The position numbers and the translations under genes are program-made. Positions 1 to 64,000 of a DNA stretch of 64,000 nucleotides are shown one piece after another (the first letter of the stretch is position 1; every line of letters starts with the position of its first letter). Below the pieces are notes generated by a model. It worked only from the letters and a program-made list of their open reading frames with translations, was not told the DNA's origin and searched no databases. Origin of the DNA: Actinomycetota bacterium (GTDB taxonomy: Bacteria > Actinomycetota > Actinomycetes > Nanopelagicales > Nanopelagicaceae); the NCBI GenBank assembly GCA_947449535.1, contig CANFRP010000004.1, positions 1 through 64,000 on the forward strand, read 5' to 3'.

Positions 1-16
1 GATACTAGTGAAGGAA

Positions 17-664
17 TTAATCGAAGTCGAAATTCAATAGCTCTCCGGCGCTCATACCTTCGAGAGTTGTGATAACACGCAATCTTTCGTGCGGTGCGAG
101 TTGGAGAATATGTGGAATTCCAATCACTTTCGCACCACTCTCTAGTCCAGCAGTAACCCCGGTTAGCGAATCTTCTAGCACCAAGCATTCCGAGATAGGC
201 ACGTTAAGTTGTCGGGCCGCTTTAACGTAACTCTCCGGGTGCGGTTTAGTTTGCTTCACATCATCGCCCGAGATAGCAACATCGAAATATGTAAATGGAA
301 GTGCGCTCAGCGCCGCTCGAAGCAGGCTACGAGGACTCGCAGTAACCAGAGCTAACGGTGTGCCTTGCTGATGAAGTTCATCAAGTAATTCCAACGCACC
401 CGGCATGAAGTTAAGTGATTGCGACAATTTCTCTTCGGTTAATGCGATCAAGGTTTTGGTGAAAAATTCCGGTGTTTCTAAGTCAACTTTTCCTTGCATG
501 TAAATTCCGACTTTGGTAAGTGGCCCTCCCAGGCAATAAACCTGATCATCCCGAGTCCATTCATAACCATAACGAGCCATCAGCTCAGTTTCGGCTGATA
601 ACCATTGGGGCTCGGAATCGATCAAAGTCCCGTCCATATCGAAGAGGACCGCAGAAAAGGTCAT
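17..664 (-). CDS. HAD-superfamily phosphatase (beta-phosphoglucomutase-like)
   Basis: Cytosolic HAD hydrolase of 215 residues, subfamily IA. Motif I is FDMDGTLID with the nucleophile and acid at Asp9 and Asp11. A threonine-containing motif II (LVTAS), a KPHPESY lysine and the LEDSLTGV acidic motif follow in the expected order, and a helical cap lies between motifs I and II. Such enzymes dephosphorylate or isomerise small sugar phosphates; the substrate cannot be read from sequence. The start codon overlaps the metH stop codon by four bases (ATGA), so it is translationally coupled to metH. HAD genes sit behind metH in other actinobacteria, but a role in methionine or cobalamin metabolism is only inference. 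Confidence 0.9.
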   Translation of the reverse strand: MTFSAVLFDMDGTLIDSEPQWLSAETELMARYGYEWTRDDQVYCLGGPLTKVGIYMQGKVDLETPEFFTKTLIALTEEKLSQSLNFMPGALELLDELHQQGTPLALVTASPRSLLRAALSALPFTYFDVAISGDDVKQTKPHPESYVKAARQLNVPISECLVLEDSLTGVTAGLESGAKVIGIPHILQLAPHERLRVITTLEGMSAGELLNFDFD

Positions 665-3600
665 GTTGCGTTGAAGTATTTAGCTTGAGGGTGGTGCACG
701 ATTATTGCTGAGGTCGATTGCTCAGGATGAAGCTGGAATTCTTCAGAGAGTTGAACCCCGATACGCCCCGGTTCTAGCAGCTCGCAAAGTTCAGTTTGTT
801 GTTCTAGATCAGGACAAGCGGGGTAACCAAATGAGTAACGTGACCCACGATAGCCCTGATCAAGAATCGAAGTTAGTTCTGGGGAATCCTCTTTCGCGAA
901 TCCCATCTCTTCACGAATTCTGGCGTGCCAATGTTCAGCCAAGGCCTCGGTTAATTGCACCGAGAGCCCGTGAAGCTCCATATATTCACGATAACTATTT
1001 GATGCAAATAATTGCGAAATCGCCTCCGACACACTCTGGCCCATGGTGACCACTGTGAATGCAACAGTATCTATTTCGCCCGATTCCTTAGATCGATAGA
1101 AATCACTAAGACATAAACGACGATCTCGGGATTGACGAGGGAAGGTAAAGCGCAGACGCTCCTGACCTTTCTTCTCCCCTTCGTGATGCAAAATAACTAA
1201 ATCATTGCCTTCGCTGTAACAAGGGAAATACCCATAGACAACTGCCGCATTGAGCCACTTCTTTGATTGCACATCGTTAAGAAGAGCACGTAGTCGAGGT
1301 CGACCTTCTTCCTCCACCATTTTTTCGTACTCGCCACGCTTACCTTGCAAACCCCATTGACCCACAAAAAGTGCACGCTCATCGAGCATCCCTAGGTAAT
1401 CCGCTAAAGGTATTCCCTTAACAATTCGGGAGCCAAAGAAGGGAACGCTGGGAAGGGCGTTATCAATCGCAACATCAGATCGCGAGGTATCTGTATTTGG
1501 CTCACGGTTAAGCCGAGTATTGGGTGTTCGACGCTCTTTGAGCGGTGGAAGTGAGACGCCTTCTACTCCGCGCTTGACGCCCATCATGGCATCCATGAGG
1601 CGAAGACCTTCAAAAGCATCCCTTGCGTATCTCACCGTTCCTGCGAATTCTTCCGCTAAATCTTGTTCGACGAAGGTACGTGTGAGCGCTGCTCCTCCAA
1701 GTATTACGGGCCACTTATCAGCCAAACCTCGAGCGCCCAACTCTTGCAAGTTCTCGCGCATGATCACAGTAGATTTTACGAGCAGCCCACTCATACCAAT
1801 GACATCGACCTTCGATGCTTGTGCCGCATCAATAATTTGATTAACTGTCTGCTTAATTCCAATATTGACTGTTGTGTAGCCATTGTTGGAGAGAATAATA
1901 TCGACCAAATTCTTACCGATATCGTGCACATCTCCCTTGACCGTCGCAAGGAGAATCGTTCCCTTGCCTGCGTCGTCACTCTTTTCCATAAATGGTTCAA
2001 GTATTGCGACCGCACTTTTCATAACTTCGGCAGATTGCAATACGAATGGAAGCTGCATCTCACCTTTGCCGAATAGCTCACCTACTGTCTTCATTCCAGA
2101 TAAGAGGTGATCGTTAATGATTGACAATGGTGCCATCCCAACTGCCATGGCCTCTTTGAGATCTTCTTCTAGCCCGACCTTTTCACCGTCGATAATGCGG
2201 CGTTCGAGCCGTTCGGCAAGTGGCAACGCTGCGAGCTCTGCCGCTCGTGTCACTTTGTTGGAGGTAGCTTCTACTCCATCGAAAAGTTCGAGATAGGTTG
2301 AAAGTGGATCGTAAGTGCAATTACCCGCGGGGTCGAAAGTTCGTCGATCATAAACTAGGTCAAGCGCTACTTCGCGTTGGCGTTGTTCGATGCGGGCCAT
2401 CGGAGTGATCTTGGATGGATGGACTATCGCTGAGTCCAAACCCGCCGCTACACATTCGGAGAGAAAGACCGAATTGAGAACAATGCGGGCGGCCGGGTTC
2501 AAACCAAATGAGACATTAGAAACTCCCAATGTGGTCTGTACGCCTGGAAACTCCATCTTTAAATTGCGAATAGCCTGGATGGTTTCAATTCCATCTCGGC
2601 GCGTCTCTTCTTGACCAGTAGCAATCGGGAAAGTGAGGGTATCGATCAAAATATCTCCGACTTTCATCCCCCAGTTATCTACTAAATCATGGATTAATCG
2701 GCGAGCAACTTTCAATTTCCATTCGCAGGTTCGGGCTTGACCTTCTTCATCGATCGTCAACGCAACAACAGCTGCGCCATGCTCAGCTACGAGCGGCATG
2801 ATTTTAGCGAATCGAGATTGCGGTCCATCGCCATCTTCATAATTAACTGAGTTGATAACGCTTCGACCACCGAGATGTTCTAATCCCGCTTTGATCACGG
2901 CGGGCTCTGTTGAATCCAACACAATAGGAAGTGTTGATGCAGTTGCAAAACGTGAAGCGAGTTCTGCCATATCGCGAGCACCGTCGCGACCTACATAGTC
3001 AACCGAGAGATCAAGCATGTGTGCACCGTCGCGGATCTGATCGCGCGCGATTTCTACGCAACTCTGCCAATCCTCGGCAAGTAAGGCATCTCGAAACGCG
3101 CGCGAACCATTGGCATTGGTGCGCTCTCCGATTGACATGTATGTCAGATCTTGTCGGAATGGAACAAATTGGTAGAGCGATGAGGCGCCAATCTCCTCGT
3201 TAACAGATCGTTGCGCTACAACATGGCGATCGAGTTTATTCACTACCGCTTTGAGGTGTTCTGGCGTTGTGCCACAACATCCTCCGACTAAAGAAATTCC
3301 GTATGAATCAACAAAATCTGAGAGATAGGTTGCTAGCTCATCCGGTGAGAGTGGGTATTCCGCGCCATCTTTTCCGAGGATTGGTAAACCTGCATTTGGC
3401 ATCACCGATATACCTGTCGGAGAATTCTTGCTCAATACTCGTAAATGCTCCGACATTTCAGCTGGACCGGTCGCACAATTGAGCCCGATTAAATCTATAT
3501 TGAGTGGCGCAAGCGCATTGAGGGCGGCGCCAATCTCCGATCCCAGCAACATCGTTCCAGTTGTCTCGACTGTAACTTGCGCGATCAAAACAATATCGCG

Positions 3601-4167
3601 GCCGCACTTTTCGATGGCATCGCGAGCACCATTAACAGCGGCTTTTGCTTGCAATAAATCTTGAGTGGTTTCGATAAGTAGCGCATCTGCTCCCCCGTCG
3701 AGTAATCCACGCGAGGCAACCTCATATGCATCTTTGAGGAATGAATATTCAGTGTGACCCAAAGTTGGTAACTTAGTTCCAGGTCCGAGTGAGCCCAACA
3801 CCCATCGAGGCTTTTCCTCAGTTGAATATTCGTCGGCGACTGATCGTGCAATCTCGGCACCGGCGTGAGCTAGCTCGTAAATGCGATCTTCTATTCCATA
3901 TTCGGCCAAGTTCGCCCAATTGGCCCCGAATGTATTTGTTTCAATCGCATCGACGCCAACCTCTAAATATTTGCGATGAACATTTTCGACCATGTCTCTA
4001 CGGGAAACGTTAAGGACTTCATTGCATCCTTCGTGACCTTGAAAATCTTCCAGGGTGGGGTTCTGGGCTTGTAACATTGTTCCCATAGCGCCATCTGCAA
4101 TAACGACACGATGAGCTAATGCGTTCCGCAGGGTTCCAGCTGCCATCGAACTATTCACTGGAATCAT
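661..4167 (-). CDS. metH: Cobalamin-dependent methionine synthase
   Basis: Transfers the methyl group of 5-methyltetrahydrofolate to homocysteine through cobalamin, giving methionine. It is 1168 residues, near full length for the family. Order of domains: homocysteine-binding barrel with zinc ligands Cys231 (GLNCATGP), Cys297 and Cys298 (GGCCGTTPEH); pterin-binding domain from about 340 (GERTNANGSR); B12 cap and Rossmann domain with the DxHxxG cobalt ligand His748 (GDVHDIGKN); then a C-terminal SAM-binding activation domain. All key residues are present, so the enzyme should be active if the cell makes or imports cobalamin. The ATG at 4167 is supported by a TAAACT hexamer seven bases upstream. 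The downstream HAD gene overlaps by four bases. Confidence 0.97.
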   Translation of the reverse strand: MIPVNSSMAAGTLRNALAHRVVIADGAMGTMLQAQNPTLEDFQGHEGCNEVLNVSRRDMVENVHRKYLEVGVDAIETNTFGANWANLAEYGIEDRIYELAHAGAEIARSVADEYSTEEKPRWVLGSLGPGTKLPTLGHTEYSFLKDAYEVASRGLLDGGADALLIETTQDLLQAKAAVNGARDAIEKCGRDIVLIAQVTVETTGTMLLGSEIGAALNALAPLNIDLIGLNCATGPAEMSEHLRVLSKNSPTGISVMPNAGLPILGKDGAEYPLSPDELATYLSDFVDSYGISLVGGCCGTTPEHLKAVVNKLDRHVVAQRSVNEEIGASSLYQFVPFRQDLTYMSIGERTNANGSRAFRDALLAEDWQSCVEIARDQIRDGAHMLDLSVDYVGRDGARDMAELASRFATASTLPIVLDSTEPAVIKAGLEHLGGRSVINSVNYEDGDGPQSRFAKIMPLVAEHGAAVVALTIDEEGQARTCEWKLKVARRLIHDLVDNWGMKVGDILIDTLTFPIATGQEETRRDGIETIQAIRNLKMEFPGVQTTLGVSNVSFGLNPAARIVLNSVFLSECVAAGLDSAIVHPSKITPMARIEQRQREVALDLVYDRRTFDPAGNCTYDPLSTYLELFDGVEATSNKVTRAAELAALPLAERLERRIIDGEKVGLEEDLKEAMAVGMAPLSIINDHLLSGMKTVGELFGKGEMQLPFVLQSAEVMKSAVAILEPFMEKSDDAGKGTILLATVKGDVHDIGKNLVDIILSNNGYTTVNIGIKQTVNQIIDAAQASKVDVIGMSGLLVKSTVIMRENLQELGARGLADKWPVILGGAALTRTFVEQDLAEEFAGTVRYARDAFEGLRLMDAMMGVKRGVEGVSLPPLKERRTPNTRLNREPNTDTSRSDVAIDNALPSVPFFGSRIVKGIPLADYLGMLDERALFVGQWGLQGKRGEYEKMVEEEGRPRLRALLNDVQSKKWLNAAVVYGYFPCYSEGNDLVILHHEGEKKGQERLRFTFPRQSRDRRLCLSDFYRSKESGEIDTVAFTVVTMGQSVSEAISQLFASNSYREYMELHGLSVQLTEALAEHWHARIREEMGFAKEDSPELTSILDQGYRGSRYSFGYPACPDLEQQTELCELLEPGRIGVQLSEEFQLHPEQSTSAIIVHHPQAKYFNAT

Positions 4168-4174
4168 TGAACGA

Positions 4175-4180
4175 AGTTTA
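4175..4180 (-). promoter_or_regulatory. Putative -10 element for leaderless metH
   Basis: On the minus strand TAAACT lies seven bases before the metH ATG with no Shine-Dalgarno sequence, the spacing expected if transcription starts at the start codon. No convincing -35 element is seen. Confidence 0.45.
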
Positions 4181-5431
4181 CTAGAGAGCTAGGCCGAGTA
4201 ATGCATCCACGGTTCGGGCCATAAGGCCTGACTCATTGACCCCTTCATAAGTGGCGAGGGTCTCCTCTGCCCACAAATCGAGGACTTTGAGCGCCTCTGG
4301 TGTGTCAAGATCATTGCTGAGATGGCGAGCAATAGCCTCAAGATGTGGCTCAACAGGTTGAACTAACTCTCGAGCGAGGGCTTGTCGAATTCGAGCAACC
4401 CGCGTGGATGCAGTTGCGAGAACGTCATCACTCCACATTCGATCATCTGAGTATCGACTCTGCATCAGAGCAAATCTAATGATCATGGGATCTACTCCCG
4501 ATAGCAAAAGTTTGGAGACAAAAACCAAGTTTCCTTTGCTTTTGCTCATCTTCTCTCCATCTAGCCCAACCATCCCCGCATGAATAAAGGATTGCGCAAA
4601 TGGTGTTCCGGTAAGAGCCTTGGCTTGGGCAGCGCTCATGAAATGATGCGGGAAGATGAGGTCAGAGCCACCACCTTGAATTGTTATCAGCGAACTACCC
4701 GACGCCCGAAATTTCGAAGTAAGAACTTCTGGACCGATTAAATATCGTAGAGCAATCACCGAGCATTCAATATGCCAACCTGGTCGACCAAAACCATGAG
4801 CTGACTCCCAGCCCGGCTCGCCTTCCTTATTAGCCATCCAGAGCAGCGGATCCAACGCATCTCGCTTGCCAATCCGAAGTGGATCTCCTCCGCGTTCGGC
4901 AAAAATCTCTAGCGCTTTCTCGCGCGAAGTAGGTAGGTCTGAGAGGAATGTAGAGATATCAAAGTAAATATCACCATCAATTTGGTAGGTATATCCATTT
5001 TCTTGCAATCGCGTAATCGCATTTTCCACTAGCGGCATTACATCGGTGACAGCGACAAAATCTTTCGGAGGCAAAATTCGAAGCGCCGTCATATCACTTC
5101 GATATAGATCAACTTGGTCAGCGGCCAATTCTCGCCAATCCATTTTCTCCCTTATGGCGCGTTCTAAGAGCGGATCATCGATATCCGTAATATTTTCCAC
5201 GAAAGAGAGGTGCTTACCCTGCGCTTGCAAATATCGAGATATCAGGTCAAAGGTCAGGTAGGTGGCCGCGTGGCCCAAATGCGTTGCATCGTAGGGAGTA
5301 ATTCCACAGACATACATCCGAATATCTGAAAGCTCTTCAAAATTGCTATTACCGCGGGATGTTTTGAGATTGAGCGCCGGCAATTTCAGGCCATCAATGG
5401 CGGGAAGATAAGTGTTTGGCCAGCTGCGCAT
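4181..5431 (-). CDS. mshC: Cysteine--GlcN-Ins ligase, mycothiol biosynthesis
   Basis: ATP-dependent ligation of cysteine to glucosaminyl-inositol, the third step of mycothiol synthesis. This 416-residue class I synthetase-like protein starts MRSWP, as MshC does. It has the zinc ligand Cys42 (YVCGITPYD), the HLGH nucleotide motif at 51-54, the ATHLGH context that separates MshC from cysteinyl-tRNA synthetase, and GEKMSKSKGN as KMSKS loop. An upstream in-frame ATG would add 23 residues not found in the family. The chosen ATG also has TACTCT six bases upstream, which supports a leaderless start. Its presence argues strongly for an actinobacterium. Upstream lie the SCO1664-like, DUF3090 and histidine-phosphatase genes, a neighbourhood kept in many actinobacteria. 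Confidence 0.95.
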   Translation of the reverse strand: MRSWPNTYLPAIDGLKLPALNLKTSRGNSNFEELSDIRMYVCGITPYDATHLGHAATYLTFDLISRYLQAQGKHLSFVENITDIDDPLLERAIREKMDWRELAADQVDLYRSDMTALRILPPKDFVAVTDVMPLVENAITRLQENGYTYQIDGDIYFDISTFLSDLPTSREKALEIFAERGGDPLRIGKRDALDPLLWMANKEGEPGWESAHGFGRPGWHIECSVIALRYLIGPEVLTSKFRASGSSLITIQGGGSDLIFPHHFMSAAQAKALTGTPFAQSFIHAGMVGLDGEKMSKSKGNLVFVSKLLLSGVDPMIIRFALMQSRYSDDRMWSDDVLATASTRVARIRQALARELVQPVEPHLEAIARHLSNDLDTPEALKVLDLWAEETLATYEGVNESGLMARTVDALLGLAL

Positions 5432-5437
5432 TAGCAA

Positions 5438-5443
5438 AGAGTA
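5438..5443 (-). promoter_or_regulatory. Putative -10 element for leaderless mshC
   Basis: Minus-strand TACTCT ends six bases before the mshC ATG at 5431; no ribosome binding site is visible in the 34-base gap. This favours the shorter mshC start over the upstream in-frame ATG. Confidence 0.45.
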
Positions 5444-5465
5444 ACGGGAACAATGAAAATATTCT

Positions 5466-6149
5466 TTAGTATGGGGGCCAAGGTACGGCGGGCCATTCAT
5501 CGCTGGGTTGCGGCATTCGCTTCTCTGTCAACAATCGTTCAATTCGCAGCCGTAAAGCCGCAATTTCATCCAAACTAATGAGAGTGGATAGGTAATCATC
5601 ATCAATTGATTCGCGAAGTGCTTCGAGTTGGTCTATCTCTTGAATCGAGAGCGAATCCCCGCTCCATCGCCACAGAACGGTGCGCAACTTGTCTTCGGCA
5701 TGAAAGGTAACACCATGGTCACAACCGAAAATTGAACCCTGCGCATCCACAATTAAATGCCCAAATTTCCGGTCAGTATTATTAATAACTGCGTCGAAAA
5801 GCGCCATCTGGCGAAGTTGTGGATGATCGGATTGCCCTAGCTCTACCGCATCAAAATCTTCCGGTGAGTCGATCCAAAGTTGGACCGAACCATCCCCATA
5901 TGGACCGCTACGTAGGATCGTTAATGGGACGAGGTGGAATTTTCCAATTTGCGAGATGTAATAGGCGGCTACTTCTCGAGAAGCAAGATCGCCATCGGGG
6001 AAATCCCACAGGGGTCTTTCGCCAGCTATCGGCTTATAGATCACTTGTATTCCTGGTTCGATTTCGCAGAGAATCGTTGCATTTGAGGCATCTACTAGCC
6101 GTTCTACGACGGTTAGTTCAGCGCTGCGTAACTTATCTTCGATATCCAT
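5466..6149 (-). CDS. SCO1664-family protein (PI3K/PI4K-like fold)
   Basis: About 227 residues resembling the actinobacterial SCO1664 family (TIGR03843), which has a kinase-like fold related to phosphatidylinositol 3/4-kinases and HipA. Recognisable pieces are LVDASNAT near the N terminus, VIYKPIAGERPLWDFPDG (lysine loop), SREVAAYY, and a catalytic-loop-like stretch DAVINNTDRKFGHL followed by GCDHGVTFH. Function is unknown; the conserved Asp and Asn residues suggest phosphotransfer, which is inference. An upstream in-frame ATG at 6173 gives eight more residues. I chose 6149 because it reduces the overlap with the DUF3090 gene. It lies between mshC and DUF3090, part of a conserved mycothiol-linked neighbourhood. 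Confidence 0.8.
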   Translation of the reverse strand: MDIEDKLRSAELTVVERLVDASNATILCEIEPGIQVIYKPIAGERPLWDFPDGDLASREVAAYYISQIGKFHLVPLTILRSGPYGDGSVQLWIDSPEDFDAVELGQSDHPQLRQMALFDAVINNTDRKFGHLIVDAQGSIFGCDHGVTFHAEDKLRTVLWRWSGDSLSIQEIDQLEALRESIDDDYLSTLISLDEIAALRLRIERLLTEKRMPQPSDEWPAVPWPPY

Positions 6150-6696
6150 TTGCACGAGGACACAGGTGTCCATCTACATTGATGGGGAGACCACAAAAAG
6201 GACATGGTTGACGCCCAGCGCTAATTATTGAATCTGCCCGATCACAAAAACTACGAACTTGATTGATCCGCAATCGAAGGCGCAAAAGATCAGGGGCATC
6301 TTCTAGGAGTTCGATCTCTTCATCAGTGAGTAGATCATCAACTGGAAGCTCGCTTATCCCTTGAATATCTATGGTGACTCGTTGGATTTCAGAATCCCAG
6401 GTTATTCCAATGACGCCAACAGTGAACTCTTCATCTATGGGAAATTCCAATGGAGCATTGTCACGGGTGGAAGGTAATGAGAGTTCATCCAAGCTTGCCA
6501 ACTTGCCACGACGTACTTCTCGAAGAAGTTCGCGCAATCTTTGAGAGAGCGCATCTACTTGGGATTTCTCTATCGCAACCGAGTGAAAACCATCTAGTGA
6601 CTGCACCTGCAAGAAGAACTCTCGCTCACCGGGCGCTCCGACAGTACCGACTATGAATCGATCGACACTCTCATGGTGATAAACCATGCGACTCAT
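6133..6696 (-). CDS. DUF3090 family protein
   Basis: 187 residues matching the actinobacterial DUF3090 family (TIGR03847). The N terminus has the typical pattern of FIVGTVGAPGEREFFLQ, then an all-beta-like region, an acidic middle segment (LLTDEEIELLEDAPDLLRLRL) and a C-terminal zinc-ribbon-like tail, CPFCGLPINVDGHLCPR, where three cysteines and a histidine could bind a metal. The biochemical role is not known to me. The start overlaps the upstream phosphatase stop by four bases (ATGA) and the stop overlaps the SCO1664-like gene, so all three are probably made together. Confidence 0.87.
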   Translation of the reverse strand: MSRMVYHHESVDRFIVGTVGAPGEREFFLQVQSLDGFHSVAIEKSQVDALSQRLRELLREVRRGKLASLDELSLPSTRDNAPLEFPIDEEFTVGVIGITWDSEIQRVTIDIQGISELPVDDLLTDEEIELLEDAPDLLRLRLRINQVRSFCDRADSIISAGRQPCPFCGLPINVDGHLCPRANGYRR

Positions 6697-7379
6697 CGCT
6701 TCTTCTTTCCGGGAATCAGCTTAGCTCCGGCTCCCCCGCCAAGTTGTGGGGATGATGGAGTTGATGTCTTCTCCGCTAAATATGAGGTTTCGTTGATCGT
6801 CAAAATAGTGGCTGAATTATTGGAGATTGCAATCGTGGAAAGTGAAGCAGGGTCTATGTTCCAACGTTGAAAGGAATCGATGTGAGCTCCGGAGAAATGG
6901 GCCAGCAGCATTTTGATGACATCTCCATGTGTGCAAATAACTATCTCCTTTCCAGGAGTAGCTACTTCATGAATCGCCAAGACAGCTCGCGCATGCATCT
7001 CCAGAAAACTCTCTCCATCAGGGAAGCGAACAGAACTAGGACGCTTTTGTATTGCCGCCCATAGTGGTTTCTTCGCCAAACTCATCAACCGCTTTCCAGA
7101 CCAGGATCCATAATCCATCTCCTGCATATCTCGAATGATCATGAGCTCTTTTCCACTCGCAGTCGAAAATGGCTTGAGAGTTTGCTTGCACCGCAAAATG
7201 GGACTGGAATAGATTTCAAAGATCTTTAGTGAATTCAAATGCCTGGCAAGTGCTCGACTTTGTGCTTCGCCTCGCTCGGATAACTTCACTGCGTTATCTC
7301 GCCCCGCAAGAATCCCGCGCGCATTGGCCGTGGATTGACCATGGCGAACCAGGTGGATGATCGCTGGTTTACCTGGCAT
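6693..7379 (-). CDS. Histidine phosphatase family protein (MSMEG_4193-like)
   Basis: 228-residue member of the histidine phosphatase (phosphoglycerate mutase) superfamily. The phosphohistidine motif is LVRHGQST near residues 10-17, an ERGEAQS segment follows, and CTHGDVIKMLL supplies the second catalytic histidine. The C terminus is a low-complexity basic tail (GGGAGAKLIPGKKKR). The family is called a putative phosphomutase in actinobacteria, but the substrate is unknown. It is the first gene of the block with DUF3090, SCO1664-like and mshC. The ATG has minus-strand TAACCT six bases upstream and no ribosome binding site, so the transcript is probably leaderless. Confidence 0.88.
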   Translation of the reverse strand: MPGKPAIIHLVRHGQSTANARGILAGRDNAVKLSERGEAQSRALARHLNSLKIFEIYSSPILRCKQTLKPFSTASGKELMIIRDMQEMDYGSWSGKRLMSLAKKPLWAAIQKRPSSVRFPDGESFLEMHARAVLAIHEVATPGKEIVICTHGDVIKMLLAHFSGAHIDSFQRWNIDPASLSTIAISNNSATILTINETSYLAEKTSTPSSPQLGGGAGAKLIPGKKKR

Positions 7380-7385
7380 GAGAGA

Positions 7386-7391
7386 AGGTTA
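7386..7391 (-). promoter_or_regulatory. Putative -10 element for the histidine phosphatase operon
   Basis: Minus-strand TAACCT followed by TCTCTC and the ATG at 7379: six-base spacing typical of leaderless actinobacterial transcripts. No clear -35 element is visible. Confidence 0.5.
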
Positions 7392-7426
7392 CCGAGTCGA
7401 TCACTCATATCTTGACCCCCCATTGC

Positions 7427-7432
7427 TAGTGT
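7427..7432 (+). promoter_or_regulatory. Putative -10 element for the aldo/keto reductase
   Basis: TAGTGT ends seven bases before the ATG at 7440; no Shine-Dalgarno sequence is present. A TTGACC at 7412 is only nine bases away, too close to act as its -35. Confidence 0.4.
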
Positions 7433-7439
7433 GCCGTTC

Positions 7440-8390
7440 ATGGAAAAACGTCCACTCGGAAATTCAGGACTTATGGTCTCCAGACTTGGTCTGGGCACCA
7501 TGACGTGGGGACGCGATACCGACGAATTGGAAGCAGCCGACCAGCTCAAGACTTTTATTGATGCCGGTGGAAGCTTTATTGATACCGCAGCGATTTATGG
7601 TGATGGCGATAGTGAGCGAGTTATCGGTGGTTTTCTCGGAACTCTGGTCAATCGATCCGAGATTACTTTGGCCACCAAAGCCGGAATCTCCTTCGCTTCC
7701 GGCGAGCGACAAGTGTCAAACTCGCGAACAAGTCTCCTCGCCGACCTCGATGCCTCACTCGCCAGATTGGAAGTTGAGTACATCGACCTCTGGCAAATCC
7801 ACACGTGGGATCCGACCGTTCCCCTAGATGAAACATTGAGTGCGCTAGACCATGCAGTCTCCTCTGGGCGAGTTCGTTATGTTGGGGTCTCCAATTTCGT
7901 TGGGTGGCAACTTGCTCGTGCTGCAACTTTGCAGAATCCGCTATTTGGCAAAGCCCCGATAATCTCGATTCAAAATGAATACTCACTAATCAATCGAGCG
8001 GCTGAAAGTGAAGTTATGCCGGCTTGTGATGAGATGAATATCGGGTTCTTAGCTTGGGCGCCCCTAGGTCGTGGAGTACTTACCGGAAAATATCGAAATG
8101 GCATTCCATCTGATTCCAGAGGAGCTGCTCCCCACTTCGCAGGTCATATCGCCCCATATCTTGATGCCAGATCGCGCAAGATTGTTGACGCTGTATGTGT
8201 TGCTGGCGAAGGGTTGGGATATTCACCGATTGAAGTGGCGCTCTCTTGGGTTCGAGATAGTTTTGGCGTCTCAAGCGCAATCATAGGCGCTCGGACCGCG
8301 GCGCAACTTCGTGGCATTCTTACGGTAGAAGAGATAGTGCTTCCCGAACAAGTTCGCGACGCGCTCAATGAAATTTCTGCTGAGAATTAG
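7440..8390 (+). CDS. Aldo/keto reductase
   Basis: Roughly 316-residue NADPH-dependent oxidoreductase with a TIM-barrel aldo/keto reductase fold. N-terminal signature LGNSGLMVSRLGLGTMTWG; catalytic tetrad residues in DTAAIYGDG (Asp and Tyr), TLATKAG (Lys) and WQIHTWD (His); a YVGVSNFVGWQLA strand; and the C-terminal cofactor-binding IIGARTAAQL. It resembles the YajO/Tas-like group, for which the physiological substrate is usually unknown. A GTG at 7431 is an alternative start; ATG at 7440 fits the family start (MEKRPLG) and the upstream TAGTGT. It converges with the M20 peptidase, whose stop overlaps its own by four bases. Confidence 0.92.
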   Translation: MEKRPLGNSGLMVSRLGLGTMTWGRDTDELEAADQLKTFIDAGGSFIDTAAIYGDGDSERVIGGFLGTLVNRSEITLATKAGISFASGERQVSNSRTSLLADLDASLARLEVEYIDLWQIHTWDPTVPLDETLSALDHAVSSGRVRYVGVSNFVGWQLARAATLQNPLFGKAPIISIQNEYSLINRAAESEVMPACDEMNIGFLAWAPLGRGVLTGKYRNGIPSDSRGAAPHFAGHIAPYLDARSRKIVDAVCVAGEGLGYSPIEVALSWVRDSFGVSSAIIGARTAAQLRGILTVEEIVLPEQVRDALNEISAEN

Positions 8391-9703
8391 GAATTTTGCA
8401 GGAAACTATTTAGTACCTTCACTCCAAATTTCACGCCATCTACTGGCACACGCTCATCTATTCCATGAAATAAAGCAAAGAAATCTAAATCCTCCGGAAG
8501 GCGGACTGGGCTAAATCCATATCCCACAATTCCCAAATCTGAGAGCGCTTTGTTATCCGTTCCACCACTCATCATGTAGGGAACCGGAATTCCATCTGGA
8601 TCGAACTCCGCAATTGCGGCGCACATTGCTTCAACTAGCGGACCGGCGAAGTTCACTTCGAGGGCAATATCTCGCACAAGAACTTCAACATCAATTTTAT
8701 CACCGGCCAATTCGCGAATTGTATTAATAAGTTCAGCTTCATCTCCTGGCAAAAATCTGGTATCAACTACTGCGGTAGCGGTTTGCGGAATAACATTTGC
8801 TTTATATCCAGCCTCCAGCATTGTGGGGTTGGCAGTGTTTTGAATTGTCGCACCGATAGATTTTGCTGCCCCGCCGAGATGTTTAAGCAGCGGGCGCACA
8901 TCGCTCGGGTCATACTTCTCCCCCGTTAATTCTGCGATTTTACGGAAGAAATACGAGCCGGTTTTCGTCTCTTTTTGCGGCCAGACATATGCGTCAATAC
9001 GCGCGAGTGCTCGTGCCAAACGGTTGAGTGCATTATCTGGACTAATGAAGGATCCATGTCCCGCAGTTCCATGCGAAGTGAGTTTGAGCCAATTAATCCC
9101 CTTTTGCGCCGCTTCGACTAAATAGAGACGATGACCTCCGGTAATGGTGAGCGAGAAGCCCCCTACCTCTGAGATTGCTTCGGTATATCCCTTGAAAATT
9201 TCTGGGCGATGCTTAACCAACCAACGCGAACCAAAGACAGAGCCCGCTTCTTCATCGGCAAAGAAAACAAGAAGAATATTGCGAGGTGGTTTGTAGCCAA
9301 CGCGAGCCCATGCGCGAACTGTGGCAACGATCATGGCATTCATATCTTTCATATCTACAGCGCCGCGACCCCAAATAAAACCATCTTTGATAATTCCACC
9401 AAAGGGATCTACCGACCAATCTGCTGCATTCGCCGGCACGACATCTAGATGTCCATGAACAATAAGGCCATCACGAGTTGGGTCGGAGCCTTCAAGTTTG
9501 GCGACAACATTAACTCGATTGGGCGCGCTCTCAATAAGCTCGCTCTCTATTCCCACTTCTTTCAATTTTGCTGCAACGTATTGCGCGATCGCTCTCTCAT
9601 CACCTTTATCTTCACCATAATTAACCGATGGAATTCGAATCATTTCTTGGCAGAGGAGAACTGCTTCCTCTTCTAGCGCGGCGATGTCGATCTGAGTTGT
9701 CAT
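8387..9703 (-). CDS. M20/M25/M40-family metallopeptidase
   Basis: 438-residue zinc-dependent amidohydrolase/peptidase related to ArgE, DapE and CPG2. The zinc-binding motifs are all present: VHGHLDVVPA, WGRGAVDMKD, FADEEAGSVFGS (general-base and zinc glutamates) and SGGTDNKALSD near the C terminus. A lid/dimerisation domain sits in the middle (GTAGHGS onwards). The substrate is not defined; in actinobacteria such proteins are usually labelled M20 dipeptidase. The ATG at 9703 is preferred because GGAG lies eight bases upstream; in-frame ATGs further up lack one. It is cytosolic, with no signal peptide. Confidence 0.92.
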   Translation of the reverse strand: MTTQIDIAALEEEAVLLCQEMIRIPSVNYGEDKGDERAIAQYVAAKLKEVGIESELIESAPNRVNVVAKLEGSDPTRDGLIVHGHLDVVPANAADWSVDPFGGIIKDGFIWGRGAVDMKDMNAMIVATVRAWARVGYKPPRNILLVFFADEEAGSVFGSRWLVKHRPEIFKGYTEAISEVGGFSLTITGGHRLYLVEAAQKGINWLKLTSHGTAGHGSFISPDNALNRLARALARIDAYVWPQKETKTGSYFFRKIAELTGEKYDPSDVRPLLKHLGGAAKSIGATIQNTANPTMLEAGYKANVIPQTATAVVDTRFLPGDEAELINTIRELAGDKIDVEVLVRDIALEVNFAGPLVEAMCAAIAEFDPDGIPVPYMMSGGTDNKALSDLGIVGYGFSPVRLPEDLDFFALFHGIDERVPVDGVKFGVKVLNSFLQNS

Positions 9704-9732
9704 GCTCGTATTCTCCATCAAAAAAGGTGGTT

Positions 9733-9762
9733 TTGCCCTCATGGTCGCTTCATTGCTATCCT
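9733..9762 (+). promoter_or_regulatory. Putative promoter of tRNA-Leu
   Basis: TTGCCC (9733-9738) and TATCCT (9757-9762) are separated by 18 bases. The predicted start near 9769 is a few bases before the mature tRNA 5' end at 9776. Confidence 0.45.
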
Positions 9763-9775
9763 CAGCCATTCACTT

Positions 9776-9862
9776 GTCCGGGTGGCGGAATTGGCAGACG
9801 CGCTAGCTTGAGGTGTTAGTGCCCGCAAGGGCTTGAGGGTTCAACTCCCTTCCCGGACACCA
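9776..9862 (+). tRNA. tRNA-Leu (anticodon GAG)
   Basis: Folds as a class II tRNA. The seven-base-pair acceptor stem pairs GTCCGGG at the start with CCCGGAC near the end, followed by discriminator A and an encoded CCA. The D-arm contains GGCAGACGC. The anticodon stem pairs CTAGC with GTTAG around loop TTGAGGT, with anticodon GAG at 9810-9812. The long variable arm is TGCCCGCAAGGGC, as in leucine tRNAs, and the T-arm is GAGGGTTCAACTCCC. It should read CUC and CUU codons. The gene stands alone between the M20 peptidase and thymidine kinase genes. Confidence 0.97.
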
Positions 9863-9920
9863 GTTTTAACTCACATTTCTCCCACTCAAAATCCCCCACC
9901 CTTCATGGCAGGATGCGCTC

Positions 9921-10556
9921 ATGGCCGAGCTCCTTTATTACTGCGGAACGATGGATAGTGGTAAATCCACCCTCGCCCTTCAGACGGCCCACAACCATAA
10001 AAGCCGGGGACGATCTGGCCTAATTTTCACCAACCAGGATCGCGCAGGGCGTGGTCAGATTTCTAGTCGCTTGGGTCTGCAAAGTGATGCCATCGAAGTT
10101 GATCCCGAAGTTGATCTACATAAGTTTGTAGTGGAGAAATTATCCCTCGGTGAACGGATTGATTTTATTATCTGTGACGAAGCGCAGTTCTACGCGCCCG
10201 CTCAAATTGAACAACTGGCACGAATCGTCGACGGTCTTAGCATCGATGTCTTTGCTTTTGGCATCCTCGCGGATTTTCGGACCAAACTTTTTCCAGGTTC
10301 CGCCCGGTTAGTGGAACTCGCCGACCGTGTGCAAACCCTGCAAGTTGAGGCGCTCTGCTGGTGCGGAGAACGCGCCACCCACAATGCGAGAACAATTAAC
10401 GGCCAGATGGTGACGGAGGGTGAGCAGGTTGTTGTTGGTGACGTCTCCTCCGACAATGAAGTCGCTTATGAGGTTTTGTGCCGTCGTCACCACATGCGAA
10501 GGGTCACCTCCCGTATCTCGCGCGCTGGAGCCGATGACCCACTACCTTTCACCTAA
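9921..10556 (+). CDS. tdk: Thymidine kinase (type II)
   Basis: Phosphorylates thymidine (and deoxyuridine) to the monophosphate with ATP, in pyrimidine salvage. 211 residues. The P-loop CGTMDSGKST lies at about 8-17, the Walker B-type IICDEAQFYAP in the middle, a lasso-like region with TFN-like residues follows, and the C-terminal zinc module has cysteines and histidines in CWCGERATHNAR and CRRHH. The first half of the metal site is CxC rather than the usual CxxC. AGGA lies upstream of the ATG. It lies downstream of the tRNA-Leu gene and in front of an alcohol dehydrogenase. Confidence 0.95.
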   Translation: MAELLYYCGTMDSGKSTLALQTAHNHKSRGRSGLIFTNQDRAGRGQISSRLGLQSDAIEVDPEVDLHKFVVEKLSLGERIDFIICDEAQFYAPAQIEQLARIVDGLSIDVFAFGILADFRTKLFPGSARLVELADRVQTLQVEALCWCGERATHNARTINGQMVTEGEQVVVGDVSSDNEVAYEVLCRRHHMRRVTSRISRAGADDPLPFT

Positions 10557-10578
10557 GCCACCCCCAATAAGGAGAAGA

Positions 10579-11619
10579 ATGAAATCCAAAGGATTCGCAG
10601 CTCACGCAGCTAATGCCGACCTAGCCCCATTTGAGTTTGAACGTAGAGAGCTGCGTCCTAATGATGTTGCTTTGGATATTGCCTATGCCGGCATCTGTCA
10701 CTCGGATATCCACCAAGCCCGCGAAGAGTGGGGCCCCTCAATTTTTCCCATGGTTCCCGGTCACGAAATTGCTGGTGTGGTTACATCGGTTGGTTCTTCA
10801 GTCACCAAATTTAGCGTCGGTGATCGCGTCGGTGTTGGCGTATATGTGGATTCCTGTCGTGAGTGCGCCCCGTGCAAGGCTGGCCTCGGGAACTACTGCG
10901 TCGAAGGAATGACTGGAACATACAATGGTTTTGAACGTGATGGAAAGACAGTCACCATGGGCGGTTATTCAAACAACTTTGTTATAGATGCAGATTACGC
11001 AGTCAAAATTCCAAACAATCTCGATATGTCAGGTGTAGCACCACTTCTTTGTGCCGGAATCACTTTATATTCGCCATTACGCCACTGGAAAGCTGGCCCG
11101 GGTATGAAAGTAGGAATAATTGGTCTGGGCGGTCTGGGCCATATGGGAACTAAATTCGCTGCGGCTCTGGGAGCGGAAGTAACAGTCTTTTCACATTCAC
11201 CCAATAAAAAGGATGACGCAATATCCATGGGCGCGCATAAGTTTGTTTCTACAAACGAAGAAGCAAATTTCAAGCCTTTAAGAGGGAGCTACGACTTGAT
11301 TCTCAATACGGTCTCAGCGGAGATCAACCTCGATCCATACCTACAATTATTAAAGTTGGATGGAACTCTTGTCATGATTGGTCTTTCCGGTAAGCCTTAC
11401 CCCATTCAGGCTGGAACATTGCTTGGCGCTCGTCGCTCGCTCGCTGGGTCGATGATTGGCGGCGTTCCAGAGCTACAGGAGATGCTCGATTTCTGTGGCA
11501 AAAACAATATTGTGAGCGATGTTGAGGTAATCAAAGCTAATTACATTAATACTGCGTATGACAGAACAATCGCCAGTGATGTGAAGTATCGCTTCGTTAT
11601 TGATGCTTCCACCTTCTAA
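10579..11619 (+). CDS. Zinc-dependent alcohol dehydrogenase, NADP-type (YahK/CAD-like)
   Basis: 346-residue medium-chain dehydrogenase. Catalytic zinc site CHSD in the GICHSDIHQA motif and GHEIAG; structural zinc cysteines in CRECAPCKAGLGNYC; Rossmann motif GLGGLGHMGTKFAAALG. This combination is typical of the broad-specificity NADP aldehyde reductases (YahK, AdhC of mycobacteria). It could detoxify aldehydes, but no context pins the substrate. ATG at 10579 is chosen because GGAG lies five bases ahead. The longer open frame reaching back to 10420 overlaps tdk and reads as noise there. It ends six bases from the convergent DUF554 gene. Confidence 0.93.
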   Translation: MKSKGFAAHAANADLAPFEFERRELRPNDVALDIAYAGICHSDIHQAREEWGPSIFPMVPGHEIAGVVTSVGSSVTKFSVGDRVGVGVYVDSCRECAPCKAGLGNYCVEGMTGTYNGFERDGKTVTMGGYSNNFVIDADYAVKIPNNLDMSGVAPLLCAGITLYSPLRHWKAGPGMKVGIIGLGGLGHMGTKFAAALGAEVTVFSHSPNKKDDAISMGAHKFVSTNEEANFKPLRGSYDLILNTVSAEINLDPYLQLLKLDGTLVMIGLSGKPYPIQAGTLLGARRSLAGSMIGGVPELQEMLDFCGKNNIVSDVEVIKANYINTAYDRTIASDVKYRFVIDASTF

Positions 11620-11625
11620 AAGGAT

Positions 11626-12360
11626 TTAACGAAAGTGGTGCGCTAGCCCTGCGAATATCGGGGCTAGAAAAATTGCTGGCAACATGGTCGCTACTGGAAC
11701 TTCCTTAATCCTTATCAATCTGAGAGATATTCCAAGAAGCAATATTCCGCCAGTAGTTGTCATCGCCAATATTTGATAGGTCGGTAGCACCGAGCCAAGG
11801 ATCGCACCTACCCCCGTCCAGGCGAACTGATAGATTCCAACCGGGATTGCAGATGCTGCAACTCCCCAGCCTAATGAAGCGGCAAAAGCGATTGACGTAA
11901 TTCCATCGAGAATACTTTTGAGCACTAGCTGTTGATTTCCCGAGCCCATGCCATCGCTTATAGATCCAAGAATCGCCATAGGTCCGATAACGAAGAGAAG
12001 AGACGAAGCGACGAAACCCTCAATAAATGGGGAATCCCCGTGGCGATCAAATCGATTTTTCAGTGCTCTTCCAAATCTTTCCAAATAGGGTTCTATTCCG
12101 AGTGCCAATCCAAGGAGAGTGCCCACGAGTAGCGCGGCGAGAACAACTAAGAAAGTCCATCCGGTTGGTAAGGATGAAATAAATTTCGGATCCCACATGG
12201 ATTTAATCGAGTCAACGGCAGCGAGTAAAGTAACGAAACCCAAAGTGGATGTGACCAGGTCTCGCGTACTTTCCTTGAACTTACTCCCAGCTATTACACC
12301 TATACCTGCACCGGTAACTATCGTAGACACATTAACAACGGTACCTAGGCCTCGAATCAT
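11626..12360 (-). CDS. DUF554 family membrane protein
   Basis: 244-residue integral membrane protein of the DUF554 (YqgA/YdfK) family. The N terminus begins with a glycine-rich helix (VVNVSTIVTGAGIGVIAGSKF) and about six to seven hydrophobic segments follow, with conserved small-residue motifs such as GPMAILGSISDGM. The family has no established function; a transporter role is a guess. The gene is divergent from the YczE-like gene with only 15 bases between start codons. Minus-strand TAGAGT lies six bases before the ATG, so it is probably leaderless. Confidence 0.85.
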   Translation of the reverse strand: MIRGLGTVVNVSTIVTGAGIGVIAGSKFKESTRDLVTSTLGFVTLLAAVDSIKSMWDPKFISSLPTGWTFLVVLAALLVGTLLGLALGIEPYLERFGRALKNRFDRHGDSPFIEGFVASSLLFVIGPMAILGSISDGMGSGNQQLVLKSILDGITSIAFAASLGWGVAASAIPVGIYQFAWTGVGAILGSVLPTYQILAMTTTGGILLLGISLRLIRIKEVPVATMLPAIFLAPIFAGLAHHFR

Positions 12361-12363
12361 TGC

Positions 12364-12369
12364 TAAACT
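12364..12369 (+). promoter_or_regulatory. Putative -10 element for the YczE-like gene
   Basis: TAAACT ends six bases before the GTG at 12376. It overlaps the divergent -10 on the other strand. Confidence 0.5.
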
Positions 12370-12372
12370 CTA
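12367..12372 (-). promoter_or_regulatory. Putative -10 element for the DUF554 gene
   Basis: Minus-strand TAGAGT ends six bases before the ATG at 12360. It shares three base pairs with the plus-strand TAAACT, so only one promoter can be open at a time. Confidence 0.5.
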
Positions 12373-12375
12373 CAG

Positions 12376-13053
12376 GTGATCAGATCCATAGGGCGCTTCC
12401 TCAAGCCTGCGCGTACGATTCCGCAAGTTCCATGGCGAGCTCCACATCCTTGGCATCTGGAATGGAAGCGGACAACAATTCTTTTCGCTGGGCTCTTTGT
12501 TTTTGGCATCGGTGACTCACTTCTCATCCAATCAAAATTTGGAAATGCGCCGTGGTCAGTTCTGGCTCAGGGCATCCACCTACATTCGCCCCTCTCTATT
12601 GGAGAGGCCACTTTCTTCATCGGCGCGGTCGTACTTTTATTGTGGATTCCATTTAGACAAAAGCCTGGATTTGGAACGTTGGCCAATATTGCCATCATCT
12701 CTGCGGCGATCCAGATAGGTGTCTGGAATTTTCCTGAGTTGCATGGCTCGCTCTACCCAAAGATTGCTTACGTACTTATCGGAATCGCACTTGTAGGAAT
12801 TGGCTCATCTTTATACATAACCTGCGGACTTGGTACGGGCCCTCGCGATGGTTTGATGACTGCTATTCATCACAAAACCGGCGTCCGAGTTGGTCGCGTC
12901 CGGCTCTTTATTGAAATCGTGGCGCTTGCTATTGGTTGGGCGTTGGGTGGGACGCTCGGAATTGGCACTGCCCTCTTCGCACTTCTGATTGGTAATTCCG
13001 TAGCGATCTCATTTGGCGTCATGGATAAATTAGTCACCAAGAAATCGGTGTAA
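12376..13053 (+). CDS. YczE/YitT-like membrane protein
   Basis: 225-residue polytopic membrane protein resembling the YczE group. After a basic cytosolic N terminus come about five hydrophobic segments, with a conserved GLGTGPRDGLMTAIH motif after the fourth, followed by RVGRVRLFIEI, both characteristic of the family. YczE-like proteins have no firm biochemical role. Translation starts with GTG and no ribosome binding site, consistent with a leaderless transcript from TAAACT. The 3' end overlaps the convergent ung gene by 20 bases. Confidence 0.85.
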   Translation: MIRSIGRFLKPARTIPQVPWRAPHPWHLEWKRTTILFAGLFVFGIGDSLLIQSKFGNAPWSVLAQGIHLHSPLSIGEATFFIGAVVLLLWIPFRQKPGFGTLANIAIISAAIQIGVWNFPELHGSLYPKIAYVLIGIALVGIGSSLYITCGLGTGPRDGLMTAIHHKTGVRVGRVRLFIEIVALAIGWALGGTLGIGTALFALLIGNSVAISFGVMDKLVTKKSV

Positions 13054-13669
13054 AACCCCTATCTTCCAATTTCTGATTGGCTTGCGAAAAGGGGCGATTA
13101 CCGAAAAATCCACGGTAAGCAGATAGCGGACTTGGGTGGACGCCAGTTATTAATTTCTCTTCGCCAATTAGCGGTTCTAACTCCATAGCGTTTTTACCCC
13201 AAAGGATCGCTGCCGATATATGCGGCTCAATAATTCGCACAATTTGATCAGTAATAGCGCTCCAACCAATTCGCGCATGTGAGTTACTTTCTCCCGGCGA
13301 TATGGTTAACGTCCGATTGAGTAATACCACTCCTTGCGATACCCAATCAGAAAGATCTCCATTTATCCGCCGTACTCCCCCAATATCACTTTCCAGCTCA
13401 ACAAAAATATTTTTCAAAGAGGCCGGCAATTTTTCTACACTAGTCGGAACCGAGAATGCTAATCCCATCGCATAGGATCTATCGGGATAGGGGTCTTGCC
13501 CAACAATTAATACCCGACTCTTCTCTGGCGGTAGTACTAAGGCCGCAAAAATTTTGGGTAGCTCAGGTAGGAAATCAGATCCGGAAATAAAGGACTCGAT
13601 ATTTTCGATTTCCGGTTGAAGTGGGGCCAGTGCAACTTGCCACTGTTCTGATAATGATTCGAAGAGCAT
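13034..13669 (-). CDS. ung: Uracil-DNA glycosylase, family 1
   Basis: Removes uracil from DNA to start base excision repair. 211 residues. It has the water-activating motif GQDPYP with Asp59, the uracil-binding LLNRTLTI strand (family consensus LLN..LTV), and the minor-groove-intercalation loop HPSPLSAYRGFFG containing the catalytic histidine. It ends with the usual NRPFSQAN..L segment. The length is slightly short of E. coli Ung (229) but complete. The start codon abuts the stop of the ABC ATPase gene, so the two are transcribed together. The stop lies inside the 3' end of the YczE-like gene on the opposite strand. Confidence 0.95.
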   Translation of the reverse strand: MLFESLSEQWQVALAPLQPEIENIESFISGSDFLPELPKIFAALVLPPEKSRVLIVGQDPYPDRSYAMGLAFSVPTSVEKLPASLKNIFVELESDIGGVRRINGDLSDWVSQGVVLLNRTLTISPGESNSHARIGWSAITDQIVRIIEPHISAAILWGKNAMELEPLIGEEKLITGVHPSPLSAYRGFFGNRPFSQANQKLEDRGFTPISW

Positions 13670-14461
13670 TTAACGCAGCGCGCGAGCTGTGAATCTCTGG
13701 TTTGCATAAGCAATTTCAATTGGCAGCCCATACGCCTTTGAGATGTGCTCGGAAGTGATCACATCCGCCACGGCTCCCATTGCAACAGCAACTCCTGATG
13801 AGAGGAGAAGTGCGTGTGTTGTGCCGGCCGGAATCTCTTCAATATGGTGTGTAACAATTACAGTGCATGGCGCTAGCGGATCACTCGCTAGTTGATCAAA
13901 TCTCAACAGTAAATCTTCTCGACCTCCAAGATCCAAACCAGATGCCGGTTCGTCCAACAACATAAGTTCAGGGTTGGCCATCAGTGATCGCGCAATCAGC
14001 ACGCGCTTCTTCTCACCTTCAGAGAGGGTTCCAAAAGTCCGCTCTCCCAGCTCGCGAACACCAAGCGCAGTCAATAAGGAGATGGCACGAGACTCATCCC
14101 ACAAATCGTAATCTTCATTCCATCTTCCAAGAATTGCGTATGCCGAAGTCAAAACTACATCCATCACTCTTTCGTCACTGGGAATTTCCAGTGTCACTGA
14201 TGGATGAGTGACGCCGATACGTGGTCGTAATTCAAAGAGATCAACTTTGCCCACTTGCTCGTCGAGAATATGGACTGTGCCCGATGAAGGGTGAATGAGA
14301 GTGGCGCAGAGAAGAAAGAGAGTGGACTTACCGGCCCCGTTTGGCCCTAGAACAACCCACCGCTCACCTTCCGAAACTTGCCAAGTGAGGGGACCCAGAA
14401 TTTTCTTACCGTCGCGAATAACCTCAATATTTTCTACTGAAATTACTGGGCGGCCCGTCAT
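13670..14461 (-). CDS. ABC transporter ATP-binding protein (orphan)
   Basis: 263-residue single ABC domain. Walker A GPNGAGKST, an unusual Q-loop region (GVTHPSVT), signature LSEGEKKRVLIARSL, Walker B LMLLDEPASGLD and H-loop VTHH are all intact, so it should hydrolyse ATP. No permease or binding protein lies nearby. It therefore either serves a transporter encoded elsewhere or acts without one. The family resembles the actinobacterial single-ATPase proteins often annotated as iron- or molybdate-type; that assignment is weak. The start has TATCTT seven bases upstream on the minus strand and no ribosome binding site. Confidence 0.88.
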   Translation of the reverse strand: MTGRPVISVENIEVIRDGKKILGPLTWQVSEGERWVVLGPNGAGKSTLFLLCATLIHPSSGTVHILDEQVGKVDLFELRPRIGVTHPSVTLEIPSDERVMDVVLTSAYAILGRWNEDYDLWDESRAISLLTALGVRELGERTFGTLSEGEKKRVLIARSLMANPELMLLDEPASGLDLGGREDLLLRFDQLASDPLAPCTVIVTHHIEEIPAGTTHALLLSSGVAVAMGAVADVITSEHISKAYGLPIEIAYANQRFTARALR

Positions 14462-14468
14462 GAGAGTA

Positions 14469-14474
14469 AAGATA
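14469..14474 (-). promoter_or_regulatory. Putative -10 element for the ABC ATPase-ung operon
   Basis: Minus-strand TATCTT, seven bases before the ATG at 14461; no Shine-Dalgarno sequence. Confidence 0.4.
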
Positions 14475-14520
14475 CCCTCGAAGAAGCAGAAAATCGCGGA
14501 GGCGCAAAGCGGTGAGGCAC

Positions 14521-14526
14521 TACCCT
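14521..14526 (+). promoter_or_regulatory. Putative -10 element for the ACT-serB pair
   Basis: TACCCT ends six bases before the ATG at 14533. A GAGG lies only two bases from the ATG, too close to be a normal ribosome binding site, so a leaderless mRNA is more likely. Confidence 0.45.
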
Positions 14527-14532
14527 GAGGCT

Positions 14533-15045
14533 ATGCAAAGTAAGAACGAATTTACTGGCCTGATACTCATTTCGGGTCCCGAATCCGCAGATCTCCTCGC
14601 CAACCTATTCGACGTCCTCGCGCCTTTTTCGATTGCCATTTTGGATGTCGAGCATTTCGTAACTCGCAGTCGGCTAATTTGCACAGTACTGATCTCCCTC
14701 AACAAAGATCATTGTTCGGCAATAGAAGCAGATCTACTCGCTTTCGCAAACGACAAGAGCGTGGACCTCGCCATCGATTTCTCGGAAGTTCCACAGGATC
14801 TGCTACATCCCGCACCTTATCTCGCAGAAATTTCTCTCACTTCTTCCAAGCTGCTTCCCGCAGACCTAGCTCTTTTCTTCGCCCTTATTCACAAATCTTT
14901 GGGCACCATCGTCAACGTTCGAAGAACTCAGGTAGGAACTTCTCTCACCGTTCATGCAAGCGTTGCATTTAGCACTGACCCAGATCTTGCACAATTTCCA
15001 AACTTATCCATTGCCAATGCGAAAATAAATGCGGTAAAAATTTGA
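14533..15045 (+). CDS. ACT-domain protein, detached N-terminal regulatory half of SerB
   Basis: 170-residue protein that looks like the tandem ACT-type N-terminal region of actinobacterial SerB. It opens with a beta strand and GPESADLLANLFDVLA, as ACT domains do (ligand-binding loop then helix), followed by SIAILDVEHFV. A second ACT-like unit begins near LAEISLTSS. In most actinobacteria these domains are fused to the phosphatase and sense serine. Here the frame stops with TGA overlapping the TTG of the next open frame, so the two are coupled, not fused. Similarity is inferred from pattern and position, and the sequence itself is divergent. The ATG at 14533 has TACCCT six bases upstream. Confidence 0.72.
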   Translation: MQSKNEFTGLILISGPESADLLANLFDVLAPFSIAILDVEHFVTRSRLICTVLISLNKDHCSAIEADLLAFANDKSVDLAIDFSEVPQDLLHPAPYLAEISLTSSKLLPADLALFFALIHKSLGTIVNVRRTQVGTSLTVHASVAFSTDPDLAQFPNLSIANAKINAVKI

Positions 15046-15710
15046 TTATGAAATACCAATTACTGATTATGGATGTCGATTCCACGCTCATTAAAGAGGA
15101 GGTAATCGACCTTCTCGCCGCCCGAGCTGGAGTGGGCGAAGAGGTATCTGCCATCACTGCGCGTGCAATGCAAGGAGAGTTGGATTTCTCCGCATCCCTG
15201 GGTGAACGAGTGGCTCTTCTTGAGGGGCTAAGTGAGGATATTCTGCGAGAAGTGCACCAGCAGATTCATCTCAGCAATGGAGCTCGCACTTTGATTGCGA
15301 CGCTTCGCTCCCGAAATATCAAAGTGGGTGTTGTTTCAGGCGGATTTATGAATGTCTTGGAACCCCTCGCCCACCAATTATCACTGGATTTTCTCCGAGC
15401 AAATCATCTGGAGATCAAAGACGGGAAATTAACCGGTAGAACGGTTGGCCCAGTTATCGATCGAGCGGCGAAAGCGCAAGCACTCCGAGAATTCGCAACG
15501 CAATCTGGAATCGAGATTGCCCACTCAGTTGCGGTTGGTGACGGTGCAAATGATCTCGATATGTTGGCTCTAGCTGGGCTTGGGGTCGCATTTAATGCAA
15601 AACCCAAAGTGCAAGCAGCTGCGGATGCGATTATCAATAATGGTCAATTAGATGAGGTTCTCAACTACTTTGAGATTCCAGAATCAGAATGGATAGTGAT
15701 CGCCGATTAA
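15042..15710 (+). CDS. serB: Phosphoserine phosphatase, catalytic part
   Basis: Hydrolyses phosphoserine to serine, the last step of serine synthesis. About 220 residues of HAD subfamily IB: nucleophile motif MDVDSTLIKEEVIDLLA, motif II VVSGGFMNVLEPLA, a lysine in RAAKAQALREFA, and the acidic motif VGDGANDLDMLALAGLGVAFNAKP. All catalytic residues are present, so this half should be active alone, like E. coli SerB without its N-terminal region. Start is either TTG at 15042, overlapping the upstream stop, or ATG at 15048, two bases after it. The 3' end overlaps hisG by four bases on the opposite strand. Confidence 0.94.
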   Translation: MIMKYQLLIMDVDSTLIKEEVIDLLAARAGVGEEVSAITARAMQGELDFSASLGERVALLEGLSEDILREVHQQIHLSNGARTLIATLRSRNIKVGVVSGGFMNVLEPLAHQLSLDFLRANHLEIKDGKLTGRTVGPVIDRAAKAQALREFATQSGIEIAHSVAVGDGANDLDMLALAGLGVAFNAKPKVQAAADAIINNGQLDEVLNYFEIPESEWIVIAD

Positions 15711-16555
15711 AGTCGGCAAGCGTGGATATCAGTAACAAGAATTCCACGCGCTCCTACTTCCCATAGCTCATCCATGATTCGATTGACATCTCGCTTGACG
15801 ACCATCGCGCGAACCGCAGACCACTCATTGTTCTGCAGCGGCGAGATAGTAGGAGATTCAATTCCAGGAGTAAGCGCACATGCGCGATCCAAATCGACTG
15901 TCTTCACATCGTAATCAACCAGAACGTATTGACGAGCAATCACAACGCCATTTAGTCGGCGGAGCAAGGTTTCGACCGCCGCAGATCGTTGGGTACCATT
16001 TCGTTCAATCAAAATTGCCTCTGAACTCAAGAGTGGATCTCCAAATACTTTAAGGCCCGCTTGTCTCAGCGTCCCGCCAGTTGAAACTACGTCAGCAATA
16101 ACATCAGCTACTCCAAGACGGACCGCGCTCTCGACCGCACCATCTAGACGCACAACATCTGCCGAAATGGCGTGATCGGAAAGATACTTCGCAACTATTC
16201 CCGGATAGGCAGTGGCAATACGTTTACCGGCAAGATCGCTCTCCTTAACCGCAGCGCCTTCAGGAGCGGCGAATCGGAAAGTGCTTCGTCCAAAATCTAG
16301 CGCAAGAATTTCTTGGGCCGGCGCCGCGCTATCAAGAAGTAAGTCACGGCCCGTAAGTCCGGCTTCGAGCTCTCCTGATCCTACATAAATAGCGATATCG
16401 CGCGGACGTAGATAATAGAACTCGACCTCGTTCTCGTTATCGATGAAAACCAGATCGCGCTGGTCAATTCGTTGGCGGTATCCAGCTTCGCGCAACATCG
16501 CAGCAGAACTATCGGCTAGTGACCCCTTGTTGGGGACAGCAATTTTAAGTGTCAT
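15707..16555 (-). CDS. hisG: ATP phosphoribosyltransferase, long form
   Basis: First and committed step of histidine synthesis: joins ATP and PRPP. 282 residues, the long (HisG-L) form with a C-terminal regulatory domain for histidine feedback. The N-terminal half has VPNKGSL and GSGELEAGLTGRDLL substrate loops. The PRPP-binding region is around DGAVESAVRLGVADVIADVVSTGGTLRQAGL, and the C terminus ends with the ferredoxin-like ACT-type segment (WSAVRAMVVKRDVNRIMDEL). It follows hisE by 12 bases, the usual actinobacterial hisE-hisG pair. A GAGAGGT lies ahead of the ATG as a plausible ribosome binding site. Confidence 0.97.
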   Translation of the reverse strand: MTLKIAVPNKGSLADSSAAMLREAGYRQRIDQRDLVFIDNENEVEFYYLRPRDIAIYVGSGELEAGLTGRDLLLDSAAPAQEILALDFGRSTFRFAAPEGAAVKESDLAGKRIATAYPGIVAKYLSDHAISADVVRLDGAVESAVRLGVADVIADVVSTGGTLRQAGLKVFGDPLLSSEAILIERNGTQRSAAVETLLRRLNGVVIARQYVLVDYDVKTVDLDRACALTPGIESPTISPLQNNEWSAVRAMVVKRDVNRIMDELWEVGARGILVTDIHACRL

Positions 16556-16567
16556 GGTCAGACCTCT

Positions 16568-16831
16568 CTACAAATACTTATAAACGTCATCGAGCGAAAT
16601 ATTTCTCGAAATCATGAGAACCTGTAGGTGGTAGAGCAATTGCGAAATTTCCTCCGCTAGCTCAGCATCTCCTTGATACTCAGCGGCCATCCACACTTCC
16701 GCAGCCTCTTCCACAATCTTCTTGCCAATTGCGTGGACCCCGGCATCTAAAGCCGCAACCGTACCTGAGTCAGCAGGACGGCTCTGGGCCACTTGGGTGA
16801 GCTCTGCAAATAGTTCGTTAAATTCCTTCAC
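16568..16831 (-). CDS. hisE: Phosphoribosyl-ATP pyrophosphatase
   Basis: Second step of histidine synthesis: hydrolyses phosphoribosyl-ATP to phosphoribosyl-AMP. 87-residue MazG-like helical protein with the metal-binding [11 protein letters not shown] pattern and a downstream [17 protein letters not shown] helix carrying the second acidic pair. A GTG at 16831 fits the family start ([11 protein letters not shown]) and has TAAAAT six bases upstream. A TTG six bases earlier would start inside that hexamer. The gene is upstream of hisG in the transcript. Confidence 0.95.
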
Positions 16832-16837
16832 GCGCAA

Positions 16838-16843
16838 ATTTTA
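16838..16843 (-). promoter_or_regulatory. Putative -10 element for leaderless hisE-hisG
   Basis: Minus-strand TAAAAT, then TTGCGC, then the GTG at 16831. The spacing decides between the GTG and TTG starts of hisE. Confidence 0.5.
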
Positions 16844-16859
16844 CCGCGCTATTGGTGCT

Positions 16860-17531
16860 CTATGCGCCAGAATTACTCGCCAAGAGTCGCAATTGGAGCA
16901 AGACTTCAAGTGGATCATCTGCATTGAAGACTGCGCTTCCAGCCACGAAGGTATCAGCCCCATTTTTAGCGGCCATAGAGATCGTCTTCGGAGAAATTCC
17001 ACCGTCAACCTGTATCCATGGATGCGGCGTAGGAATGGTGGAGATATAACTTCGCGCCTTTGAAAGCTTTGGCATCATCTCTTCCATGAATGCTTGACCA
17101 CCAAAACCAGGTTCAACCGTCATCACCAACAACATATCAATTTCAGAAATCAGATCGCGAACTTGATCAAAATCCGTATTCGGTTTGATCGCGAGACCAA
17201 CTCGCGTCCCGTTACTTCTAATATCTGAGATGATCGAGCGTGGATTATTTGCCGCCTCGAAATGAAAGGTCACACTCGCACATCCTGCCTCCGCAAAAAG
17301 TGGACCCTGGATTTGCGGATCGGCAACCATCAAATGTGCATCAACCGGAAGCGGTGATTGAGAAATTATCGAGAGTGACTGTGGCCAGGTAAAGGTTTGG
17401 TTGGGGACGAAAATATTATCCATAATATCCAAGTGCAAATAATCAGAACCAGCAGCGACTCTGGCGATCTCCTCATCTAAACGCGAATAATCTGCGTTTA
17501 GGATGCTTGGGCATAAACGAATTGATGGCAT
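16860..17531 (-). CDS. rpe: Ribulose-phosphate 3-epimerase
   Basis: Interconverts ribulose-5-phosphate and xylulose-5-phosphate in the pentose phosphate pathway. 223-residue TIM barrel with PSILNADYSRL, the metal ligands in LHLDIMDNIFVPN and VDAHLMV, the MTVEPGFGGQAF phosphate-binding loop, and WIQVDGGISPKTI. All are at expected spacing. The gene lies behind rsmB with eight bases between, though TATAGT seven bases ahead of the ATG could give an extra leaderless transcript. Position next to rsmB-fmt is conserved in actinobacteria. Confidence 0.97.
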   Translation of the reverse strand: MPSIRLCPSILNADYSRLDEEIARVAAGSDYLHLDIMDNIFVPNQTFTWPQSLSIISQSPLPVDAHLMVADPQIQGPLFAEAGCASVTFHFEAANNPRSIISDIRSNGTRVGLAIKPNTDFDQVRDLISEIDMLLVMTVEPGFGGQAFMEEMMPKLSKARSYISTIPTPHPWIQVDGGISPKTISMAAKNGADTFVAGSAVFNADDPLEVLLQLRLLASNSGA

Positions 17532-17538
17532 GGTGAAA

Positions 17539-17544
17539 ACTATA
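17539..17544 (-). promoter_or_regulatory. Putative internal -10 element for rpe
   Basis: Minus-strand TATAGT at the end of rsmB, seven bases before the rpe ATG; no ribosome binding site is seen for rpe. Confidence 0.35.
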
Positions 17545-18898
17545 CTTCGCGCTTTTGGAAGATCGCCATGAACATAGCGTCAGTACCATCTCGGTGTGTC
17601 CACATCTGCACAGTCCCAGGGATTTTTCCTTCACATTGTGCCGGAGAACCAAATTTAGTTGCTGGAATGAGCTCCAGATCCTTGTGGCGGTATTGCACAT
17701 CGAGCACCTGAGCGATCGTCTCTGCGATGTGGGGCGAACAAGTTGCATAAGCTAGGAGTCCACCGGGGTTAAGCAGTCGGTAGGCAGAATCAATGAGATC
17801 ACGTTGGAGCGGAACCAATTCCTTCAAATCATTCATTGAACGACGCCAGCGCGCTTCTGGTCGACGACGTAGCGCACCAAGACCAGTGCACGGTGCATCG
17901 ACCAATATCCGATCAAAAGTTCTACCAAAGGATTGTGAATCTCGACCATCATGGGAGATAACTTTCGCCCTTGGTACCACCCGCGCCACCAGATCCGCCC
18001 GGTGCGGAGTCGGTTCGTTGGCAAGAAAAGTGGATTCGTGGTTCTGCGTTTCTAGGAGGTTGAAGAGAAGTGCCGCTTTGCCACCAGGTCCTGCGCACAT
18101 ATCCAACCAACTCTCCGATGGCGAATAGTCATGAGTGTCATAAAAAACCTGTGCAATCAATTGCGAACCTAGATCTTGAACACCGGCACGTCGATCAACA
18201 ATCGCTGAGTATTCCATTGGTTGATGATCCGAGATTAAGCCAAATCGTGACCAAGGAAGTATCTCTCCCCCAGTCTCCTGCAATTCTTCAACTGTAGATT
18301 TGCCAGGCCAGGCGACCAAATGCGGAGCTACAGGAAGATTGTTAATTGCCAAAAGCGCTTTCACCTCTTCCCAATCTTTGAGTTGGTCAAAATAGGCGCT
18401 AATAATCCATTCCGGATGCGAATATTGAATTGACATCTTCTCAAGGTCGGTGAGATTTGGCCCAGCAAATGCACGTTCGTAAAGATCAGAATCTGATGTG
18501 ATAGAGCGCAAGAGCGCATTGACATAACTACCCTTTGATTCGCCAGCCACAAATCGAGCCAATTCGACAGTCTCCCCTACTGCTGCATGATTGGGGACGC
18601 GCATTTCATAAATCTGATGGAGGCCTAAACGAAGTAAATCAACTATTTTGGAATCTAATTCTTCAAAAGGGCGATCGATTTTTGATCGAATCGCAAAATC
18701 ATGCTTGCCTTGCATACGCAGCGCCCCGTAACCCAATTCGGTGGCGAAAGCTCGATCGCGTTGCTCTAAGCCACTCTTTTCGAGGAGCTCGGGTAACTTA
18801 ATATTGGCAAACGCGCCATTTCTATTAACTTCGGTTAGTAATTCAAAAGCTACAACGCGAGAACCAGATGGTTTCGGCTTTTTAAAGGCACTATTCAA
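17540..18898 (-). CDS. rsmB: 16S rRNA cytosine-5 methyltransferase with NusB-like domain
   Basis: RsmB (Sun/Fmu) family; methylates C967-equivalent of 16S rRNA. About 452 residues. The N-terminal NusB-like RNA-binding domain (SGSRVVAFELLTEVNRNGAFAN to NALLRSI) is followed by the Rossmann methyltransferase domain with the SAM loop DMCAGPGGKAALL. The catalytic cysteine motifs are DAPCTGLGALRRRPEARW and ATCSPHIAET. The start is uncertain: I chose TTG at 18898, which overlaps the fmt stop by eight bases with a GGA about eight bases ahead. GTG 18928 or TTG 18934 would overlap fmt by 38 to 44 bases. Confidence 0.92.
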   Translation of the reverse strand: MNSAFKKPKPSGSRVVAFELLTEVNRNGAFANIKLPELLEKSGLEQRDRAFATELGYGALRMQGKHDFAIRSKIDRPFEELDSKIVDLLRLGLHQIYEMRVPNHAAVGETVELARFVAGESKGSYVNALLRSITSDSDLYERAFAGPNLTDLEKMSIQYSHPEWIISAYFDQLKDWEEVKALLAINNLPVAPHLVAWPGKSTVEELQETGGEILPWSRFGLISDHQPMEYSAIVDRRAGVQDLGSQLIAQVFYDTHDYSPSESWLDMCAGPGGKAALLFNLLETQNHESTFLANEPTPHRADLVARVVPRAKVISHDGRDSQSFGRTFDRILVDAPCTGLGALRRRPEARWRRSMNDLKELVPLQRDLIDSAYRLLNPGGLLAYATCSPHIAETIAQVLDVQYRHKDLELIPATKFGSPAQCEGKIPGTVQMWTHRDGTDAMFMAIFQKREV

Positions 18899-19808
18899 AA
18901 CGACTTCCAGCTTCGATCCGAGCTCCACGGGCAAAATCTGCGGAGTTCATTCGCTTCTTGCCAGCAGGAACGACTTCCTTAATGAGGCAGACGCTATCGG
19001 AGGTACGAACTAGCAACCCTTCCCCGCAAGCTTCGATCTCGCCAGCGCTACGCAATGAATTAGGAGCGAGTGATTCACTTAGTCCAAAGAGCGCGATTCG
19101 TTCACCTAGGAAAGTTGTCCAAATTCCAGGCCGCTCTTGCAAGGCTCGAGCTTGTCGAAGAATTTGATCGGTCGAACTCTCCCAACTGATCTTGCCCATC
19201 TCTTTAGAAATTTTGGGAGCCAAAGTCGCTCCCGTGAGAGGTTGTGGCGTGGAACGTGTCTTGCCAATTGTAGAGATGACCTCTAGAACAGATTTGGCTC
19301 CTTCAACGCTTAATTTATGAAGAAGAGTTTCAGTCGTATCTTCTCTTGCGATATCAAATTCCTGCATTGCATAGAAAGGACCAGTGTCCATCCCCTTATC
19401 TAATTTGAATATTGTGAAACCAGTAGTGGTATCTCCGTTGAGAAGAGCCCATTGAACAGGTGCCGCACCACGCCACTTGGGAAGAAGTGAAAAGTGAAGA
19501 TTTATCCAGCCAAAACGCGGCCCGTGAAGAAGTTCGATTGGAATCAATTTTCCATAAGCAACAGTCACAATTAATTGGGGCTGAGCCGTCAGCAAGTGAC
19601 GATTGAGCTCGGAAGTGTCGGCTGGCTTTGCGATAGGCAGATTGCGTTCTTCGGCCCATTGCGCAAGTTCGTTCGCTTCAACTTTCTGTCCTCGACCCTT
19701 CTCCTTATCGGGATTGGTGATAATCGAGACGATGGAGTGTTCGCTCGCCATTAAGGCTTCGATAACTGGAACTGAGACTAAAGAGGATGAGGCTACCGAT
19801 AATTGCAT
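18891..19808 (-). CDS. fmt: Methionyl-tRNA formyltransferase
   Basis: Formylates initiator Met-tRNA with 10-formyltetrahydrofolate. 305 residues. The N-terminal formyltransferase domain has the NPDKEKGRGQKV loop, the WINLHFSLLPKWRGAAPVQW catalytic region (Asn and His) and the KGMDTGPFY aspartate. The C-terminal tRNA-binding domain begins near WESSTDQILRQARAL and includes RPGIWTTFLGERI. It follows def by three bases, the classical def-fmt pair, and overlaps rsmB downstream. Confidence 0.97.
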   Translation of the reverse strand: MQLSVASSSLVSVPVIEALMASEHSIVSIITNPDKEKGRGQKVEANELAQWAEERNLPIAKPADTSELNRHLLTAQPQLIVTVAYGKLIPIELLHGPRFGWINLHFSLLPKWRGAAPVQWALLNGDTTTGFTIFKLDKGMDTGPFYAMQEFDIAREDTTETLLHKLSVEGAKSVLEVISTIGKTRSTPQPLTGATLAPKISKEMGKISWESSTDQILRQARALQERPGIWTTFLGERIALFGLSESLAPNSLRSAGEIEACGEGLLVRTSDSVCLIKEVVPAGKKRMNSADFARGARIEAGSRFE

Positions 19809-19811
19809 GAA

Positions 19812-20378
19812 TTAGATCCCAAGACCGCGAGTGCTATGGGGACTCACTTTGATGATGGGTGATTCACCCATAGAAGATGCGGTTCCGAACCATTCGGAAT
19901 CTCTAATCTCCTTCATAGCTAACTTGCGCTCTTCGGTGGGAAGGCGATCAATAAATAGAATTCCATTGAGATGGTCGGTTTCGTGTTGAAGAACGCGAGC
20001 CAATAGCTCGGTGCCATCGATTGTGACGGGATCGCCGTACATATTGAATCCCTTAGCAACCGCCCTCCACGCGCGTGGAGTTTCAAAGAGCATCCCCGGG
20101 AAGCTTAAGCACCCCTCGCCACCATCTTGCAAATCATCAGAGAGATCCAGCACGGGGTTAATGAGATGACCTTCGAAATCTTCTATGTCATAAGTGAAGA
20201 CGCGAAGCGCCACACCAATTTGCGGGGCAGCAAGACCAGCGCCTGGCGCATCATGCATTGTCTCAGTCAGATCTTCAACCAAATTTCTCAGTTCTTTATC
20301 GAAAACGCTCACTTCAGCAGCTGGCGTAGTGAGAACTGGATCCCCAAAGAATCGGATCGGTTGAATTGCCACCTGCAT
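19812..20378 (-). CDS. def: Peptide deformylase
   Basis: Removes the N-formyl group from nascent proteins; iron or zinc dependent. 188 residues with the three family motifs: GAGLAAPQIG, EGCLSFPG (metal cysteine) and QHETDHLNGILF (metal histidines and catalytic glutamate). It lies between priA and fmt in one leftward transcript; the ATG is seven bases beyond the priA stop and has no obvious ribosome binding site. Confidence 0.97.
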   Translation of the reverse strand: MQVAIQPIRFFGDPVLTTPAAEVSVFDKELRNLVEDLTETMHDAPGAGLAAPQIGVALRVFTYDIEDFEGHLINPVLDLSDDLQDGGEGCLSFPGMLFETPRAWRAVAKGFNMYGDPVTIDGTELLARVLQHETDHLNGILFIDRLPTEERKLAMKEIRDSEWFGTASSMGESPIIKVSPHSTRGLGI

Positions 20379-20385
20379 ATTCTAC

Positions 20386-22224
20386 TCAGATATTGAAGGG
20401 GTCGATTCTCACTCGTAATGAACTTTCGCCCTTGAGGCTTCGATATCTCATCAAGTCATAGAGGAAATTGGAGAACTCAGAAGATTTCTCGACCGGAGAT
20501 CGCAAAATTGCCCGAGAATTAAGCGCGTCAATTGGGACTATTAGGAGCGAGATCAGATCCTTCTTCTCTTCAATTGCGATAGCAATTTTAGAAATGTCCT
20601 TATTTTCACCTTCAATCACAGCAATACGAAATTCGGGTGGGAGTGTTGCCTCACTACGCTGATGAGACTCGAGTATCGACAGTTCCAGAGTTTTCCATTG
20701 TTCTAAGGATTGCGCAGTGGGATGGGATGCGGGAAGCGAAAGAAATATCTCCCCATCAGGTGCGATATGCGAGATTGCTGACGCCCAATGTTTACGGGCA
20801 CTTTCATCGCCTCGCAACTCAGCTCGATTTAGTAAGAGTTCTCCATCCAATAGAACTATCGCCGCGTACTCTGCATCCGGCTCGCAGCCGTTGGTTGCTA
20901 GTACCAAATGGCGCCCGGCCCCCAGCTCGTGAACTTGATGGGAGCCATTACTGACGACGATGTGAATGTTAGGAAAGGCTCGCCCATATTCTTCGGCGTA
21001 TCGATCTGTTCCACGTCGAATAGCCCGAGGCTTTTGCTCGCCACACCATTTACATCTCCAATCCGCATCACTCTTTTGGCAGATTGAACAGACCGGAATT
21101 TTCGACGAAGCGAAGGTGAGTCGACCGCCACAATCACAGAGCGCCATGTTCCGACATTTTTGACAGGAAAAAGATGAGACATAACCAGGGGCAGATAGAG
21201 TCACTAGGACATTTCCTCGCGCGAGTCCTCGTGAGATCACCGAATTATGGGAGTCTCGACTCTCTGCAAAGGTAAATTTAACGGACGGGAGATTTCCCAG
21301 AGTTCGAGGTATGAGCCAACCGGATTCCACTAAGCGAGCAACTTCTAGAGATGGCGAAAAATTTGCGAAAATTAATGAATTCTCATGGGCTCGAAGTAGG
21401 GCAATATCGCGAACATTCCAACCAGGACTTCTCTTTTCATAAAAACTCTCCTCGCCATCATGGAGAATGCAAATACTGGCGCCCCGGGGTAATGGAGTGA
21501 AAATTGCACTGCGTGTACCAAGGATAATTTTCGGAGCATCAAATCGACTCCTCAGAAATGATCGGTATCGATCAGACTTCTCCTGGTGTGTCCCAAGTAC
21601 CACAAAATCTGAGAAGCCATGGTTGGCAAGCACTCTTTCTATCTGGATCAGATCTCGCTCATCAGGCACCACAATTAGCACGGGTGATTGCGTTGCGATC
21701 TCTGTTAATTCTTTGATCAAAAGCTCAATTGCCTGAGGGCTTCTCGGGAGTGCTATGTACTGGTGCGACGGGCTAGGGATGATCGTTGAGATTTCGGTAG
21801 CTGTCGGGAAATCAATGAATTCCTTCTCAACCGCTGCAACACGAGGTGGAATCGCGCTACGTACAACATCCCAAATACTGCATGCATAACGAAGAGCCAC
21901 GCTCTTGAGTAGTACCTGTAAATCAGGGGTGAAGAGAGGGAGCGGTGAGATTACTGACTCGATCGCCTTGATTTTGGCAACATCAGCGCTCTCTTTGCGA
22001 GTGATTACATAGCCTTGCGCAAATCCGGAATTGAACGGAACTTTTACAAGTGCGCCGGCAATCACGCGATCAGAAATCTTCTCTGGTACTAGATAATCAA
22101 ATGGTTCGGAGAGGTGAAGTACCCCAGTATCAACCAGTACGGATGCAACAGGCAAAAGTTTTGCGCCCACCACCAAAGTGAGCGCTCTTTGTGTTCGAAG
22201 CTTGAGTGGCTTTATTTCAGCCAC
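20386..22224 (-). CDS. priA: PriA-like primosomal protein N', helicase motifs degenerate
   Basis: 612 residues of the actinobacterial PriA family. The N-terminal 3'-end-binding domain is recognisable (SVLVDTGVLHLSEPFDYLVP, GALVKVPFNSGFAQGYVI). The zinc-binding region has cysteine pairs in CQKCRNMALCDCGG, CSICQKS and CKWCGEQKP. I find no Walker A (GxxxxGKT/S) where the helicase P-loop should be: the segment reads SPVLIVVPDERDLIQ. That agrees with what is known of mycobacterial PriA, thought to lack helicase activity. It probably recruits proteins at stalled forks without unwinding DNA. GTG start seven bases past the metK stop. Confidence 0.88.
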   Translation of the reverse strand: MAEIKPLKLRTQRALTLVVGAKLLPVASVLVDTGVLHLSEPFDYLVPEKISDRVIAGALVKVPFNSGFAQGYVITRKESADVAKIKAIESVISPLPLFTPDLQVLLKSVALRYACSIWDVVRSAIPPRVAAVEKEFIDFPTATEISTIIPSPSHQYIALPRSPQAIELLIKELTEIATQSPVLIVVPDERDLIQIERVLANHGFSDFVVLGTHQEKSDRYRSFLRSRFDAPKIILGTRSAIFTPLPRGASICILHDGEESFYEKRSPGWNVRDIALLRAHENSLIFANFSPSLEVARLVESGWLIPRTLGNLPSVKFTFAESRDSHNSVISRGLARGNVLVTLSAPGYVSSFSCQKCRNMALCDCGGRLTFASSKIPVCSICQKSDADWRCKWCGEQKPRAIRRGTDRYAEEYGRAFPNIHIVVSNGSHQVHELGAGRHLVLATNGCEPDAEYAAIVLLDGELLLNRAELRGDESARKHWASAISHIAPDGEIFLSLPASHPTAQSLEQWKTLELSILESHQRSEATLPPEFRIAVIEGENKDISKIAIAIEEKKDLISLLIVPIDALNSRAILRSPVEKSSEFSNFLYDLMRYRSLKGESSLRVRIDPFNI

Positions 22225-22230
22225 GATTGC

Positions 22231-23433
22231 CTAACCTGCGACCGCAGCCTTGAGAGCGTTAGCACGATCACTCTTCTCCCACGTGAAGTCAGGAAGTTCT
22301 CGACCGAAGTGTCCATAGCTAGCTGTAGCTGAGTAGATCGGACGAAGAAGATTGAGATCACGAATAATTGCGGCCGGGCGTAAATCAAAGACAGCCGGAA
22401 CCGCATCAATAATCTGCTGGACCGGAACTTTCTCAGTACCAAATGTCTCAACAAAAAGTCCAACTGGCTGGGCCTTGCCGATTGCATAGGCGACTTGAAC
22501 TTCACAACGTGTGGCCAGACCTGCTGCGACAACATTCTTTGCGACCCAGCGCATTGCATAGGCTGCAGATCGATCTACTTTAGAAGGATCTTTGCCAGAA
22601 AAAGCTCCACCGCCATGACGGGCCATACCGCCGTAAGTATCAACAATGATCTTTCTTCCCGTTAATCCCGCATCTCCCATTGGACCACCAACGACGAAGC
22701 GACCAGTCGGGTTAATGAGAATGCGAACGTTTGAAGTATCAATGTCGAGCCCAGCGATAATCGGATCGATCACCAGCTTCTTGACGTCAGGGGCGAGTGT
22801 CTTCTCCAGGTCAACATGCGCTGCATGCTGGGTCGAGATAACGATTGTGTCGAGTGCGACCGCTTTATCTCCCTCGTACTGAATTGTTACTTGGGTTTTA
22901 CCGTCAGGACGAAGGTAATCAACTGCCCCATCTTTTCGAACTTTCGAAAGACGCGCAGATAGCTGATGTGCCAAATGGATTGGTAGCGGCATGAGCTCAG
23001 GAGTGTCATCGCAGGCATAACCAAACATCAAGCCCTGATCTCCCGCACCTTGCAAATCAAGCGGGTCGGCAGAAGCGGCTACTCGCTTTTCGAAAGCTGA
23101 ATCCACGCCTTGTGCAATATCTTGTGACTGTTGTCCGATAGATAGTGAAACTCCACATGAATTACCATCGAAACCCTTATCGGAGGAGTCATATCCAATT
23201 CGTAGAACAGTATCTCTCACAATAGTCATAACATCTGCGTACCCATTTGTTGTCACTTCACCTGCAACATGCACTTGGCCGGTAGTTATGAGAGTTTCCA
23301 CCGCAACACGACTAGCTGCATCTTGTCCAAGTAGTGAATCCAAGATTGCATCGGAAATTTGATCCGCCATCTTGTCTGGGTGACCTTCAGTCACCGATTC
23401 GGAGGTAAAGAGACGCTTCTTATGTTCAGTCAT
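22231..23433 (-). CDS. metK: S-adenosylmethionine synthetase
   Basis: Makes S-adenosylmethionine from methionine and ATP. 400 residues. The signature motifs are present: [24 protein letters not shown] at the N terminus (ATP-binding His), [12 protein letters not shown] in the middle, and [19 protein letters not shown] (the phosphate-binding loop). The start has TAGGTT six bases upstream on the minus strand, so besides read-through from coaBC it may have its own leaderless transcript. SAM supply here links to metH at the left end of the window. Confidence 0.98.
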
Positions 23434-23437
23434 TGGG

Positions 23438-24628
23438 CTAACCTAACTTATTGAGGGCGAGATCGAGAAGTTGATCTGCCAGTGTGTCCTTAGATATATC
23501 CATCACATCCCAGTGATTTCCTGCACTATCAAGAATAGTTCCAGAAGTTATCTCACTATTGAAGATCGCTCCCCCGCTGACATCATTGCAGAAAAGCAAA
23601 TCCAGGCCCTTTACTGACAATTTCTTTCGAGCACGATCAATTGCGTTAGCGCCCGTTTCTGCGGCAAACCCGATAACTACCTGATGAGCGCTCTTTACAC
23701 GAACTAATTCATGAACAATATCTGGATTTCGTATCAGCTCAATTCGCTGCAGATCTTCTTTCCCAATCTTAACTTCCCCAACAACAGATGGGCGGGCATC
23801 TGCAACTGCCGCTGCCATTACGAGCAGGTCACAATTTGCAAATTCTTCAGTTAGCGCCGATTGCATCTCCATCGCTGATTTCACATGAATAATACGAACA
23901 CCATCTAAATCCGGTAATTGCACATTGGCGCTCACAAGAGTTACTGACGCACCTCGGCTTGCTGCAGCACTCGCGATTGAATATCCCTGCTTTCCGGATG
24001 AGTTATTCCCGATGTAGCGAACTGGATCTATCGCCTCTCGGGTTCCCCCTGCGCTGATCAGAACGCGCTTGCCGGCATAATCAGAACTGGCACCTAAAAC
24101 TTCTTGAATGCTGCTCAGAATTCGCGCTGTTTCTGGGAATCGGCCAACCCCCGAATCCTCACCAGTAAGTCTGCCTGTGTCGGGTTCAATGATATGAACA
24201 CCGCGAGATTTGAGCAGTGCAACATTTGCCTGCGTCGCCGGATTGAGCCACATCTCCGGATGCATCGCAGGAACCAGAATTAGCGGAGCAGGTGAGGCTA
24301 TTACTGTATTAGTCAGCAAATCATCGGCTCGACCTTGGGCAATGCGCGCAAGCAGGTCAGCAGTCGTCGGCGCAATCACAATCGCAGCAGCTTTCTTAGC
24401 GAGGGCGATATGCGGAACGCTATGAACATTGCTCCACAAATCCTCGTGGACTTCACGAGAGGAGAGCGCCTCCCAGGTTGCTTTGCCGACAAAGTTCAAA
24501 CTCGAGCGAGTGGGAATCACTGTGACGAGAAAGCCGGAGTCTCTCAATCTGCGAAGTAGATCAGCAGATTTGTATGCAGCAATGCCCCCGCCGATACCGA
24601 GAATAATCTCTCGATTACGGGGAGGCAT
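23438..24628 (-). CDS. coaBC: Bifunctional phosphopantothenoylcysteine decarboxylase/synthetase
   Basis: Two consecutive steps of coenzyme A synthesis. 396 residues: an N-terminal FMN-dependent decarboxylase ([18 protein letters not shown], the catalytic histidine in [19 protein letters not shown] substrate region) and a C-terminal CTP-dependent synthetase ([35 protein letters not shown], lysine-rich clamp in [17 protein letters not shown]). Both catalytic regions look intact. Follows rpoZ by 21 bases in the conserved gmk-rpoZ-coaBC-metK-priA order. Confidence 0.97.
23440..23445 (-). promoter_or_regulatory. Putative -10 element for leaderless metK
   Basis: Minus-strand TAGGTT overlaps the end of coaBC and ends six bases before the metK ATG at 23433. 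Confidence 0.45.
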
Positions 24629-24649
24629 GATCTGAATTCTTGGGTGTTA

Positions 24650-24922
24650 TTAAGCTGTTGGTTCAGCGCTCTTTGGTTCGAGATTTTCGATAGTAAGTAG
24701 ACCATCGTTGATCTCGCGAAGAGCGATCGAGAGTGGCTTCTCGTGAACATATGTCTCAACTAGTGGACCTACGTATTCCAGGAGACCTTCACCTAACTGT
24801 GAGTAGTAAGCATTTATTTGACGTGCGCGCTTAGCTGCATACAGAACGAGGCTGTACTTCGAGCCCGCCTTGTCGAGGAGAGCGTCGATTGGTGGATTTG
24901 TGATGCCATCCATTGATGTCAT
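24650..24922 (-). CDS. rpoZ: RNA polymerase omega subunit
   Basis: 90 residues; assists assembly of RNA polymerase around beta-prime. Typical actinobacterial omega: [37 protein letters not shown] with the conserved ARQIN helix, then [19 protein letters not shown] about seven bases before the ATG is a good ribosome binding site. It sits between the mIHF-gmk fusion and coaBC. Confidence 0.96.
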
Positions 24923-24955
24923 GAAATGCCCCTAATTCTCAAATCAAACGGAAAA

Positions 24956-25843
24956 TTACTTCTTACTTTGATGCGAAGTGGCCAAGGATAGCAGGGATTG
25001 GGCGACCGCCTCGACTTGGGTATTTACCAAGGTATGGTCGAACTCCCCCGCAGCAGCCATCTCCTCCTGCGCTAACGCTAAGCGGGCAGCGCGACGTTCT
25101 GGGGAATCCGTGCCCCTATTAGTCAATCGAGCGACTAATTCTTCCCATGATGGTGGAGCTATAAAAACCAGCAATGCATCGGGCTCGGCTCTTCGAACTT
25201 GTCTCGCCCCTGCGATCTCAATTTCGAGAAGAACATGTCTCCCTAAGTTACGCCAATCATCAACTGGCTCCTTAGGCGTTCCATAGCGATTCCCAGCGAA
25301 CTCTGCCCATTCGAGAAATTCATTATTTCCGATCATTGCATCGAAACGCTCATCAGTGATGAAAAAATAATCATGACCATCCCGCTCGCCATGGCGCGGA
25401 GTTCGAGTAGTAGCTGAGATACTCACCCACACTGAGGGATGATCTCGAAGGACTGATGTGATCGTACTTTTGCCCACACCACCCGGTCCAGACATGACGA
25501 TCAGTGCGCCTGGGGTAACGCCCTGCTTTATCACTAGTAACTCCTTGCGAAGGGCGGCCAATTGTTTGGGGCCGAGACCCTGAATTCTACGCGATGGTGA
25601 TATTCCGATTTTACCCATGATGAGGAAGCAACGCCTTGCGCCAATTCCCGGCACGGCCTGTAACAATTCAGCAACTCTCATTCTTTGAATTGACTCACGC
25701 CCATCATTTATAGCATCAAAGAAGGAGCACTTAGCGCTCTCAATCTCCTTCTTGATTGCAGCACGTTCCTGTCGAGCGATTACTCCTTTAGCTCCCGCGG
25801 CGCGCCTAGTCTCATCTGAAAGACGTGGAGGTTGGTTCTGCAT
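24956..25843 (-). CDS. gmk: Fusion of mycobacterial-type integration host factor (mIHF) and guanylate kinase
   Basis: One uninterrupted 295-residue frame with two parts. Residues about 1-105 look like mIHF, the actinobacterial nucleoid protein: [22 protein letters not shown], then [22 protein letters not shown] and [19 protein letters not shown], covering the helix-two-turn-helix-type DNA-binding region. Residues about 112-295 are guanylate kinase (GMP to GDP): P-loop [10 protein letters not shown] with Lys125, [17 protein letters not shown] and the [14 protein letters not shown]-binding segments. In other actinobacteria mihF and gmk are adjacent separate genes. Start ATG 25843 is one base past the pyrF stop; an earlier in-frame ATG at 25876 would overlap pyrF. 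Confidence 0.93.
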
Positions 25844-25844
25844 T

Positions 25845-26543
25845 TTAGAGCGAATCGAGAATCTTGGCCGCGGCATCTGACATCGCCATAGGTGATGTCG
25901 TCCAATGTTGCGAGATAGGTCGACCGATTACCAAGAAATTCGCCCCTGCTGCAATGGCATCGGCAGGAGTCATTACCCGTTTTTGATCACCTAAGTCAGC
26001 ACCCACGGGACGGACTCCAGGGGTAATCAGCTCAACTTCATCCGCAACTACATTTCGAATTGCCCCGACCTCGAAAGGTGAACAGACAACCGAACGCGCA
26101 CCTTTTGTTGTCGCTAACTTTGCCAAAGCAACTGCTGATTCCAAAGCGTTATGCGAATAACCAATCTCAAAGAGATCTTTCTCTGATAGCGAAGTAAGGA
26201 TTGTTACGGCAGTTATGGAAATTTTCGGGGCGGCAGCAGCTGCCGCGGCAACCATCTCTCCTCCACCACTTGCGTGAATAGTCAGAAATCTTGGATTAAT
26301 TTGCTCAACCGAACCGACCGCACCTGCTACCGTATTTGGAATATCATGCAATTTAAGATCAAGAAAAAGATCGAAATCCCCGGCCTCGCGAAGAGTGGAA
26401 ATGCCCGCTTCTCCGAATTTCAGAAAGAATTCAAGGCCGACTTTGTAGGTTGAGATTGATGATCGAGTGCATTCAATCCAACTCTTTGCGGTATTGAGAT
26501 CCTTAGTGTCTAACGCCAATATAATTGGTGATTTCATGCTCAC
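25845..26543 (-). CDS. pyrF: Orotidine 5'-phosphate decarboxylase
   Basis: Last step of UMP synthesis. 232 residues, with the catalytic [11 protein letters not shown] motif (Lys-Asp-x-x-x-Asp-type) and [19 protein letters not shown] phosphate loop. This is the short, type 1-like form. Many actinobacteria (mycobacteria, streptomycetes) carry the longer type 2 form, so the type should be checked against relatives. GTG start overlaps the pyrD stop (GTGA); ATG at 26537 is an alternative. Confidence 0.95.
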
Positions 26544-27469
26544 TCCGCCCTGTGGGCATATCCCACTGCCTCATGCAAACTATTAAATCCCTTTGCGACC
26601 AATAGATTCTGCAACTCACTCTTCACTTTCATAACCGCTGTTGGATTGCCGAAAGTTGCTGTACCTACTGAGACTGCAGATGCCCCGGCAAGAATCAATT
26701 GGAGCGCATCATTACCGTTTGTGACACCGCCCATTCCCAAAATACGCACGTGCGGGAGCCGAGCATGAACTTGATAAATGGCGCGAACCGCAATGGGACG
26801 GATAGCTGGACCAGATAATCCGCCAGTCTTTCCGGCAAGTCGTGGTCGCAATGTCTCAGTATCAATCACCATTCCAAGAACTGTATTGATCAGCGCTAAA
26901 GAATCTGCGCCCGCTGATACAACTTCTTCTGCAATTGCTGAAATATCTGTGACATCCGGAGTTAATTTCGCAATTATCGGAAGTTCTCCTCCGATATTTC
27001 GGCGCACCGCCTCAATTGCTGCCCGAGCCGTTACTGGATCGCAAGCAAAAACTTGGCCCCGATTCTCCACATTGGGACAGGAGATATTAACTTCTAGAGC
27101 TGAAATTCCAGATACCGATCGCATCTTTCTGGCGAGGACAGCGTAATCATCTACGCTTTCCCCGGCGATGCTGACGACGATTTTGGCTCCTTGCGATATC
27201 AGCCATGGAACATCATTCTCAAGAAAGATATCGATACCGGGTCCTTGTAAACCGATGGAGTTGAGCATTCCGGAAGGAGTTTCGGCCATCCGCGGCGTAG
27301 CACGGCCAGACCGTGCCTTGACCATGATCGACTTTGTGACGACTGCTCCCAATTCCGTTAAAGGAAAAAATTGCGCGAGCTCCTTACCTGAACCAGCACA
27401 ACCACTTGCTGTAAAAATTGGGTTATCAAAGCGCGCTTGGCCTAAAGAAGTGCTGAAATCAAATGTCAT
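26540..27469 (-). CDS. pyrD: Dihydroorotate dehydrogenase, class 1B catalytic subunit
   Basis: Oxidises dihydroorotate to orotate with FMN. 309 residues. NPIFTASGCAGSGKEL, the active-site cysteine in VNISCPNVENRG (class 1 uses Cys where quinone-linked class 2 uses Ser), and IIAKLTPDVTDI and GMGGVTNGNDAL FMN loops. Cysteine plus the adjacent pyrK subunit identifies a soluble NAD-linked class 1B heterotetramer. ATG at 27469 overlaps the pyrK TGA by one base; an earlier start would overlap more. Confidence 0.96.
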   Translation of the reverse strand: MTFDFSTSLGQARFDNPIFTASGCAGSGKELAQFFPLTELGAVVTKSIMVKARSGRATPRMAETPSGMLNSIGLQGPGIDIFLENDVPWLISQGAKIVVSIAGESVDDYAVLARKMRSVSGISALEVNISCPNVENRGQVFACDPVTARAAIEAVRRNIGGELPIIAKLTPDVTDISAIAEEVVSAGADSLALINTVLGMVIDTETLRPRLAGKTGGLSGPAIRPIAVRAIYQVHARLPHVRILGMGGVTNGNDALQLILAGASAVSVGTATFGNPTAVMKVKSELQNLLVAKGFNSLHEAVGYAHRAE

Positions 27470-28323
27470 CAGGCACCCCACGTACCTTCTGGAATCTTAC
27501 GTTTGCTATCCCAAATAACGTTTGCGCCATCCATTACCGGTCCGTCAATACAGGAACGGAGCATTTTGATCACTCCGGAACTGTCTCTAACTGGAATCAC
27601 ACAGGTCATGCACACACCGATACCGCAGGCCATCGATTCTTCAACGGCGCATTGATGCATGATTCCTTTGGCGTTAGCAATCTCCGTAATCGCTGCGAGC
27701 ATTCCCATAGGGCCACACGAGTAGACAATGTCGATCGAATTCGAATCAATGAGATCTGTCAGAACATCACTTACTTTGCCAAGAACTCCAGCTGACCCAT
27801 CATCAGTTGTGATGGTTAATGAGCTCACAGAGCGCTTACCCTCCAACGGTGCATAAATTTTTGCAGCAGAGGATGCTCCTAGGACCATATCTACCCGACA
27901 TCCACGCGCTTTGAGAACTTCTGATAATCCAAAGAGTGGAGCGCTTCCATAGCCACCGCCGACCAAAAGTGCGCGAACCGGTTCTGACGGGATTCCAAAA
28001 GCTGTGCCTAGCGGTGCGATGAGATCAACCACATCATCTACCCCACATGAGGTGAGCCAGCGACTTCCTCCACCATGGGGTGCAACAACGAGTTCTATCA
28101 AACCGTTACCGGCGCCGCGATCAACTGCGCGATAAATGGCGAACGCTCGACGAAGCACCATGGATGAATTTTCGCCACCCACCGATATAGCTACGAAATT
28201 TCCAGGCTTGCAGAGCGCTGCAATCTCCCCCACATTGAAAACCATGTGATGGTAGGCGCCCACTTTCTTATTGCTCACAATTTGCGCCGATACCTGTCGA
28301 GCGTTGCGATTAATTTTATTCAT
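27469..28323 (-). CDS. pyrK: Dihydroorotate dehydrogenase electron transfer subunit
   Basis: 284 residues. Ferredoxin reductase-like FAD domain (RRAFAIYR motif for flavin), NAD-binding [10 protein letters not shown], then a C-terminal 2Fe-2S site with four cysteines in [17 protein letters not shown] and [11 protein letters not shown]. It passes electrons from PyrD to NAD+. Overlaps the end of carB by eight bases and the start of pyrD by one base, so stoichiometric coupled translation is likely. Confidence 0.96.
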
Positions 28324-31300
28324 GAATCTTCATCCACTCCTGAACCGGACGAGTGGACATGGGAGTGCGTTGCAGGTCGACAATTCCAGCGACTGCAGCT
28401 TTAAATCCAGCAATCGTGGTGATACATGGAACCGAACGTTGGACTGCAGCCGTTCGAATCATCCAGCCATCTTGCTTAGATCCACGACCCAGTGGTGTAT
28501 TGATCACCAGATTGACATCACCATCATGAATAATTTCTACCGCAGTCTTGACTCCATCAGCGCTGCGACCCTCTGAATGCTTTCGAACAAGTGTGGAGGA
28601 AACTCCGCCTGCTTTGAGGAAATCATGTGTTCCTTGAGTTGCAAAGAGCGCAAAGCCCAAAGCTGATAATTGTTGTGCCGGAACAAGTGATTGGGCTTTA
28701 TCTCGCTGCGAGAAGGAGAGAAAAATGGAGCCACTTAGTGGCAGGGCACCGAAAGCAGCAGATTGGCTCTTGGCATATGCCTCACCAAATGTGGCAGCAA
28801 TTCCCATGACTTCGCCAGTGGATTTCATTTCCGGACCCAAAACTGAATCCACTCCCGTGCCATCAATTCGCCTAAAACGATTCCATGGAAGAACTGCTTC
28901 TTTCACCGAAATACCATTAGCAATCCCGTCCCCCGTCACTGGCAATACTCCGTCAGCTCGAAGTTGGGAGATGGATACTCCGGTAGCAATCAATGCAGCT
29001 GCTTTAGCAAGTGGACGTCCAGTCGCCTTACTGACAAAAGGCACCGTACGAGATGCGCGTGGATTGGCTTCGATCACATACAACTCTTCATTCACCAGAC
29101 TGTTGTTGGTTATGGCAAATTGGATATTAATCAATCCGCGCACACCCACCCCGCGCGCCAATTTTTCAGTCGCTGCTCGAATGCGCTCTTTCATAAAAGT
29201 GGTAACGGAATACGAGGGCAGCACGCAAGCAGAATCACCTGAGTGAATTCCCGCCTCCTCGATGTGCTCCATAATCCCGGCCAAGTAGAGATCTGCTCCG
29301 TCATAGAGTGCATCGACATCGATCTCAATTGCATCATCAAGGAAACGATCAATAAGAACTGGGTGATTAGGCGTTATTTCTGTTGCTTTAGTGATGAAAT
29401 TGGCAAGCGATTCATCATCATAAACAATCTCCATGCCGCGGCCACCAAGGACGAAAGAAGGGCGAACCAGAACTGGATAGGAAATCCGCTTTGCCACCTC
29501 TAGCGCCTCCTCATACGAGTTGGCCATTCCAAATTCAGGTGCCGCTAAATCATTGACGCGTAAGATTTCACCGAACTGTCCACGATCCTCTGCTAAATCA
29601 ATGGCATCCGGAGATGTGCCCAAAATATTAACGCCGGCATCCATCAAGCCGCGCGCAAGACCAAGTGGAGTTTGACCACCTAATTGAGCGATCACACCGA
29701 GAATCGGTCCTGCCTGTGACTCGGCATGGATAACTTCTAATACATCTTCCAAAGTGAGTGGCTCAAAATAAAGTCGATCCGAAGTGTCGTAGTCAGTGGA
29801 AACGGTTTCTGGGTTGCAATTGATCATGATGGTTTCATAACCCGCATCCCTCAGCGCAAAGGCGGCATGAACGCAGGAATAATCAAACTCGACGCCTTGC
29901 CCGATTCGGTTTGGGCCGCTACCTAAAATAATTACCGCGGGCTTGGTTCGAGAAATAACTTCACTCTCCGAGTCATAACTGGAGTAATGATAGGGAGTGT
30001 GTGCTTCAAACTCGGCTGCACATGTATCTACCGTTTTGTAGACCGGGCGAATACCCAGACGTTGCCGGGTGACCGTGACATCGGCGGGCAAAGTTTGTAA
30101 TATTTCGGCAATCTGAATGTCAGAAAATCCATTTGTCTTGGCCTCGAAAATGAGATCAGCTGTGAGCTCGCCATGCTCTGCAATCTTCACGGCAATTGCA
30201 TTAATCCCATCAATTTGCGCGAGGAACCACGGATCAATCTTTGTGGCCGCAAAAACTTCCTCGATCGAGGCGCCGAGGAAAAGTGCTCGCTGCACTTGTT
30301 GCAATCGAAATTCAGTGGGTACCTTTATCGCTGTGAGTAAGTCGACCAGATTCTCATGTCCCGGTAAGAATGAGAAGCTCGTTCCCTTCTTCTCCACCGA
30401 ACGCAAAGCTTTTTGTAGCGCTTCATTGAAGCTACGACCAATCGCCATCGCTTCTCCAACCGACTTCATGGTTGTGGTCAGACGATTATCTGCTTCCGGA
30501 AATTTCTCAAATGCAAACCTTGGAACTTTAACGACGATGTAATCCAAAGTTGGTTCAAAGGAGGCTGGGGTTGACTTGGTAATGTCATTTTGGATCTCAT
30601 CTAAGGTGTAGCCGATAGCCAATTTGGTCGCGATCTTTGCGATCGGAAAGCCGGTGGCTTTTGAAGCAAGTGCTGAAGAGCGCGACACACGTGGATTCAT
30701 TTCGATAACAATGATGCGACCATCTGCAGGATTCACCGCAAATTGGATATTACAACCACCAGTGTCCACTCCTACTTCACGTATGATGTCGATCGAAAGA
30801 TCGCGTAAGCGTTGGTACTCAACATCTGTAAGAGTTAAAGCCGGAGCAACCGTAATTGAATCGCCGGTATGAACGCCCATTGGATCAATATTTTCAATAC
30901 TGCACACAATCACGACATTATCTTTATGATCGCGCATAACTTCGAGTTCGTACTCTTTCCAACCAATGATTGATTCTTCCAACAAAACTTCCGTGGTTGG
31001 GCTGTGCCGAAGGCCGGCACCACCGATCAACTCAAGCTCCGCTGAGTCATAAGCTATTCCCGATCCCAAGCCACCCATGGTGAAACTAGGGCGAACAACA
31101 ACTGGATATTTCAGCTCATCGGCAGCGGCATGCAACTCCGACATCGTGTGACAGATTCTTGAGAGCGAGGATTCTCCCCCAACTTTGGCAACAATCTCGC
31201 GGAAAATTTCGCGATCCTCACCGCGCTTAATCGCTTCAATATCGGCGCCAATTAATTTCACACCCAAGCGCTCCAGTGACCCGCGCTCATACAACTGCAT

Positions 31301-31597
31301 GGCGGCGTTGAGAGCTGTCTGTCCACCAAGTGTTGCCAGGATAGCGGTTGGCTTCTCACGTTCAATAATCTGTTCAATGATCTCTGGCGTGATTGGTTCG
31401 ATATATGTTGCATCCGCAAACTCTGGGTCAGTCATAATCGTCGCTGGATTAGAGTTAATGAGGATTACTCTGATTCCCTCGGACCGAAGAACTCGACAAG
31501 CTTGGGTACCGGAATAATCAAATTCACATGCTTGTCCGATCACAATTGGACCACTGCCAATAACGAGAACGCTTTCGATAGATGTATCTCTAGGCAT
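28316..31597 (-). CDS. carB: Carbamoyl-phosphate synthase large subunit
   Basis: 1093 residues, full length. It has two homologous ATP-grasp halves ([16 protein letters not shown] and [18 protein letters not shown] mark the two N-terminal pre-ATP-grasp units), GGQTALNAA and GGQTPLGLA loops, and a C-terminal MGS-like allosteric domain ([15 protein letters not shown]). Makes carbamoyl phosphate from ammonia, bicarbonate and ATP for pyrimidines and, presumably, arginine. One base separates it from carA. Confidence 0.98.
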
Positions 31598-31598
31598 A

Positions 31599-32729
31599 TT
31601 AGGCGACTACCTTCCCAGAAGATTTCTCCATCAATTCAAGAAAGTGGTCAAATAAATAAGTCGCATCATGTGGACCGGCCGCAGCTTCCGGGTGATACTG
31701 CACGCTAAAAACTGGGGTCTCTAACAACTCGAGTCCTTCGACCACATTGTCGTTAAGGCAGATATGTGACACATACCCAGCGCCATACACCGTATTGAAA
31801 TTCATCTCTACTGGCGCAGCAACAGCAAAGCCATGATTATGAGCCGTAATTTCAACTTTGCCTGACTTCAAGTTCTTTACGGGCTGATTAATGCCACGGT
31901 GTCCAAAGGGAAGTTTGTAAGTCTCAAACCCCAGAGCGCGACCGATGATTTGATGCCCAAAACAAATCCCAAAGAGTGGAATCTTTAGATCCATGAGGGA
32001 ACGTACTAGTGCGATTACATCGGTCATTGTTGCGGGGTCACCTGGACCATTTGATAAGAAGACGCCATCAGGATTAATCGCTCGGATCTCATCCAGAGTG
32101 GTGGAAATCGGCATCACGTGAACTTCAATACCGCGTTCTGCCATATTGCGCGGGGTTGCCGCCTTAATACCTAGATCTAGCGCTGCTACGACAAACTTCT
32201 TTTCTACTCCCTCAGGAGGATGTACTACGTAAGTTTCATGCGTGGAAACATCTCCGGCTAAGAATGCGCCAGCCATCTGTGGGGATTTGCGAACACGAAT
32301 AACCATTTCATCACGGGTGAGCTCTACATCCGAGAATATTCCTACTCGCATCGCGCCGCGATCGCGCAGATGTCGAGTAATTGCACGGGTATCTACTCCC
32401 CGAATTCCCACAACGCCAGAAGCTATGAGTTCATCTTCCAATGATCGTTCAGAACGCCAATTAGAGGTACGTGGCGTGGGATTTCGAACCACAAAACCCG
32501 ATACCCAGATCTTGCGTGACTCTTCATCGGGAGTATTCATCCCGGTATTTCCAATATGCGGAGCAGTCATGATCACCACTTGCTTGTGATACGAAGGATC
32601 AGTCAAAGTTTCTTGATATCCAGTCATGCCAGTTGAAAAAACAGCTTCTCCGAAAGTTTCACCTGTGGCCGCCCAGCTCTGGCCTTCGAAAACTGCGCCA
32701 TCATCTAGAACGAGAAATGCTTTTGCCAT
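31599..32729 (-). CDS. carA: Carbamoyl-phosphate synthase small subunit
   Basis: 376 residues; releases ammonia from glutamine for CarB. N-terminal CPSase domain ([23 protein letters not shown]) and C-terminal class I amidotransferase with nucleophile cysteine in [13 protein letters not shown] and the His/Glu pair in [12 protein letters not shown]. The start overlaps the pyrC stop by one base. Confidence 0.98.
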
Positions 32730-34030
32730 TACTTTGCAGCACCTTCCCGAACCTCGGAGTCCGCCAAAACCAGGCGCCCTCGGTAGATAGTGTGAGTAAC
32801 AACAGCGGGAAGTTCCATTTTGTTAAATGGAGTGTTCTTACTCTTAGAGGCCATCTTATTGCGATCTACCGTCCAACGCGCTTGCGTATCGATCAATGCG
32901 AGATTTGCCACACTGCCGACCGCGATCACTTGACCATGATCGGTGTAACCGGCAATTTTCGCGGGATTTGTAGACATCCTTTGTACTAGCCCGGCCCAAT
33001 CTAGTAGTCCGGTTTCAATCATTGTCTGAACAACTACTGAGAGCGCTGTCTCCAGACCCAGCATTCCAAATGCTGCGGCTTGCCATTCGCAATCCTTATC
33101 CTCCGATGGATGAGGCGCGTGATCAGTGGCGACAATATCGATTGTGCCATCCGCCAATCCCGCACGAAGCGCCATAACATCAACTTCGGTACGAAGTGGA
33201 GGATTTACCTTAAAAACTGCGTCATATCCGCGAACCGATTCATCGGTCAACAACAAATGATGCGGAGTAACTTCTGCCGTAACTTTAACTCCTCGTGCTT
33301 TCGCCCAACGAACGAGTTCCACTCCCCCCGCCGTAGTGAGGTGAGCAATGTGAAGCCTGGAATCAACGTGCTCAGCAAGGAGGATATCGCGCGCAATAAT
33401 CGCCTCTTCAGCGATCGCTGGCCATCCGGCGAGACCCAATTCGGAGGAAACTGCGCCCTCATTCATCTGGGCACCTTCGGTTAAGCGAGGTTCTTGTGCA
33501 TGCTGGGAGATCAAACCATCGAAGGATTTCACGTACTCCAACGCTCTGCGCATGATCAACGGATCATAAACACACTTTCCATCATCACTAAAAATTCGCA
33601 CCTTTGCTGCAGATTGATTCATTGCTCCAAGTTCAGAAAGTTTCTTACCTTCTAACCCAACAGTCACAGCTCCGATTGGGAAGACATCGCACAAGCCAGT
33701 TGCTTCTCCAAGTCGGAATATCTGTTCGACCACGCCTGCAGTGTCGGCAACAGGCAAGGTATTTGCCATCGCTGAGATCGCCGTAAAGCCACCTCTTACG
33801 GCGGCACGTGAGCCAGTATCAACAGTCTCGGCATCCTCACGTCCAGGTTCGCGCAAATGTGTATGTAGATCGACTAGACCAGGTATAAGTAGTGAACCTT
33901 TGGCATCGATCACTTGCGATCCCTTTGTTATCGAACCAGCTGGCGCGATCTGGGCAATTTTCTCTTCTTCGATGAGTAAATCAATTCTTTGGCCATCAAC
34001 CAATAGCGCGTTCTTAATTATCAGAGACAT
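32729..34030 (-). CDS. pyrC: Dihydroorotase
   Basis: 433-residue metal-dependent amidohydrolase (class I, long form) cyclising carbamoyl aspartate. Zinc motif [11 protein letters not shown], further histidines in ISQHAQEP and LHIAHLTT, and the catalytic aspartate in [13 protein letters not shown]. The stop of pyrB lies directly before the ATG. Confidence 0.97.
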
Positions 34031-34987
34031 TTATGCACCTGCTTGCTGTGTGAGTGGAGCGCCGCCAAGAAGTTGATAGAGAACGGCCATGCGAGTAAGC
34101 ACGCCATTTGATACTTGCTGCAACACAACAGATTGAAGTGAATCAGCCGAATCTGCGCTGATCTCCAAACCGCGATTCATTGGACCGGGGTGCATGACAA
34201 TGCCGCCTGATTTTTGCATTTTCAATCTACGCGCATCTAGCCCAAACTGTCGCGAATATTCACGTTCACTCGGGAAGAAAGAATTTTGCATACGCTCACT
34301 TTGGATACGAAGCATCATCACTACATCGAGTTCCGGGAGTGCGTCATCAAAGTTATATGAAACCTCTACGTCCCAGGTGCTTGCACCTACTGGTATCAAT
34401 GTCGGAGGAGCAATGAGAGTCACCTTTGCCCCCAATTTCTTGAGAAGAAGCACGTTAGAACGGGCCACTCGACTATGGAGGATATCTCCCACTATTCCGA
34501 CGTGAAGACCTTCAAAGCCATTGCGAAAGTGGGGGAAATTTTGTCGAATTGTGTATGCATCCAATAACGCTTGCGTCGGATGCTCATGTGTTCCATCTCC
34601 CGCGTTAATCACAGCAGCAGAAATCCATCCTGAATCTGCTAATCGTTGCGCTGCTCCCGATGCGCTGTGGCGAATGATTACTGCATCGGCGCCCATAGCC
34701 TGAAGTGTCTGCGCTGTATCTTTTAAGCTCTCCCCTTTACTTACCGAGGAGCCTTTTGCTGAGAAGTTAATGACATCGGCGGAGAGTCGCTTCGCCGCAG
34801 ATTCGAAGGAGATGCGAGTTCGCGTTGAATCCTCAAAAAAGAGATTCACGATGGTTCGTCCACGCAGGGTGGGAAGTTTCTTGGAAGCGCCATCAGAGAT
34901 CTTTCCGAGCTCCTCTGCAGTATCCAAAATCGATATTACATCGGCACGATCGAGATCATTGATGCTGAGTAAGTGGGTTTTCATCAT
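34031..34987 (-). CDS. pyrB: Aspartate carbamoyltransferase catalytic subunit
   Basis: 318 residues; condenses carbamoyl phosphate with aspartate. Signature [31 protein letters not shown], and [10 protein letters not shown]. No pyrI regulatory subunit follows, as usual for actinobacteria. The start overlaps pyrR by four bases (ATGA). Confidence 0.98.
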
Positions 34988-35511
34988 GAACCCGTCACAA
35001 TCTCAACCAAGTCATCTCCATCGATCTCACTCAAGAGTACTTTCACACTCTCGGTCGCTGAGGTCGGGATGTTCTTACCCACATAATCGGCGCGAATGGG
35101 CAGCTCGCGATGTCCGCGATCGACAAGAACTGCAAGTTGAACGCTCTTTGGCCGACCGATCTCACCTATGGCATCTAGCGCTGCGCGAATAGTCCGACCC
35201 GAGAAGAGCACGTCATCTACAAGCACTACATCTCTTCCTTCAATTCCTTCCGCCGGGATAACAGTGGGAAGCAAAGGGCGTGGCGGACGTAGTCGTAGAT
35301 CATCGCGATGAAGGGTGATATCTAAAGTCCCATGGGGTACTGGCGAATCAATTTCGGCGAGGATTGCAGAAATGCGCTCGCTCAAAAATGCGCCACGAGT
35401 GGGAATTCCTAAAATTGTTAAATTACTTGTTCCATGATTTCGCTCGACAATTTCATGAGCGATTCTTTTAAGGGCGCGGCCGATATCGCCGGCATCCAGA
35501 ACTGCAGCCAT
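34984..35511 (-). CDS. pyrR: Bifunctional PyrR: pyr RNA-binding regulator and uracil phosphoribosyltransferase
   Basis: 175 residues. Type I phosphoribosyltransferase fold with the PRPP loop [20 protein letters not shown] and the PyrR-specific [13 protein letters not shown] region. PyrR binds a hairpin loop in pyr mRNA when UMP is high and may also salvage uracil. It is the first gene of the operon, and a matching PyrR-binding loop sits just upstream at 35525-35540, which strongly supports the assignment. GGAG lies before the ATG. Confidence 0.97.
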
Positions 35512-35524
35512 TTTTTCTCCTTCG

Positions 35525-35540
35525 CCGCCTCACAGGACGG
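35525..35540 (-). promoter_or_regulatory. PyrR-binding hairpin in the pyr operon leader
   Basis: Minus-strand RNA reads CCG-UCCUGUGAGG-CGG. The loop matches the PyrR consensus UCCnGnGAGG exactly, and CCG/CGG closes the stem. It lies eight to ten bases ahead of the GGAG ribosome binding site of pyrR. In Mycobacterium smegmatis a similar loop lets PyrR block translation; the same is inferred here because there is no room for a B. subtilis-style terminator/antiterminator pair. Confidence 0.8.
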
Positions 35541-35563
35541 ATCGTTAAAGGGTGTGGCGGTAG

Positions 35564-35569
35564 ATTATC
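35564..35569 (-). promoter_or_regulatory. Putative -10 element of the pyr operon
   Basis: Minus-strand GATAAT in the 100-base gap between nusB and pyrR. A start about seven bases downstream would give a leader near 45 bases that carries the whole PyrR hairpin. The -35 region is weak. Confidence 0.4.
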
Positions 35570-35611
35570 ACTGGCCCACCGATCGGGGCGAATTGGCTAT
35601 TTCTCGGAGTG

Positions 35612-36028
35612 TTACAGCGAGAAAGATGGTTTGAGCGCGATTATGCGTCCAAGTACGCCGTTGATATACCCCGCAGAATCGTCAGTAGAGAGTTCTTTAG
35701 CAAACTCCACTGCTTGCGAAGCGGCAATCTCATCAGCCAGATCGCTCTCCCAGAGAATTTCAAAAATTGCGATACGAAGAATATTTCTATCAACTGCCGG
35801 CATCCGGTCCATATCCCATCCTTGGGCATAGGTTGTGATGAGCTCATCGATCTTTGAGCGATGTTCCTGAACTCCAGAAATCAAAAATTTGGCATACTCT
35901 GCCTGCGAGATTTGAGAGAGATCCTCTGCGCCTCTCTCGGAGAGAAGAGTTAAAGGATCGCCACCACGAATATCTGCCTCATATAAGAAATCAAGTGCAC
36001 GTTTACGTGCCTTTACGCGTGCGCTCAA
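35612..36028 (-). CDS. nusB: Transcription antitermination protein NusB
   Basis: 138 residues, all-helical NusB fold; binds boxA RNA with NusE for rRNA antitermination. N-terminal SARVKARKRALDFLYEADIRG and C-terminal DKEWxAEY-like segment LADEIAASQAVEFAKELSTDDSAGYINGVLGRI. Start is a TTG two bases after the efp stop, indicating re-initiation by ribosomes finishing efp. Confidence 0.95.
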   Translation of the reverse strand: MSARVKARKRALDFLYEADIRGGDPLTLLSERGAEDLSQISQAEYAKFLISGVQEHRSKIDELITTYAQGWDMDRMPAVDRNILRIAIFEILWESDLADEIAASQAVEFAKELSTDDSAGYINGVLGRIIALKPSFSL

Positions 36029-36030
36029 GG

Positions 36031-36591
36031 TTAGTTAGCGCGGCCGAGATAAGCACCGGTACGTGTATCTACCAAGACTTTCTCATCTTGCTTAATGAAG
36101 AGCGGTACTTGAATGTTGATGCCTGTCTCTAGCGTCGCTGGCTTTGTGCCACCAGATGAACGATCGCCTTGAATTCCAGGCTCGGTGTAAGTAATCGTTA
36201 ATTCGACCGAAGCCGCAAGCTCGACATAGAGCGGATTTCCTTCATGAACAGCTACGTTTGCTGAGCAATTTTCCAGCATGTAATTTGCTGCTTCTCCGAC
36301 CACATCAGAGGAGATACTCATCTGATCGAATGTCTTATCGTCCATAAAAATGAAATCATCGCCATCGCGATAGAGAAACTGCATATCGCGCTTCTCGAGA
36401 ATCGCCACATCTACCTTGACGCCAGCATTAAATGTTCGGTCGATCACCTTTCCGGTCATTACCGACTTCAATTTAGTGCGTACGAATGCCGGACCCTTGC
36501 CTGGCTTCACGTGTTGGAATTCGACGACGTTCCACAATTGACCTTCGATATCAAGGGTCATGCCGTTCTTTAGATCATTTGTCGTTGCCAT
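36031..36591 (-). CDS. efp: Elongation factor P
   Basis: 186 residues in three beta domains; relieves ribosome stalling at polyproline. N-terminal loop [15 protein letters not shown] carries the tip lysine that is modified in many bacteria; [14 protein letters not shown] and the C-terminal signature with [27 protein letters not shown] are present. It has its own likely promoter at 36604-36632. Confidence 0.98.
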
Positions 36592-36603
36592 CAGAGTTCC
36601 ATT

Positions 36604-36632
36604 TCTATATTTATTCAGCTCGTTAAAAGCAA
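36604..36632 (-). promoter_or_regulatory. Putative promoter of efp-nusB
   Basis: On the minus strand TTGCTT (36627-36632) and TATAGA (36604-36609) are separated by exactly 17 bases, with GGA ahead of the efp ATG. This is the best-spaced two-element promoter I can see in the window, in the 49-base gap after aroQ. Confidence 0.5.
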
Positions 36633-36640
36633 AAGTGCTA

Positions 36641-37072
36641 TCAGCGAAGAATACCTGAGAGAGCGATTAGGGCCAATTTGTAAGAAGCAGGGCCAAATCC
36701 AGCGATAGTTCCATGCGCAACACCCGAAATAACCGAGGTATGACGGAACTCCTCGCGCGCCATCGTGTTAGAGAGGTGAACTTCGATGAGCGGAGCTTTT
36801 AACATATCGGCGGCATCGCGAATCGCATAGGAATAATGGGTAAATGCAGCAGGATTGAGAATAACCGGCAATTTCTCATCGGCGGCTTGATGCAACCAGG
36901 TGATCAATTCTGCTTCGCTATCGGTCTGGCGCACATCAGCCTCAAATCCTGCGGCGCTAGCTTCGGCAACAATAAAGGCAGAAAGATCGGCGAAACTCAT
37001 ATCACCATAAAGAGCAGAATCGCGAATATCCAAACGCCCCAGATTGGGACCATTTAATACAAGAACTTTCAT
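36641..37072 (-). CDS. aroQ: 3-dehydroquinate dehydratase, type II
   Basis: 143-residue dodecameric dehydratase of the shikimate pathway. [20 protein letters not shown] with the active-site Tyr, [16 protein letters not shown] with the conserved Asn and the proton-donor region, and EVHLSN. Overlaps aroB by four bases. In mycobacteria pepQ usually lies between aroQ/aroD and efp; it is absent here. Confidence 0.97.
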
Positions 37073-38118
37073 TGTGCAATTCTCTCATAGGCGACATGAA
37101 TATCATCGGGAGTAACTGATTCCATCCATCCGGGTGTCGAGGGGGCAGAGATTCCAACAAAACGGAGATGAGAACCTCGATTCTTCTTATCCCCCTTCAT
37201 CAGCTCTAGTAAATCCTTAAGCGCTGAAGCTGGGTAGGAAGTTGGTAAATCAAATCGTTGGAGGAGCGAGATTGTGTGGTTGACGACAGAAGGAGCTAGG
37301 CCGAGATGCTGGACAGAAAGCTCAGCTGCGAAAATAAGGCCCAGAGCAACCGCTTCCCCATGGCGCAAAGCATAATTTTCCCGCTTCTCAATTGCGTGAC
37401 CAAGAGTGTGGCCGTAATTGAGAATCTCACGAAGCTTCGATTCTGTGAAATCTTGACTAACAATTGATGCTTTGAATTCCGCACTCTTAAAGATGAGTTC
37501 GGTGGCATGCAATCTCGCATCCTTTACATCTGTACATTGCTCTAACAGATCAAGAATGGTGAGATCACCAATAAATCCGGTCTTAATGACTTCTGCCAAA
37601 CCAGCAGAAAAATCTCGATCCGGCAGTGAATCCAAGAAAGTGAGGTCGATAAACACGCCCGCAGGAGAATAAAAGGAACCAATCAGATTCTTGCCAAATT
37701 CAGAATTAATGCCAGTCTTACCACCAATCGAAGCATCTACCGCCCCGGCAAGTGTCGTGGGGATTGCATACCAAGATATCCCTCGAAGCCATGATGCTGC
37801 GACGAATCCCGCCAAATCTGTTGTTGCACCGCCCCCGATAGCAACCACTGCATCACTTCGAGTCAGATTGAGCGACCCGGCTGAACTCAGTGCTTGTCGC
37901 CAAATATCAATGCTCTTCTGCTCTTCACCTTCTGGAGTTTCAAAAAGGTGCACATTTACGGAAATTAATTCACGAAGATGAAATCTCTCGACAACAAAGG
38001 AGGGCGCGATGATCAGAAGTCGCTCGTGTGAAGAAATGACGGTATGTAGAGCGGCCTTCCAATCGCAGCCCACCTGAATTTCATAGTTTCGATCAGCAGA
38101 TACTTTGATCGTTCTCAT
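37069..38118 (-). CDS. aroB: 3-dehydroquinate synthase
   Basis: 349 residues; NAD- and metal-dependent second step of the shikimate pathway, converting DAHP to dehydroquinate. IGGGATTDLAGFVAASWLRG is the NAD/substrate motif; metal ligands lie in LAEVIKTGF (Glu), NYGHTLGHAIE and RHGEAVALG (His). Overlaps aroK and aroQ by four bases each. Confidence 0.97.
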   Translation of the reverse strand: MRTIKVSADRNYEIQVGCDWKAALHTVISSHERLLIIAPSFVVERFHLRELISVNVHLFETPEGEEQKSIDIWRQALSSAGSLNLTRSDAVVAIGGGATTDLAGFVAASWLRGISWYAIPTTLAGAVDASIGGKTGINSEFGKNLIGSFYSPAGVFIDLTFLDSLPDRDFSAGLAEVIKTGFIGDLTILDLLEQCTDVKDARLHATELIFKSAEFKASIVSQDFTESKLREILNYGHTLGHAIEKRENYALRHGEAVALGLIFAAELSVQHLGLAPSVVNHTISLLQRFDLPTSYPASALKDLLELMKGDKKNRGSHLRFVGISAPSTPGWMESVTPDDIHVAYERIAQ

Positions 38119-38630
38119 GTCGATAACCCCTCTAGGTATCGTGCGATGGATTCAGCTACTTCACTTGGCTTCTTACTGTCAGTTGAAAAAGTTCGCGTCG
38201 CCAATTTCTCATAGATGGGCTTTCGAACTTCCATCAGAGCCAACCACTGTTGGCGTGGATTGACTAGCAACATGGGACGATCTTTGTTAAAACCTACTCG
38301 AGGCGCCGCCTGAGAAATCGAAACTTCTAGGTAAATAATGGGAGTTCGAGAATTCTCCAATGCTTTCCTTATCTCAGGAGTCATCACCGCTCCCCCGCCC
38401 AATGACACGATCGCATTGGATGATGTGATTGCTGTGAGAACCACATCAGATTCATACTTTCTAAAAGTAGCTTCGCCATCATCAACAAAAATGTCGGAAA
38501 TCTTCTTCCCTGCCATTTTCTCTACTTCAGCATCTGTATCAATAACAGGCAGAGCGCTCGTCTTAGCAAGGGCTTTTGCAACAGATGACTTGCCCGCGCC
38601 GGGAGGGCCGATCAGAATTACGCGAGGCAT
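38115..38630 (-). CDS. aroK: Shikimate kinase
   Basis: 171 residues. P-loop LIGPPGAGKSSVAKAL near residue 5-20, shikimate-binding DTDAEVEK, a FRKYE region and SLGGGAVM. Phosphorylates shikimate with ATP. It lies seven bases after aroC and overlaps aroB. Confidence 0.96.
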   Translation of the reverse strand: MPRVILIGPPGAGKSSVAKALAKTSALPVIDTDAEVEKMAGKKISDIFVDDGEATFRKYESDVVLTAITSSNAIVSLGGGAVMTPEIRKALENSRTPIIYLEVSISQAAPRVGFNKDRPMLLVNPRQQWLALMEVRKPIYEKLATRTFSTDSKKPSEVAESIARYLEGLST

Positions 38631-38637
38631 AGATGGA

Positions 38638-39822
38638 CTACTTAATAATGAGAGTCGCGAGATAGTTCTCGTAATTGCGCTTTACTTCCTGCACGCTATC
38701 GCCACCAAATTTCTCGAGAACAGCGTCTGCGATTACAAGTGCGACCATTGCCTCGGCAACTATTCCGGCCGCTGGTACCGCACAGACATCCGAACGTTGG
38801 TTGATCGCCTTCGCTGGTTCGCCGGTCTTAACATCAATTGTGTCCAGTGCACGTGGCACAGTGGAGATCGGTTTCATAGCTGCGCGGACGCGTAAAATTT
38901 CGCCATTAGACATTCCGCCCTCGGTGCCACCGGCGCGGTCGGTGCGTCGAACGATTTTGCCTTGGGAATTCTTTTCGATTTCATCATGTGCAACCGAACC
39001 ACGACGACGAGCAGTAGTGAATCCATCGCCAATCTCAACACCTTTGATTGCTTGAATACCCATAACTGCACCGGCAAGACGGGAATCAAGTCTGCGATCC
39101 CAATGCGTATGAGAGCCAAGCCCAGGTGGAAGATCAAAAACGAGAACTTCAATGACTCCACCGAGAGTATCGCCGGCAGAGTGAGCTGATTCGATTTCGG
39201 CGATCATCGCAGCACTTGCAGTCGCATCCGCGCAGCGCACTGGATCGGAATCGACTTTATCCCGGTCGGCATAAGTAGGTAGGTAATAATTTTCAGGAAC
39301 ACTCGCTTCGCCAATGCTCAATACATGGCTCATCAATTTCACGCCAATACTCTGTTCGAGAAATGCGCGAGCGACAGATCCCAGTGCAACGCGCGCTGCA
39401 GTCTCACGAGCGGAAGCTCGTTCGAGTATGGGTCTGGCATCATCAAAGTCATATTTCTGCATGCCGACTAAATCCGCATGACCAGGACGTGGCCTGGAGA
39501 GCGGGGCGTTACGCGCTAAAGAATCCAACTCTGCTTGTGCCACTGGGTCTGGCGACATGACCTTCTCCCATTTTGGCCATTCGGAGTTGCCAATCTCAAT
39601 TGCGATTGGACCGCCTTGGGATTTTCCATGGCGAATTCCACCCTTTATCGTTACTGCATCCGCTTCAAAATTCTGTCTCGCCCCGCGTCCAAAACCCAAA
39701 CGGCGACGACGCAAATCGCCATCGATCATCTCTGTTGTTATATCGACATGGGCGGGCAATCCTTCAAGGATGGCACTTAAGGCAGGGCCATGTGACTCTC
39801 CTGCTGTTAACCAACGAAGCAT
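38638..39822 (-). CDS. aroC: Chorismate synthase
   Basis: 394 residues; FMNH2-dependent last step to chorismate. [19 protein letters not shown] at the N terminus, [31 protein letters not shown] and the C-terminal DICAVPAAG-like segment [23 protein letters not shown] eight bases ahead of the ATG is a good ribosome binding site, so the aroC-aroK-aroB-aroQ unit may start here. Confidence 0.98.
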
Positions 39823-39892
39823 TCGAAATCCACCTTTAATAATGAAGAATGATCAGGGCGCTATTCTGGCAGAGATTGATCCCATCTCGCGC

Positions 39893-40288
39893 CTAATTAG
39901 TCCAAATGGCGAGAAATAGTGCCGCAAAAATGAATGGCGCAAAGGGAATGCTCTTTACTTTTTCACGAGATAACGCCCGGAGAAGCAAGGCGCAGATTCC
40001 ACCAAGGACCCAACACCATAATTGCCACGAAATAACTGATCCATATTTGGAAGCTAGAGGTGAGAGCGCACAGAAAAGTTTGGCATCTCCCATTCCTATT
40101 GCGGATGTGGCAAGTGCAAAGGTGATGAAGATGGCAGCGAAGCCAAATATCACCAATATATCAATTCTGGAATGAGCGATGCAGAGCGTAAGGATCGCCA
40201 GAGCGCTCACTTCACGATTTCGAATTATTCGATATCGAAGATCAATGTATGAGAAATGGATCGCCCATAGACCAAGTATCAAAAGCAT
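39893..40288 (-). CDS. A24-type prepilin peptidase, short form
   Basis: 131-residue membrane protein with about four to five hydrophobic segments. It carries the two catalytic aspartates of aspartic prepilin peptidases: YIDLRYRIIRN (Asp followed by the conserved Arg/Asn) and GMGDAKLF (GxGD). The cysteine-rich N-terminal methylase domain of PilD is absent, as in TadV/CpaA-type enzymes. A homologous gene sits at the same place beside aroE in mycobacteria. It implies type IV or Flp/Tad pilin substrates elsewhere in the genome. There are 22 bases between it and aroE. Confidence 0.82.
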   Translation of the reverse strand: MLLILGLWAIHFSYIDLRYRIIRNREVSALAILTLCIAHSRIDILVIFGFAAIFITFALATSAIGMGDAKLFCALSPLASKYGSVISWQLWCWVLGGICALLLRALSREKVKSIPFAPFIFAALFLAIWTN

Positions 40289-40310
40289 CCGTCAGGTTAA
40301 CCTGCGGGAA

Positions 40311-41099
40311 CTACACCTCAAGAAGGGCTGTGTATAAGACCTTGCGCATCTGCTCGTAATCGAAAACATTCCCCGTCATTAAAGAAATTTGATCAAGGGC
40401 TTGTTCTACCAAAAGATCTCTGCCGGAAATAACCGGTTGACCCGATTCACGCCACTTAGCGGCCAAAGGTGTCGGCCAGGGATGATAGAGAACATCGAGT
40501 AGAACACCCTGGGGTTGGGTATCAACTAAATCCTGCAGATTGATGACTCCAGCCGGGACTGTTGAAATTACTAAGTCATACGAAGATAAATCCGAAGACA
40601 TTTCAAGTGCTTTCACATCAATTCTTCCACCTGCTTGAATTAAGGCGCCGAGACGCTCCGGGGAGCGTAGGAGTACATCTACATTTTCAGTAAAAGCACG
40701 GAGAGCTCCAAGTGCGGCGCGCGCAGTTCCTCCTCCCCCAATTACACAGACAGATGTAAAGGAGAGTCCCTGAAGCAGGCGCGTGAATGCAAGCAGATCA
40801 GTAGAGGAGGCGACCCAGTGACCATCTCTATTGACCACGGTATTTGCTGATGCAATTTCGCGGGCAAGTGGGTCAATATCTCCAACGATATTGATGACCT
40901 CTTCCTTCAATGGCATGGTAAGTGAAAATCCGGAATAATCCTGCGCCAAAGATTTTTCTAGAAAGGGCTTCAGTTCATTTAACTTCACTTCAATTGCTTG
41001 GTAATCACCCGAAACTCCGAGATGGGTGTATGCCGCGCGATGGAGAAGTGGTGAGAGTGAATGAGCGATCGGTGATCCAAGTACGGCTGCTTTAATCAC
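40311..41099 (-). CDS. aroE: Shikimate dehydrogenase
   Basis: 262 residues; NADPH-dependent reduction of 3-dehydroshikimate. Substrate site SPIAHSLSPLLHRAAY and SLTMPLKEE (catalytic Lys), with Asn in ASANTVV and Asp in STDLLAF; Rossmann motif VIGGGGTARAALGAL. Overlaps mltG by four bases. Together with aroC, K, B and Q it gives five of the seven shikimate steps in this window. Confidence 0.95.
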   Translation of the reverse strand: MIKAAVLGSPIAHSLSPLLHRAAYTHLGVSGDYQAIEVKLNELKPFLEKSLAQDYSGFSLTMPLKEEVINIVGDIDPLAREIASANTVVNRDGHWVASSTDLLAFTRLLQGLSFTSVCVIGGGGTARAALGALRAFTENVDVLLRSPERLGALIQAGGRIDVKALEMSSDLSSYDLVISTVPAGVINLQDLVDTQPQGVLLDVLYHPWPTPLAAKWRESGQPVISGRDLLVEQALDQISLMTGNVFDYEQMRKVLYTALLEV

Positions 41100-42094
41100 T
41101 TGAATGCACCTGCCGCCCTGTTCTTATTGAATTCTGTTACCCACCCCTGAAATACATCAAAGCTTTTTGTGAAGCGGGTATCCCTAGGCTTAACAGTAAT
41201 GAAGTAGAGCCAATCCCCGTCGGCCGGCTTTTGTGTTGCAGCTATTGCCGCAAGACTGGGATTGTTTATTGGCGTTGGAGGCAATCCCACGACGCGATAG
41301 GTGTTATATGGAGAATTAATCTGGGTCGATTTAGTGGACAGGTGTATCTGCCCTCGCAAATTTGCAGCGAATTGGACTGTTGAGTTGAGCTGAAGCGGCA
41401 TACCGATCGAGAGCCGGTTATAGATAACCCGCGCAACTTTGGCATAGACATCAGGATCACCCTCCACTTGAACCATGGAAGCGATGGTCAACACTTGGTA
41501 GGCGGAATACTTTCCGTATCCTCGCAAAACGCCAGAATCTAAGGTCGAGCTCGCAAATTTCGCCAGCATCGCTTTTATTGCTGTCGATGATGGCGTTCCA
41601 GGAGCAAATGAATAGTGGGCCGGAAAGAGCTCTCCCTCTAAAGATGGGGCAAGAATTCCCTTAATTCCCGCGGTCGCTGAATGCGAATTATCAATATTTC
41701 GATTTGCCCGAAGCACTGCGACAACGTCGCTGACAGTCGAACCCTCTTTCACGACAATGACCCCGATCAGCCGCTTTTGATCGAGTAACTCTACAAGCGC
41801 TTGTTTATTGGGAATATGTGTGTGCACCGTATGAATTCCAGGTGCAATACTTTGCGATCGCTTATCGGAGATAGCAAGTGCCGTGAAAGTCTTCGCACTC
41901 TTGATAACTCCTGCTTTAAATAAACTCTGGGCAATAGAACTTCCTACTTCACCATTGCCAACCGTAATTGAAGTCTCCACGCCTTGCGCACCAGCAGCGA
42001 AGTCATCGCTCCCGGCAAATATCCGAACCGCTCCATAGATCGCTATAACTGACAGAAGGCCGCTAGCAATTAATACCCTGGAATTAATTCTCAT
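41096..42094 (-). CDS. mltG: Endolytic murein transglycosylase MltG (YceG-like)
   Basis: 332 residues. One N-terminal transmembrane anchor (VLIASGLLSVIAIYGAVRIF), a LysM-like middle region, and the YceG catalytic domain with ASMVQVEGDPDVYAKVARVIYNRL and MPLQLNSTVQFA, ending in the GLPPTPINNPSLAAIAATQKP and YFITVKP segments typical of the family. It cleaves nascent peptidoglycan strands outside the membrane. The glutamate of the ASxVxxE motif is present. It lies between ruvX and aroE with four-base overlaps on both sides, the conserved actinobacterial order. Confidence 0.94.
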   Translation of the reverse strand: MRINSRVLIASGLLSVIAIYGAVRIFAGSDDFAAGAQGVETSITVGNGEVGSSIAQSLFKAGVIKSAKTFTALAISDKRSQSIAPGIHTVHTHIPNKQALVELLDQKRLIGVIVVKEGSTVSDVVAVLRANRNIDNSHSATAGIKGILAPSLEGELFPAHYSFAPGTPSSTAIKAMLAKFASSTLDSGVLRGYGKYSAYQVLTIASMVQVEGDPDVYAKVARVIYNRLSIGMPLQLNSTVQFAANLRGQIHLSTKSTQINSPYNTYRVVGLPPTPINNPSLAAIAATQKPADGDWLYFITVKPRDTRFTKSFDVFQGWVTEFNKNRAAGAFK

Positions 42095-42537
42095 CGCGAG
42101 TCCTTAGATGGGACTCCTTGCAATCGCTCCGCATTCAGAGCGCTCTCCAAAATCGCGGTGGCCGCAACCTCGTCCACTGTTCTGCGGGCTTCTCTGGAAT
42201 CCCTTCCAGAATCCTTTAAAGAGCGATTTGCACTCACAGTTGTTAGACGTTCATCGATCAAAAAGATCGGGATCTGAGTAATTGCTCTCATATTCAAGAC
42301 GAATTGCTCGACCGAAGCCTCTTTCGCACTTGTTGCGCCCGAAAGGTGCTGTGGTTTTCCCACGACTATGTAGATGGGTTCAAGATCCTGCAACAGAGTG
42401 GCGATCTGACCGAGAAATTGTGGATCTTCAGTCGCTAAAGTCGAATGTGGCGTGGCAAGAATTCCGGAAATATCCGTGACCGCAACCCCGGTGCGAACAT
42501 CGCCATAATCAAAAGCGATTCGTCGTCCCGTTTGCAT
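42091..42537 (-). CDS. ruvX: RuvX/YqgF-family nuclease (Holliday junction resolvase-like)
   Basis: 148-residue RNase H-fold protein: AFDYGDVRTGVAVTD, VVGKPQHLSGATS, FLIDERLTTVSANRSL and DEVAATAILESAL contain the acidic metal-binding residues. YqgF proteins act in 16S rRNA processing and possibly recombination. It follows alaS by one base, an order widely conserved. Confidence 0.95.
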   Translation of the reverse strand: MQTGRRIAFDYGDVRTGVAVTDISGILATPHSTLATEDPQFLGQIATLLQDLEPIYIVVGKPQHLSGATSAKEASVEQFVLNMRAITQIPIFLIDERLTTVSANRSLKDSGRDSREARRTVDEVAATAILESALNAERLQGVPSKDSR

Positions 42538-42538
42538 A

Positions 42539-45223
42539 TTACTTACCAGCTAGTTGACCTACAGAGGATGCAATCTCTTCCAGTGCTGCCGCAATTTTAG
42601 AAGCATCGCTTCCTCCTCCTTGGGCGAAATCATCGCGTCCGCCGCCACCACCACCAAGAATCGCAGACCCAGTCTTTACGAGAGCCCCCGCTTTAACACC
42701 TAATTTCTGGGCAACATCGCTGGCTGCTACAACAAGTGAAACACGATCCTCGCCACGAGAGACCAGAATGACAACACCATTCTTTAGTCGATTACGTAAA
42801 TCAGTCGCAATCGTACGAAGATCATCGCCCGAAATTCCATCGCCGAGTTCTGCGCAAATCATCTGCAGATCACCGACATTTGTGGCCTTTGATAACAAAG
42901 CCGCGGAGTTGGCTAGCGCCTGTGAAGTTTTAAATGCTGCGAGTTCTTTCTCTACCGTCTTCATTCGCTCGATCATTTCAGAAATGCGCTCTGGAAGTTC
43001 CTCAGTGCGCGATCCTTTTATCAAATCGGTCAGGGAGTTGAGAAGAATGTGCTCTCGAGCAAGAAAACCAAATGCATCATGACCGACCAAAGCTTCAACT
43101 CGTCTGACACCAGCACCAATAGATGATTCGCCCAATAATTTAACTAGTCCTAATTGCCCAGAAGTAGTGACGTGGGTTCCACCGCATAATTCATGAGCCC
43201 AATCTCCCACGCTAACAACACGCACTTGATCACCATATTTCTCGCCGAAGAGCGCCATTGCTCCCATTGCCTTCGCTTCTGGCTGGGTCATGGTTTGTGC
43301 TGTGACCTCTAAATTTTCAAGGAGCAGTGCATTTACACGCGACTCAACGTCACCGAGCACTGATGCTGGAACAGATCCAGTCGCGGGAAAATCGAATCGG
43401 AATCGACCAGGAGCGTTCTCTGAGCCAGCTTGGGTAGCGGTTTCACCTAGAGCTTCCCGAAAAGCTTTGTGAACCATATGGGTGGCGGTGTGTGCACGAG
43501 AAATTGCAAGGCGACGCTCACGATCGATAGTTGCTAGTGCGCCATCATTCACAGACAGCGCGCCAGAAATAACTTGGCCACGGTGGATGTAGAGGCCAGG
43601 AACCGGAGATTGAACATCATCAATTTCAACAATTGCGCCATTACCTAAAGTAATTCGCCCACCGTCGGGGAGTTGTCCACCCCCTTCTGAATAGAAAGGT
43701 GTTCGATCGAGGATTAGTTCCACATCAGCATCTACTGGAGCTTCATTAACACTCTTGCCATCAATAAGAATCGCCTTCAATGTTGCTTCAGATTGCATCT
43801 CCGAGTAGCCAGTAAATGTCGTAGCGCCAATAGCATCGATGATTTTTCGATATTCGCTAACATCAGTATGGCCAGTCTTCTTTGCTCGAGCATCGGCTTT
43901 CGCGCGATCCTTCTGTTCCTTCATTAATTTACGAAAACCATCTTCATCAACAGATAGACCAGATTCTGAGGCCATCTCCAGGGTTAAATCGAAAGGGAAA
44001 CCATAAGTGTCATGCAACTTAAATACGGTATCCCCAGCAAGCTTGGTTGACTTAGCGCTCTTCACTTGGGTTGCTGCCAGATCGAAGATTTGAGTTCCGC
44101 TCTTCAGAGTAGCCAAGAAGGACTCTTCCTCGTTTGTGGACACCGCAAGGATTCGTTCCTGACCGGCAACAAGTTCTGGATACTGTGGACCCATTGCTCC
44201 GATAGAAGCCTTAATGAGCTCTCCCATATTTCCATCTGGTGCACCCAAGATTCGCATATTGCGAATTGTGCGACGCATCATCCGACGAAGAACATAACCA
44301 CGTCCTTCATTTCCAGGTAGAACGCCATCGCCCACCAACATCATCGACGTTCGAGCATGGTCAGCCACCACTCGAAGCGATATATCACTCTTTTCATTTG
44401 CGCCATATTTAACGCCGCTGAGCTGCGAGGCTCGAGCAAGAATTTGCATGGTTGTATCAATCTCATAAATATTTTCAACGCCCTGCAAAAGGGCCGCAGT
44501 ACGCTCTAGGCCAAGACCAGTATCGATATTTTTTGCTGGAAGTTCTCCAAGAATTGGGTAACTATCTTTGCTGGTTCCTTCACCTCGAACATTTTGCATG
44601 AAGACCAGATTCCAAATTTCGAGATATCGATTTTCATCTGCAATCGGGCCACCATCGGCTCCATATGCTGGACCACGATCGAAATAGATTTCCGAGCAAG
44701 GACCACATGGACCTGGAACACCCATGGACCAGAAATTGTCCGCCATATCGCGACGTTGGATTCGCTCCCGAGGGATGCCGATCTTCTTATGCCAAATCTC
44801 TTCCGCCTCGTCATCATCTTTGTAGACAGTTACCCACAACTTTGATTCCGGAAATCCATAACCACCATCAGAAATCGGTTTGGTTAATAACTCCCAGGCA
44901 AGTGAAATCGCGCCCTCTTTAAAGTAATCGCCAAATGAAAAATTTCCGCACATCTGGAAGAAACTTGCATGACGAGTGGTTTTGCCGACTTCGTCAATAT
45001 CTAGCGTCCGAACACATTTCTGTACTGAAGTCGCTCGAACAAATGGAGCCTTCACTTCGCCAAGAAAATATGGTTTAAAGGGAACCATGCCAGCATTAAC
45101 TAGCAAAAGGTTTGGATCATCAGCGATTAACGAGGCCGAGGGAACAACGGTGTGGGTTAGTCCCTGACTATTGCCAGACTCAAAGAAGCTCAACCAACGT
45201 GAGCGAATTTCTGCGGAGTTCAA
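42539..45223 (-). CDS. alaS: Alanyl-tRNA synthetase
   Basis: 894 residues, full length. Catalytic core with class II motifs ([52 protein letters not shown]), the editing domain with zinc ligands in HTATH and CGGTH, and a C-terminal C-Ala domain ending in the glycine-rich [15 protein letters not shown] motif. Charges tRNA-Ala. It begins directly after the DUF948 stop. Confidence 0.98.
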
Positions 45224-45613
45224 TTAAAACTCTGACTCTTCCTCGGCGGTCTTCTTGCGGCGTTTACGAGGCGCAGCATCTTTCTTCAACTTTGCGGCTG
45301 TCAAAAGCCCCCCAGCTACCTTCATAGCCATGGAATTCTTATCCACGAAATTTCCTGTGGCGTTAGTAATCTTTGTTGCAACTTCTTCGACTGACTTTGT
45401 CACTCTGTTAATGCTTTGAAGTGGCCCATTGATGAGCTCTGCCGTTGTCGTTACCTCGTGAAGCAAAGGTGTCGCTTCCTCAGTAATAGCTTTGATGGAG
45501 ACACTAGCCTCGTCGATCAATCTGCCAAGGCGCACGATTGCATAAGCGATCGCGGCAGCGATAATTGCCAGCGATGACGCTGCAATAATTGTGGCAATTC
45601 CTCCTGGACCCAT
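45224..45613 (-). CDS. DUF948 membrane-anchored protein
   Basis: 129 residues: one N-terminal transmembrane helix (GIATIIAASSLAIIAAAIAYAIV), then a long amphipathic helix region with heptad-like spacing (LIDEASVSIKAITEEATPLLHEV to VEEVATKI) and a lysine-rich tail (KRRKKTAEEE). DUF948 proteins are common beside alaS in actinobacteria; function unknown. TAGGAT sits six bases ahead of the ATG. Confidence 0.85.
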   Translation of the reverse strand: MGPGGIATIIAASSLAIIAAAIAYAIVRLGRLIDEASVSIKAITEEATPLLHEVTTTAELINGPLQSINRVTKSVEEVATKITNATGNFVDKNSMAMKVAGGLLTAAKLKKDAAPRKRRKKTAEEESEF

Positions 45614-45619
45614 GTGCCG

Positions 45620-45625
45620 ATCCTA
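45620..45625 (-). promoter_or_regulatory. Putative -10 element of the DUF948-alaS operon
   Basis: Minus-strand TAGGAT, then CGGCAC, then the ATG at 45613. No ribosome binding site is present; fits a leaderless transcript heading DUF948-alaS-ruvX-mltG-aroE. Confidence 0.5.
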
Positions 45626-45660
45626 ACCGAAAGCTTTAGGTGAGATCGGCCAATTTCTGC

Positions 45661-47907
45661 TTAGAAGCGGGGAATTTCCACCGACGGTTTCTCATGAGAA
45701 ATATGTGCCTTCGCGGCCGCCTGGTGGTACTTCTCAATCTGAGCCAGATTTCGCTTGGACAAATAAGGGGTTCCATCCACTAACGGTCCACGAGATCCCG
45801 TCATGACAGCCGTCACATCATCTCCAGAAATCGTCTTATGGATTTCTAGCGCATGGGCCAGAGCTAAAACTTTATTTCGATTCTTTGCCAAGATTCGTTC
45901 TGCTTCGCCCAGCAATGTTCGTAAATTATCTTCAATTCGATCGCCTAGTGCTTGTCTCAGGTCGGGCGCGCCTTTCCCCTTTTCGCCTTTTCGACCGCCC
46001 GGTGCGCCTACTTCAAAGCGGCGATTGGAAGCGTGTGATGAAATTGTCGAGCCCATTCCCCAATGACCTTCCATAAAGCTAGCCACAGTTGTTGCAGATT
46101 CTAAGTCGCCAGATACGCCACTGGAATTATCGCCACCGAAGAATGCGCGCTCTCCTGCAAGGGATGCAAGTGAAACTAAAATATCGGCCTTGTACTCCGA
46201 TTTCCATCTCGTGAATTGATCATCAGGTGGAATGCTCGCCACCATTCCCAGATAATCAGATCCCTTTTCAATTGTCGCCAGATCAATTTCCATATGCTCT
46301 CGCACTAGGTAGGCCATAACTCCATGACAGGCTTCGTGAATGGCTACCGCATGACGCTCTCGCTCAATATATTCGACATCCTCAGATGGGCCAAGGTCCT
46401 TGAGTTGCTTTGCTTTAACAACATCCGTCCACGTTAGAGATGTCCGACCGTCGCGAATAGCCATGATCAAGGCCTCGTTGATGGTGTCTTTGATTGTTGC
46501 ACCAGTCGCATAAGGCGTAATGGTTGCCAACTTATCGATCTCACCCGCGCTCAATGAATGTGAAACTTTTGCTAAATATCCTTCATAAGTTCGCACTCGA
46601 CCAGCTTTGCTTGGATATCCCACTCGATACATACGATCGATTCGACCTGGACGAAGAAGTGCCTCATCTAGCGCCTCCGGCATATTCGTGGCCATCACAA
46701 CAAGAATTCGATATTTAGGTGGACTCTTTGGGCGCATGCCCAAAGTCTTTCGAACAATACGATTGAAGAAACCGCGCGGCTTCTTAAGTCCAGAAAGTTC
46801 GGTCAAGAGAGCTTGGAGAGTTCCCATTCCCCCACCGCCGCCGCCTTGCCCTCCGGCTCCTCCGACTACAAATGAATCACGCAAGATCAAGGCACGCGCT
46901 GGATCTGATAAGTAATTCCCGCCATGACACGAGGATCCAAACGCTTCGACTGATCGTGCGCTACCGGTGGAGATTCCTCGATTGCCCAAGGAATCAGCCT
47001 CATCGAAAAACACAACAACTCCACCGTAACGAAGCGAGAGCTTGCGCAACTTTCTAAACAAGGATTTCACTTTCATCACACCAACACCGAAGAACATTGC
47101 ATTAAATGCACCTGGGTCAACAAATACAAATGGTTTGCCAGTTTCACCGGCCATAGATTCAGCCATCAAAGTTTTACCAGTTCCGGGAGGGCCCCAGAGC
47201 AACAATCCGCCGGGGACATATCCGCCGTGGCTTTCAATTTTCTCTGGAGATTCCAAGAACAACAGATTTTCTCGGATCCGGTTGAGTACGTGATCTTGGC
47301 CCCAGACATCCGAGAAGCGGGTGCGAATATCATCCGGGAAATAAACATCGATACCACCGCGACTCAAAAACCAGAACATCGCGACAAATTGAATAACGAT
47401 AAATACGACGGCAAAAAGGAGCTGTCCCAGAATAGGAAGCGCGGACCAAAGCGCCTTTGGTGCGAGGAAAAGCGCCTTTATTGGAGTCTCTTTGTAAACC
47501 GCGCCAAGGATAAATGCTAAAAGAACGATGAAGAGGATTACTTTGAAAATTCGGGAAATGCGATAACGGGTCCAATCCCCTAATAGGTGAATCGCGCGAT
47601 CGACAAACGAGAAATATTTCTGCCAAACGCCATGATAGGGAGCCAGAAGCTCAGCCAACAAGAAGTGAATCTGGCGAACAAATTCAATCGCAAAGAGAAC
47701 AAGGAGCCAGCCGCGCTTACTTACTCCAGCGCTCACTCCATCGCTAAAGCTCAGTAATGGATTATCTGCAAGATCTGCCCACACAAGGACTAGGAAAGTT
47801 ATGGTGAAGAGCGAGAGAAATTTAGTGCGATCGAAAGGCGTTAAATGGATCCGAACTTTGCGTTCGTCATCCTTTATTCGACCTGAGGGCTGGAGATTTT
47901 CGCTCAT
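45661..47907 (-). CDS. FtsH/M41-like membrane AAA protease, divergent
   Basis: 748 residues. Four predicted membrane segments occupy about residues 30-190, against two in FtsH. The AAA domain has Walker A GPPGTGKT at 239-246, pore loop MFFGVG, Walker B VVFFDEADSLG, a glycine-rich insertion of roughly 45 residues after Walker B (GGAGGQGGGGGG), sensor ATN and arginine fingers in RPGRIDR. The M41 zinc protease domain has HEACH at 524-528 and the third ligand Asp601 in SGDLESAT, so all catalytic residues are intact. The C-terminal part has a basic GGRKGEKGKG patch. It overlaps the upstream lipoprotein gene by four bases. Probably degrades or extracts membrane proteins; substrates unknown. It is clearly not the canonical FtsH architecture. 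Confidence 0.87.
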   Translation of the reverse strand: MSENLQPSGRIKDDERKVRIHLTPFDRTKFLSLFTITFLVLVWADLADNPLLSFSDGVSAGVSKRGWLLVLFAIEFVRQIHFLLAELLAPYHGVWQKYFSFVDRAIHLLGDWTRYRISRIFKVILFIVLLAFILGAVYKETPIKALFLAPKALWSALPILGQLLFAVVFIVIQFVAMFWFLSRGGIDVYFPDDIRTRFSDVWGQDHVLNRIRENLLFLESPEKIESHGGYVPGGLLLWGPPGTGKTLMAESMAGETGKPFVFVDPGAFNAMFFGVGVMKVKSLFRKLRKLSLRYGGVVVFFDEADSLGNRGISTGSARSVEAFGSSCHGGNYLSDPARALILRDSFVVGGAGGQGGGGGGMGTLQALLTELSGLKKPRGFFNRIVRKTLGMRPKSPPKYRILVVMATNMPEALDEALLRPGRIDRMYRVGYPSKAGRVRTYEGYLAKVSHSLSAGEIDKLATITPYATGATIKDTINEALIMAIRDGRTSLTWTDVVKAKQLKDLGPSEDVEYIERERHAVAIHEACHGVMAYLVREHMEIDLATIEKGSDYLGMVASIPPDDQFTRWKSEYKADILVSLASLAGERAFFGGDNSSGVSGDLESATTVASFMEGHWGMGSTISSHASNRRFEVGAPGGRKGEKGKGAPDLRQALGDRIEDNLRTLLGEAERILAKNRNKVLALAHALEIHKTISGDDVTAVMTGSRGPLVDGTPYLSKRNLAQIEKYHQAAAKAHISHEKPSVEIPRF

Positions 47908-48563
47908 GGTTTACCTTTCACAGTAAAAGAAGCGGCGATCGCATCGAGAACGCCCTTTTCCTTTTGGTATTGGTCGGCGGGAGATCGAATTATCAGAAGG
48001 TAGATCGTCATTCGATCATCTGAAACAAGAGCGGTTTCATCGATCACTTGCGCAACACCATCCTTGCCGGTGTAATTAAAAACTGTTCTGATTCCGCGAG
48101 CGTTGCTCTCGACTCGTTCCTGATCATCGATGAGGGCAAAAGTAGTGGGTGCGCTGGTGGGATCGTTCAGCCAAGTAGTTATAGGGACAATAATGTCCCG
48201 CAATTGATTGTACGAAACGCTATTTGCTTCATCTGCTGAGAGAACACGAACTCGGCCTAACACCACTGGCTCTGGGGTTCCCCGCAACGAGAAAACATCA
48301 GCTGGGGTTATTTTTCCGGTAAGTGAATACGCCTCTTGCCAGAGGACTTCTGTTCCTGTACCCGATCCATTATTGGCTTCGGCTTCTTTAGCGTTAAGTG
48401 CGTTTTGAGATATTTTCTTCCAACCATTGGGAAGAGTAAAGAAAGTTGATTCCTTTTTACTCCCGGCATATATCTTTGATTGAGCGCAGCTGGTGAGGCC
48501 CATACTGGAGAGAAGGAGAACGAGAACCAACGCTGTTCGCGTCGCAATTCTCCGTCGATTCAT
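47904..48563 (-). CDS. Lipoprotein of unknown function
   Basis: 219 residues. A basic N terminus, hydrophobic stretch (ALVLVLLLSSMG) and lipobox LTSC with Cys26 mark a lipoprotein exported by Sec and anchored outside the membrane. The mature part has no motif that I recognise; it contains FFTLPNGWKKIS and, towards the end, beta-rich YNYTGKDG-like and DDRMTIYLLIIRSPADQYQ segments. Its stop overlaps the start of the AAA/M41 protease (ATGA), which suggests joint function on opposite membrane faces; that is inference. Confidence 0.83.
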   Translation of the reverse strand: MNRRRIATRTALVLVLLLSSMGLTSCAQSKIYAGSKKESTFFTLPNGWKKISQNALNAKEAEANNGSGTGTEVLWQEAYSLTGKITPADVFSLRGTPEPVVLGRVRVLSADEANSVSYNQLRDIIVPITTWLNDPTSAPTTFALIDDQERVESNARGIRTVFNYTGKDGVAQVIDETALVSDDRMTIYLLIIRSPADQYQKEKGVLDAIAASFTVKGKP

Positions 48564-48578
48564 CTGCGGAATTCTGCC

Positions 48579-50339
48579 TTATTTTGCGGGAGTTGTCTCC
48601 GCTACGAAGTCGACGCCTGCTTCTTTCCGCTGCGGCGCTGTAATTGGCGTTGGGGCTCCGGTGAGCGGATCGCCACCACTCGCAGTCTTAGGGAAAGCAA
48701 TAACTTCACGGATGGATTCCGCACCGGTAAGTAGCGCGCATAAACGATCTAATCCCAGAGCGATTCCACCATGTGGAGGTGGACCGTAGTTGAAAGCCTC
48801 GAGGAGGAATCCAAACTTGCTCTCGGCCTCTGCTTGAGAGAGACCGATGGTCTTAAATACCCGAGCTTGCATGGCTCGATCATGAATTCGAATTGATCCA
48901 CCACCGATCTCATTGCCATTGAGAACAATGTCGTAGGCATACGCAAGAGCGGAAGCCGGATCGGAATCAAAGGAAGCTGCAAATTCCGGCTTTGGACCGG
49001 TGAATGGGTGGTGCACAGCCGTCCATCCGCTATCTGGATTGGCACTGTCAATCTGTTCAAACATAGGTGCATCAACCACCCACAAGAACTCCCATTTACT
49101 TGAATCAATGAGATTGCAACGTTTTCCAATTTCTAACCGAACTGCTCCAAGGAGATTGAGTGATGAAATGCGATCTCCGGCAGCAAAAAAGATTGCATCT
49201 CCGCGGCTTGCGCCAACAAAAGCTGCGATCTCTGCGCTCTCTTTTTCCGAAAGATTCTTCGCCACAGGTCCAGCAAGAGTTCCATCTTCTTGAACCAAGA
49301 TATATGCCAAACCTTTAGCCCCGCGCGCTTTCGCCCAATCTTGCCAAGCATCTAGTTCGCGACGAGCAGAACTCGCACCCCCTGGCATAACCACGGCGCC
49401 GGTATAGGCGGATTGAAATACTCGAAAAGTCGTATCTTTGAAAAATTCCGTGACATCAACTAGCTCGTTAGCAAAGCGAAGATCTGGCTTATCTGATCCA
49501 TATCGGCGCATTGCTTCCCAATAAGTCATCCGGGGAATCGGCAACGGTATCTGGTAATTAACTACCTTCTTAAATACTCGAACCAGAATCTTCTCGGCAA
49601 CCTTAAGGACATCTTCTTGATCAACAAAGGACATTTCTATATCGAGTTGGGTGAACTCTGGCTGGCGATCTGCCCGGAAATCTTCATCGCGAAAACATCG
49701 TGCAATTTGGTAATAACGCTCCATGCCAGCCACCATCAGAAGCTGTTTGAAAAGTTGCGGAGATTGCGGCAGGGCGTACCACGACCCGGGTTGAAGTCTT
49801 ACTGGTACCAAGAAATCACGCGCACCTTCTGGGGTTGAGCGAGTCAGATATGGAGTTTCGATCTCTAGAAAATCTTCATCATCCATAACGCTGCGAATCT
49901 CTGAAGTAACTTTAGATCGCAAACGCAGATTCTTTGCCGGACCTTCTCGTCGAAGATCCAGATATCGATATTTCAGTCGAATTTCTTCGCTGATATTTGA
50001 GAGATCGCCGCTGTCAACAGGGAAAGGTAATGGTGCGGCTTCGCTGAGAACGGTTAGTGATTCACAATCAATTTCAATCTCGCCAGTCGGAATATTCGAG
50101 TTCGCGTTGCCATCAGGGCGAATCCCCACTGTGCCAGTCATGAGAATGCACCATTCAGCGCGAAGTGAGCCCGCCACGCTTTCATCATGGATTACCACTT
50201 GGACCGCACCGCTTGAATCCCGAAGGTCAATAAAGGCGACTCCGCCATGATCGCGACGACGTGCTACCCAGCCAGCTAAAGTAACTATTGTGCCAGCGTC
50301 ACTAGCGCGCAACTCGCCTGCATTGTGTGTACGTAACAT
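48579..50339 (-). CDS. aspS: Aspartyl-tRNA synthetase
   Basis: 586 residues, bacterial type. N-terminal OB-fold anticodon domain ([26 protein letters not shown]), catalytic core with [43 protein letters not shown], the GAD insertion domain, and class II motif 3 near GIALGLDRL. Whether it also charges tRNA-Asn (with GatCAB) cannot be told from sequence. Start ATG 50339 rather than the preceding TTG. Confidence 0.97.
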
Positions 50340-50378
50340 CAAATCCCGTTTCTCATCTTAATTAGGCAAACTGATTAT

Positions 50379-51632
50379 CTAAAACTCGTTGTGCAAGGCC
50401 GCTAGTCTAATTGATCGCGATTCACCCGTTGACATATTTTTGAGCATCGCTTCTCCGGAGTTCAGTTCATCACTGCCGATAACCATGCTAAATCGGGCCC
50501 CGCTCTTATCTGCCGCCTTCATCGATCCCTTGAGAGCGCGATCTCCGTATGCCATATCAGCACGTATTCCGTGATTACGGAGCGAATTGAGGAGATTGGC
50601 CACGTAGGATTTTGTCTCCTCCGACATTGCGATCAGAAAAAGATCTAAGGAATAAGCCTCGGAAATTTTCGTGGAGATGGAATTTTCTGCCGCACAGGCA
50701 AGTAGTACTCGGTCCACGCCAATGCCAAAGCCAATTCCGGAATGATCGGCTCCGCCTAACTGTGCCATCAAGCCGTCATATCGACCGCCACCACCGATAC
50801 CAGATTGCGCGCCTAGGCCATCGTGAACAAATTCAAAAGTAGTACCGGTGTAGTAATCCAAACCGCGGACCATTCGTGGATTTACGATGAAAGCAATCCC
50901 GAAGGAGGTGAGCAAACTTTGTACTCGTTCAAAATGATCTTTACTTGCCTGGTTTAAGAAATCTATCAGTAGCGGGGCTTTCGCCATTTTTAACCGAACC
51001 TCATCGCGCTTATCATCGAATAATCGAAGTGGATTTAGCGCGGCGCGAGCCATGGTCGCCTCATCAAAATCTAAAGTCGCAATAAATTTAACAAGTTCAA
51101 CTTTATGTAGCGCGCGAGATGCGGCATCACCCAAAGAGGTGATTTCCAGACGATAATTTTTCAATCCCAAATTCTTAAAGCTACGATCAGCAACTGCTAT
51201 TACTTCGGCATCAATCTCAGGATCGGCGAGGCCGATTGCCTCAATACCTACTTGGTAGAACTGACGATAGCGTCCTGCTTGTGGACGTTCGGCTCTGAAA
51301 AATGCCCCGGAATACCAAACTTTAAGTGGCAACTGACCTTTATCAAGATTGTGCTCAATCACCGATCTCATAACACCGGCAGTACCTTCCGGGCGAAGAG
51401 TGATGGATCTTCCTCCGCGATCTTCAAAGGTATACATCTCTTTACTCACAACATCCGTACTTTCGCCGACACCCCGAGTGAACAAATCCGTGTCTTCAAA
51501 AGCTGGCAATTCCATCAATTGATAACCAGCGTCCTTCGCTGACTTAATTAAGGTTTCGCGAACATATTCAAATTCTTGAGATTCCGGAGGGAAAAATTCG
51601 TGAACACCTTTGGGGGCTTGAATCTTGCTCAT
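50379..51632 (-). CDS. hisS: Histidyl-tRNA synthetase
   Basis: 417 residues. PKGVHEFFPPES at the N terminus, RPEGTAGVMRSVIEH (motif 2), histidine-binding YYTGTTFEF and SGIGGGGRYDGL, then motif 3 and a C-terminal anticodon-binding domain starting near DLFLIAMSEE. GGGGGAG six to seven bases ahead of the ATG is a strong ribosome binding site, two bases past the MBL-hydrolase stop. Confidence 0.97.
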   Translation of the reverse strand: MSKIQAPKGVHEFFPPESQEFEYVRETLIKSAKDAGYQLMELPAFEDTDLFTRGVGESTDVVSKEMYTFEDRGGRSITLRPEGTAGVMRSVIEHNLDKGQLPLKVWYSGAFFRAERPQAGRYRQFYQVGIEAIGLADPEIDAEVIAVADRSFKNLGLKNYRLEITSLGDAASRALHKVELVKFIATLDFDEATMARAALNPLRLFDDKRDEVRLKMAKAPLLIDFLNQASKDHFERVQSLLTSFGIAFIVNPRMVRGLDYYTGTTFEFVHDGLGAQSGIGGGGRYDGLMAQLGGADHSGIGFGIGVDRVLLACAAENSISTKISEAYSLDLFLIAMSEETKSYVANLLNSLRNHGIRADMAYGDRALKGSMKAADKSGARFSMVIGSDELNSGEAMLKNMSTGESRSIRLAALHNEF

Positions 51633-51634
51633 TG

Positions 51635-52336
51635 TTACTCCCCCTTCACCGATGGGCTCTTAAGAAATTTATCAGTCAAATATGGATTGACCTTTCGTTC
51701 CCTGCCAATTGTAGTTTGCGGTCCATGCCCAGGAAGGACAATTAGCTCATCCGGCATGGTTAAAACTTTCTTTTCCAGCGATTTCTTCATGTCCGCTGAC
51801 GATCCAGTCGGCATATCCGTCCGACCAATGGCGCCTGCGAAGAGAACATCTCCGGAGATCAAATACTCTCCATTCACTTCAAACATGGCGCTACCTGCTG
51901 TATGGCCAGGTGCATGGTGGGCAGTGATAGAAAATCCGGCAATCGTAAAGCTTTGCAGATCAGAAAATTCAACAACTTCCTGCGGCTCGGAAAAGGTAGT
52001 GACCCCGAGTTCTGCCATGATTTGTTCGCTCATTCCACCTCGTTGAAGTACTCGAAATGGATCATGGAGACATTTGCGATCCGAGGTATGAATCATCGCT
52101 GGAATTCCATATTTATCAGAGAGAGCCTGAACTGAAAAAGTATGATCCAAATGTCCATGGGTGACTAAGGTTGCGATCGGTTTCAAATTGAATTTGTTGA
52201 GCAGATCTATAATCGGGGCCACCATATTCGGAGCTGCGATGCCAGGGTCGACTATAAAACACTCAGAATTCTTGGTTGGCGCAAATATCCAGCAATTGGT
52301 TGCAAAGTAGGGCGCCTCAATTACTTCCACAATCAT
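51635..52336 (-). CDS. Metallo-beta-lactamase-fold hydrolase (glyoxalase II-like)
   Basis: 233 residues. Metal-binding THGHLDH motif, further ligands in HHAPGHTAGS, GDVLFAGAIGRTD and a C-terminal GHGPQT histidine, as in glyoxalase II and related thioesterases. The actinobacterial relatives between hisS and rel are uncharacterised MBL hydrolases. With mycothiol made in this cell, a mycothiol thioester substrate is possible but is inference. ATG 52336 has AAGG seven bases ahead; an upstream TTG would add five residues. Confidence 0.91.
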   Translation of the reverse strand: MIVEVIEAPYFATNCWIFAPTKNSECFIVDPGIAAPNMVAPIIDLLNKFNLKPIATLVTHGHLDHTFSVQALSDKYGIPAMIHTSDRKCLHDPFRVLQRGGMSEQIMAELGVTTFSEPQEVVEFSDLQSFTIAGFSITAHHAPGHTAGSAMFEVNGEYLISGDVLFAGAIGRTDMPTGSSADMKKSLEKKVLTMPDELIVLPGHGPQTTIGRERKVNPYLTDKFLKSPSVKGE

Positions 52337-52459
52337 GATGAGGCCTTTCAAGCGAGAAATTAGGCCAATTTCCCGTGTGGGGAGATAGCGATTATCGGCC
52401 GTTGCAGGGTTCAGGGTACCTTTAACCTCCGCAAGTCCGCCTTACATAACGGAAATGTG

Positions 52460-52476
52460 GTGAGGAAAATCCTCAC
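52460..52476 (+). promoter_or_regulatory. Perfect inverted repeat upstream of the DUF349 gene
   Basis: GTGAGGA-AAA-TCCTCAC, seven perfect base pairs, 36 bases before the ATG. It lies after a possible promoter (TTTAAC, 16 bases, TACATA) and could be a leader hairpin or a repressor site. There is no T-run, so it is not a terminator. Confidence 0.5.
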
Positions 52477-52512
52477 TTCATGACGCGCAACGAAGCTCAA
52501 GAAGGAGCAGTA

Positions 52513-53835
52513 ATGGAAATCAATCCAGCAGAACTAGCGAAAGTATCTCAACCCGTAACAGCAGCATCAGCACTCATTGGTGATCCTGCCCAGTTCGGTC
52601 GCGTTGCTGAAGATGGAACGGTTTTCGTCCGCACTCCTGAAGGAGAGCGCGCTGTCGGCTCATACCCAGGCAAGACAAGTGATGAAGCGCTTACCTATTT
52701 TGTACGTAAATTTGAATCTTTGGCCTCCGAAGTAGCTCTCCTCGCTGCCCGCATTAAAAGCGGTGCCATGGTTCCCTCAGATGCCCACGAAGCGGTCGTC
52801 AAACTTCGTGAGCAAGTTAAGAATTTGAATGGCGTGGGCGATCTCGCCATGTTGGCATCCTCAGTAGAACAGATCCCCGATCTCATCGAAGCGCATCGTG
52901 CCGCGTATCAAGAACGTAAAGATGTGGAAGCGGCGGTTCGTGAGGCAAAGCGCGCTACAGCTCTTGTCGAAAAAGAAAAGTTAGTTGTAGAGGCGGAATC
53001 ACTCGCCCTCTCGGAATCATGGAAGGTCACTTCTGAGCGTCTCAAAGTTCTTTTGGAGGAATGGAAGGCTGCTCCCCGACTTGATAAGGCGACCGATGGT
53101 GAGCTCTGGAAGCGCTTCTCCTCTTCTCGCAATAAGTTCGATAAGCGTCGTCGTACCCACTTTGCTTCATTAGAAGCTACTCAGCATGAAGTTGCAGCCA
53201 AGAAGGAAGCGATCGTTGCTCAGGCGGAATCACTTGCAAACTCCCGCGAATGGCTCAATACCGCTCGCAAGTACAAGGAGTTGATGGATGCTTGGAAAGC
53301 ATCTGGCCGCGGAAAACAATCGGTAGATGCAAAGCTATGGGCTCGCTTCAAGACTGCCCAAGATACTTTCTTTACTGCAAAGAACGCGGATCTTGAGAAG
53401 CGCGGAGAATCGATGGCCGCAAATCTGGAGAAGCGTGAAGCTTTAATCATCAAATTTGAAGCTCTCTCTCCCATCAAAGATCTTCATAGCGCCAAGAAGG
53501 AATTCCGAGCGTTGATGGAGCAGTGGACCAAGATTGGAATGACAGATCGTTCAAAGCGCGCAGCCCTTGATGCTCGACTCAACAAGATTCAAGATGAACT
53601 AGATACCCTCAACGAGGAGTACTCACGTCGCACAGATCCCACAGCGATTGCTCGTGCAAATGATGTGGTTCAAGGCCTCATGGATGCAATTGCAAATTAT
53701 GAAAAGCAAGCCGAGAAGGCGGCTGCTGCTGGCGATGCCAAGAAGGCAACGGTTGCGAAGGAAGCTGCTGAAGCTCGCCGCGGTTGGTTAGCAGAAGCAC
53801 AAAAGGGTCTCTCAGATTTCGAGACCAAAAAGTAG
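52513..53835 (+). CDS. DUF349 domain-containing protein
   Basis: 440 residues, rich in Ala, Lys and Glu and largely alpha-helical or coiled coil. The DUF349 repeats are visible as W-K/R-x-x-x...LW.RF units: SWKVTSERLKVLLEEWKAAP to LWKRFSSSRNKF, REWLNTARKYKELMDAWKASG to LWARFKTAQDTFF, and LHSAKKEFRALMEQWTKIG. So there are three repeats. Relatives sit beside rel in actinobacteria; function unknown. AAGGAG five bases ahead of the ATG fixes the start. It is the only rightward gene in the right half, convergent with rel at a one-base distance. Confidence 0.88.
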   Translation: MEINPAELAKVSQPVTAASALIGDPAQFGRVAEDGTVFVRTPEGERAVGSYPGKTSDEALTYFVRKFESLASEVALLAARIKSGAMVPSDAHEAVVKLREQVKNLNGVGDLAMLASSVEQIPDLIEAHRAAYQERKDVEAAVREAKRATALVEKEKLVVEAESLALSESWKVTSERLKVLLEEWKAAPRLDKATDGELWKRFSSSRNKFDKRRRTHFASLEATQHEVAAKKEAIVAQAESLANSREWLNTARKYKELMDAWKASGRGKQSVDAKLWARFKTAQDTFFTAKNADLEKRGESMAANLEKREALIIKFEALSPIKDLHSAKKEFRALMEQWTKIGMTDRSKRAALDARLNKIQDELDTLNEEYSRRTDPTAIARANDVVQGLMDAIANYEKQAEKAAAAGDAKKATVAKEAAEARRGWLAEAQKGLSDFETKK

Positions 53836-53836
53836 A

Positions 53837-56008
53837 TTAATTGTTAGTGATTCGGTAGACGTCATAGACGCCTTCGATGCCTCGCACAGATGCTAATACT
53901 GCATCTAAATGCGAGGCATCTGCCATTTCAAAGGTGAATCGAGAAATCGCCACCCGGTCTTTCGAGGTGCTCACGGAGGCATTGAGAATATTTACATGCT
54001 GATCAGACAACGTTCGAGTCACATCAGAAAGTAGGCGACTGCGGTCCAAAGCCTCAACTTGAATATTTACTAAGAAGAGAGTCTTGGCCGCTAAGTTCCA
54101 TGAAACCTTTACCATGCGATCGCCCTGATGAATTTTTAGATCGGTCACATTCACACAATCGAAACGATGCACTGATACTCCGCTACCCCGGGTAATAAAA
54201 CCGGTGATTTCATCACCAGGAACCGGCGCGCAGCATCGAGCCAGCTTTACTAAGACATCATCAGCCCCTTCGACATCTACCCCTGAGGTACTGCGACGAG
54301 GTTGTTGGAATGTTGTTGGAGTGACAATGTGATCGTGGTCGGTATCAGAATGGCCGTCATCAACTGCCAATGAACTCGCAAGCTTCTCCACAACCATCTG
54401 GGCTGAGATGTGACCATTGCCCACTGCTGCGTACATCGCTTCGATATCGGGATAGTGCAGATCATGAGAGAGTTCAAGGATTGCGTGGCCCGCGAAAATT
54501 TTCTGTAATGGCAGTCCTGCTTTGCGCATCTGCCGACCAATGGATTCGCGCCCCGCATCGATCGCCTCTTCTCGCCTCTCTTTGGAGAACCAGGCCTTGA
54601 TTTTCGAACGAGCGCGAGGTGAATTTACAAAATTGAGCCAATCGCGGCTCGGCGCAGCGGTCGGATTCTTATTAGTGACCACATCAATTACATCGCCATT
54701 AACGAGCGTGGATTCCAACGGGACTAGCTTCCCGTTGACTTTCGCACCTACACAGCGATTTCCCACTTCGGTATGCACTGCATAAGCAAAGTCGACGGGA
54801 GTTGAACCAACCGGGAGCGCGATAACGCTGCCTTTCGGCGTAAAGACAAAAACTTCCGGCGTCCGCAAGTCGTATCGCAGAGTGTCGAGGAACTCCCCTA
54901 CATCTTCGGTTTCTTGTTGCCACTCATGGAGTTGCTTTAACCACTGCACATCGGGCGTACCCGCATTAGCTGGCCCACCCGCCAATTTATATTTCCAGTG
55001 CGCGGCAATTCCATATTCAGCACGAGCATGCATATCCAAGGTTCTAATTTGGATTTCCACTGCTTTACCGTTTGGACCAATCACTGTGGTGTGAAGGGAT
55101 TGATACAAATTGAATTTAGGCATCGCTATGTAATCCTTGAAACGTCCTGGTACTGGACTCCATCTGGCGTGAATTGCGCCAAGAACTCCGTAGCAGTCGC
55201 GAACGTTCTCTACTAGAACTCGAATGCCTACTAGATCATAGATTTCACTGAAGTCTCGCCCGCGCACAACCATCTTCTGATAGACGGAATAGAAGTGCTT
55301 CTGGCGACCAGTCACAGTCGCTTGGATTCCATCGTCGCGCAAATCACTTTCAATTGCTTCCACTACTTCATCAGTGAGCTTGGTGCGTGAGGGTGAGCGC
55401 TCTTGAACTAGACGTTCGATTTCTTCATATTTCTTAGGTTCCAGCGTTTTAAAGCTGAGATCTTCTAGCTCCCACTTCATCGCACTCATGCCCAAGCGGT
55501 TAGCAAGCGGAGCATAGATATCAAGAGTTTCGCGTGCTTTGCGTTGCGCTAACTCGGTCGCCACAAATTTCCAGGTTCTGGCATTGTGAAGTCGATCTGC
55601 CAATTTGATGACAAGTACTCGAATATCGCGAGACATGGCGATAACCATCTTGCGAAGGGTTTCTGCCTCAGCAGTCGGACCATAGGTGAGCTTGTCGAGT
55701 TTGGTTACGCCATCAACTAGGTTCGCAACTGAAGTTCCAAAATCCTTCTTTAACTCATCTAGCGAATAGTCCGTATCTTCAACGGTGTCATGTAGGAGCG
55801 CGGCGATTATGGTGTCTTCATCCATCCCGATATCAGCGAGAATTTCGGCCACAGCAAGCGGATGAGTGATGTAAGGCAATCCAGATTTTCGGAGCTGGCC
55901 TTCATGAGCCTTGTTAGCAACTTCGTAGGCAAATTCAATACGTGTTTGTGAATACCCAGGGTGATGCGTTGTCAGACTTCTATCTAGGCCACCAAGGAGA
56001 GCGTTCAC
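53837..56008 (-). CDS. rel: Bifunctional (p)ppGpp synthetase/hydrolase
   Basis: 723 residues, full-length Rel. HD hydrolase domain (YITHPLAVAEIL, LLHDTVEDTDYS), synthetase domain with FKDYIAMPKFNLYQSLHTTVIGP, TGS domain (VFVFTPKGSVIALPVGSTPVDFAYAVH), zinc-finger-like region with LARCCAPVPGDEITGFITRG, and a C-terminal ACT domain (LVNIQVEALDRSRLLSDVTRTL). HD residues are intact, so both synthesis and hydrolysis are expected. GTG start with TAACCT six bases upstream, so probably leaderless. Confidence 0.97.
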   Translation of the reverse strand: MNALLGGLDRSLTTHHPGYSQTRIEFAYEVANKAHEGQLRKSGLPYITHPLAVAEILADIGMDEDTIIAALLHDTVEDTDYSLDELKKDFGTSVANLVDGVTKLDKLTYGPTAEAETLRKMVIAMSRDIRVLVIKLADRLHNARTWKFVATELAQRKARETLDIYAPLANRLGMSAMKWELEDLSFKTLEPKKYEEIERLVQERSPSRTKLTDEVVEAIESDLRDDGIQATVTGRQKHFYSVYQKMVVRGRDFSEIYDLVGIRVLVENVRDCYGVLGAIHARWSPVPGRFKDYIAMPKFNLYQSLHTTVIGPNGKAVEIQIRTLDMHARAEYGIAAHWKYKLAGGPANAGTPDVQWLKQLHEWQQETEDVGEFLDTLRYDLRTPEVFVFTPKGSVIALPVGSTPVDFAYAVHTEVGNRCVGAKVNGKLVPLESTLVNGDVIDVVTNKNPTAAPSRDWLNFVNSPRARSKIKAWFSKERREEAIDAGRESIGRQMRKAGLPLQKIFAGHAILELSHDLHYPDIEAMYAAVGNGHISAQMVVEKLASSLAVDDGHSDTDHDHIVTPTTFQQPRRSTSGVDVEGADDVLVKLARCCAPVPGDEITGFITRGSGVSVHRFDCVNVTDLKIHQGDRMVKVSWNLAAKTLFLVNIQVEALDRSRLLSDVTRTLSDQHVNILNASVSTSKDRVAISRFTFEMADASHLDAVLASVRGIEGVYDVYRITNN

Positions 56009-56014
56009 TCCCCT

Positions 56015-56020
56015 AGGTTA
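56015..56020 (-). promoter_or_regulatory. Putative -10 element for leaderless rel
   Basis: Minus-strand TAACCT, then AGGGGA, then the GTG at 56008. The purine run touches the start codon and is too close to serve as a ribosome binding site. Confidence 0.5.
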
Positions 56021-56038
56021 CCTAACTATCAGGATGAA

Positions 56039-57106
56039 TCAGCGATGCTTTCGCTTCGGCTGATTGCGAGGGCCCCGCTCAATTTTTTTAGATAGAGGAG
56101 CGCCGTCAATTCCCGGTGTTGCAATTTTTGTCTCATTTGATCCAGGAGAGCGTTGTCCCACGCGCTTTGAAAGTGCCTTCATTGCAGGCTCCCGTTCGCG
56201 CAGAGTTGCAAGGATTGGGGTCGCAATAAAAATCGACGAATACGTTCCTGTTGCAAGCCCGATAAAGAGTGCAAGCGAGAGGTCCTTAAGCGTTCCTGCG
56301 CCGAGCAAGCCAGCACCAACAAAGAGAATCGATGCAACCGGAAGAAGTGCAATCAGAGAGGTGTTAAATGATCGAACTAAAGTCTGATTAACACCAAGGT
56401 TTGCTGCCTGCGAATATGTCATCTTTCCGGTGCTAGTGATGACGCGAGTATTTTCCCGAATCTTGTCGAACACAACAACGGTGTCATAAAGCGAATATCC
56501 CAAAATGGTGAGGAAGCCGATAACCGTAGCCGGGGTAACCTCAAAGCCCACCAAAGCATAAATTCCCACTGTGATGAGTACGTCGTGAATAACAGCCAGA
56601 ATTGCTGCGACTGCCATCTTTGGTTCGAAAGCTAAAGCTAGATAAATCATCACAACAATTAAGAAGACGATCAAAGCGCGAAGCGCCTTGCTGGAAATTT
56701 CTTTACCCCAAGATGGTCCGACCACTTGACTTGAGATCTGACTGATATCAACGCCGAAAGATTGTACGAAATCCTGCTTAAGCGCAACTATGCGCTCTTG
56801 AGTCAAGGTGCCGGTTTGAATAGTGATCTTGCTAGTTCCCACCTTTTGGACAACGCTCTCAGTGGTGATACCTGCGGCCTTGAGCGCATCATTTGCTTGC
56901 GCAATCGTCGCACCTGACTTATTAATGAGAAATGAGGAGCCACCCTTGAACTCGATACCAAGTTTTAAACCTTGGGTGGAGAGAGCAAAAACCGCCGCAA
57001 TCAAGAAGATGCCAGAGATTGCATACCAGCGGCGACGCTTACCAATGAAATCGATTGAAGTCTCGCCGCGATAAAGGCGGCCACCAATGCCAGATAGTGC
57101 GCTCAT
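56039..57106 (-). CDS. secF: Protein translocase subunit SecF
   Basis: 355 residues, six transmembrane segments with the large loop after the first. SecF signature LGIEFKGGSSFLI; later LTILGYSLYDTVVVFDKIREN and VNQTLVRSFNTSL. It uses the proton gradient with SecD to help export. Basic, charged C-terminal tail (GPRNQPKRKHR). AAGGAGG seven bases before the ATG is a strong ribosome binding site formed by the last codons of secD. Confidence 0.97.
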   Translation of the reverse strand: MSALSGIGGRLYRGETSIDFIGKRRRWYAISGIFLIAAVFALSTQGLKLGIEFKGGSSFLINKSGATIAQANDALKAAGITTESVVQKVGTSKITIQTGTLTQERIVALKQDFVQSFGVDISQISSQVVGPSWGKEISSKALRALIVFLIVVMIYLALAFEPKMAVAAILAVIHDVLITVGIYALVGFEVTPATVIGFLTILGYSLYDTVVVFDKIRENTRVITSTGKMTYSQAANLGVNQTLVRSFNTSLIALLPVASILFVGAGLLGAGTLKDLSLALFIGLATGTYSSIFIATPILATLREREPAMKALSKRVGQRSPGSNETKIATPGIDGAPLSKKIERGPRNQPKRKHR

Positions 57107-57108
57107 AA

Positions 57109-58623
57109 TTACGCCTCCTTACTAACTACGCCGAGGCTCTTCGCGCTGAAGCCAGAGAGTGGCCTTCCTTCAGCGAAGTATGGAACTCGAGCAAGAATTG
57201 ATACGAGTGGGTGTGTAAAGAAGAAGACCACAATTAAGTCGACCAAAGTGGTGAGACCTAATGTGAAGGCAAAACCGCGAACACTGCTCACCGATAGTAA
57301 GTAGAGAACAATCGCGGCAATAATCGACACTGAGTCGGCCACAATGATTGTGCGCTTAGCGCGGGCCCAGCCAGTTTCAACAGCGGTACGAAGTGAACGT
57401 CCTTCACGAACCTCATCCCGAAGACGTTCGAAGAAAACGATGAATGAGTCAGCGGTAATACCAATCGACACAATCGCACCGGCAATTCCAGCGAGCGAGA
57501 GGGTAAATCCACGGTAATGACCGAGTAGCAATACAGCTAGGTAGGTAATACCTGCGGCGACGATAAGAGAGCCGACGGAAACCAAACCAAGACCACGGTA
57601 ATAAAGAATGGAATAAAGAACGACGAGTAGTAAACCGAGTCCGCCCGCCAATAGTCCAGCATGAAGTTGATCTGAACCAAGAGTTGCAGATACTTGATCG
57701 ACCGAATCCACACGGAAAGCAAGTGGAAGGGCGCCGTACTTCAAGACATTTGCTAATTGAGTTGCACGAGCTTGGGTAAAGGAGCCAGTGATCTGCGCAT
57801 TGCCCGTGAGAATTGCCTCGTTAATGCGAGGAGCTGAAACAACTTGACCATCCAAAACGATCGCAACTTGGTTCAGTGGAGTTCCAAGTGAAGTTACGCG
57901 CTGGGTAAGTTTTCCAAATGCATCGGTTCCATGACCAGTAAATCCAAGATTAACCATCCATCCTGCATTGTTCTGTTGATCGAGAACAGCGGCCGCTTTG
58001 TTGACATCTGCGCCAACTACTTCAGCAGCTGCAAGAATGTATTTAGTGCGCGGACCAGTGGGGTTGGCTGGATCTTGTTGGCTACAAGCAACAACGATCG
58101 CCTTGGCGTTATCCGTTCCGCCCTTATCTTTGGCACAATCAAGTGCAGCGTAGGCTGCATTTATTGCTGGCGTTACTCCTGCCACTGCAGTTGCCGTGTC
58201 TCCCGCTTTACCAACGGTTGCCGCGCCTTCTGATAACACTTGGCGGAAACGTAGTTCGGCTGTCTGACCAACCATTTTGACTAGGTCATCGCCGGTAATT
58301 CCCGGAACTTGAATCACAATATTCTTTTGTGCGCCATTTCCTTCAGCGGTTACCAAGCTCTCGGCAATACCCAATGAGTCAACACGATTGCGGATAATTC
58401 CTACCGCCTCATTAATAGAAGCCTCAGTGACCTTTCCGCCGGCACTAACTACGGGCTTTAGTGTCACGCTGGTGCCACCTTGAAGATCTAGCGCAAGCTT
58501 TACCTTTGTGGCAGAGGTGAAAAACGCCAAGGTCGTAAGAGCAATAGTCAGAAGAGCAAGGATGGCGATGGTGCGCGCTGGGTGAGCAGGCGCCTTCGCT
58601 GATTTAGGAGTTATGACGGACAT
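57109..58623 (-). CDS. secD: Protein translocase subunit SecD
   Basis: 504 residues, first membrane segment followed by the long periplasm-facing loop, then five further segments. DLQGGTSVTLKPV, IRNRVDSLGIAES, INEAILTGNAQITGSF and GIAGAIVSIGITADSFIVFFERLRDE are the family signatures. TAGACT lies eight bases before the ATG. In most actinobacteria yajC sits between ruvB and secD; here only 11 bases separate them. Confidence 0.97.
   Translation of the reverse strand: MSVITPKSAKAPAHPARTIAILALLTIALTTLAFFTSATKVKLALDLQGGTSVTLKPVVSAGGKVTEASINEAVGIIRNRVDSLGIAESLVTAEGNGAQKNIVIQVPGITGDDLVKMVGQTAELRFRQVLSEGAATVGKAGDTATAVAGVTPAINAAYAALDCAKDKGGTDNAKAIVVACSQQDPANPTGPRTKYILAAAEVVGADVNKAAAVLDQQNNAGWMVNLGFTGHGTDAFGKLTQRVTSLGTPLNQVAIVLDGQVVSAPRINEAILTGNAQITGSFTQARATQLANVLKYGALPLAFRVDSVDQVSATLGSDQLHAGLLAGGLGLLLVVLYSILYYRGLGLVSVGSLIVAAGITYLAVLLLGHYRGFTLSLAGIAGAIVSIGITADSFIVFFERLRDEVREGRSLRTAVETGWARAKRTIIVADSVSIIAAIVLYLLSVSSVRGFAFTLGLTTLVDLIVVFFFTHPLVSILARVPYFAEGRPLSGFSAKSLGVVSKEA
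57114..57120 (-). promoter_or_regulatory. Strong ribosome binding site of secF inside secD
   Basis: Minus-strand AAGGAGG is made of the final Lys and Glu codons of secD and the start of its Ala codon. It lies seven bases before the secF ATG, coupling the two subunits. Confidence 0.8.
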
Positions 58624-58631
58624 AGGAGTGG

Positions 58632-58637
58632 AGTCTA
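58632..58637 (-). promoter_or_regulatory. Putative -10 element for secD-secF
   Basis: Minus-strand TAGACT overlapping the ruvB stop, eight bases before the secD ATG; no ribosome binding site is visible. Confidence 0.35.
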
Positions 58638-59672
58638 GGCATCAGAAGTCGGTGTGTCGAAAAGCGCAGGCGGTGTGAGCGGCGTCATTACCCCCAAGTG
58701 GGCAAACCCTGCGGGAGTTGCAATTCGACCACGTGGAGTACGAGAGAGGTAGCCCATTCGGACCAGAAATGGCTCAGCCAAGCTTTCAATAGTCTCGGCC
58801 TCTTCGCCGATTGCCATCGCAAGAGTTGAGATGCCGACTGGCCCTCCGTTGAAACGACGGATCACTGCATCCAAGACAGCTTGATCAAGCCGGTCCAGAC
58901 CAACTGGATCTACTTCATACATTTCTAGCGCGGCCCGCGCTTCCTTGATGGAGATAACTCCCCCGGCATGAACTTCTGCGTAATCACGCACTCGTCGCAA
59001 CAATCGATTAGCCACTCGGGGCGTGCCTCGTGAACGTGATCCAATTTCACTGATTGCATCTGACGAAATAGAAATTCCCATAAGTGATGCGCTCCGGGAA
59101 ACAATCTCCGCAAGTTCGCTATTTTCATAAAAATCTAATTGCGCAGTAAATCCAAACCGATCGCGCAACGGACTGGGGAGCAACCCAGCACGTGTTGTTG
59201 CACCGACAAGTGTGAAGTGCGGAAGCTCTAACGGGATTGCGGTAGCGCCAGGTCCCTTACCGACAATGACATCAACCCGGAAATCTTCCATTGCCAAATA
59301 GAGCAGCTCTTCTGCTGGTCTAGACATGCGGTGAATTTCATCCAAGAAGAGGATCTCACCTTCAACGAGAGAGGAGAGAATAGAGGCGAGATCTCCCGCA
59401 TGTTGAATCGCCGGACCGCTAGTTATTCGAATCGGTGCATCCATCTCAGAGGCAATAATCATTGCCAAAGTTGTTTTGCCAAGTCCCGGAGGCCCTGAGA
59501 GGAGTACGTGATCCGCGGGGAGTTTTCGAGATCTTGCTGCAGACAACAAGAGGTCTAGCTGATTGGAGACTCTTTCCTGACCAACAAATTCCTTAAGTGT
59601 CTTGGGGCGAAGCGCCAATTCTTGAGAGCGCTCATCCTCCCCCGCATGCGATGACGAAATATCCTCGTTCAT
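58635..59672 (-). CDS. ruvB: Holliday junction branch-migration helicase RuvB
   Basis: 345 residues, AAA+ ATPase. [15 protein letters not shown], Walker [15 protein letters not shown], Walker [10 protein letters not shown], sensor [18 protein letters not shown], and the C-terminal winged helix with [15 protein letters not shown]. It starts two bases after the ruvA stop. Motor of the RuvABC resolvasome. Confidence 0.98.
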
Positions 59673-59674
59673 AT

Positions 59675-60268
59675 TTAACGTCCACGATTCTGAAGTGCGC
59701 TCTTCAAAAGCTCAGCGATTGGCTTGGCTGAGACGGCGGATCCAACTTCTGCGACCACCGCGTCAATACTCTCTTCCGCTTCTCGCGCCGTAAATCCCAG
59801 ACCAACTAAGGCAGAGTGAAGTTGAACTCTCCAACTTCCAGTAGCACCTCGAGAAGAAGGAACCGATAAATTCGCAACTTTATCTTTTAGCTCAATAACA
59901 GCACGTTGCGCGCCTTTCTTTCCAAGTCCTGGAATACGTTCCAAGGCACCGGAATCTTCATTACTGATTGCTTCAATTATTTGAGCTTCGTCATAAATCG
60001 AGAGCGCAGATAACGCCACCTTTGGGCCGATGCCAGAAACGGTCTGAAGTAATTCAAAGAAGTCTCGAGCAGTAGCACTTTCAAAACCATAAAGCGTCAT
60101 GGAATCTTCTCGCACCACCATGGAGGTGTGAATATAGATCGAAGTTCCCACTGCGAGGGAGGCAAGGTATCGAGCTGGAGCTTGCACGAGCATTCCAAAA
60201 CCATTCACATCTACAACACAAGCCGATGGTGTCAGCGTTTTTACGGTGCCAGAAAGCAAAGCGATCAC
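59675..60268 (-). CDS. ruvA: Holliday junction branch-migration protein RuvA
   Basis: 197 residues. N-terminal OB fold ([31 protein letters not shown]), helix-hairpin-helix motifs [18 protein letters not shown] and [22 protein letters not shown], and the C-terminal RuvB-binding domain ([19 protein letters not shown]). Overlaps ruvC by four bases. Confidence 0.97.
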
Positions 60269-60807
60269 TTTCCACCCGCTTTCTTCAATCGAGCTCTCTC
60301 TTTATCGAGCGCTTGCGCAAGGCGATTATTGCCTGCTCCGCGCCAATGATGGCAGATCGCCAGTGCCAAAGCGTCAGTTGCATCTACGGGTTTAGGAATT
60401 TCATTTAACTTAAGAAGTTTTACCACCATGTTTGCAACTTGCTTCTTATCGGCTCGTCCTGAACCAGTAATAGCGGCCTTAACTTCAGTGGGAGTGTGCA
60501 TAGCTACGGGTATTCCACGGCGGGCAGCGATCAGCAGCGCAACTCCGGCTGCCTGACCGGTGGCCATCGCAGTGCGAACATTGAGTTGCGAGAAAACTCG
60601 CTCCACCGCAATTACATCTGGGTTATGTATGTCGATGTAGGAGATTAACTCGCTCTCCAATTGGAGCAGCCTCTGTTCTAACGGAGCATCTTTATTGGTG
60701 AGAATCACGCCAACTGCAACCATCTCCAAATTTTGCGAACTTGAGCCACTTTCAACTACCCCAAGGCCACACCTGGTCAAGCCAGGGTCCACCCCGAGGA
60801 CGCGCAT
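60265..60807 (-). CDS. ruvC: Holliday junction resolvase RuvC
   Basis: 180 residues, RNase H-like nuclease. Catalytic acids: Asp in [15 protein letters not shown], Glu in [12 protein letters not shown], and the Asp pair in [15 protein letters not shown]. Complete with ruvA and ruvB behind it. It starts one base past the yebC stop. Confidence 0.97.
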
Positions 60808-60808
60808 A

Positions 60809-61561
60809 TTAAAGGCTCGCCATTACCTCGTCGGAGACATCAAAGTTTCCATACACATTCTGCACATCATCTAATTCTTCAATTGCATCGATTAGGTGAA
60901 AAACTTTTGTTGCACCTTCGGCATCTAGTTCAATCGACATACTTGGTAGGAATGATGTGTCTGCAGATTCGTAATCGATACCAGCACCTTGAAGTGCTTC
61001 TCGCACTTTGACCAAATCTGAGGGTTCGGTAACAACTTCAAAGGAATCACCGAGATCATTTACTTCTTCGGCTCCCGCATCCAACACGTGCTCGAGCAGA
61101 GTGTCTTCTGTAACTTTTCCATCAGCTTTATGAACGATGATGACGCCTTTGCGATTGAAGAGATAGGAGACCGAACCTGGATCAGCCATATTTCCGCCAT
61201 TGCGGGTGACTGCCACGCGAACTTCAGATGCAGCTCGATTACGGTTATCTGATAAACATTCGATCATGAGTGCTACGCCATTTGGGCCATAACCTTCATA
61301 CATGATGGTCTGATAGTCCGCTCCACCCGTCTCCAGGCCAGCGCCTCGCTTGACGGCGCGTTCAATGTTGTCTGCAGGCACGGAATTCTTTTTTGCCTTT
61401 GCGATCGCATCAAAAAGTGTGGGGTTACCAGAGATGTCCGCGCCACCGTTACGGGTTGCTACTTCAATTCCTTTGATGAGCTTCGCGAAATTCTTAGCGC
61501 GCTTGGAATCGATGATGGCTTTCTTATGCTTGGTGGTTGCCCATTTGGAATGGCCTGACAC
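60809..61561 (-). CDS. yebC: YebC/PmpR-family regulatory/translation protein
   Basis: 250 residues. Begins [27 protein letters not shown] as the family does; [20 protein letters not shown] in the middle domain and an acidic [13 protein letters not shown] end. Formerly called transcriptional regulators; recent work on family members links them to translation of proline stretches. The GTG start at 61561 has GGAGG seven bases ahead, so the longer frame starting at 61606 is rejected. Confidence 0.96.
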
Positions 61562-61568
61562 GGTAAAA

Positions 61569-61573
61569 CCTCC
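61569..61573 (-). promoter_or_regulatory. Ribosome binding site deciding the yebC start
   Basis: Minus-strand GGAGG seven bases upstream of the GTG at 61561; it marks this codon and not the upstream in-frame start at 61606. Confidence 0.8.
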
Positions 61574-61613
61574 AGTTAGTTCATGCGCTGGTAGATCATC
61601 CAGCAATAGCCAA

Positions 61614-62210
61614 CTATAACTGAGCGCCTACGACACTCTCCAAAAAGTAGCGATGAATACGATGATCGTGCGTGAGTTCTGGGTGGAATGAGGTCGCAAA
61701 TACCTTGCCTTGCCGTACGGCGACCGCGTGGGATTTCCCATCGGTAAGCGTTGTTGCAAGGATTTCAACGCCTGGTCCATAACTTTCCACCCACGGAGCG
61801 CGAATGAACACAGCGCGAAAGGCAGGGCCTGCAATTCCCGAAATTTCGATATCAGATTCGAAAGATTCCACTTGGCGCCCAAATGCATTGCGCTTAACCA
61901 CCATATCAATCCCACCAAAAGTTTCTTGGCCGGAAGCGGGATCTTGGATTTCCCGGGCGACCATAATCATTCCCGCGCACGAGCCATAAGTCGGCAATCC
62001 ATCAGCAATTCTGGCCTTAATAAGATCGAAGAGATCAAAAGCTTTTGCTAACTTGGAAATCGTCGTGGACTCTCCCCCAGGAATAACCAAAGCATCAATG
62101 GCGGAAATTTCTTGGGCTGTCTTAACTGGAATTGCATCAACGCCTAAGGAAGTGATTGAGGCGATATGTTCGCGAAAATCACCTTGGAGTGCGAGGACTC
62201 CAACTTTCAT
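61614..62210 (-). CDS. pdxT: Pyridoxal 5'-phosphate synthase glutaminase subunit
   Basis: 198 residues; class I amidotransferase-like glutaminase supplying ammonia to Pdx[27 protein letters not shown], nucleophile cysteine in YGSCAGMI, and the His-Glu pair in [14 protein letters not shown]. Two bases behind pdxS, so the pair forms the DXP-independent vitamin B6 route. Confidence 0.97.
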
Positions 62211-62212
62211 AT

Positions 62213-63115
62213 TTACCAGCCGCGCTCAGCGAGACGATGTGGAACTGGAATATCTGCAACATTGATTCCCACCATTGCTTCGCCAAGTCCGCGAGAGGCC
62301 TCCGCAACAATCTTGGCGTCGTTGTAATAGGTCGTCGCCTTTACACATGCCGCTGCACGCTTGGCTGGATCGCCAGATTTGAAAATTCCCGATCCAACAA
62401 ATACGCCATCTGCGCCAAGTTGCATCATCATTGCTGCATCTGCAGGAGTAGCAATTCCGCCGGCAGTAAAGAGGACAACGGGAAGCTTGCCGGTAGCAGC
62501 AACTTCCTTCACTAAATCATAAGGAGCTTGCAAATTCTTTGCTGCGACGTAGAGCTCATCTTCGCGCATTGATGACAAGGCACGAATCTCTGCGCCAATT
62601 TTGCGCATATGAGTAGTCGCATTTGAGACATCGCCTGTACCTGCTTCACCCTTAGAGCGAATCATTGCGGCGCCCTCATTAATTCGGCGAAGTGCCTCAC
62701 CAAGATTTGTTGCTCCGCAAACAAAAGGAATCGTCATATCCCATTTATTAATGTGGTGTTCATAATCAGCGGGAGTAAGAACTTCGGACTCATCGATGTA
62801 ATCGACATTGAGAGTTTGTAAAACTTGCGCTTCCACAAAATGGCCAATACGAACCTTTGCCATTACCGGAATTGAAACAGCGGCCTGAATCGCTTGAATC
62901 ATGTCTGGGTCAGACATGCGAGAGACCCCGCCTTGCGCACGAATGTCAGCAGGTACACGTTCCAGTGCCATAACTGCTACAGCTCCGGCATCTTCAGCAA
63001 TCTTTGCTTGTTCAACGTTGACAACATCCATGATGACGCCGCCCTTAAGCATTTCAGCCATACCGCGCTTAACGCGTGCTGTACCGACTGATGATGCTGG
63101 AACTTTTTCGCTCAC
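62213..63115 (-). CDS. pdxS: Pyridoxal 5'-phosphate synthase subunit PdxS
   Basis: 300-residue TIM-barrel synthase condensing ribose-5-phosphate, glyceraldehyde-3-phosphate and ammonia into [24 protein letters not shown], the catalytic-lysine region [14 protein letters not shown], and [15 protein letters not shown] are the family signatures; a second lysine lies near [13 protein letters not shown] start with GGAG seven bases upstream. Confidence 0.98.
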
Positions 63116-63161
63116 TTAATTACTCCTGCGTTCGATAGGTAGGCGGCAATACTATCCAATA

Positions 63162-64000
63162 TTACTTTGTCGCCCTATCTGCGGCGAATACAGGGCTTTG
63201 ATCGCTGAGCGCAATCCAGATCTGTCCCGGTACGAATTTAGCCTCATCTCCATTGAGATAGCTCCATCGTGTGGGCTCGGTCTCAGATGTTCGACTCCAA
63301 TTGATCGGAACTGCATAACCATCCCGCATGAGATACCCCGATCCCTCACCAATGAGGTGACTTAGCGGAGTAATCCCTCCTACTTTGTCATGGTAAATCG
63401 AATCAGTAATTAAAACTTTTTGAATGATGAAAGTCCGAGTGGAAAGTTGCATTCCATTTGCATCTAGGTCGGGCGCTCCACCATAAAAAATATTCCAGTG
63501 TTTTTTCAAGGAATCCCACTCGATGCGATATTTTGACGCTGGCCACTTAATCGAGACGCTAGTTACGGGTTGTACCTTCAATGTGGTTGTGTCAGTGGGA
63601 AGAGCTCCAAAGCTCCAGCCCATGGATTTAGCATCAGCAATATCTTTGCCTTCTTGATCTATCGCTTTTACTAAGAGCGCCCGTGGATCCAAAATCATAT
63701 TTGTTGGCTCAGATCGCGTGAGATCTCGCGAATAGATTGATGGCGGTTCTCGTTCAGCCGAGAGGCTCTCCAGATTGGCCGAAGCGATCACTGGAAGCAT
63801 TTTTCGTTGCGCGCCACTGAATGCAAAAGCCACACGCCCGTATTGCGCCAAAATATCAATATCGCTAATACGGGCCGACCTTACCGGCCCAATTTTTGCC
63901 GGAAGACTTTCCCGCGATTGGGAATAGATCGCCGCTAAGCGAGTGAGTCCGCCTTCCACTTGTTCGATATAAATAACATCCGCTTTTTCAATTCCAATCT
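63162..64000 (-). CDS. DUF3048 domain protein (YerB-like), 5' end cut by window
   Basis: The frame stays open to the window edge, so the N terminus is missing (likely a signal or lipoprotein sequence). The visible part of about 279 residues begins GIEKADVIYIEQVEGGLTRL and continues with a PVRSARISDIDILAQYG motif, a WNIFYGGAPDLDANG middle, and a C-terminal beta-rich domain ending PGQIWIALSDQSPVF. This matches DUF3048, whose members are secreted or lipid-anchored and of unknown function. It is upstream of pdxS with 46 bases between. Confidence 0.85.
   Translation of the reverse strand, partial: IGIEKADVIYIEQVEGGLTRLAAIYSQSRESLPAKIGPVRSARISDIDILAQYGRVAFAFSGAQRKMLPVIASANLESLSAEREPPSIYSRDLTRSEPTNMILDPRALLVKAIDQEGKDIADAKSMGWSFGALPTDTTTLKVQPVTSVSIKWPASKYRIEWDSLKKHWNIFYGGAPDLDANGMQLSTRTFIIQKVLITDSIYHDKVGGITPLSHLIGEGSGYLMRDGYAVPINWSRTSETEPTRWSYLNGDEAKFVPGQIWIALSDQSPVFAADRATK

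Follow-up and report, generated by a model that had tools for sequence, protein, structure and literature searches.

Can two genes that have become a single reading frame still deliver two proteins? The question is raised by a gene in the window (the whole stretch of 64,000 nucleotides analyzed here) that joins mIHF, in mycobacteria an abundant and essential DNA-binding protein (PMC6155035), to guanylate kinase (Gmk). The original prediction recognized the fusion from the sequence of this locus and considered it either a link between nucleotide supply and chromosome architecture or the mere outcome of a deleted stop codon; here the fused frame, its relatives and the DNA at its junction are examined together.

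The Fused Reading Frame and Its Two Domains

The fused gene mihF-gmk extends over positions 24956..25843 on the minus strand, from an ATG at 25843 to a TAA at 24956-24958, and encodes 295 amino acids; the plus strand of the same interval contains many stop codons, and the open frame exists on the minus strand only, a point that the original prediction had left unstated. Its central claim, that one open frame connects an mIHF module with a complete guanylate kinase, is borne out when each part is aligned to the appropriate profiles. Residues 6-101 (25541..25828, minus strand) match the actino_IHF model NF041260 with 85.0 bits (cut-off 60), and the H2TH core at residues 47-101 matches PF22525 with 60.5 bits (cut-off 27). 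Residues 112-288 (24980..25510, minus strand) match the guanylate kinase equivalog model TIGR03263 with 213.8 bits (cut-off 160.45), and the predicted P-loop lysine, Lys125, does sit within the motif GPGGVGKST (residues 119-127). No stop codon terminates the mIHF half, which is therefore part of a larger protein and not the stand-alone form of approximately 105 amino acids.

By sequence, the N-terminal part is nearest to the solved structure of sIHF (4ITQ) and the C-terminal part to those of guanylate kinases; comparison with the PDB found no solved chain that matches both halves. The AlphaFold model (mean pLDDT 90.5) contains two ordered domains with a weaker linker block at residues 101-110 (pLDDT 68), and the predicted placement of the mIHF and Gmk domains relative to each other is uncertain (pTM 0.70). 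The modeled kinase half has the guanylate kinase fold, and superposes on Gmk of Mycobacterium tuberculosis (1S4Q/1ZNW) with a TM score of 0.90 over the target and an rmsd of 1.7.

Genome and Operon Context

The genome is a multi-contig draft of 1.46 Mb and approximately 94% completeness, in which the fused frame is the sole mihF and the sole gmk found; a search for a second, separate mIHF or Gmk across this approximately 94% of the genome returned none, and one HU protein is encoded. Since no other gmk was found, the fused Gmk is expected to be an active kinase.

The gene order is carB-pyrK-pyrD-pyrF-(mihF-gmk)-rpoZ-coaBC-metK-priA, where pyrF and rpoZ were assigned by family models and the remaining neighbors were read from the sequence. 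Upstream, pyrF (25845..26543, minus strand) ends with a TAA one base before the fusion ATG; directly downstream lies rpoZ, the gene for the RNA polymerase omega subunit (24650..24922, minus strand; TIGR00690 above cut-off), and gmk followed by rpoZ is the usual actinobacterial order. A simple sigma-70 scan of positions 24600-26600 found no separate promoter for gmk within the mihF half. Deletion of the essential mIHF of M. tuberculosis required gmk and rpoZ in trans owing to polar effects (PMC6155035), which fits a tight co-expression of mihF, gmk, and rpoZ. A defense role for the fused gene was considered and rejected, as PADLOC gave no match.

Distribution and Phylogeny of the Fusion

The original prediction knew mihF and gmk of actinobacteria as neighboring but separate genes, treated the fusion as exceptional, and suggested a survey of the Nanopelagicales. 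This survey overturns the exceptional status: the same fusion is the rule in the Nanopelagicaceae and in the Microbacteriaceae. Of 151 sampled Nanopelagicales genomes, 149 had a match; the genes are fused in 127 of these (including two truncated at the end of a contig) and separate in 22, and the group of the order that carries the fusion is the Nanopelagicaceae/acI. The frame is also fused in the complete chromosome CP015603.1 of Actinobacteria bacterium IMCC25003, a member of tribe acI-A1 (PMC5301498).

Among 100 sampled genomes of the Microbacteriaceae (the family of Rhodoluna), 98 had a match and 89 of these carry the full-length fusion, a count that includes four in which the flagged stop is C-terminal. 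A Microbacteriaceae member with a genome of 0.93 Mb, which we presume may be Tropheryma, is also fused. Two further small genomes of this family, those of a Rhodoluna (L172, G505) and of a metagenome-assembled Microbacteriaceae member (L167, G506), were silent toward NF041260 and lacked any mIHF match over their whole length; here mIHF has apparently either disappeared or become too divergent to be recognized. A third family (f34) contributes two more fused loci (L089 and L104, genus g101), and the idea that the fusion is unique to the lineage of the window was accordingly discarded. The proteins of these two loci have the DNA-binding loop RRLGQLG or RRLGQIG and a longer linker, and represent a third, separate fusion; in another locus of the same family (L116, G406), the stretch that was read contains gmk without a recognizable adjoining mihF.

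Elsewhere in the phylum, among the matches listed, those spanning both halves contain a stop, and thus represent adjacent genes in one frame. In several relatives, mihF and gmk share a frame and are separated by a single stop, which agrees with the earlier suggestion that the fusion reflects a missing intergenic stop. Two loci of genus g7 (L061 in G122 and L062 in G125) have this arrangement, with the stop immediately followed by a start codon (TAA GTG and TAG ATG).

The tree of mIHF plus Gmk requires at least four changes between the fused and the separate state, and places the Microbacteriaceae, third-family and Nanopelagicaceae fusions apart from each other; this phylogeny indicates that the mIHF-Gmk fusion arose more than once, and that it persists. 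An unfused clade (g7, g11) is nested with moderate support among the fused Nanopelagicaceae, and may result from the later splitting of a fused gene or from a second fusion event. The fused domain arrangement is common in sequence collections; a full-text literature search, with most subscription papers outside its reach, found no published description of it.

Constraint on Both Halves and the DNA-Binding Loop

Purifying selection acts on both halves of the fused gene: across 55 pairs of closely related fused genes, the median dN/dS is approximately 0.09 (mIHF half) and 0.07 (Gmk), and the mIHF half falls to approximately 0.05 in close pairs of the window's lineage. Within the kinase half, the residues of the P-loop and those assigned to GMP binding in the guanylate kinase family (G119-T127, S143, R147, R150, Y159, E178, Y187, T189, R243, and R254) are invariant among 25 Nanopelagicaceae fusions. 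The mIHF half has invariant Ile81, Ser82, Arg85, Gly89, Gly91, and Gln94 in the same set. With curated models passed, key residues invariant and selection on both parts, the earlier statement that both halves retain their core motifs stands.

The RRxR motif of mIHF (R170, R171, and R173 in Rv1388 numbering) is said to provide the DNA-binding arginines, reportedly in a 2014 J Biol Chem paper. The corresponding loop of the window protein, SRRIQGLG (residues 84-91), retains R85 and R86 but has Q88 in place of the third arginine, and therefore departs from RRxR. All 58 fused proteins examined have Gln, Ala or Gly at this position and keep the first two basic residues, whereas Arg occupies it in 20 of 36 separate proteins. 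As a mark of fusion the substitution was nevertheless rejected as not clean, since several unfused relatives have also lost the arginine; its loss accompanies fusion without being confined to it. Shared by all 58 fused proteins and some unfused homologues, the loss does not exclude membership in the mIHF domain family, and the glutamine may weaken DNA binding by the mIHF half.

A Candidate Internal Shine-Dalgarno Sequence and Start Codon

A feature that the original prediction overlooked lies at the junction of the two halves, where the DNA reads AAGGAG TTACTA GTG (25546-25532, codons 100-104) just before the kinase. The AAGGAG (25541..25546, minus strand; codons 100-101) is a candidate Shine-Dalgarno sequence with a predicted pairing of -7.8 kcal/mol, and is followed after 6 nt by the GTG of codon 104 (25532..25534, minus strand), from which a free Gmk of 192 amino acids is predicted that ends at 24956, at the stop of the fused gene. 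The conservation of both elements argues for the production of free Gmk in addition to the fused protein.

This conservation was followed in 42 non-redundant loci of the window's lineage and its sister genera (g1, g4, g5, g9, and g14). Because this set was chosen after the junctions had been viewed, and partly by linker pattern, counts of loci are descriptive and do not amount to a blind test; the synonymous codon that is used for a given residue is independent of this choice. A start codon is present in 38 of the 42 loci (the exceptions are L024, L030, L058, and L129). At the codon three past a conserved Glu, Val is encoded by GTG in 12 of 15 cases and Leu by TTG in 16 of 17, while four loci have Met; six further loci have an ATG one codon later, five of them with Ile at the start position, plus L060. 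Within the same genes GTG makes up 0.23 of Val codons and TTG 0.24 of Leu codons, so that the biases correspond to p = 5e-6 and p = 1e-9, respectively, with loci treated as independent. The conserved Glu itself (codon 101, within the Shine-Dalgarno sequence) is GAG in 38 of 42 loci (expected fraction 0.54, p = 5e-7 on the same assumption), compared to 12 of 32 at the same Glu in other fused genes. Ranking of codon columns was used to allow for relatedness, and controls kinship only partly; by this measure codon 104 ranks first among 44 Val/Leu columns in its share of start-like codons (0.875; mean 0.235, next-highest value 0.68), and codon 101 ranks first among 12 Glu columns in its share of GAG. 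The residues that flank the internal start vary among the 42 loci.

Predicted pairing with the 16S rRNA tail follows the same pattern, with a median of -7.35 kcal/mol at the internal site compared to -2.4 kcal/mol at 525 other in-frame start-like codons (p = 3e-20, again with related sequences treated as independent) and -2.9 kcal/mol at the main start. In the window, the internal site pairs more strongly than any other of the ten starts that were checked in the operon, and the main ATG has no Shine-Dalgarno sequence (pairing +0.3). Taken by itself the window is too weak a case, as synonymous recoding equals the score of the internal site in 13% of trials; the argument for an internal start therefore rests on the comparison across relatives. 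Codon choice in these relatives indicates that the internal start signal is kept by selection beyond the amino-acid constraint.

Codon usage in the window's lineage also has a second peculiarity, near the C-terminus of Gmk: a conserved Leu at codon 287 (window positions 24983-24985, minus strand) is encoded in 41 loci by 28 TTG and 13 TTA codons and by no CTN codon.

Most fused genes of g2, g3, and the Microbacteriaceae lack a conserved internal Shine-Dalgarno sequence and start, and a few g2 loci (L047, L050, and L053) have an ATG with fair pairing near the junction. Since the gmk start of unfused relatives in the order mostly overlaps or adjoins the mihF stop, the internal start is most simply read as the old gmk start, retained after the stop was lost.

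Two Probable Products From One Gene, and Alternative Explanations

On this comparative evidence, the gene probably makes two products with a shared stop. The first would be the 295-aa mIHF-Gmk protein, with an N-terminal mIHF DNA-binding domain, a short linker and a complete guanylate kinase; the second would be a free Gmk of approximately 192 amino acids, initiated at codon 104 (GTG) behind a separate Shine-Dalgarno sequence. Ribosomes that end pyrF would reinitiate at the fusion ATG and produce mIHF-Gmk by coupled initiation, and other ribosomes, binding at the internal site, would produce free Gmk. Gmk would then occur both tethered and free, and all cellular mIHF would be born tethered to Gmk, because no stop separates the two halves.

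A simpler account would have only the 295-aa bifunctional protein made, and would regard the internal Shine-Dalgarno sequence and GTG as inert remnants of the former gmk start. The fusions of g2, g3, and the Microbacteriaceae, mostly devoid of such a start, evidently manage on the fused protein alone, and the junction stop is easily lost, since many actinobacteria have both genes in frame with a single stop between them. Yet an inert remnant should decay, and here start codons and GAG are maintained by synonymous choice in 38 of 42 loci amid varying flanks; this account is unlikely. A sequencing or assembly artifact at the junction, conceivable in a draft genome of many contigs, was rejected and has a practically negligible probability, as the same frame is open in the 127 fused genomes of the order, with the complete chromosome CP015603.1 among them. 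It is also highly improbable that the mIHF half is degenerate, has given up DNA binding and survives only as an N-terminal cap to aid the expression or stability of Gmk: the loss of the Arg173 equivalent would suit such a cap, but the dN/dS of the mIHF half within the lineage, its six invariant residues and the lack of any other mIHF found in the genome do not.

A further proposal, rather improbable as a general explanation, is that the fusion physically couples the state of the nucleoid to GMP/GDP supply, either because mIHF-DNA binding modulates or localizes the kinase, or because nucleotide state modulates DNA binding. Such coupling is compatible with the two-product model, to which it would add a regulatory function, and it draws on the repeated origin and persistence of the fusion, on the continued constraint on both halves, and on the loss of the third arginine in all fused proteins examined, a hint at altered DNA contact. 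The same arginine is lost in some unfused relatives too; moreover, in-frame adjacency of the genes offers a neutral route to fusion, the model gives no confident fixed arrangement of the domains, and any retained free Gmk would dilute the coupling. A more specific version, decidedly doubtful, would distinguish two Gmk pools, one tethered to the nucleoid with activity or location dependent on mIHF-DNA binding, the other free and derived from the internal start; lineages would have fixed different pool ratios by keeping or losing this start. If true, the supply of guanine nucleotides in these streamlined freshwater bacteria would be tied through the pool ratio to the state of the chromosome.

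Implications

In these organisms, which belong to one of the most common groups of freshwater bacteria, all mIHF appears to be produced in one piece with an enzyme that is essential for nucleotide metabolism. We consider the presence of a candidate start within the fused frame to be new, together with the series of three states among lineages: genes apart, genes fused with retention of the internal start, and genes fused without it. With this series one can ask how cells tolerate the joining of two housekeeping genes, and whether a fusion is at first made tolerable by an internal start.

Comparison With Known Systems

The N-terminal half is the same domain (NF041260) as mIHF of Mycobacterium (Rv1388) and sIHF of Streptomyces (SCO1480); the conserved proline and the RR of the DNA-binding loop are kept, and M. 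tuberculosis mIHF is located directly before gmk, as is the mIHF half here. In contrast to these proteins, the domain has no stop of its own, is always joined to Gmk, and has Gln for the third arginine of RRxR. The C-terminal half resembles Gmk (TIGR03263; M. tuberculosis Rv1389, 1S4Q/1ZNW) in its complete kinase domain, P-loop, substrate residues and fold, and differs by a 103-residue DNA-binding extension and by a predicted start codon of its own inside a longer frame. The mIHF-Gmk fusions of the Microbacteriaceae share the domain order and the full open frame, but stand apart in the tree, lack the conserved internal Shine-Dalgarno sequence and start, and have KRxGG instead of the RRxQG found here. 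Finally, pairs of products from one gene with an in-frame internal start have been described for Cas11b (PMC11899642) and for two-polypeptide phage endolysins (PMC9430671); those genes likewise combine one frame, a shared stop and a shorter C-terminal product. Here, in contrast, the second product is predicted from sequence, and the frame that would encode it unites two housekeeping genes.

Follow-up and report, generated by a model that had tools for sequence, protein, structure and literature searches.

The window analysed here, a stretch of 64,000 nucleotides from a Nanopelagicaceae genome (contig CANFRP010000004.1, positions 1 to 64,000), encodes a lipoprotein and an adjoining four-TM AAA/M41 protease. 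The protease is best read, by sequence comparison, as a second, non-canonical member of the FtsH class that exists beside the ordinary FtsH of the same genome. The gene pair stays adjacent throughout a large phylum, which suggests that lipoprotein and protease work as one machine. We hold it moderately probable that the two form a membrane protease in two parts, in which the lipoprotein would dock at outer loop 1, supply the outer domain in trans and play a role towards substrates.

Results

Gene neighbourhood

The two genes adjoin; both lie on the minus strand and are flanked by aspS on one side and by DUF948/alaS on the other (Table 1). They are part of a co-directional series, hisS-aspS-lipoprotein-protease-DUF948-alaS, wider than the two-gene operon proposed in the first-pass annotation, and this order was found again in most related loci of sufficient length. 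The names aspS, hisS and alaS are presumed from homology to tRNA synthetases. The four-base overlap that the annotation had reported between the pair is present at 47904-47907, with both ORFs at the coordinates given there, and it may couple the translation of the two genes. Since 4-bp overlaps between neighbouring genes are common in bacteria, the evidence lies in the conservation of this one and not in its mere presence: a complete lipobox ORF adjoins the protease gene in 66 of 80 loci on named contigs, and 53 of these 66 pairs have the same overlap. Among the other 14 loci, nine are without lipoprotein, three are cut (L098, L103, L104), one holds a partial copy (L039) and one (L111) has two tandem lipoprotein copies further upstream of a single protease gene. 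Two copies of the whole pair were seen in one genome, G577 (L213, L214).

Scanning for regulatory sequences returned 5 promoter-like sequences where 12.7 were expected, and 11 terminator-like sequences where 11.7 were expected, that is, at or below chance. A PADLOC search for a defence role gave AAA-level matches only for the protease and no match for the lipoprotein.

Table 1. Features of the lipoprotein-protease locus (positions in the window unless a locus is named; aa, residue numbers in the protein)
Feature	Position	Strand	Remarks
hisS	50379..51632	-	upstream neighbour
aspS	48579..50342	-	upstream neighbour of lipoprotein gene
Lipoprotein gene	47904..48563	-	219 aa; ORF; predicted PsbP/Mog1 fold (AF2, structure comparison)
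Lipobox cysteine Cys26	48486..48488	-	LTSC, aa 23-26; invariant in 67/67 aligned lipoproteins
Lipoprotein/protease gene overlap	47904..47907	-	4 bp
Four-TM AAA/M41 zinc protease gene	45661..47907	-	748 aa; ORF, Pfam, alignment
TM helix 1	47764..47838	-	aa 24-48; hydropathy, AF2
Outer loop 1	47713..47763	-	aa 49-65; NPLLSF.D motif, Pro50, Asp56
TM helix 2	47644..47712	-	aa 66-88; hydropathy, AF2
TM helix 3	47494..47577	-	aa 111-138; hydropathy, AF2
TM helix 4	47362..47436	-	aa 158-182, inside predicted helix 142-182; hydropathy, AF2
Walker A GPPGTGKT	47170..47193	-	aa 239-246; invariant (78 orthologues)
Pore-loop motif MFFG	47086..47097	-	aa 271-274; M271, F272, G274 invariant; aligns with MFVG of own FtsH
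Walker B region	46993..47019	-	aa 297-305; D302, E303 (invariant)
Insert 1, after Walker B	46846..46971	-	aa 313-354; Gly-rich, conserved Cys327; about 42 residues beyond own FtsH
Insert 2	46717..46779	-	aa 377-397; basic, strongly conserved; about 21 residues, before sensor-1 strand
Zinc motif HEACH	46324..46338	-	aa 524-528; H524, E525, C527, H528 invariant in 78
Third zinc ligand Asp601	46105..46107	-	by homology; invariant in 78; aligned with own FtsH
DUF948 gene	45224..45613	-	downstream neighbour of protease gene
alaS	42539..45223	-	downstream neighbour
PDZ-TPR lipoprotein genes	L227:1141-2427; L238:1218-2414		directly before four-TM protease, PsbP-type missing

A second FtsH-class protease with four membrane segments

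In Pfam searches the window protease matched AAA with 85.1 bits and Peptidase_M41 (PF01434) with 84.3 bits, above the gathering cut-off of 29.9, while FtsH_ext gave no match at E<=1. Its score on the NCBI FtsH equivalog TIGR01241 was 239.2 bits, below the curated cut-off of 600. The genome itself (1.455 Mb in 60 contigs, 94% complete) encodes another M41 protein of 697 aa, with 834.7 bits on TIGR01241 and 34.9 bits on FtsH_ext; judged by these profiles, this is the canonical FtsH of the genome, and the window protein is thus not its only, ordinary FtsH.

Four rather than two membrane segments had been claimed for the protease, and this agrees both with the hydropathy peaks (aa 30-48, 67-85, 120-138 and 163-181) and with the helices of the AF2 model (24-48, 66-88, 111-138 and 142-182), where pLDDT is mostly about 80-93. 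The four helices leave two short outer loops, so the protease would have no outer domain of its own. The ATPase part of the model is poor, with a mean pLDDT of 60.6 and a pTM of 0.36 overall, making it unfit for docking; a structure search with this low-confidence model ranked FtsH chains on top and had Ycf2-FtsHi chains among the matches.

The active-site motifs, including the HEACH motif and Asp601 that the annotation had described as intact, are invariant in 78 aligned orthologues, as are N408, R422 and R425. HEACH is typical of the family, HEASH being found in one distant member (L237). From the invariance of the Walker, pore, HEACH and D601 residues, an active ATP-driven protease is expected. 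Two invariant cysteines, Cys327 in the Gly-rich insert (46927-46929) and Cys527 in HEACH (46327-46329), might form a redox or metal switch. Members from large genomes (L124-L134) have much longer protease ORFs, of about 970-1020 aa, and two protease frames (G037:C104:515-2788 and G646:C43) have one internal stop each, TAG and TGA, as possible pseudogenes or assembly errors.

Compared with the genome's own FtsH, the ATPase domain has two inserts (Table 1). The Gly-rich insertion of about 45 residues noted earlier after Walker B is real, at about 42 residues, but it is not unique to this protein. Both inserts, together with the cysteine of insert 1, also occur in a second actinobacterial M41 family (L143-L158, 16 members fetched, three aligned), which is about 34% identical to the window protease, shows, by hydropathy, one or two TM peaks with a short loop and no large outer domain, and reads HEAGH in the three aligned members; one member, L149 (L149:2722-4710), gave no FtsH_ext match. 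The Gly-rich insert was therefore rejected as a hallmark of the protease-lipoprotein unit. In a FastTree phylogeny of 121 rows, the window family (104 rows) and the L143-L158 family (16 rows) were separate clades, and the window family stood apart from FtsH as well, in a tree that has long branches and a single canonical FtsH row. The count of lipoprotein-bearing rows in this tree is one too high, L098 being included though its contig is cut. Several f38 genomes encode both a paralogue of the L143-L158 type and a member of the window family.

A fast-diverging lipoprotein with a predicted PsbP/Mog1 fold

The lipoprotein has a signal peptide with a lipobox cysteine. Its AF2 model has a pLDDT of 92.0 and a pTM of 0.84, and structure comparison predicts a PsbP/Mog1 fold for it. 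The best match was CyanoP (2xb3, Z 14.4, rmsd 4.0, with 150 residues aligned from a chain of 155), followed by a Jonesia protein (3lyd, Z 14.0), DcrB (10.9), LpqN (10.8) and Eag chaperones (about 9-10); Foldseek agreed on the fold (E 3.5e-06). Sequence identity to these structures is only 4-16%. Against Pfam PsbP (PF01789), the window lipoprotein scored 15.2 bits, below the gathering cut-off of 23.5, and 48 of 67 lipoproteins matched the profile at E<=0.05, the best of them at 1.8e-05. The lipoprotein diverges much faster than its neighbour: identity to the window copy is 32-48% for lipoproteins, compared to 58-80% for proteases.

Co-occurrence of the pair

Some AAA/M41 match was found in all of 100 relatives, and the lipoprotein in 42 of them. 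With thresholds of E<=1e-90 for the protease and E<=1e-6 for the lipoprotein profile, the 394 genomes of the class, among them the one analysed here, yielded 69 with the protease and 64 with the lipoprotein. In each of these 64, the lipoprotein gene immediately preceded that of the protease, in the same orientation, and there was no case of the lipoprotein without the protease. Of the five genomes with protease and no detected lipoprotein, three (G067, G277, G418) have a contig end where the protease starts or inside it, and two (G042, G337) are truly without it. Across the whole family (296 genomes), the protease was present in 98, the lipoprotein in 86 and both in 84; the 14 genomes with protease only comprise 11 of genus g17, G045, and two (G448, G637) whose protease match starts from the end of a contig, and the two with lipoprotein only are both fragments at contig ends. 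No intact lipoprotein without protease was seen in the class, family and phylum searches.

The pair extends beyond the class. A sample of 296 genomes from the phylum gave matches to the protease at E<=1e-100 in 21 further genomes, all from outside the class. Twenty of these were examined (G891 was left out), and a PsbP-type lipoprotein was adjacent in 14; the remaining six had a different lipoprotein (two), no lipoprotein (G734), a cut locus (G850) or a protease of another subfamily (G723, G820). The pair also stays together away from aspS/alaS, as seen in L061, L064, L065, L070, L077, L080, L100 and L102. Co-conservation of the lipoprotein with the protease, which the first-pass annotation had named as a check, is borne out by the 64 adjacent pairs of the class and by those of other classes. 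Several sequences titled Bifidobacterium breve, Fonsibacter or Streptomycetaceae (L046, L065, L066, L067, L074, L078, L087) group with Nanopelagicales-like sequences and are probably mislabelled MAGs.

Losses and replacement of the lipoprotein

Both genes are absent together in G009, G010, G027, G047 and G052, where DUF948 and alaS come next after aspS or its end; the stretch of G052 starts at the end of aspS and was placed by coordinates. A further genome, G029, resembles these and has a small membrane-protein-like ORF (123 aa, L175:281-652) between aspS and DUF948.

The lipoprotein alone was lost, with the protease kept, in genus g17, in G045 and, in another family, in G337. On the tree, two changes are required to account for the losses among its rows (G337 is outside it), and a search of the whole family for further independent losses returned only genus g17 and G045. 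In other classes, the PsbP-type lipoprotein was lost in G734 and in two genomes of family f54. Such losses in several protease-bearing lineages indicate that the protease can exist outside such a unit and that the lipoprotein is dispensable. In the two f54 genomes (G686, G672), the place immediately before the protease gene is taken by another lipoprotein, one with matches to PDZ and TPR. Their loci, L227 and L238, were considered as lipoprotein-less and rejected as such, the upstream sequence encoding this different lipoprotein. The gene before it, which we take to be that of DNA polymerase III delta', is similar in both genomes, the two copies matching each other.

Changes in outer loop 1

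Most lineages in which the lipoprotein is missing have an altered outer loop 1, by sequence comparison. In a clade of eight lipoprotein-less sequences, both strictly conserved loop-1 sites (P50, D56) were changed, compared to 12 of 395 conserved sites elsewhere (Fisher's test, P = 0.0012), a value to be read knowing that loop 1 is one of 15 regions, singled out after the data had been seen, and that independent losses are few. The loop-1 background excludes L085, which is without lipoprotein, and L111, which is distant. Ten of eleven control clades had no change at conserved loop-1 sites, and the other, c3, had one of three changed; two control clades, K12 and c79, still contain L085.

Of 106 distinct sequences with a PsbP-type lipoprotein, 104 had an acidic residue at position 56, compared to 2 of 13 without; these 13 are not independent, representing about five lineages, and include G686 with its PDZ-TPR lipoprotein. 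For this count, loci cut by contig ends were excluded and identical TM regions counted once, and L238 lies outside the alignment. The two bearers without an acidic residue have Val (L229) and Gln (L236). Among the sequences lacking the PsbP-type lipoprotein, G045 has Asn49-Pro50 changed with Asp56 kept, and L097 and L238 also keep an acidic residue, the loop of L238 reading PSLVFAEA. G337 has lost the acidic residue that is present in six lipoprotein-bearing relatives, and within the f54 pair residue 56 has become Leu in one genome, Glu being kept in the other.

Evolutionary rates

The comparison of distances used the 42 loci, out of 66, that were complete. Distances of the lipoprotein correlated with those of the protease (0.771), and the partial correlation given the three tRNA synthetases was 0.456, with 0 of 1000 permutations as high; as a control, the partial correlation of lipoprotein and aspS given alaS and hisS was -0.034. 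Given the shared locus, the common inheritance of the pair is partly an effect of linkage. Partial correlation with the lipoprotein was 0.155 for loop 1, which was not the strongest region, compared to 0.469 for the ATPase domain, and this counts against a simple docking story.

Discussion

We propose that the protease forms a membrane-anchored, ATP-driven ring, presumably a hexamer as in FtsH. The lipoprotein would dock at its outer loop 1, where it may recognise or deliver damaged membrane or secreted proteins, or gate the ring; delivered proteins would be pulled through the membrane and degraded in the cytosol, which would give the pair a function in quality control. An outer domain in trans is favoured by four observations taken together: the protease has none of its own, the lipoprotein is never found intact alone, loop 1 differs in most lineages where the lipoprotein is missing, and in one family another lipoprotein has taken its place. 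The coupled unit suggested by the first-pass annotation is partly supported: the protease is not an ordinary FtsH, and its neighbour has been conserved beside it over long evolutionary distances, but several lineages have kept the protease and lost the lipoprotein. A broader idea, that split membrane proteases occur phylum-wide, with the FtsH outer domain replaced by an exchangeable lipoprotein (usually of PsbP fold, in one family of PDZ-TPR type) and one cytosolic ring refitted with different outer sensors, is put forward tentatively, as somewhat more likely to fail than to hold.

The same losses could mean that the lipoprotein is an envelope protein in its own right, acting in the same process without ever touching the protease and kept in the operon for convenience, since its loss alone is tolerated and contact is something we only infer. 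We think this unlikely: adjacency persists across the classes of the phylum and away from aspS/alaS, loop 1 is altered in most losses, and another lipoprotein occupies the same place in one family. The protease might also signal by turning over the lipoprotein, which would then be a dedicated substrate or an inhibitor. The much faster divergence of the lipoprotein would suit such regulated proteolysis, and regulator and protease genes are often paired. An acyl-anchored lipoprotein with no cytosolic part should, however, be hard to grasp for a ring facing the cytosol, no constant regulator gene stands beside the pair, and the PDZ-TPR replacement better fits a binding role, so that we regard this reading as distinctly improbable.

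Two further readings concern the protease itself, and we give either very little credence. If it were an ordinary FtsH that had diverged at the N-terminus and did the usual FtsH work, its AAA and M41 domains and intact motifs would be explained, but this is already contradicted at the level of sequence by the canonical, FtsH_ext-bearing FtsH of the same genome, by a score of 239 bits where 600 is the cut-off, and by its place in a separate family of the tree. The Ycf2-FtsHi chains among the structure matches could hint at a likeness to the chloroplast motor of that name: a machine whose chief task is to unfold or extract proteins, and for which proteolysis is a side activity. FtsHi proteins have lost the protease site; here all 78 orthologues have kept the zinc ligands, and the matches come from a structure model of low confidence.

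If the two-part protease that we favour is true, its outer sensing part is a separate gene whose loss or replacement mostly goes along with changes in loop 1, and substrate choice could be tested by swapping lipoproteins. The freshwater actinobacteria of the source group, which we take to be the abundant acI group, would gain a second, unstudied envelope protease. How FtsH-class proteases choose their membrane substrates is described as largely open (PMC12067869). Full-text searches of an open-access library listed no description of such a protease-lipoprotein pair.

Among known systems, the window protease has in common with FtsH (TIGR01241) the AAA module, lid and M41 domain, the pore motif, RPGR.DR and HExxH plus Asp. 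It differs in its four TM helices instead of two, the lack of FtsH_ext, the two ATPase inserts, a HEACH motif with invariant Cys, and the partner lipoprotein. The two-TM M41 paralogues share the inserts and are set apart by TM number, zinc motif and clade, and the Ycf2-FtsHi type motor by the intact protease site of the window protein. FtsH typically has one or two TM helices, according to a review (PMC9020784), and a second FtsH homologue of Streptomyces lividans, 'FtsH3', had mild deletion effects (PMC5994538).

PsbP/CyanoP, DcrB, LpqN and the Eag chaperones have their fold in common with the lipoprotein, at the low identity given above, and we know of none that is an FtsH partner. Eag chaperones hold TM helices (eLife 62816), and binding of membrane segments by the lipoprotein is on this ground conceivable, no more. 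A precedent is FtsH-HflKC, in which an outer-face partner regulates the protease: in E. coli, HflK contacts an outer loop of FtsH (PMC12067869). A contact of the same kind is what we infer here, with the difference that HflKC consists of single-pass SPFH proteins and not of PsbP-fold lipoproteins.
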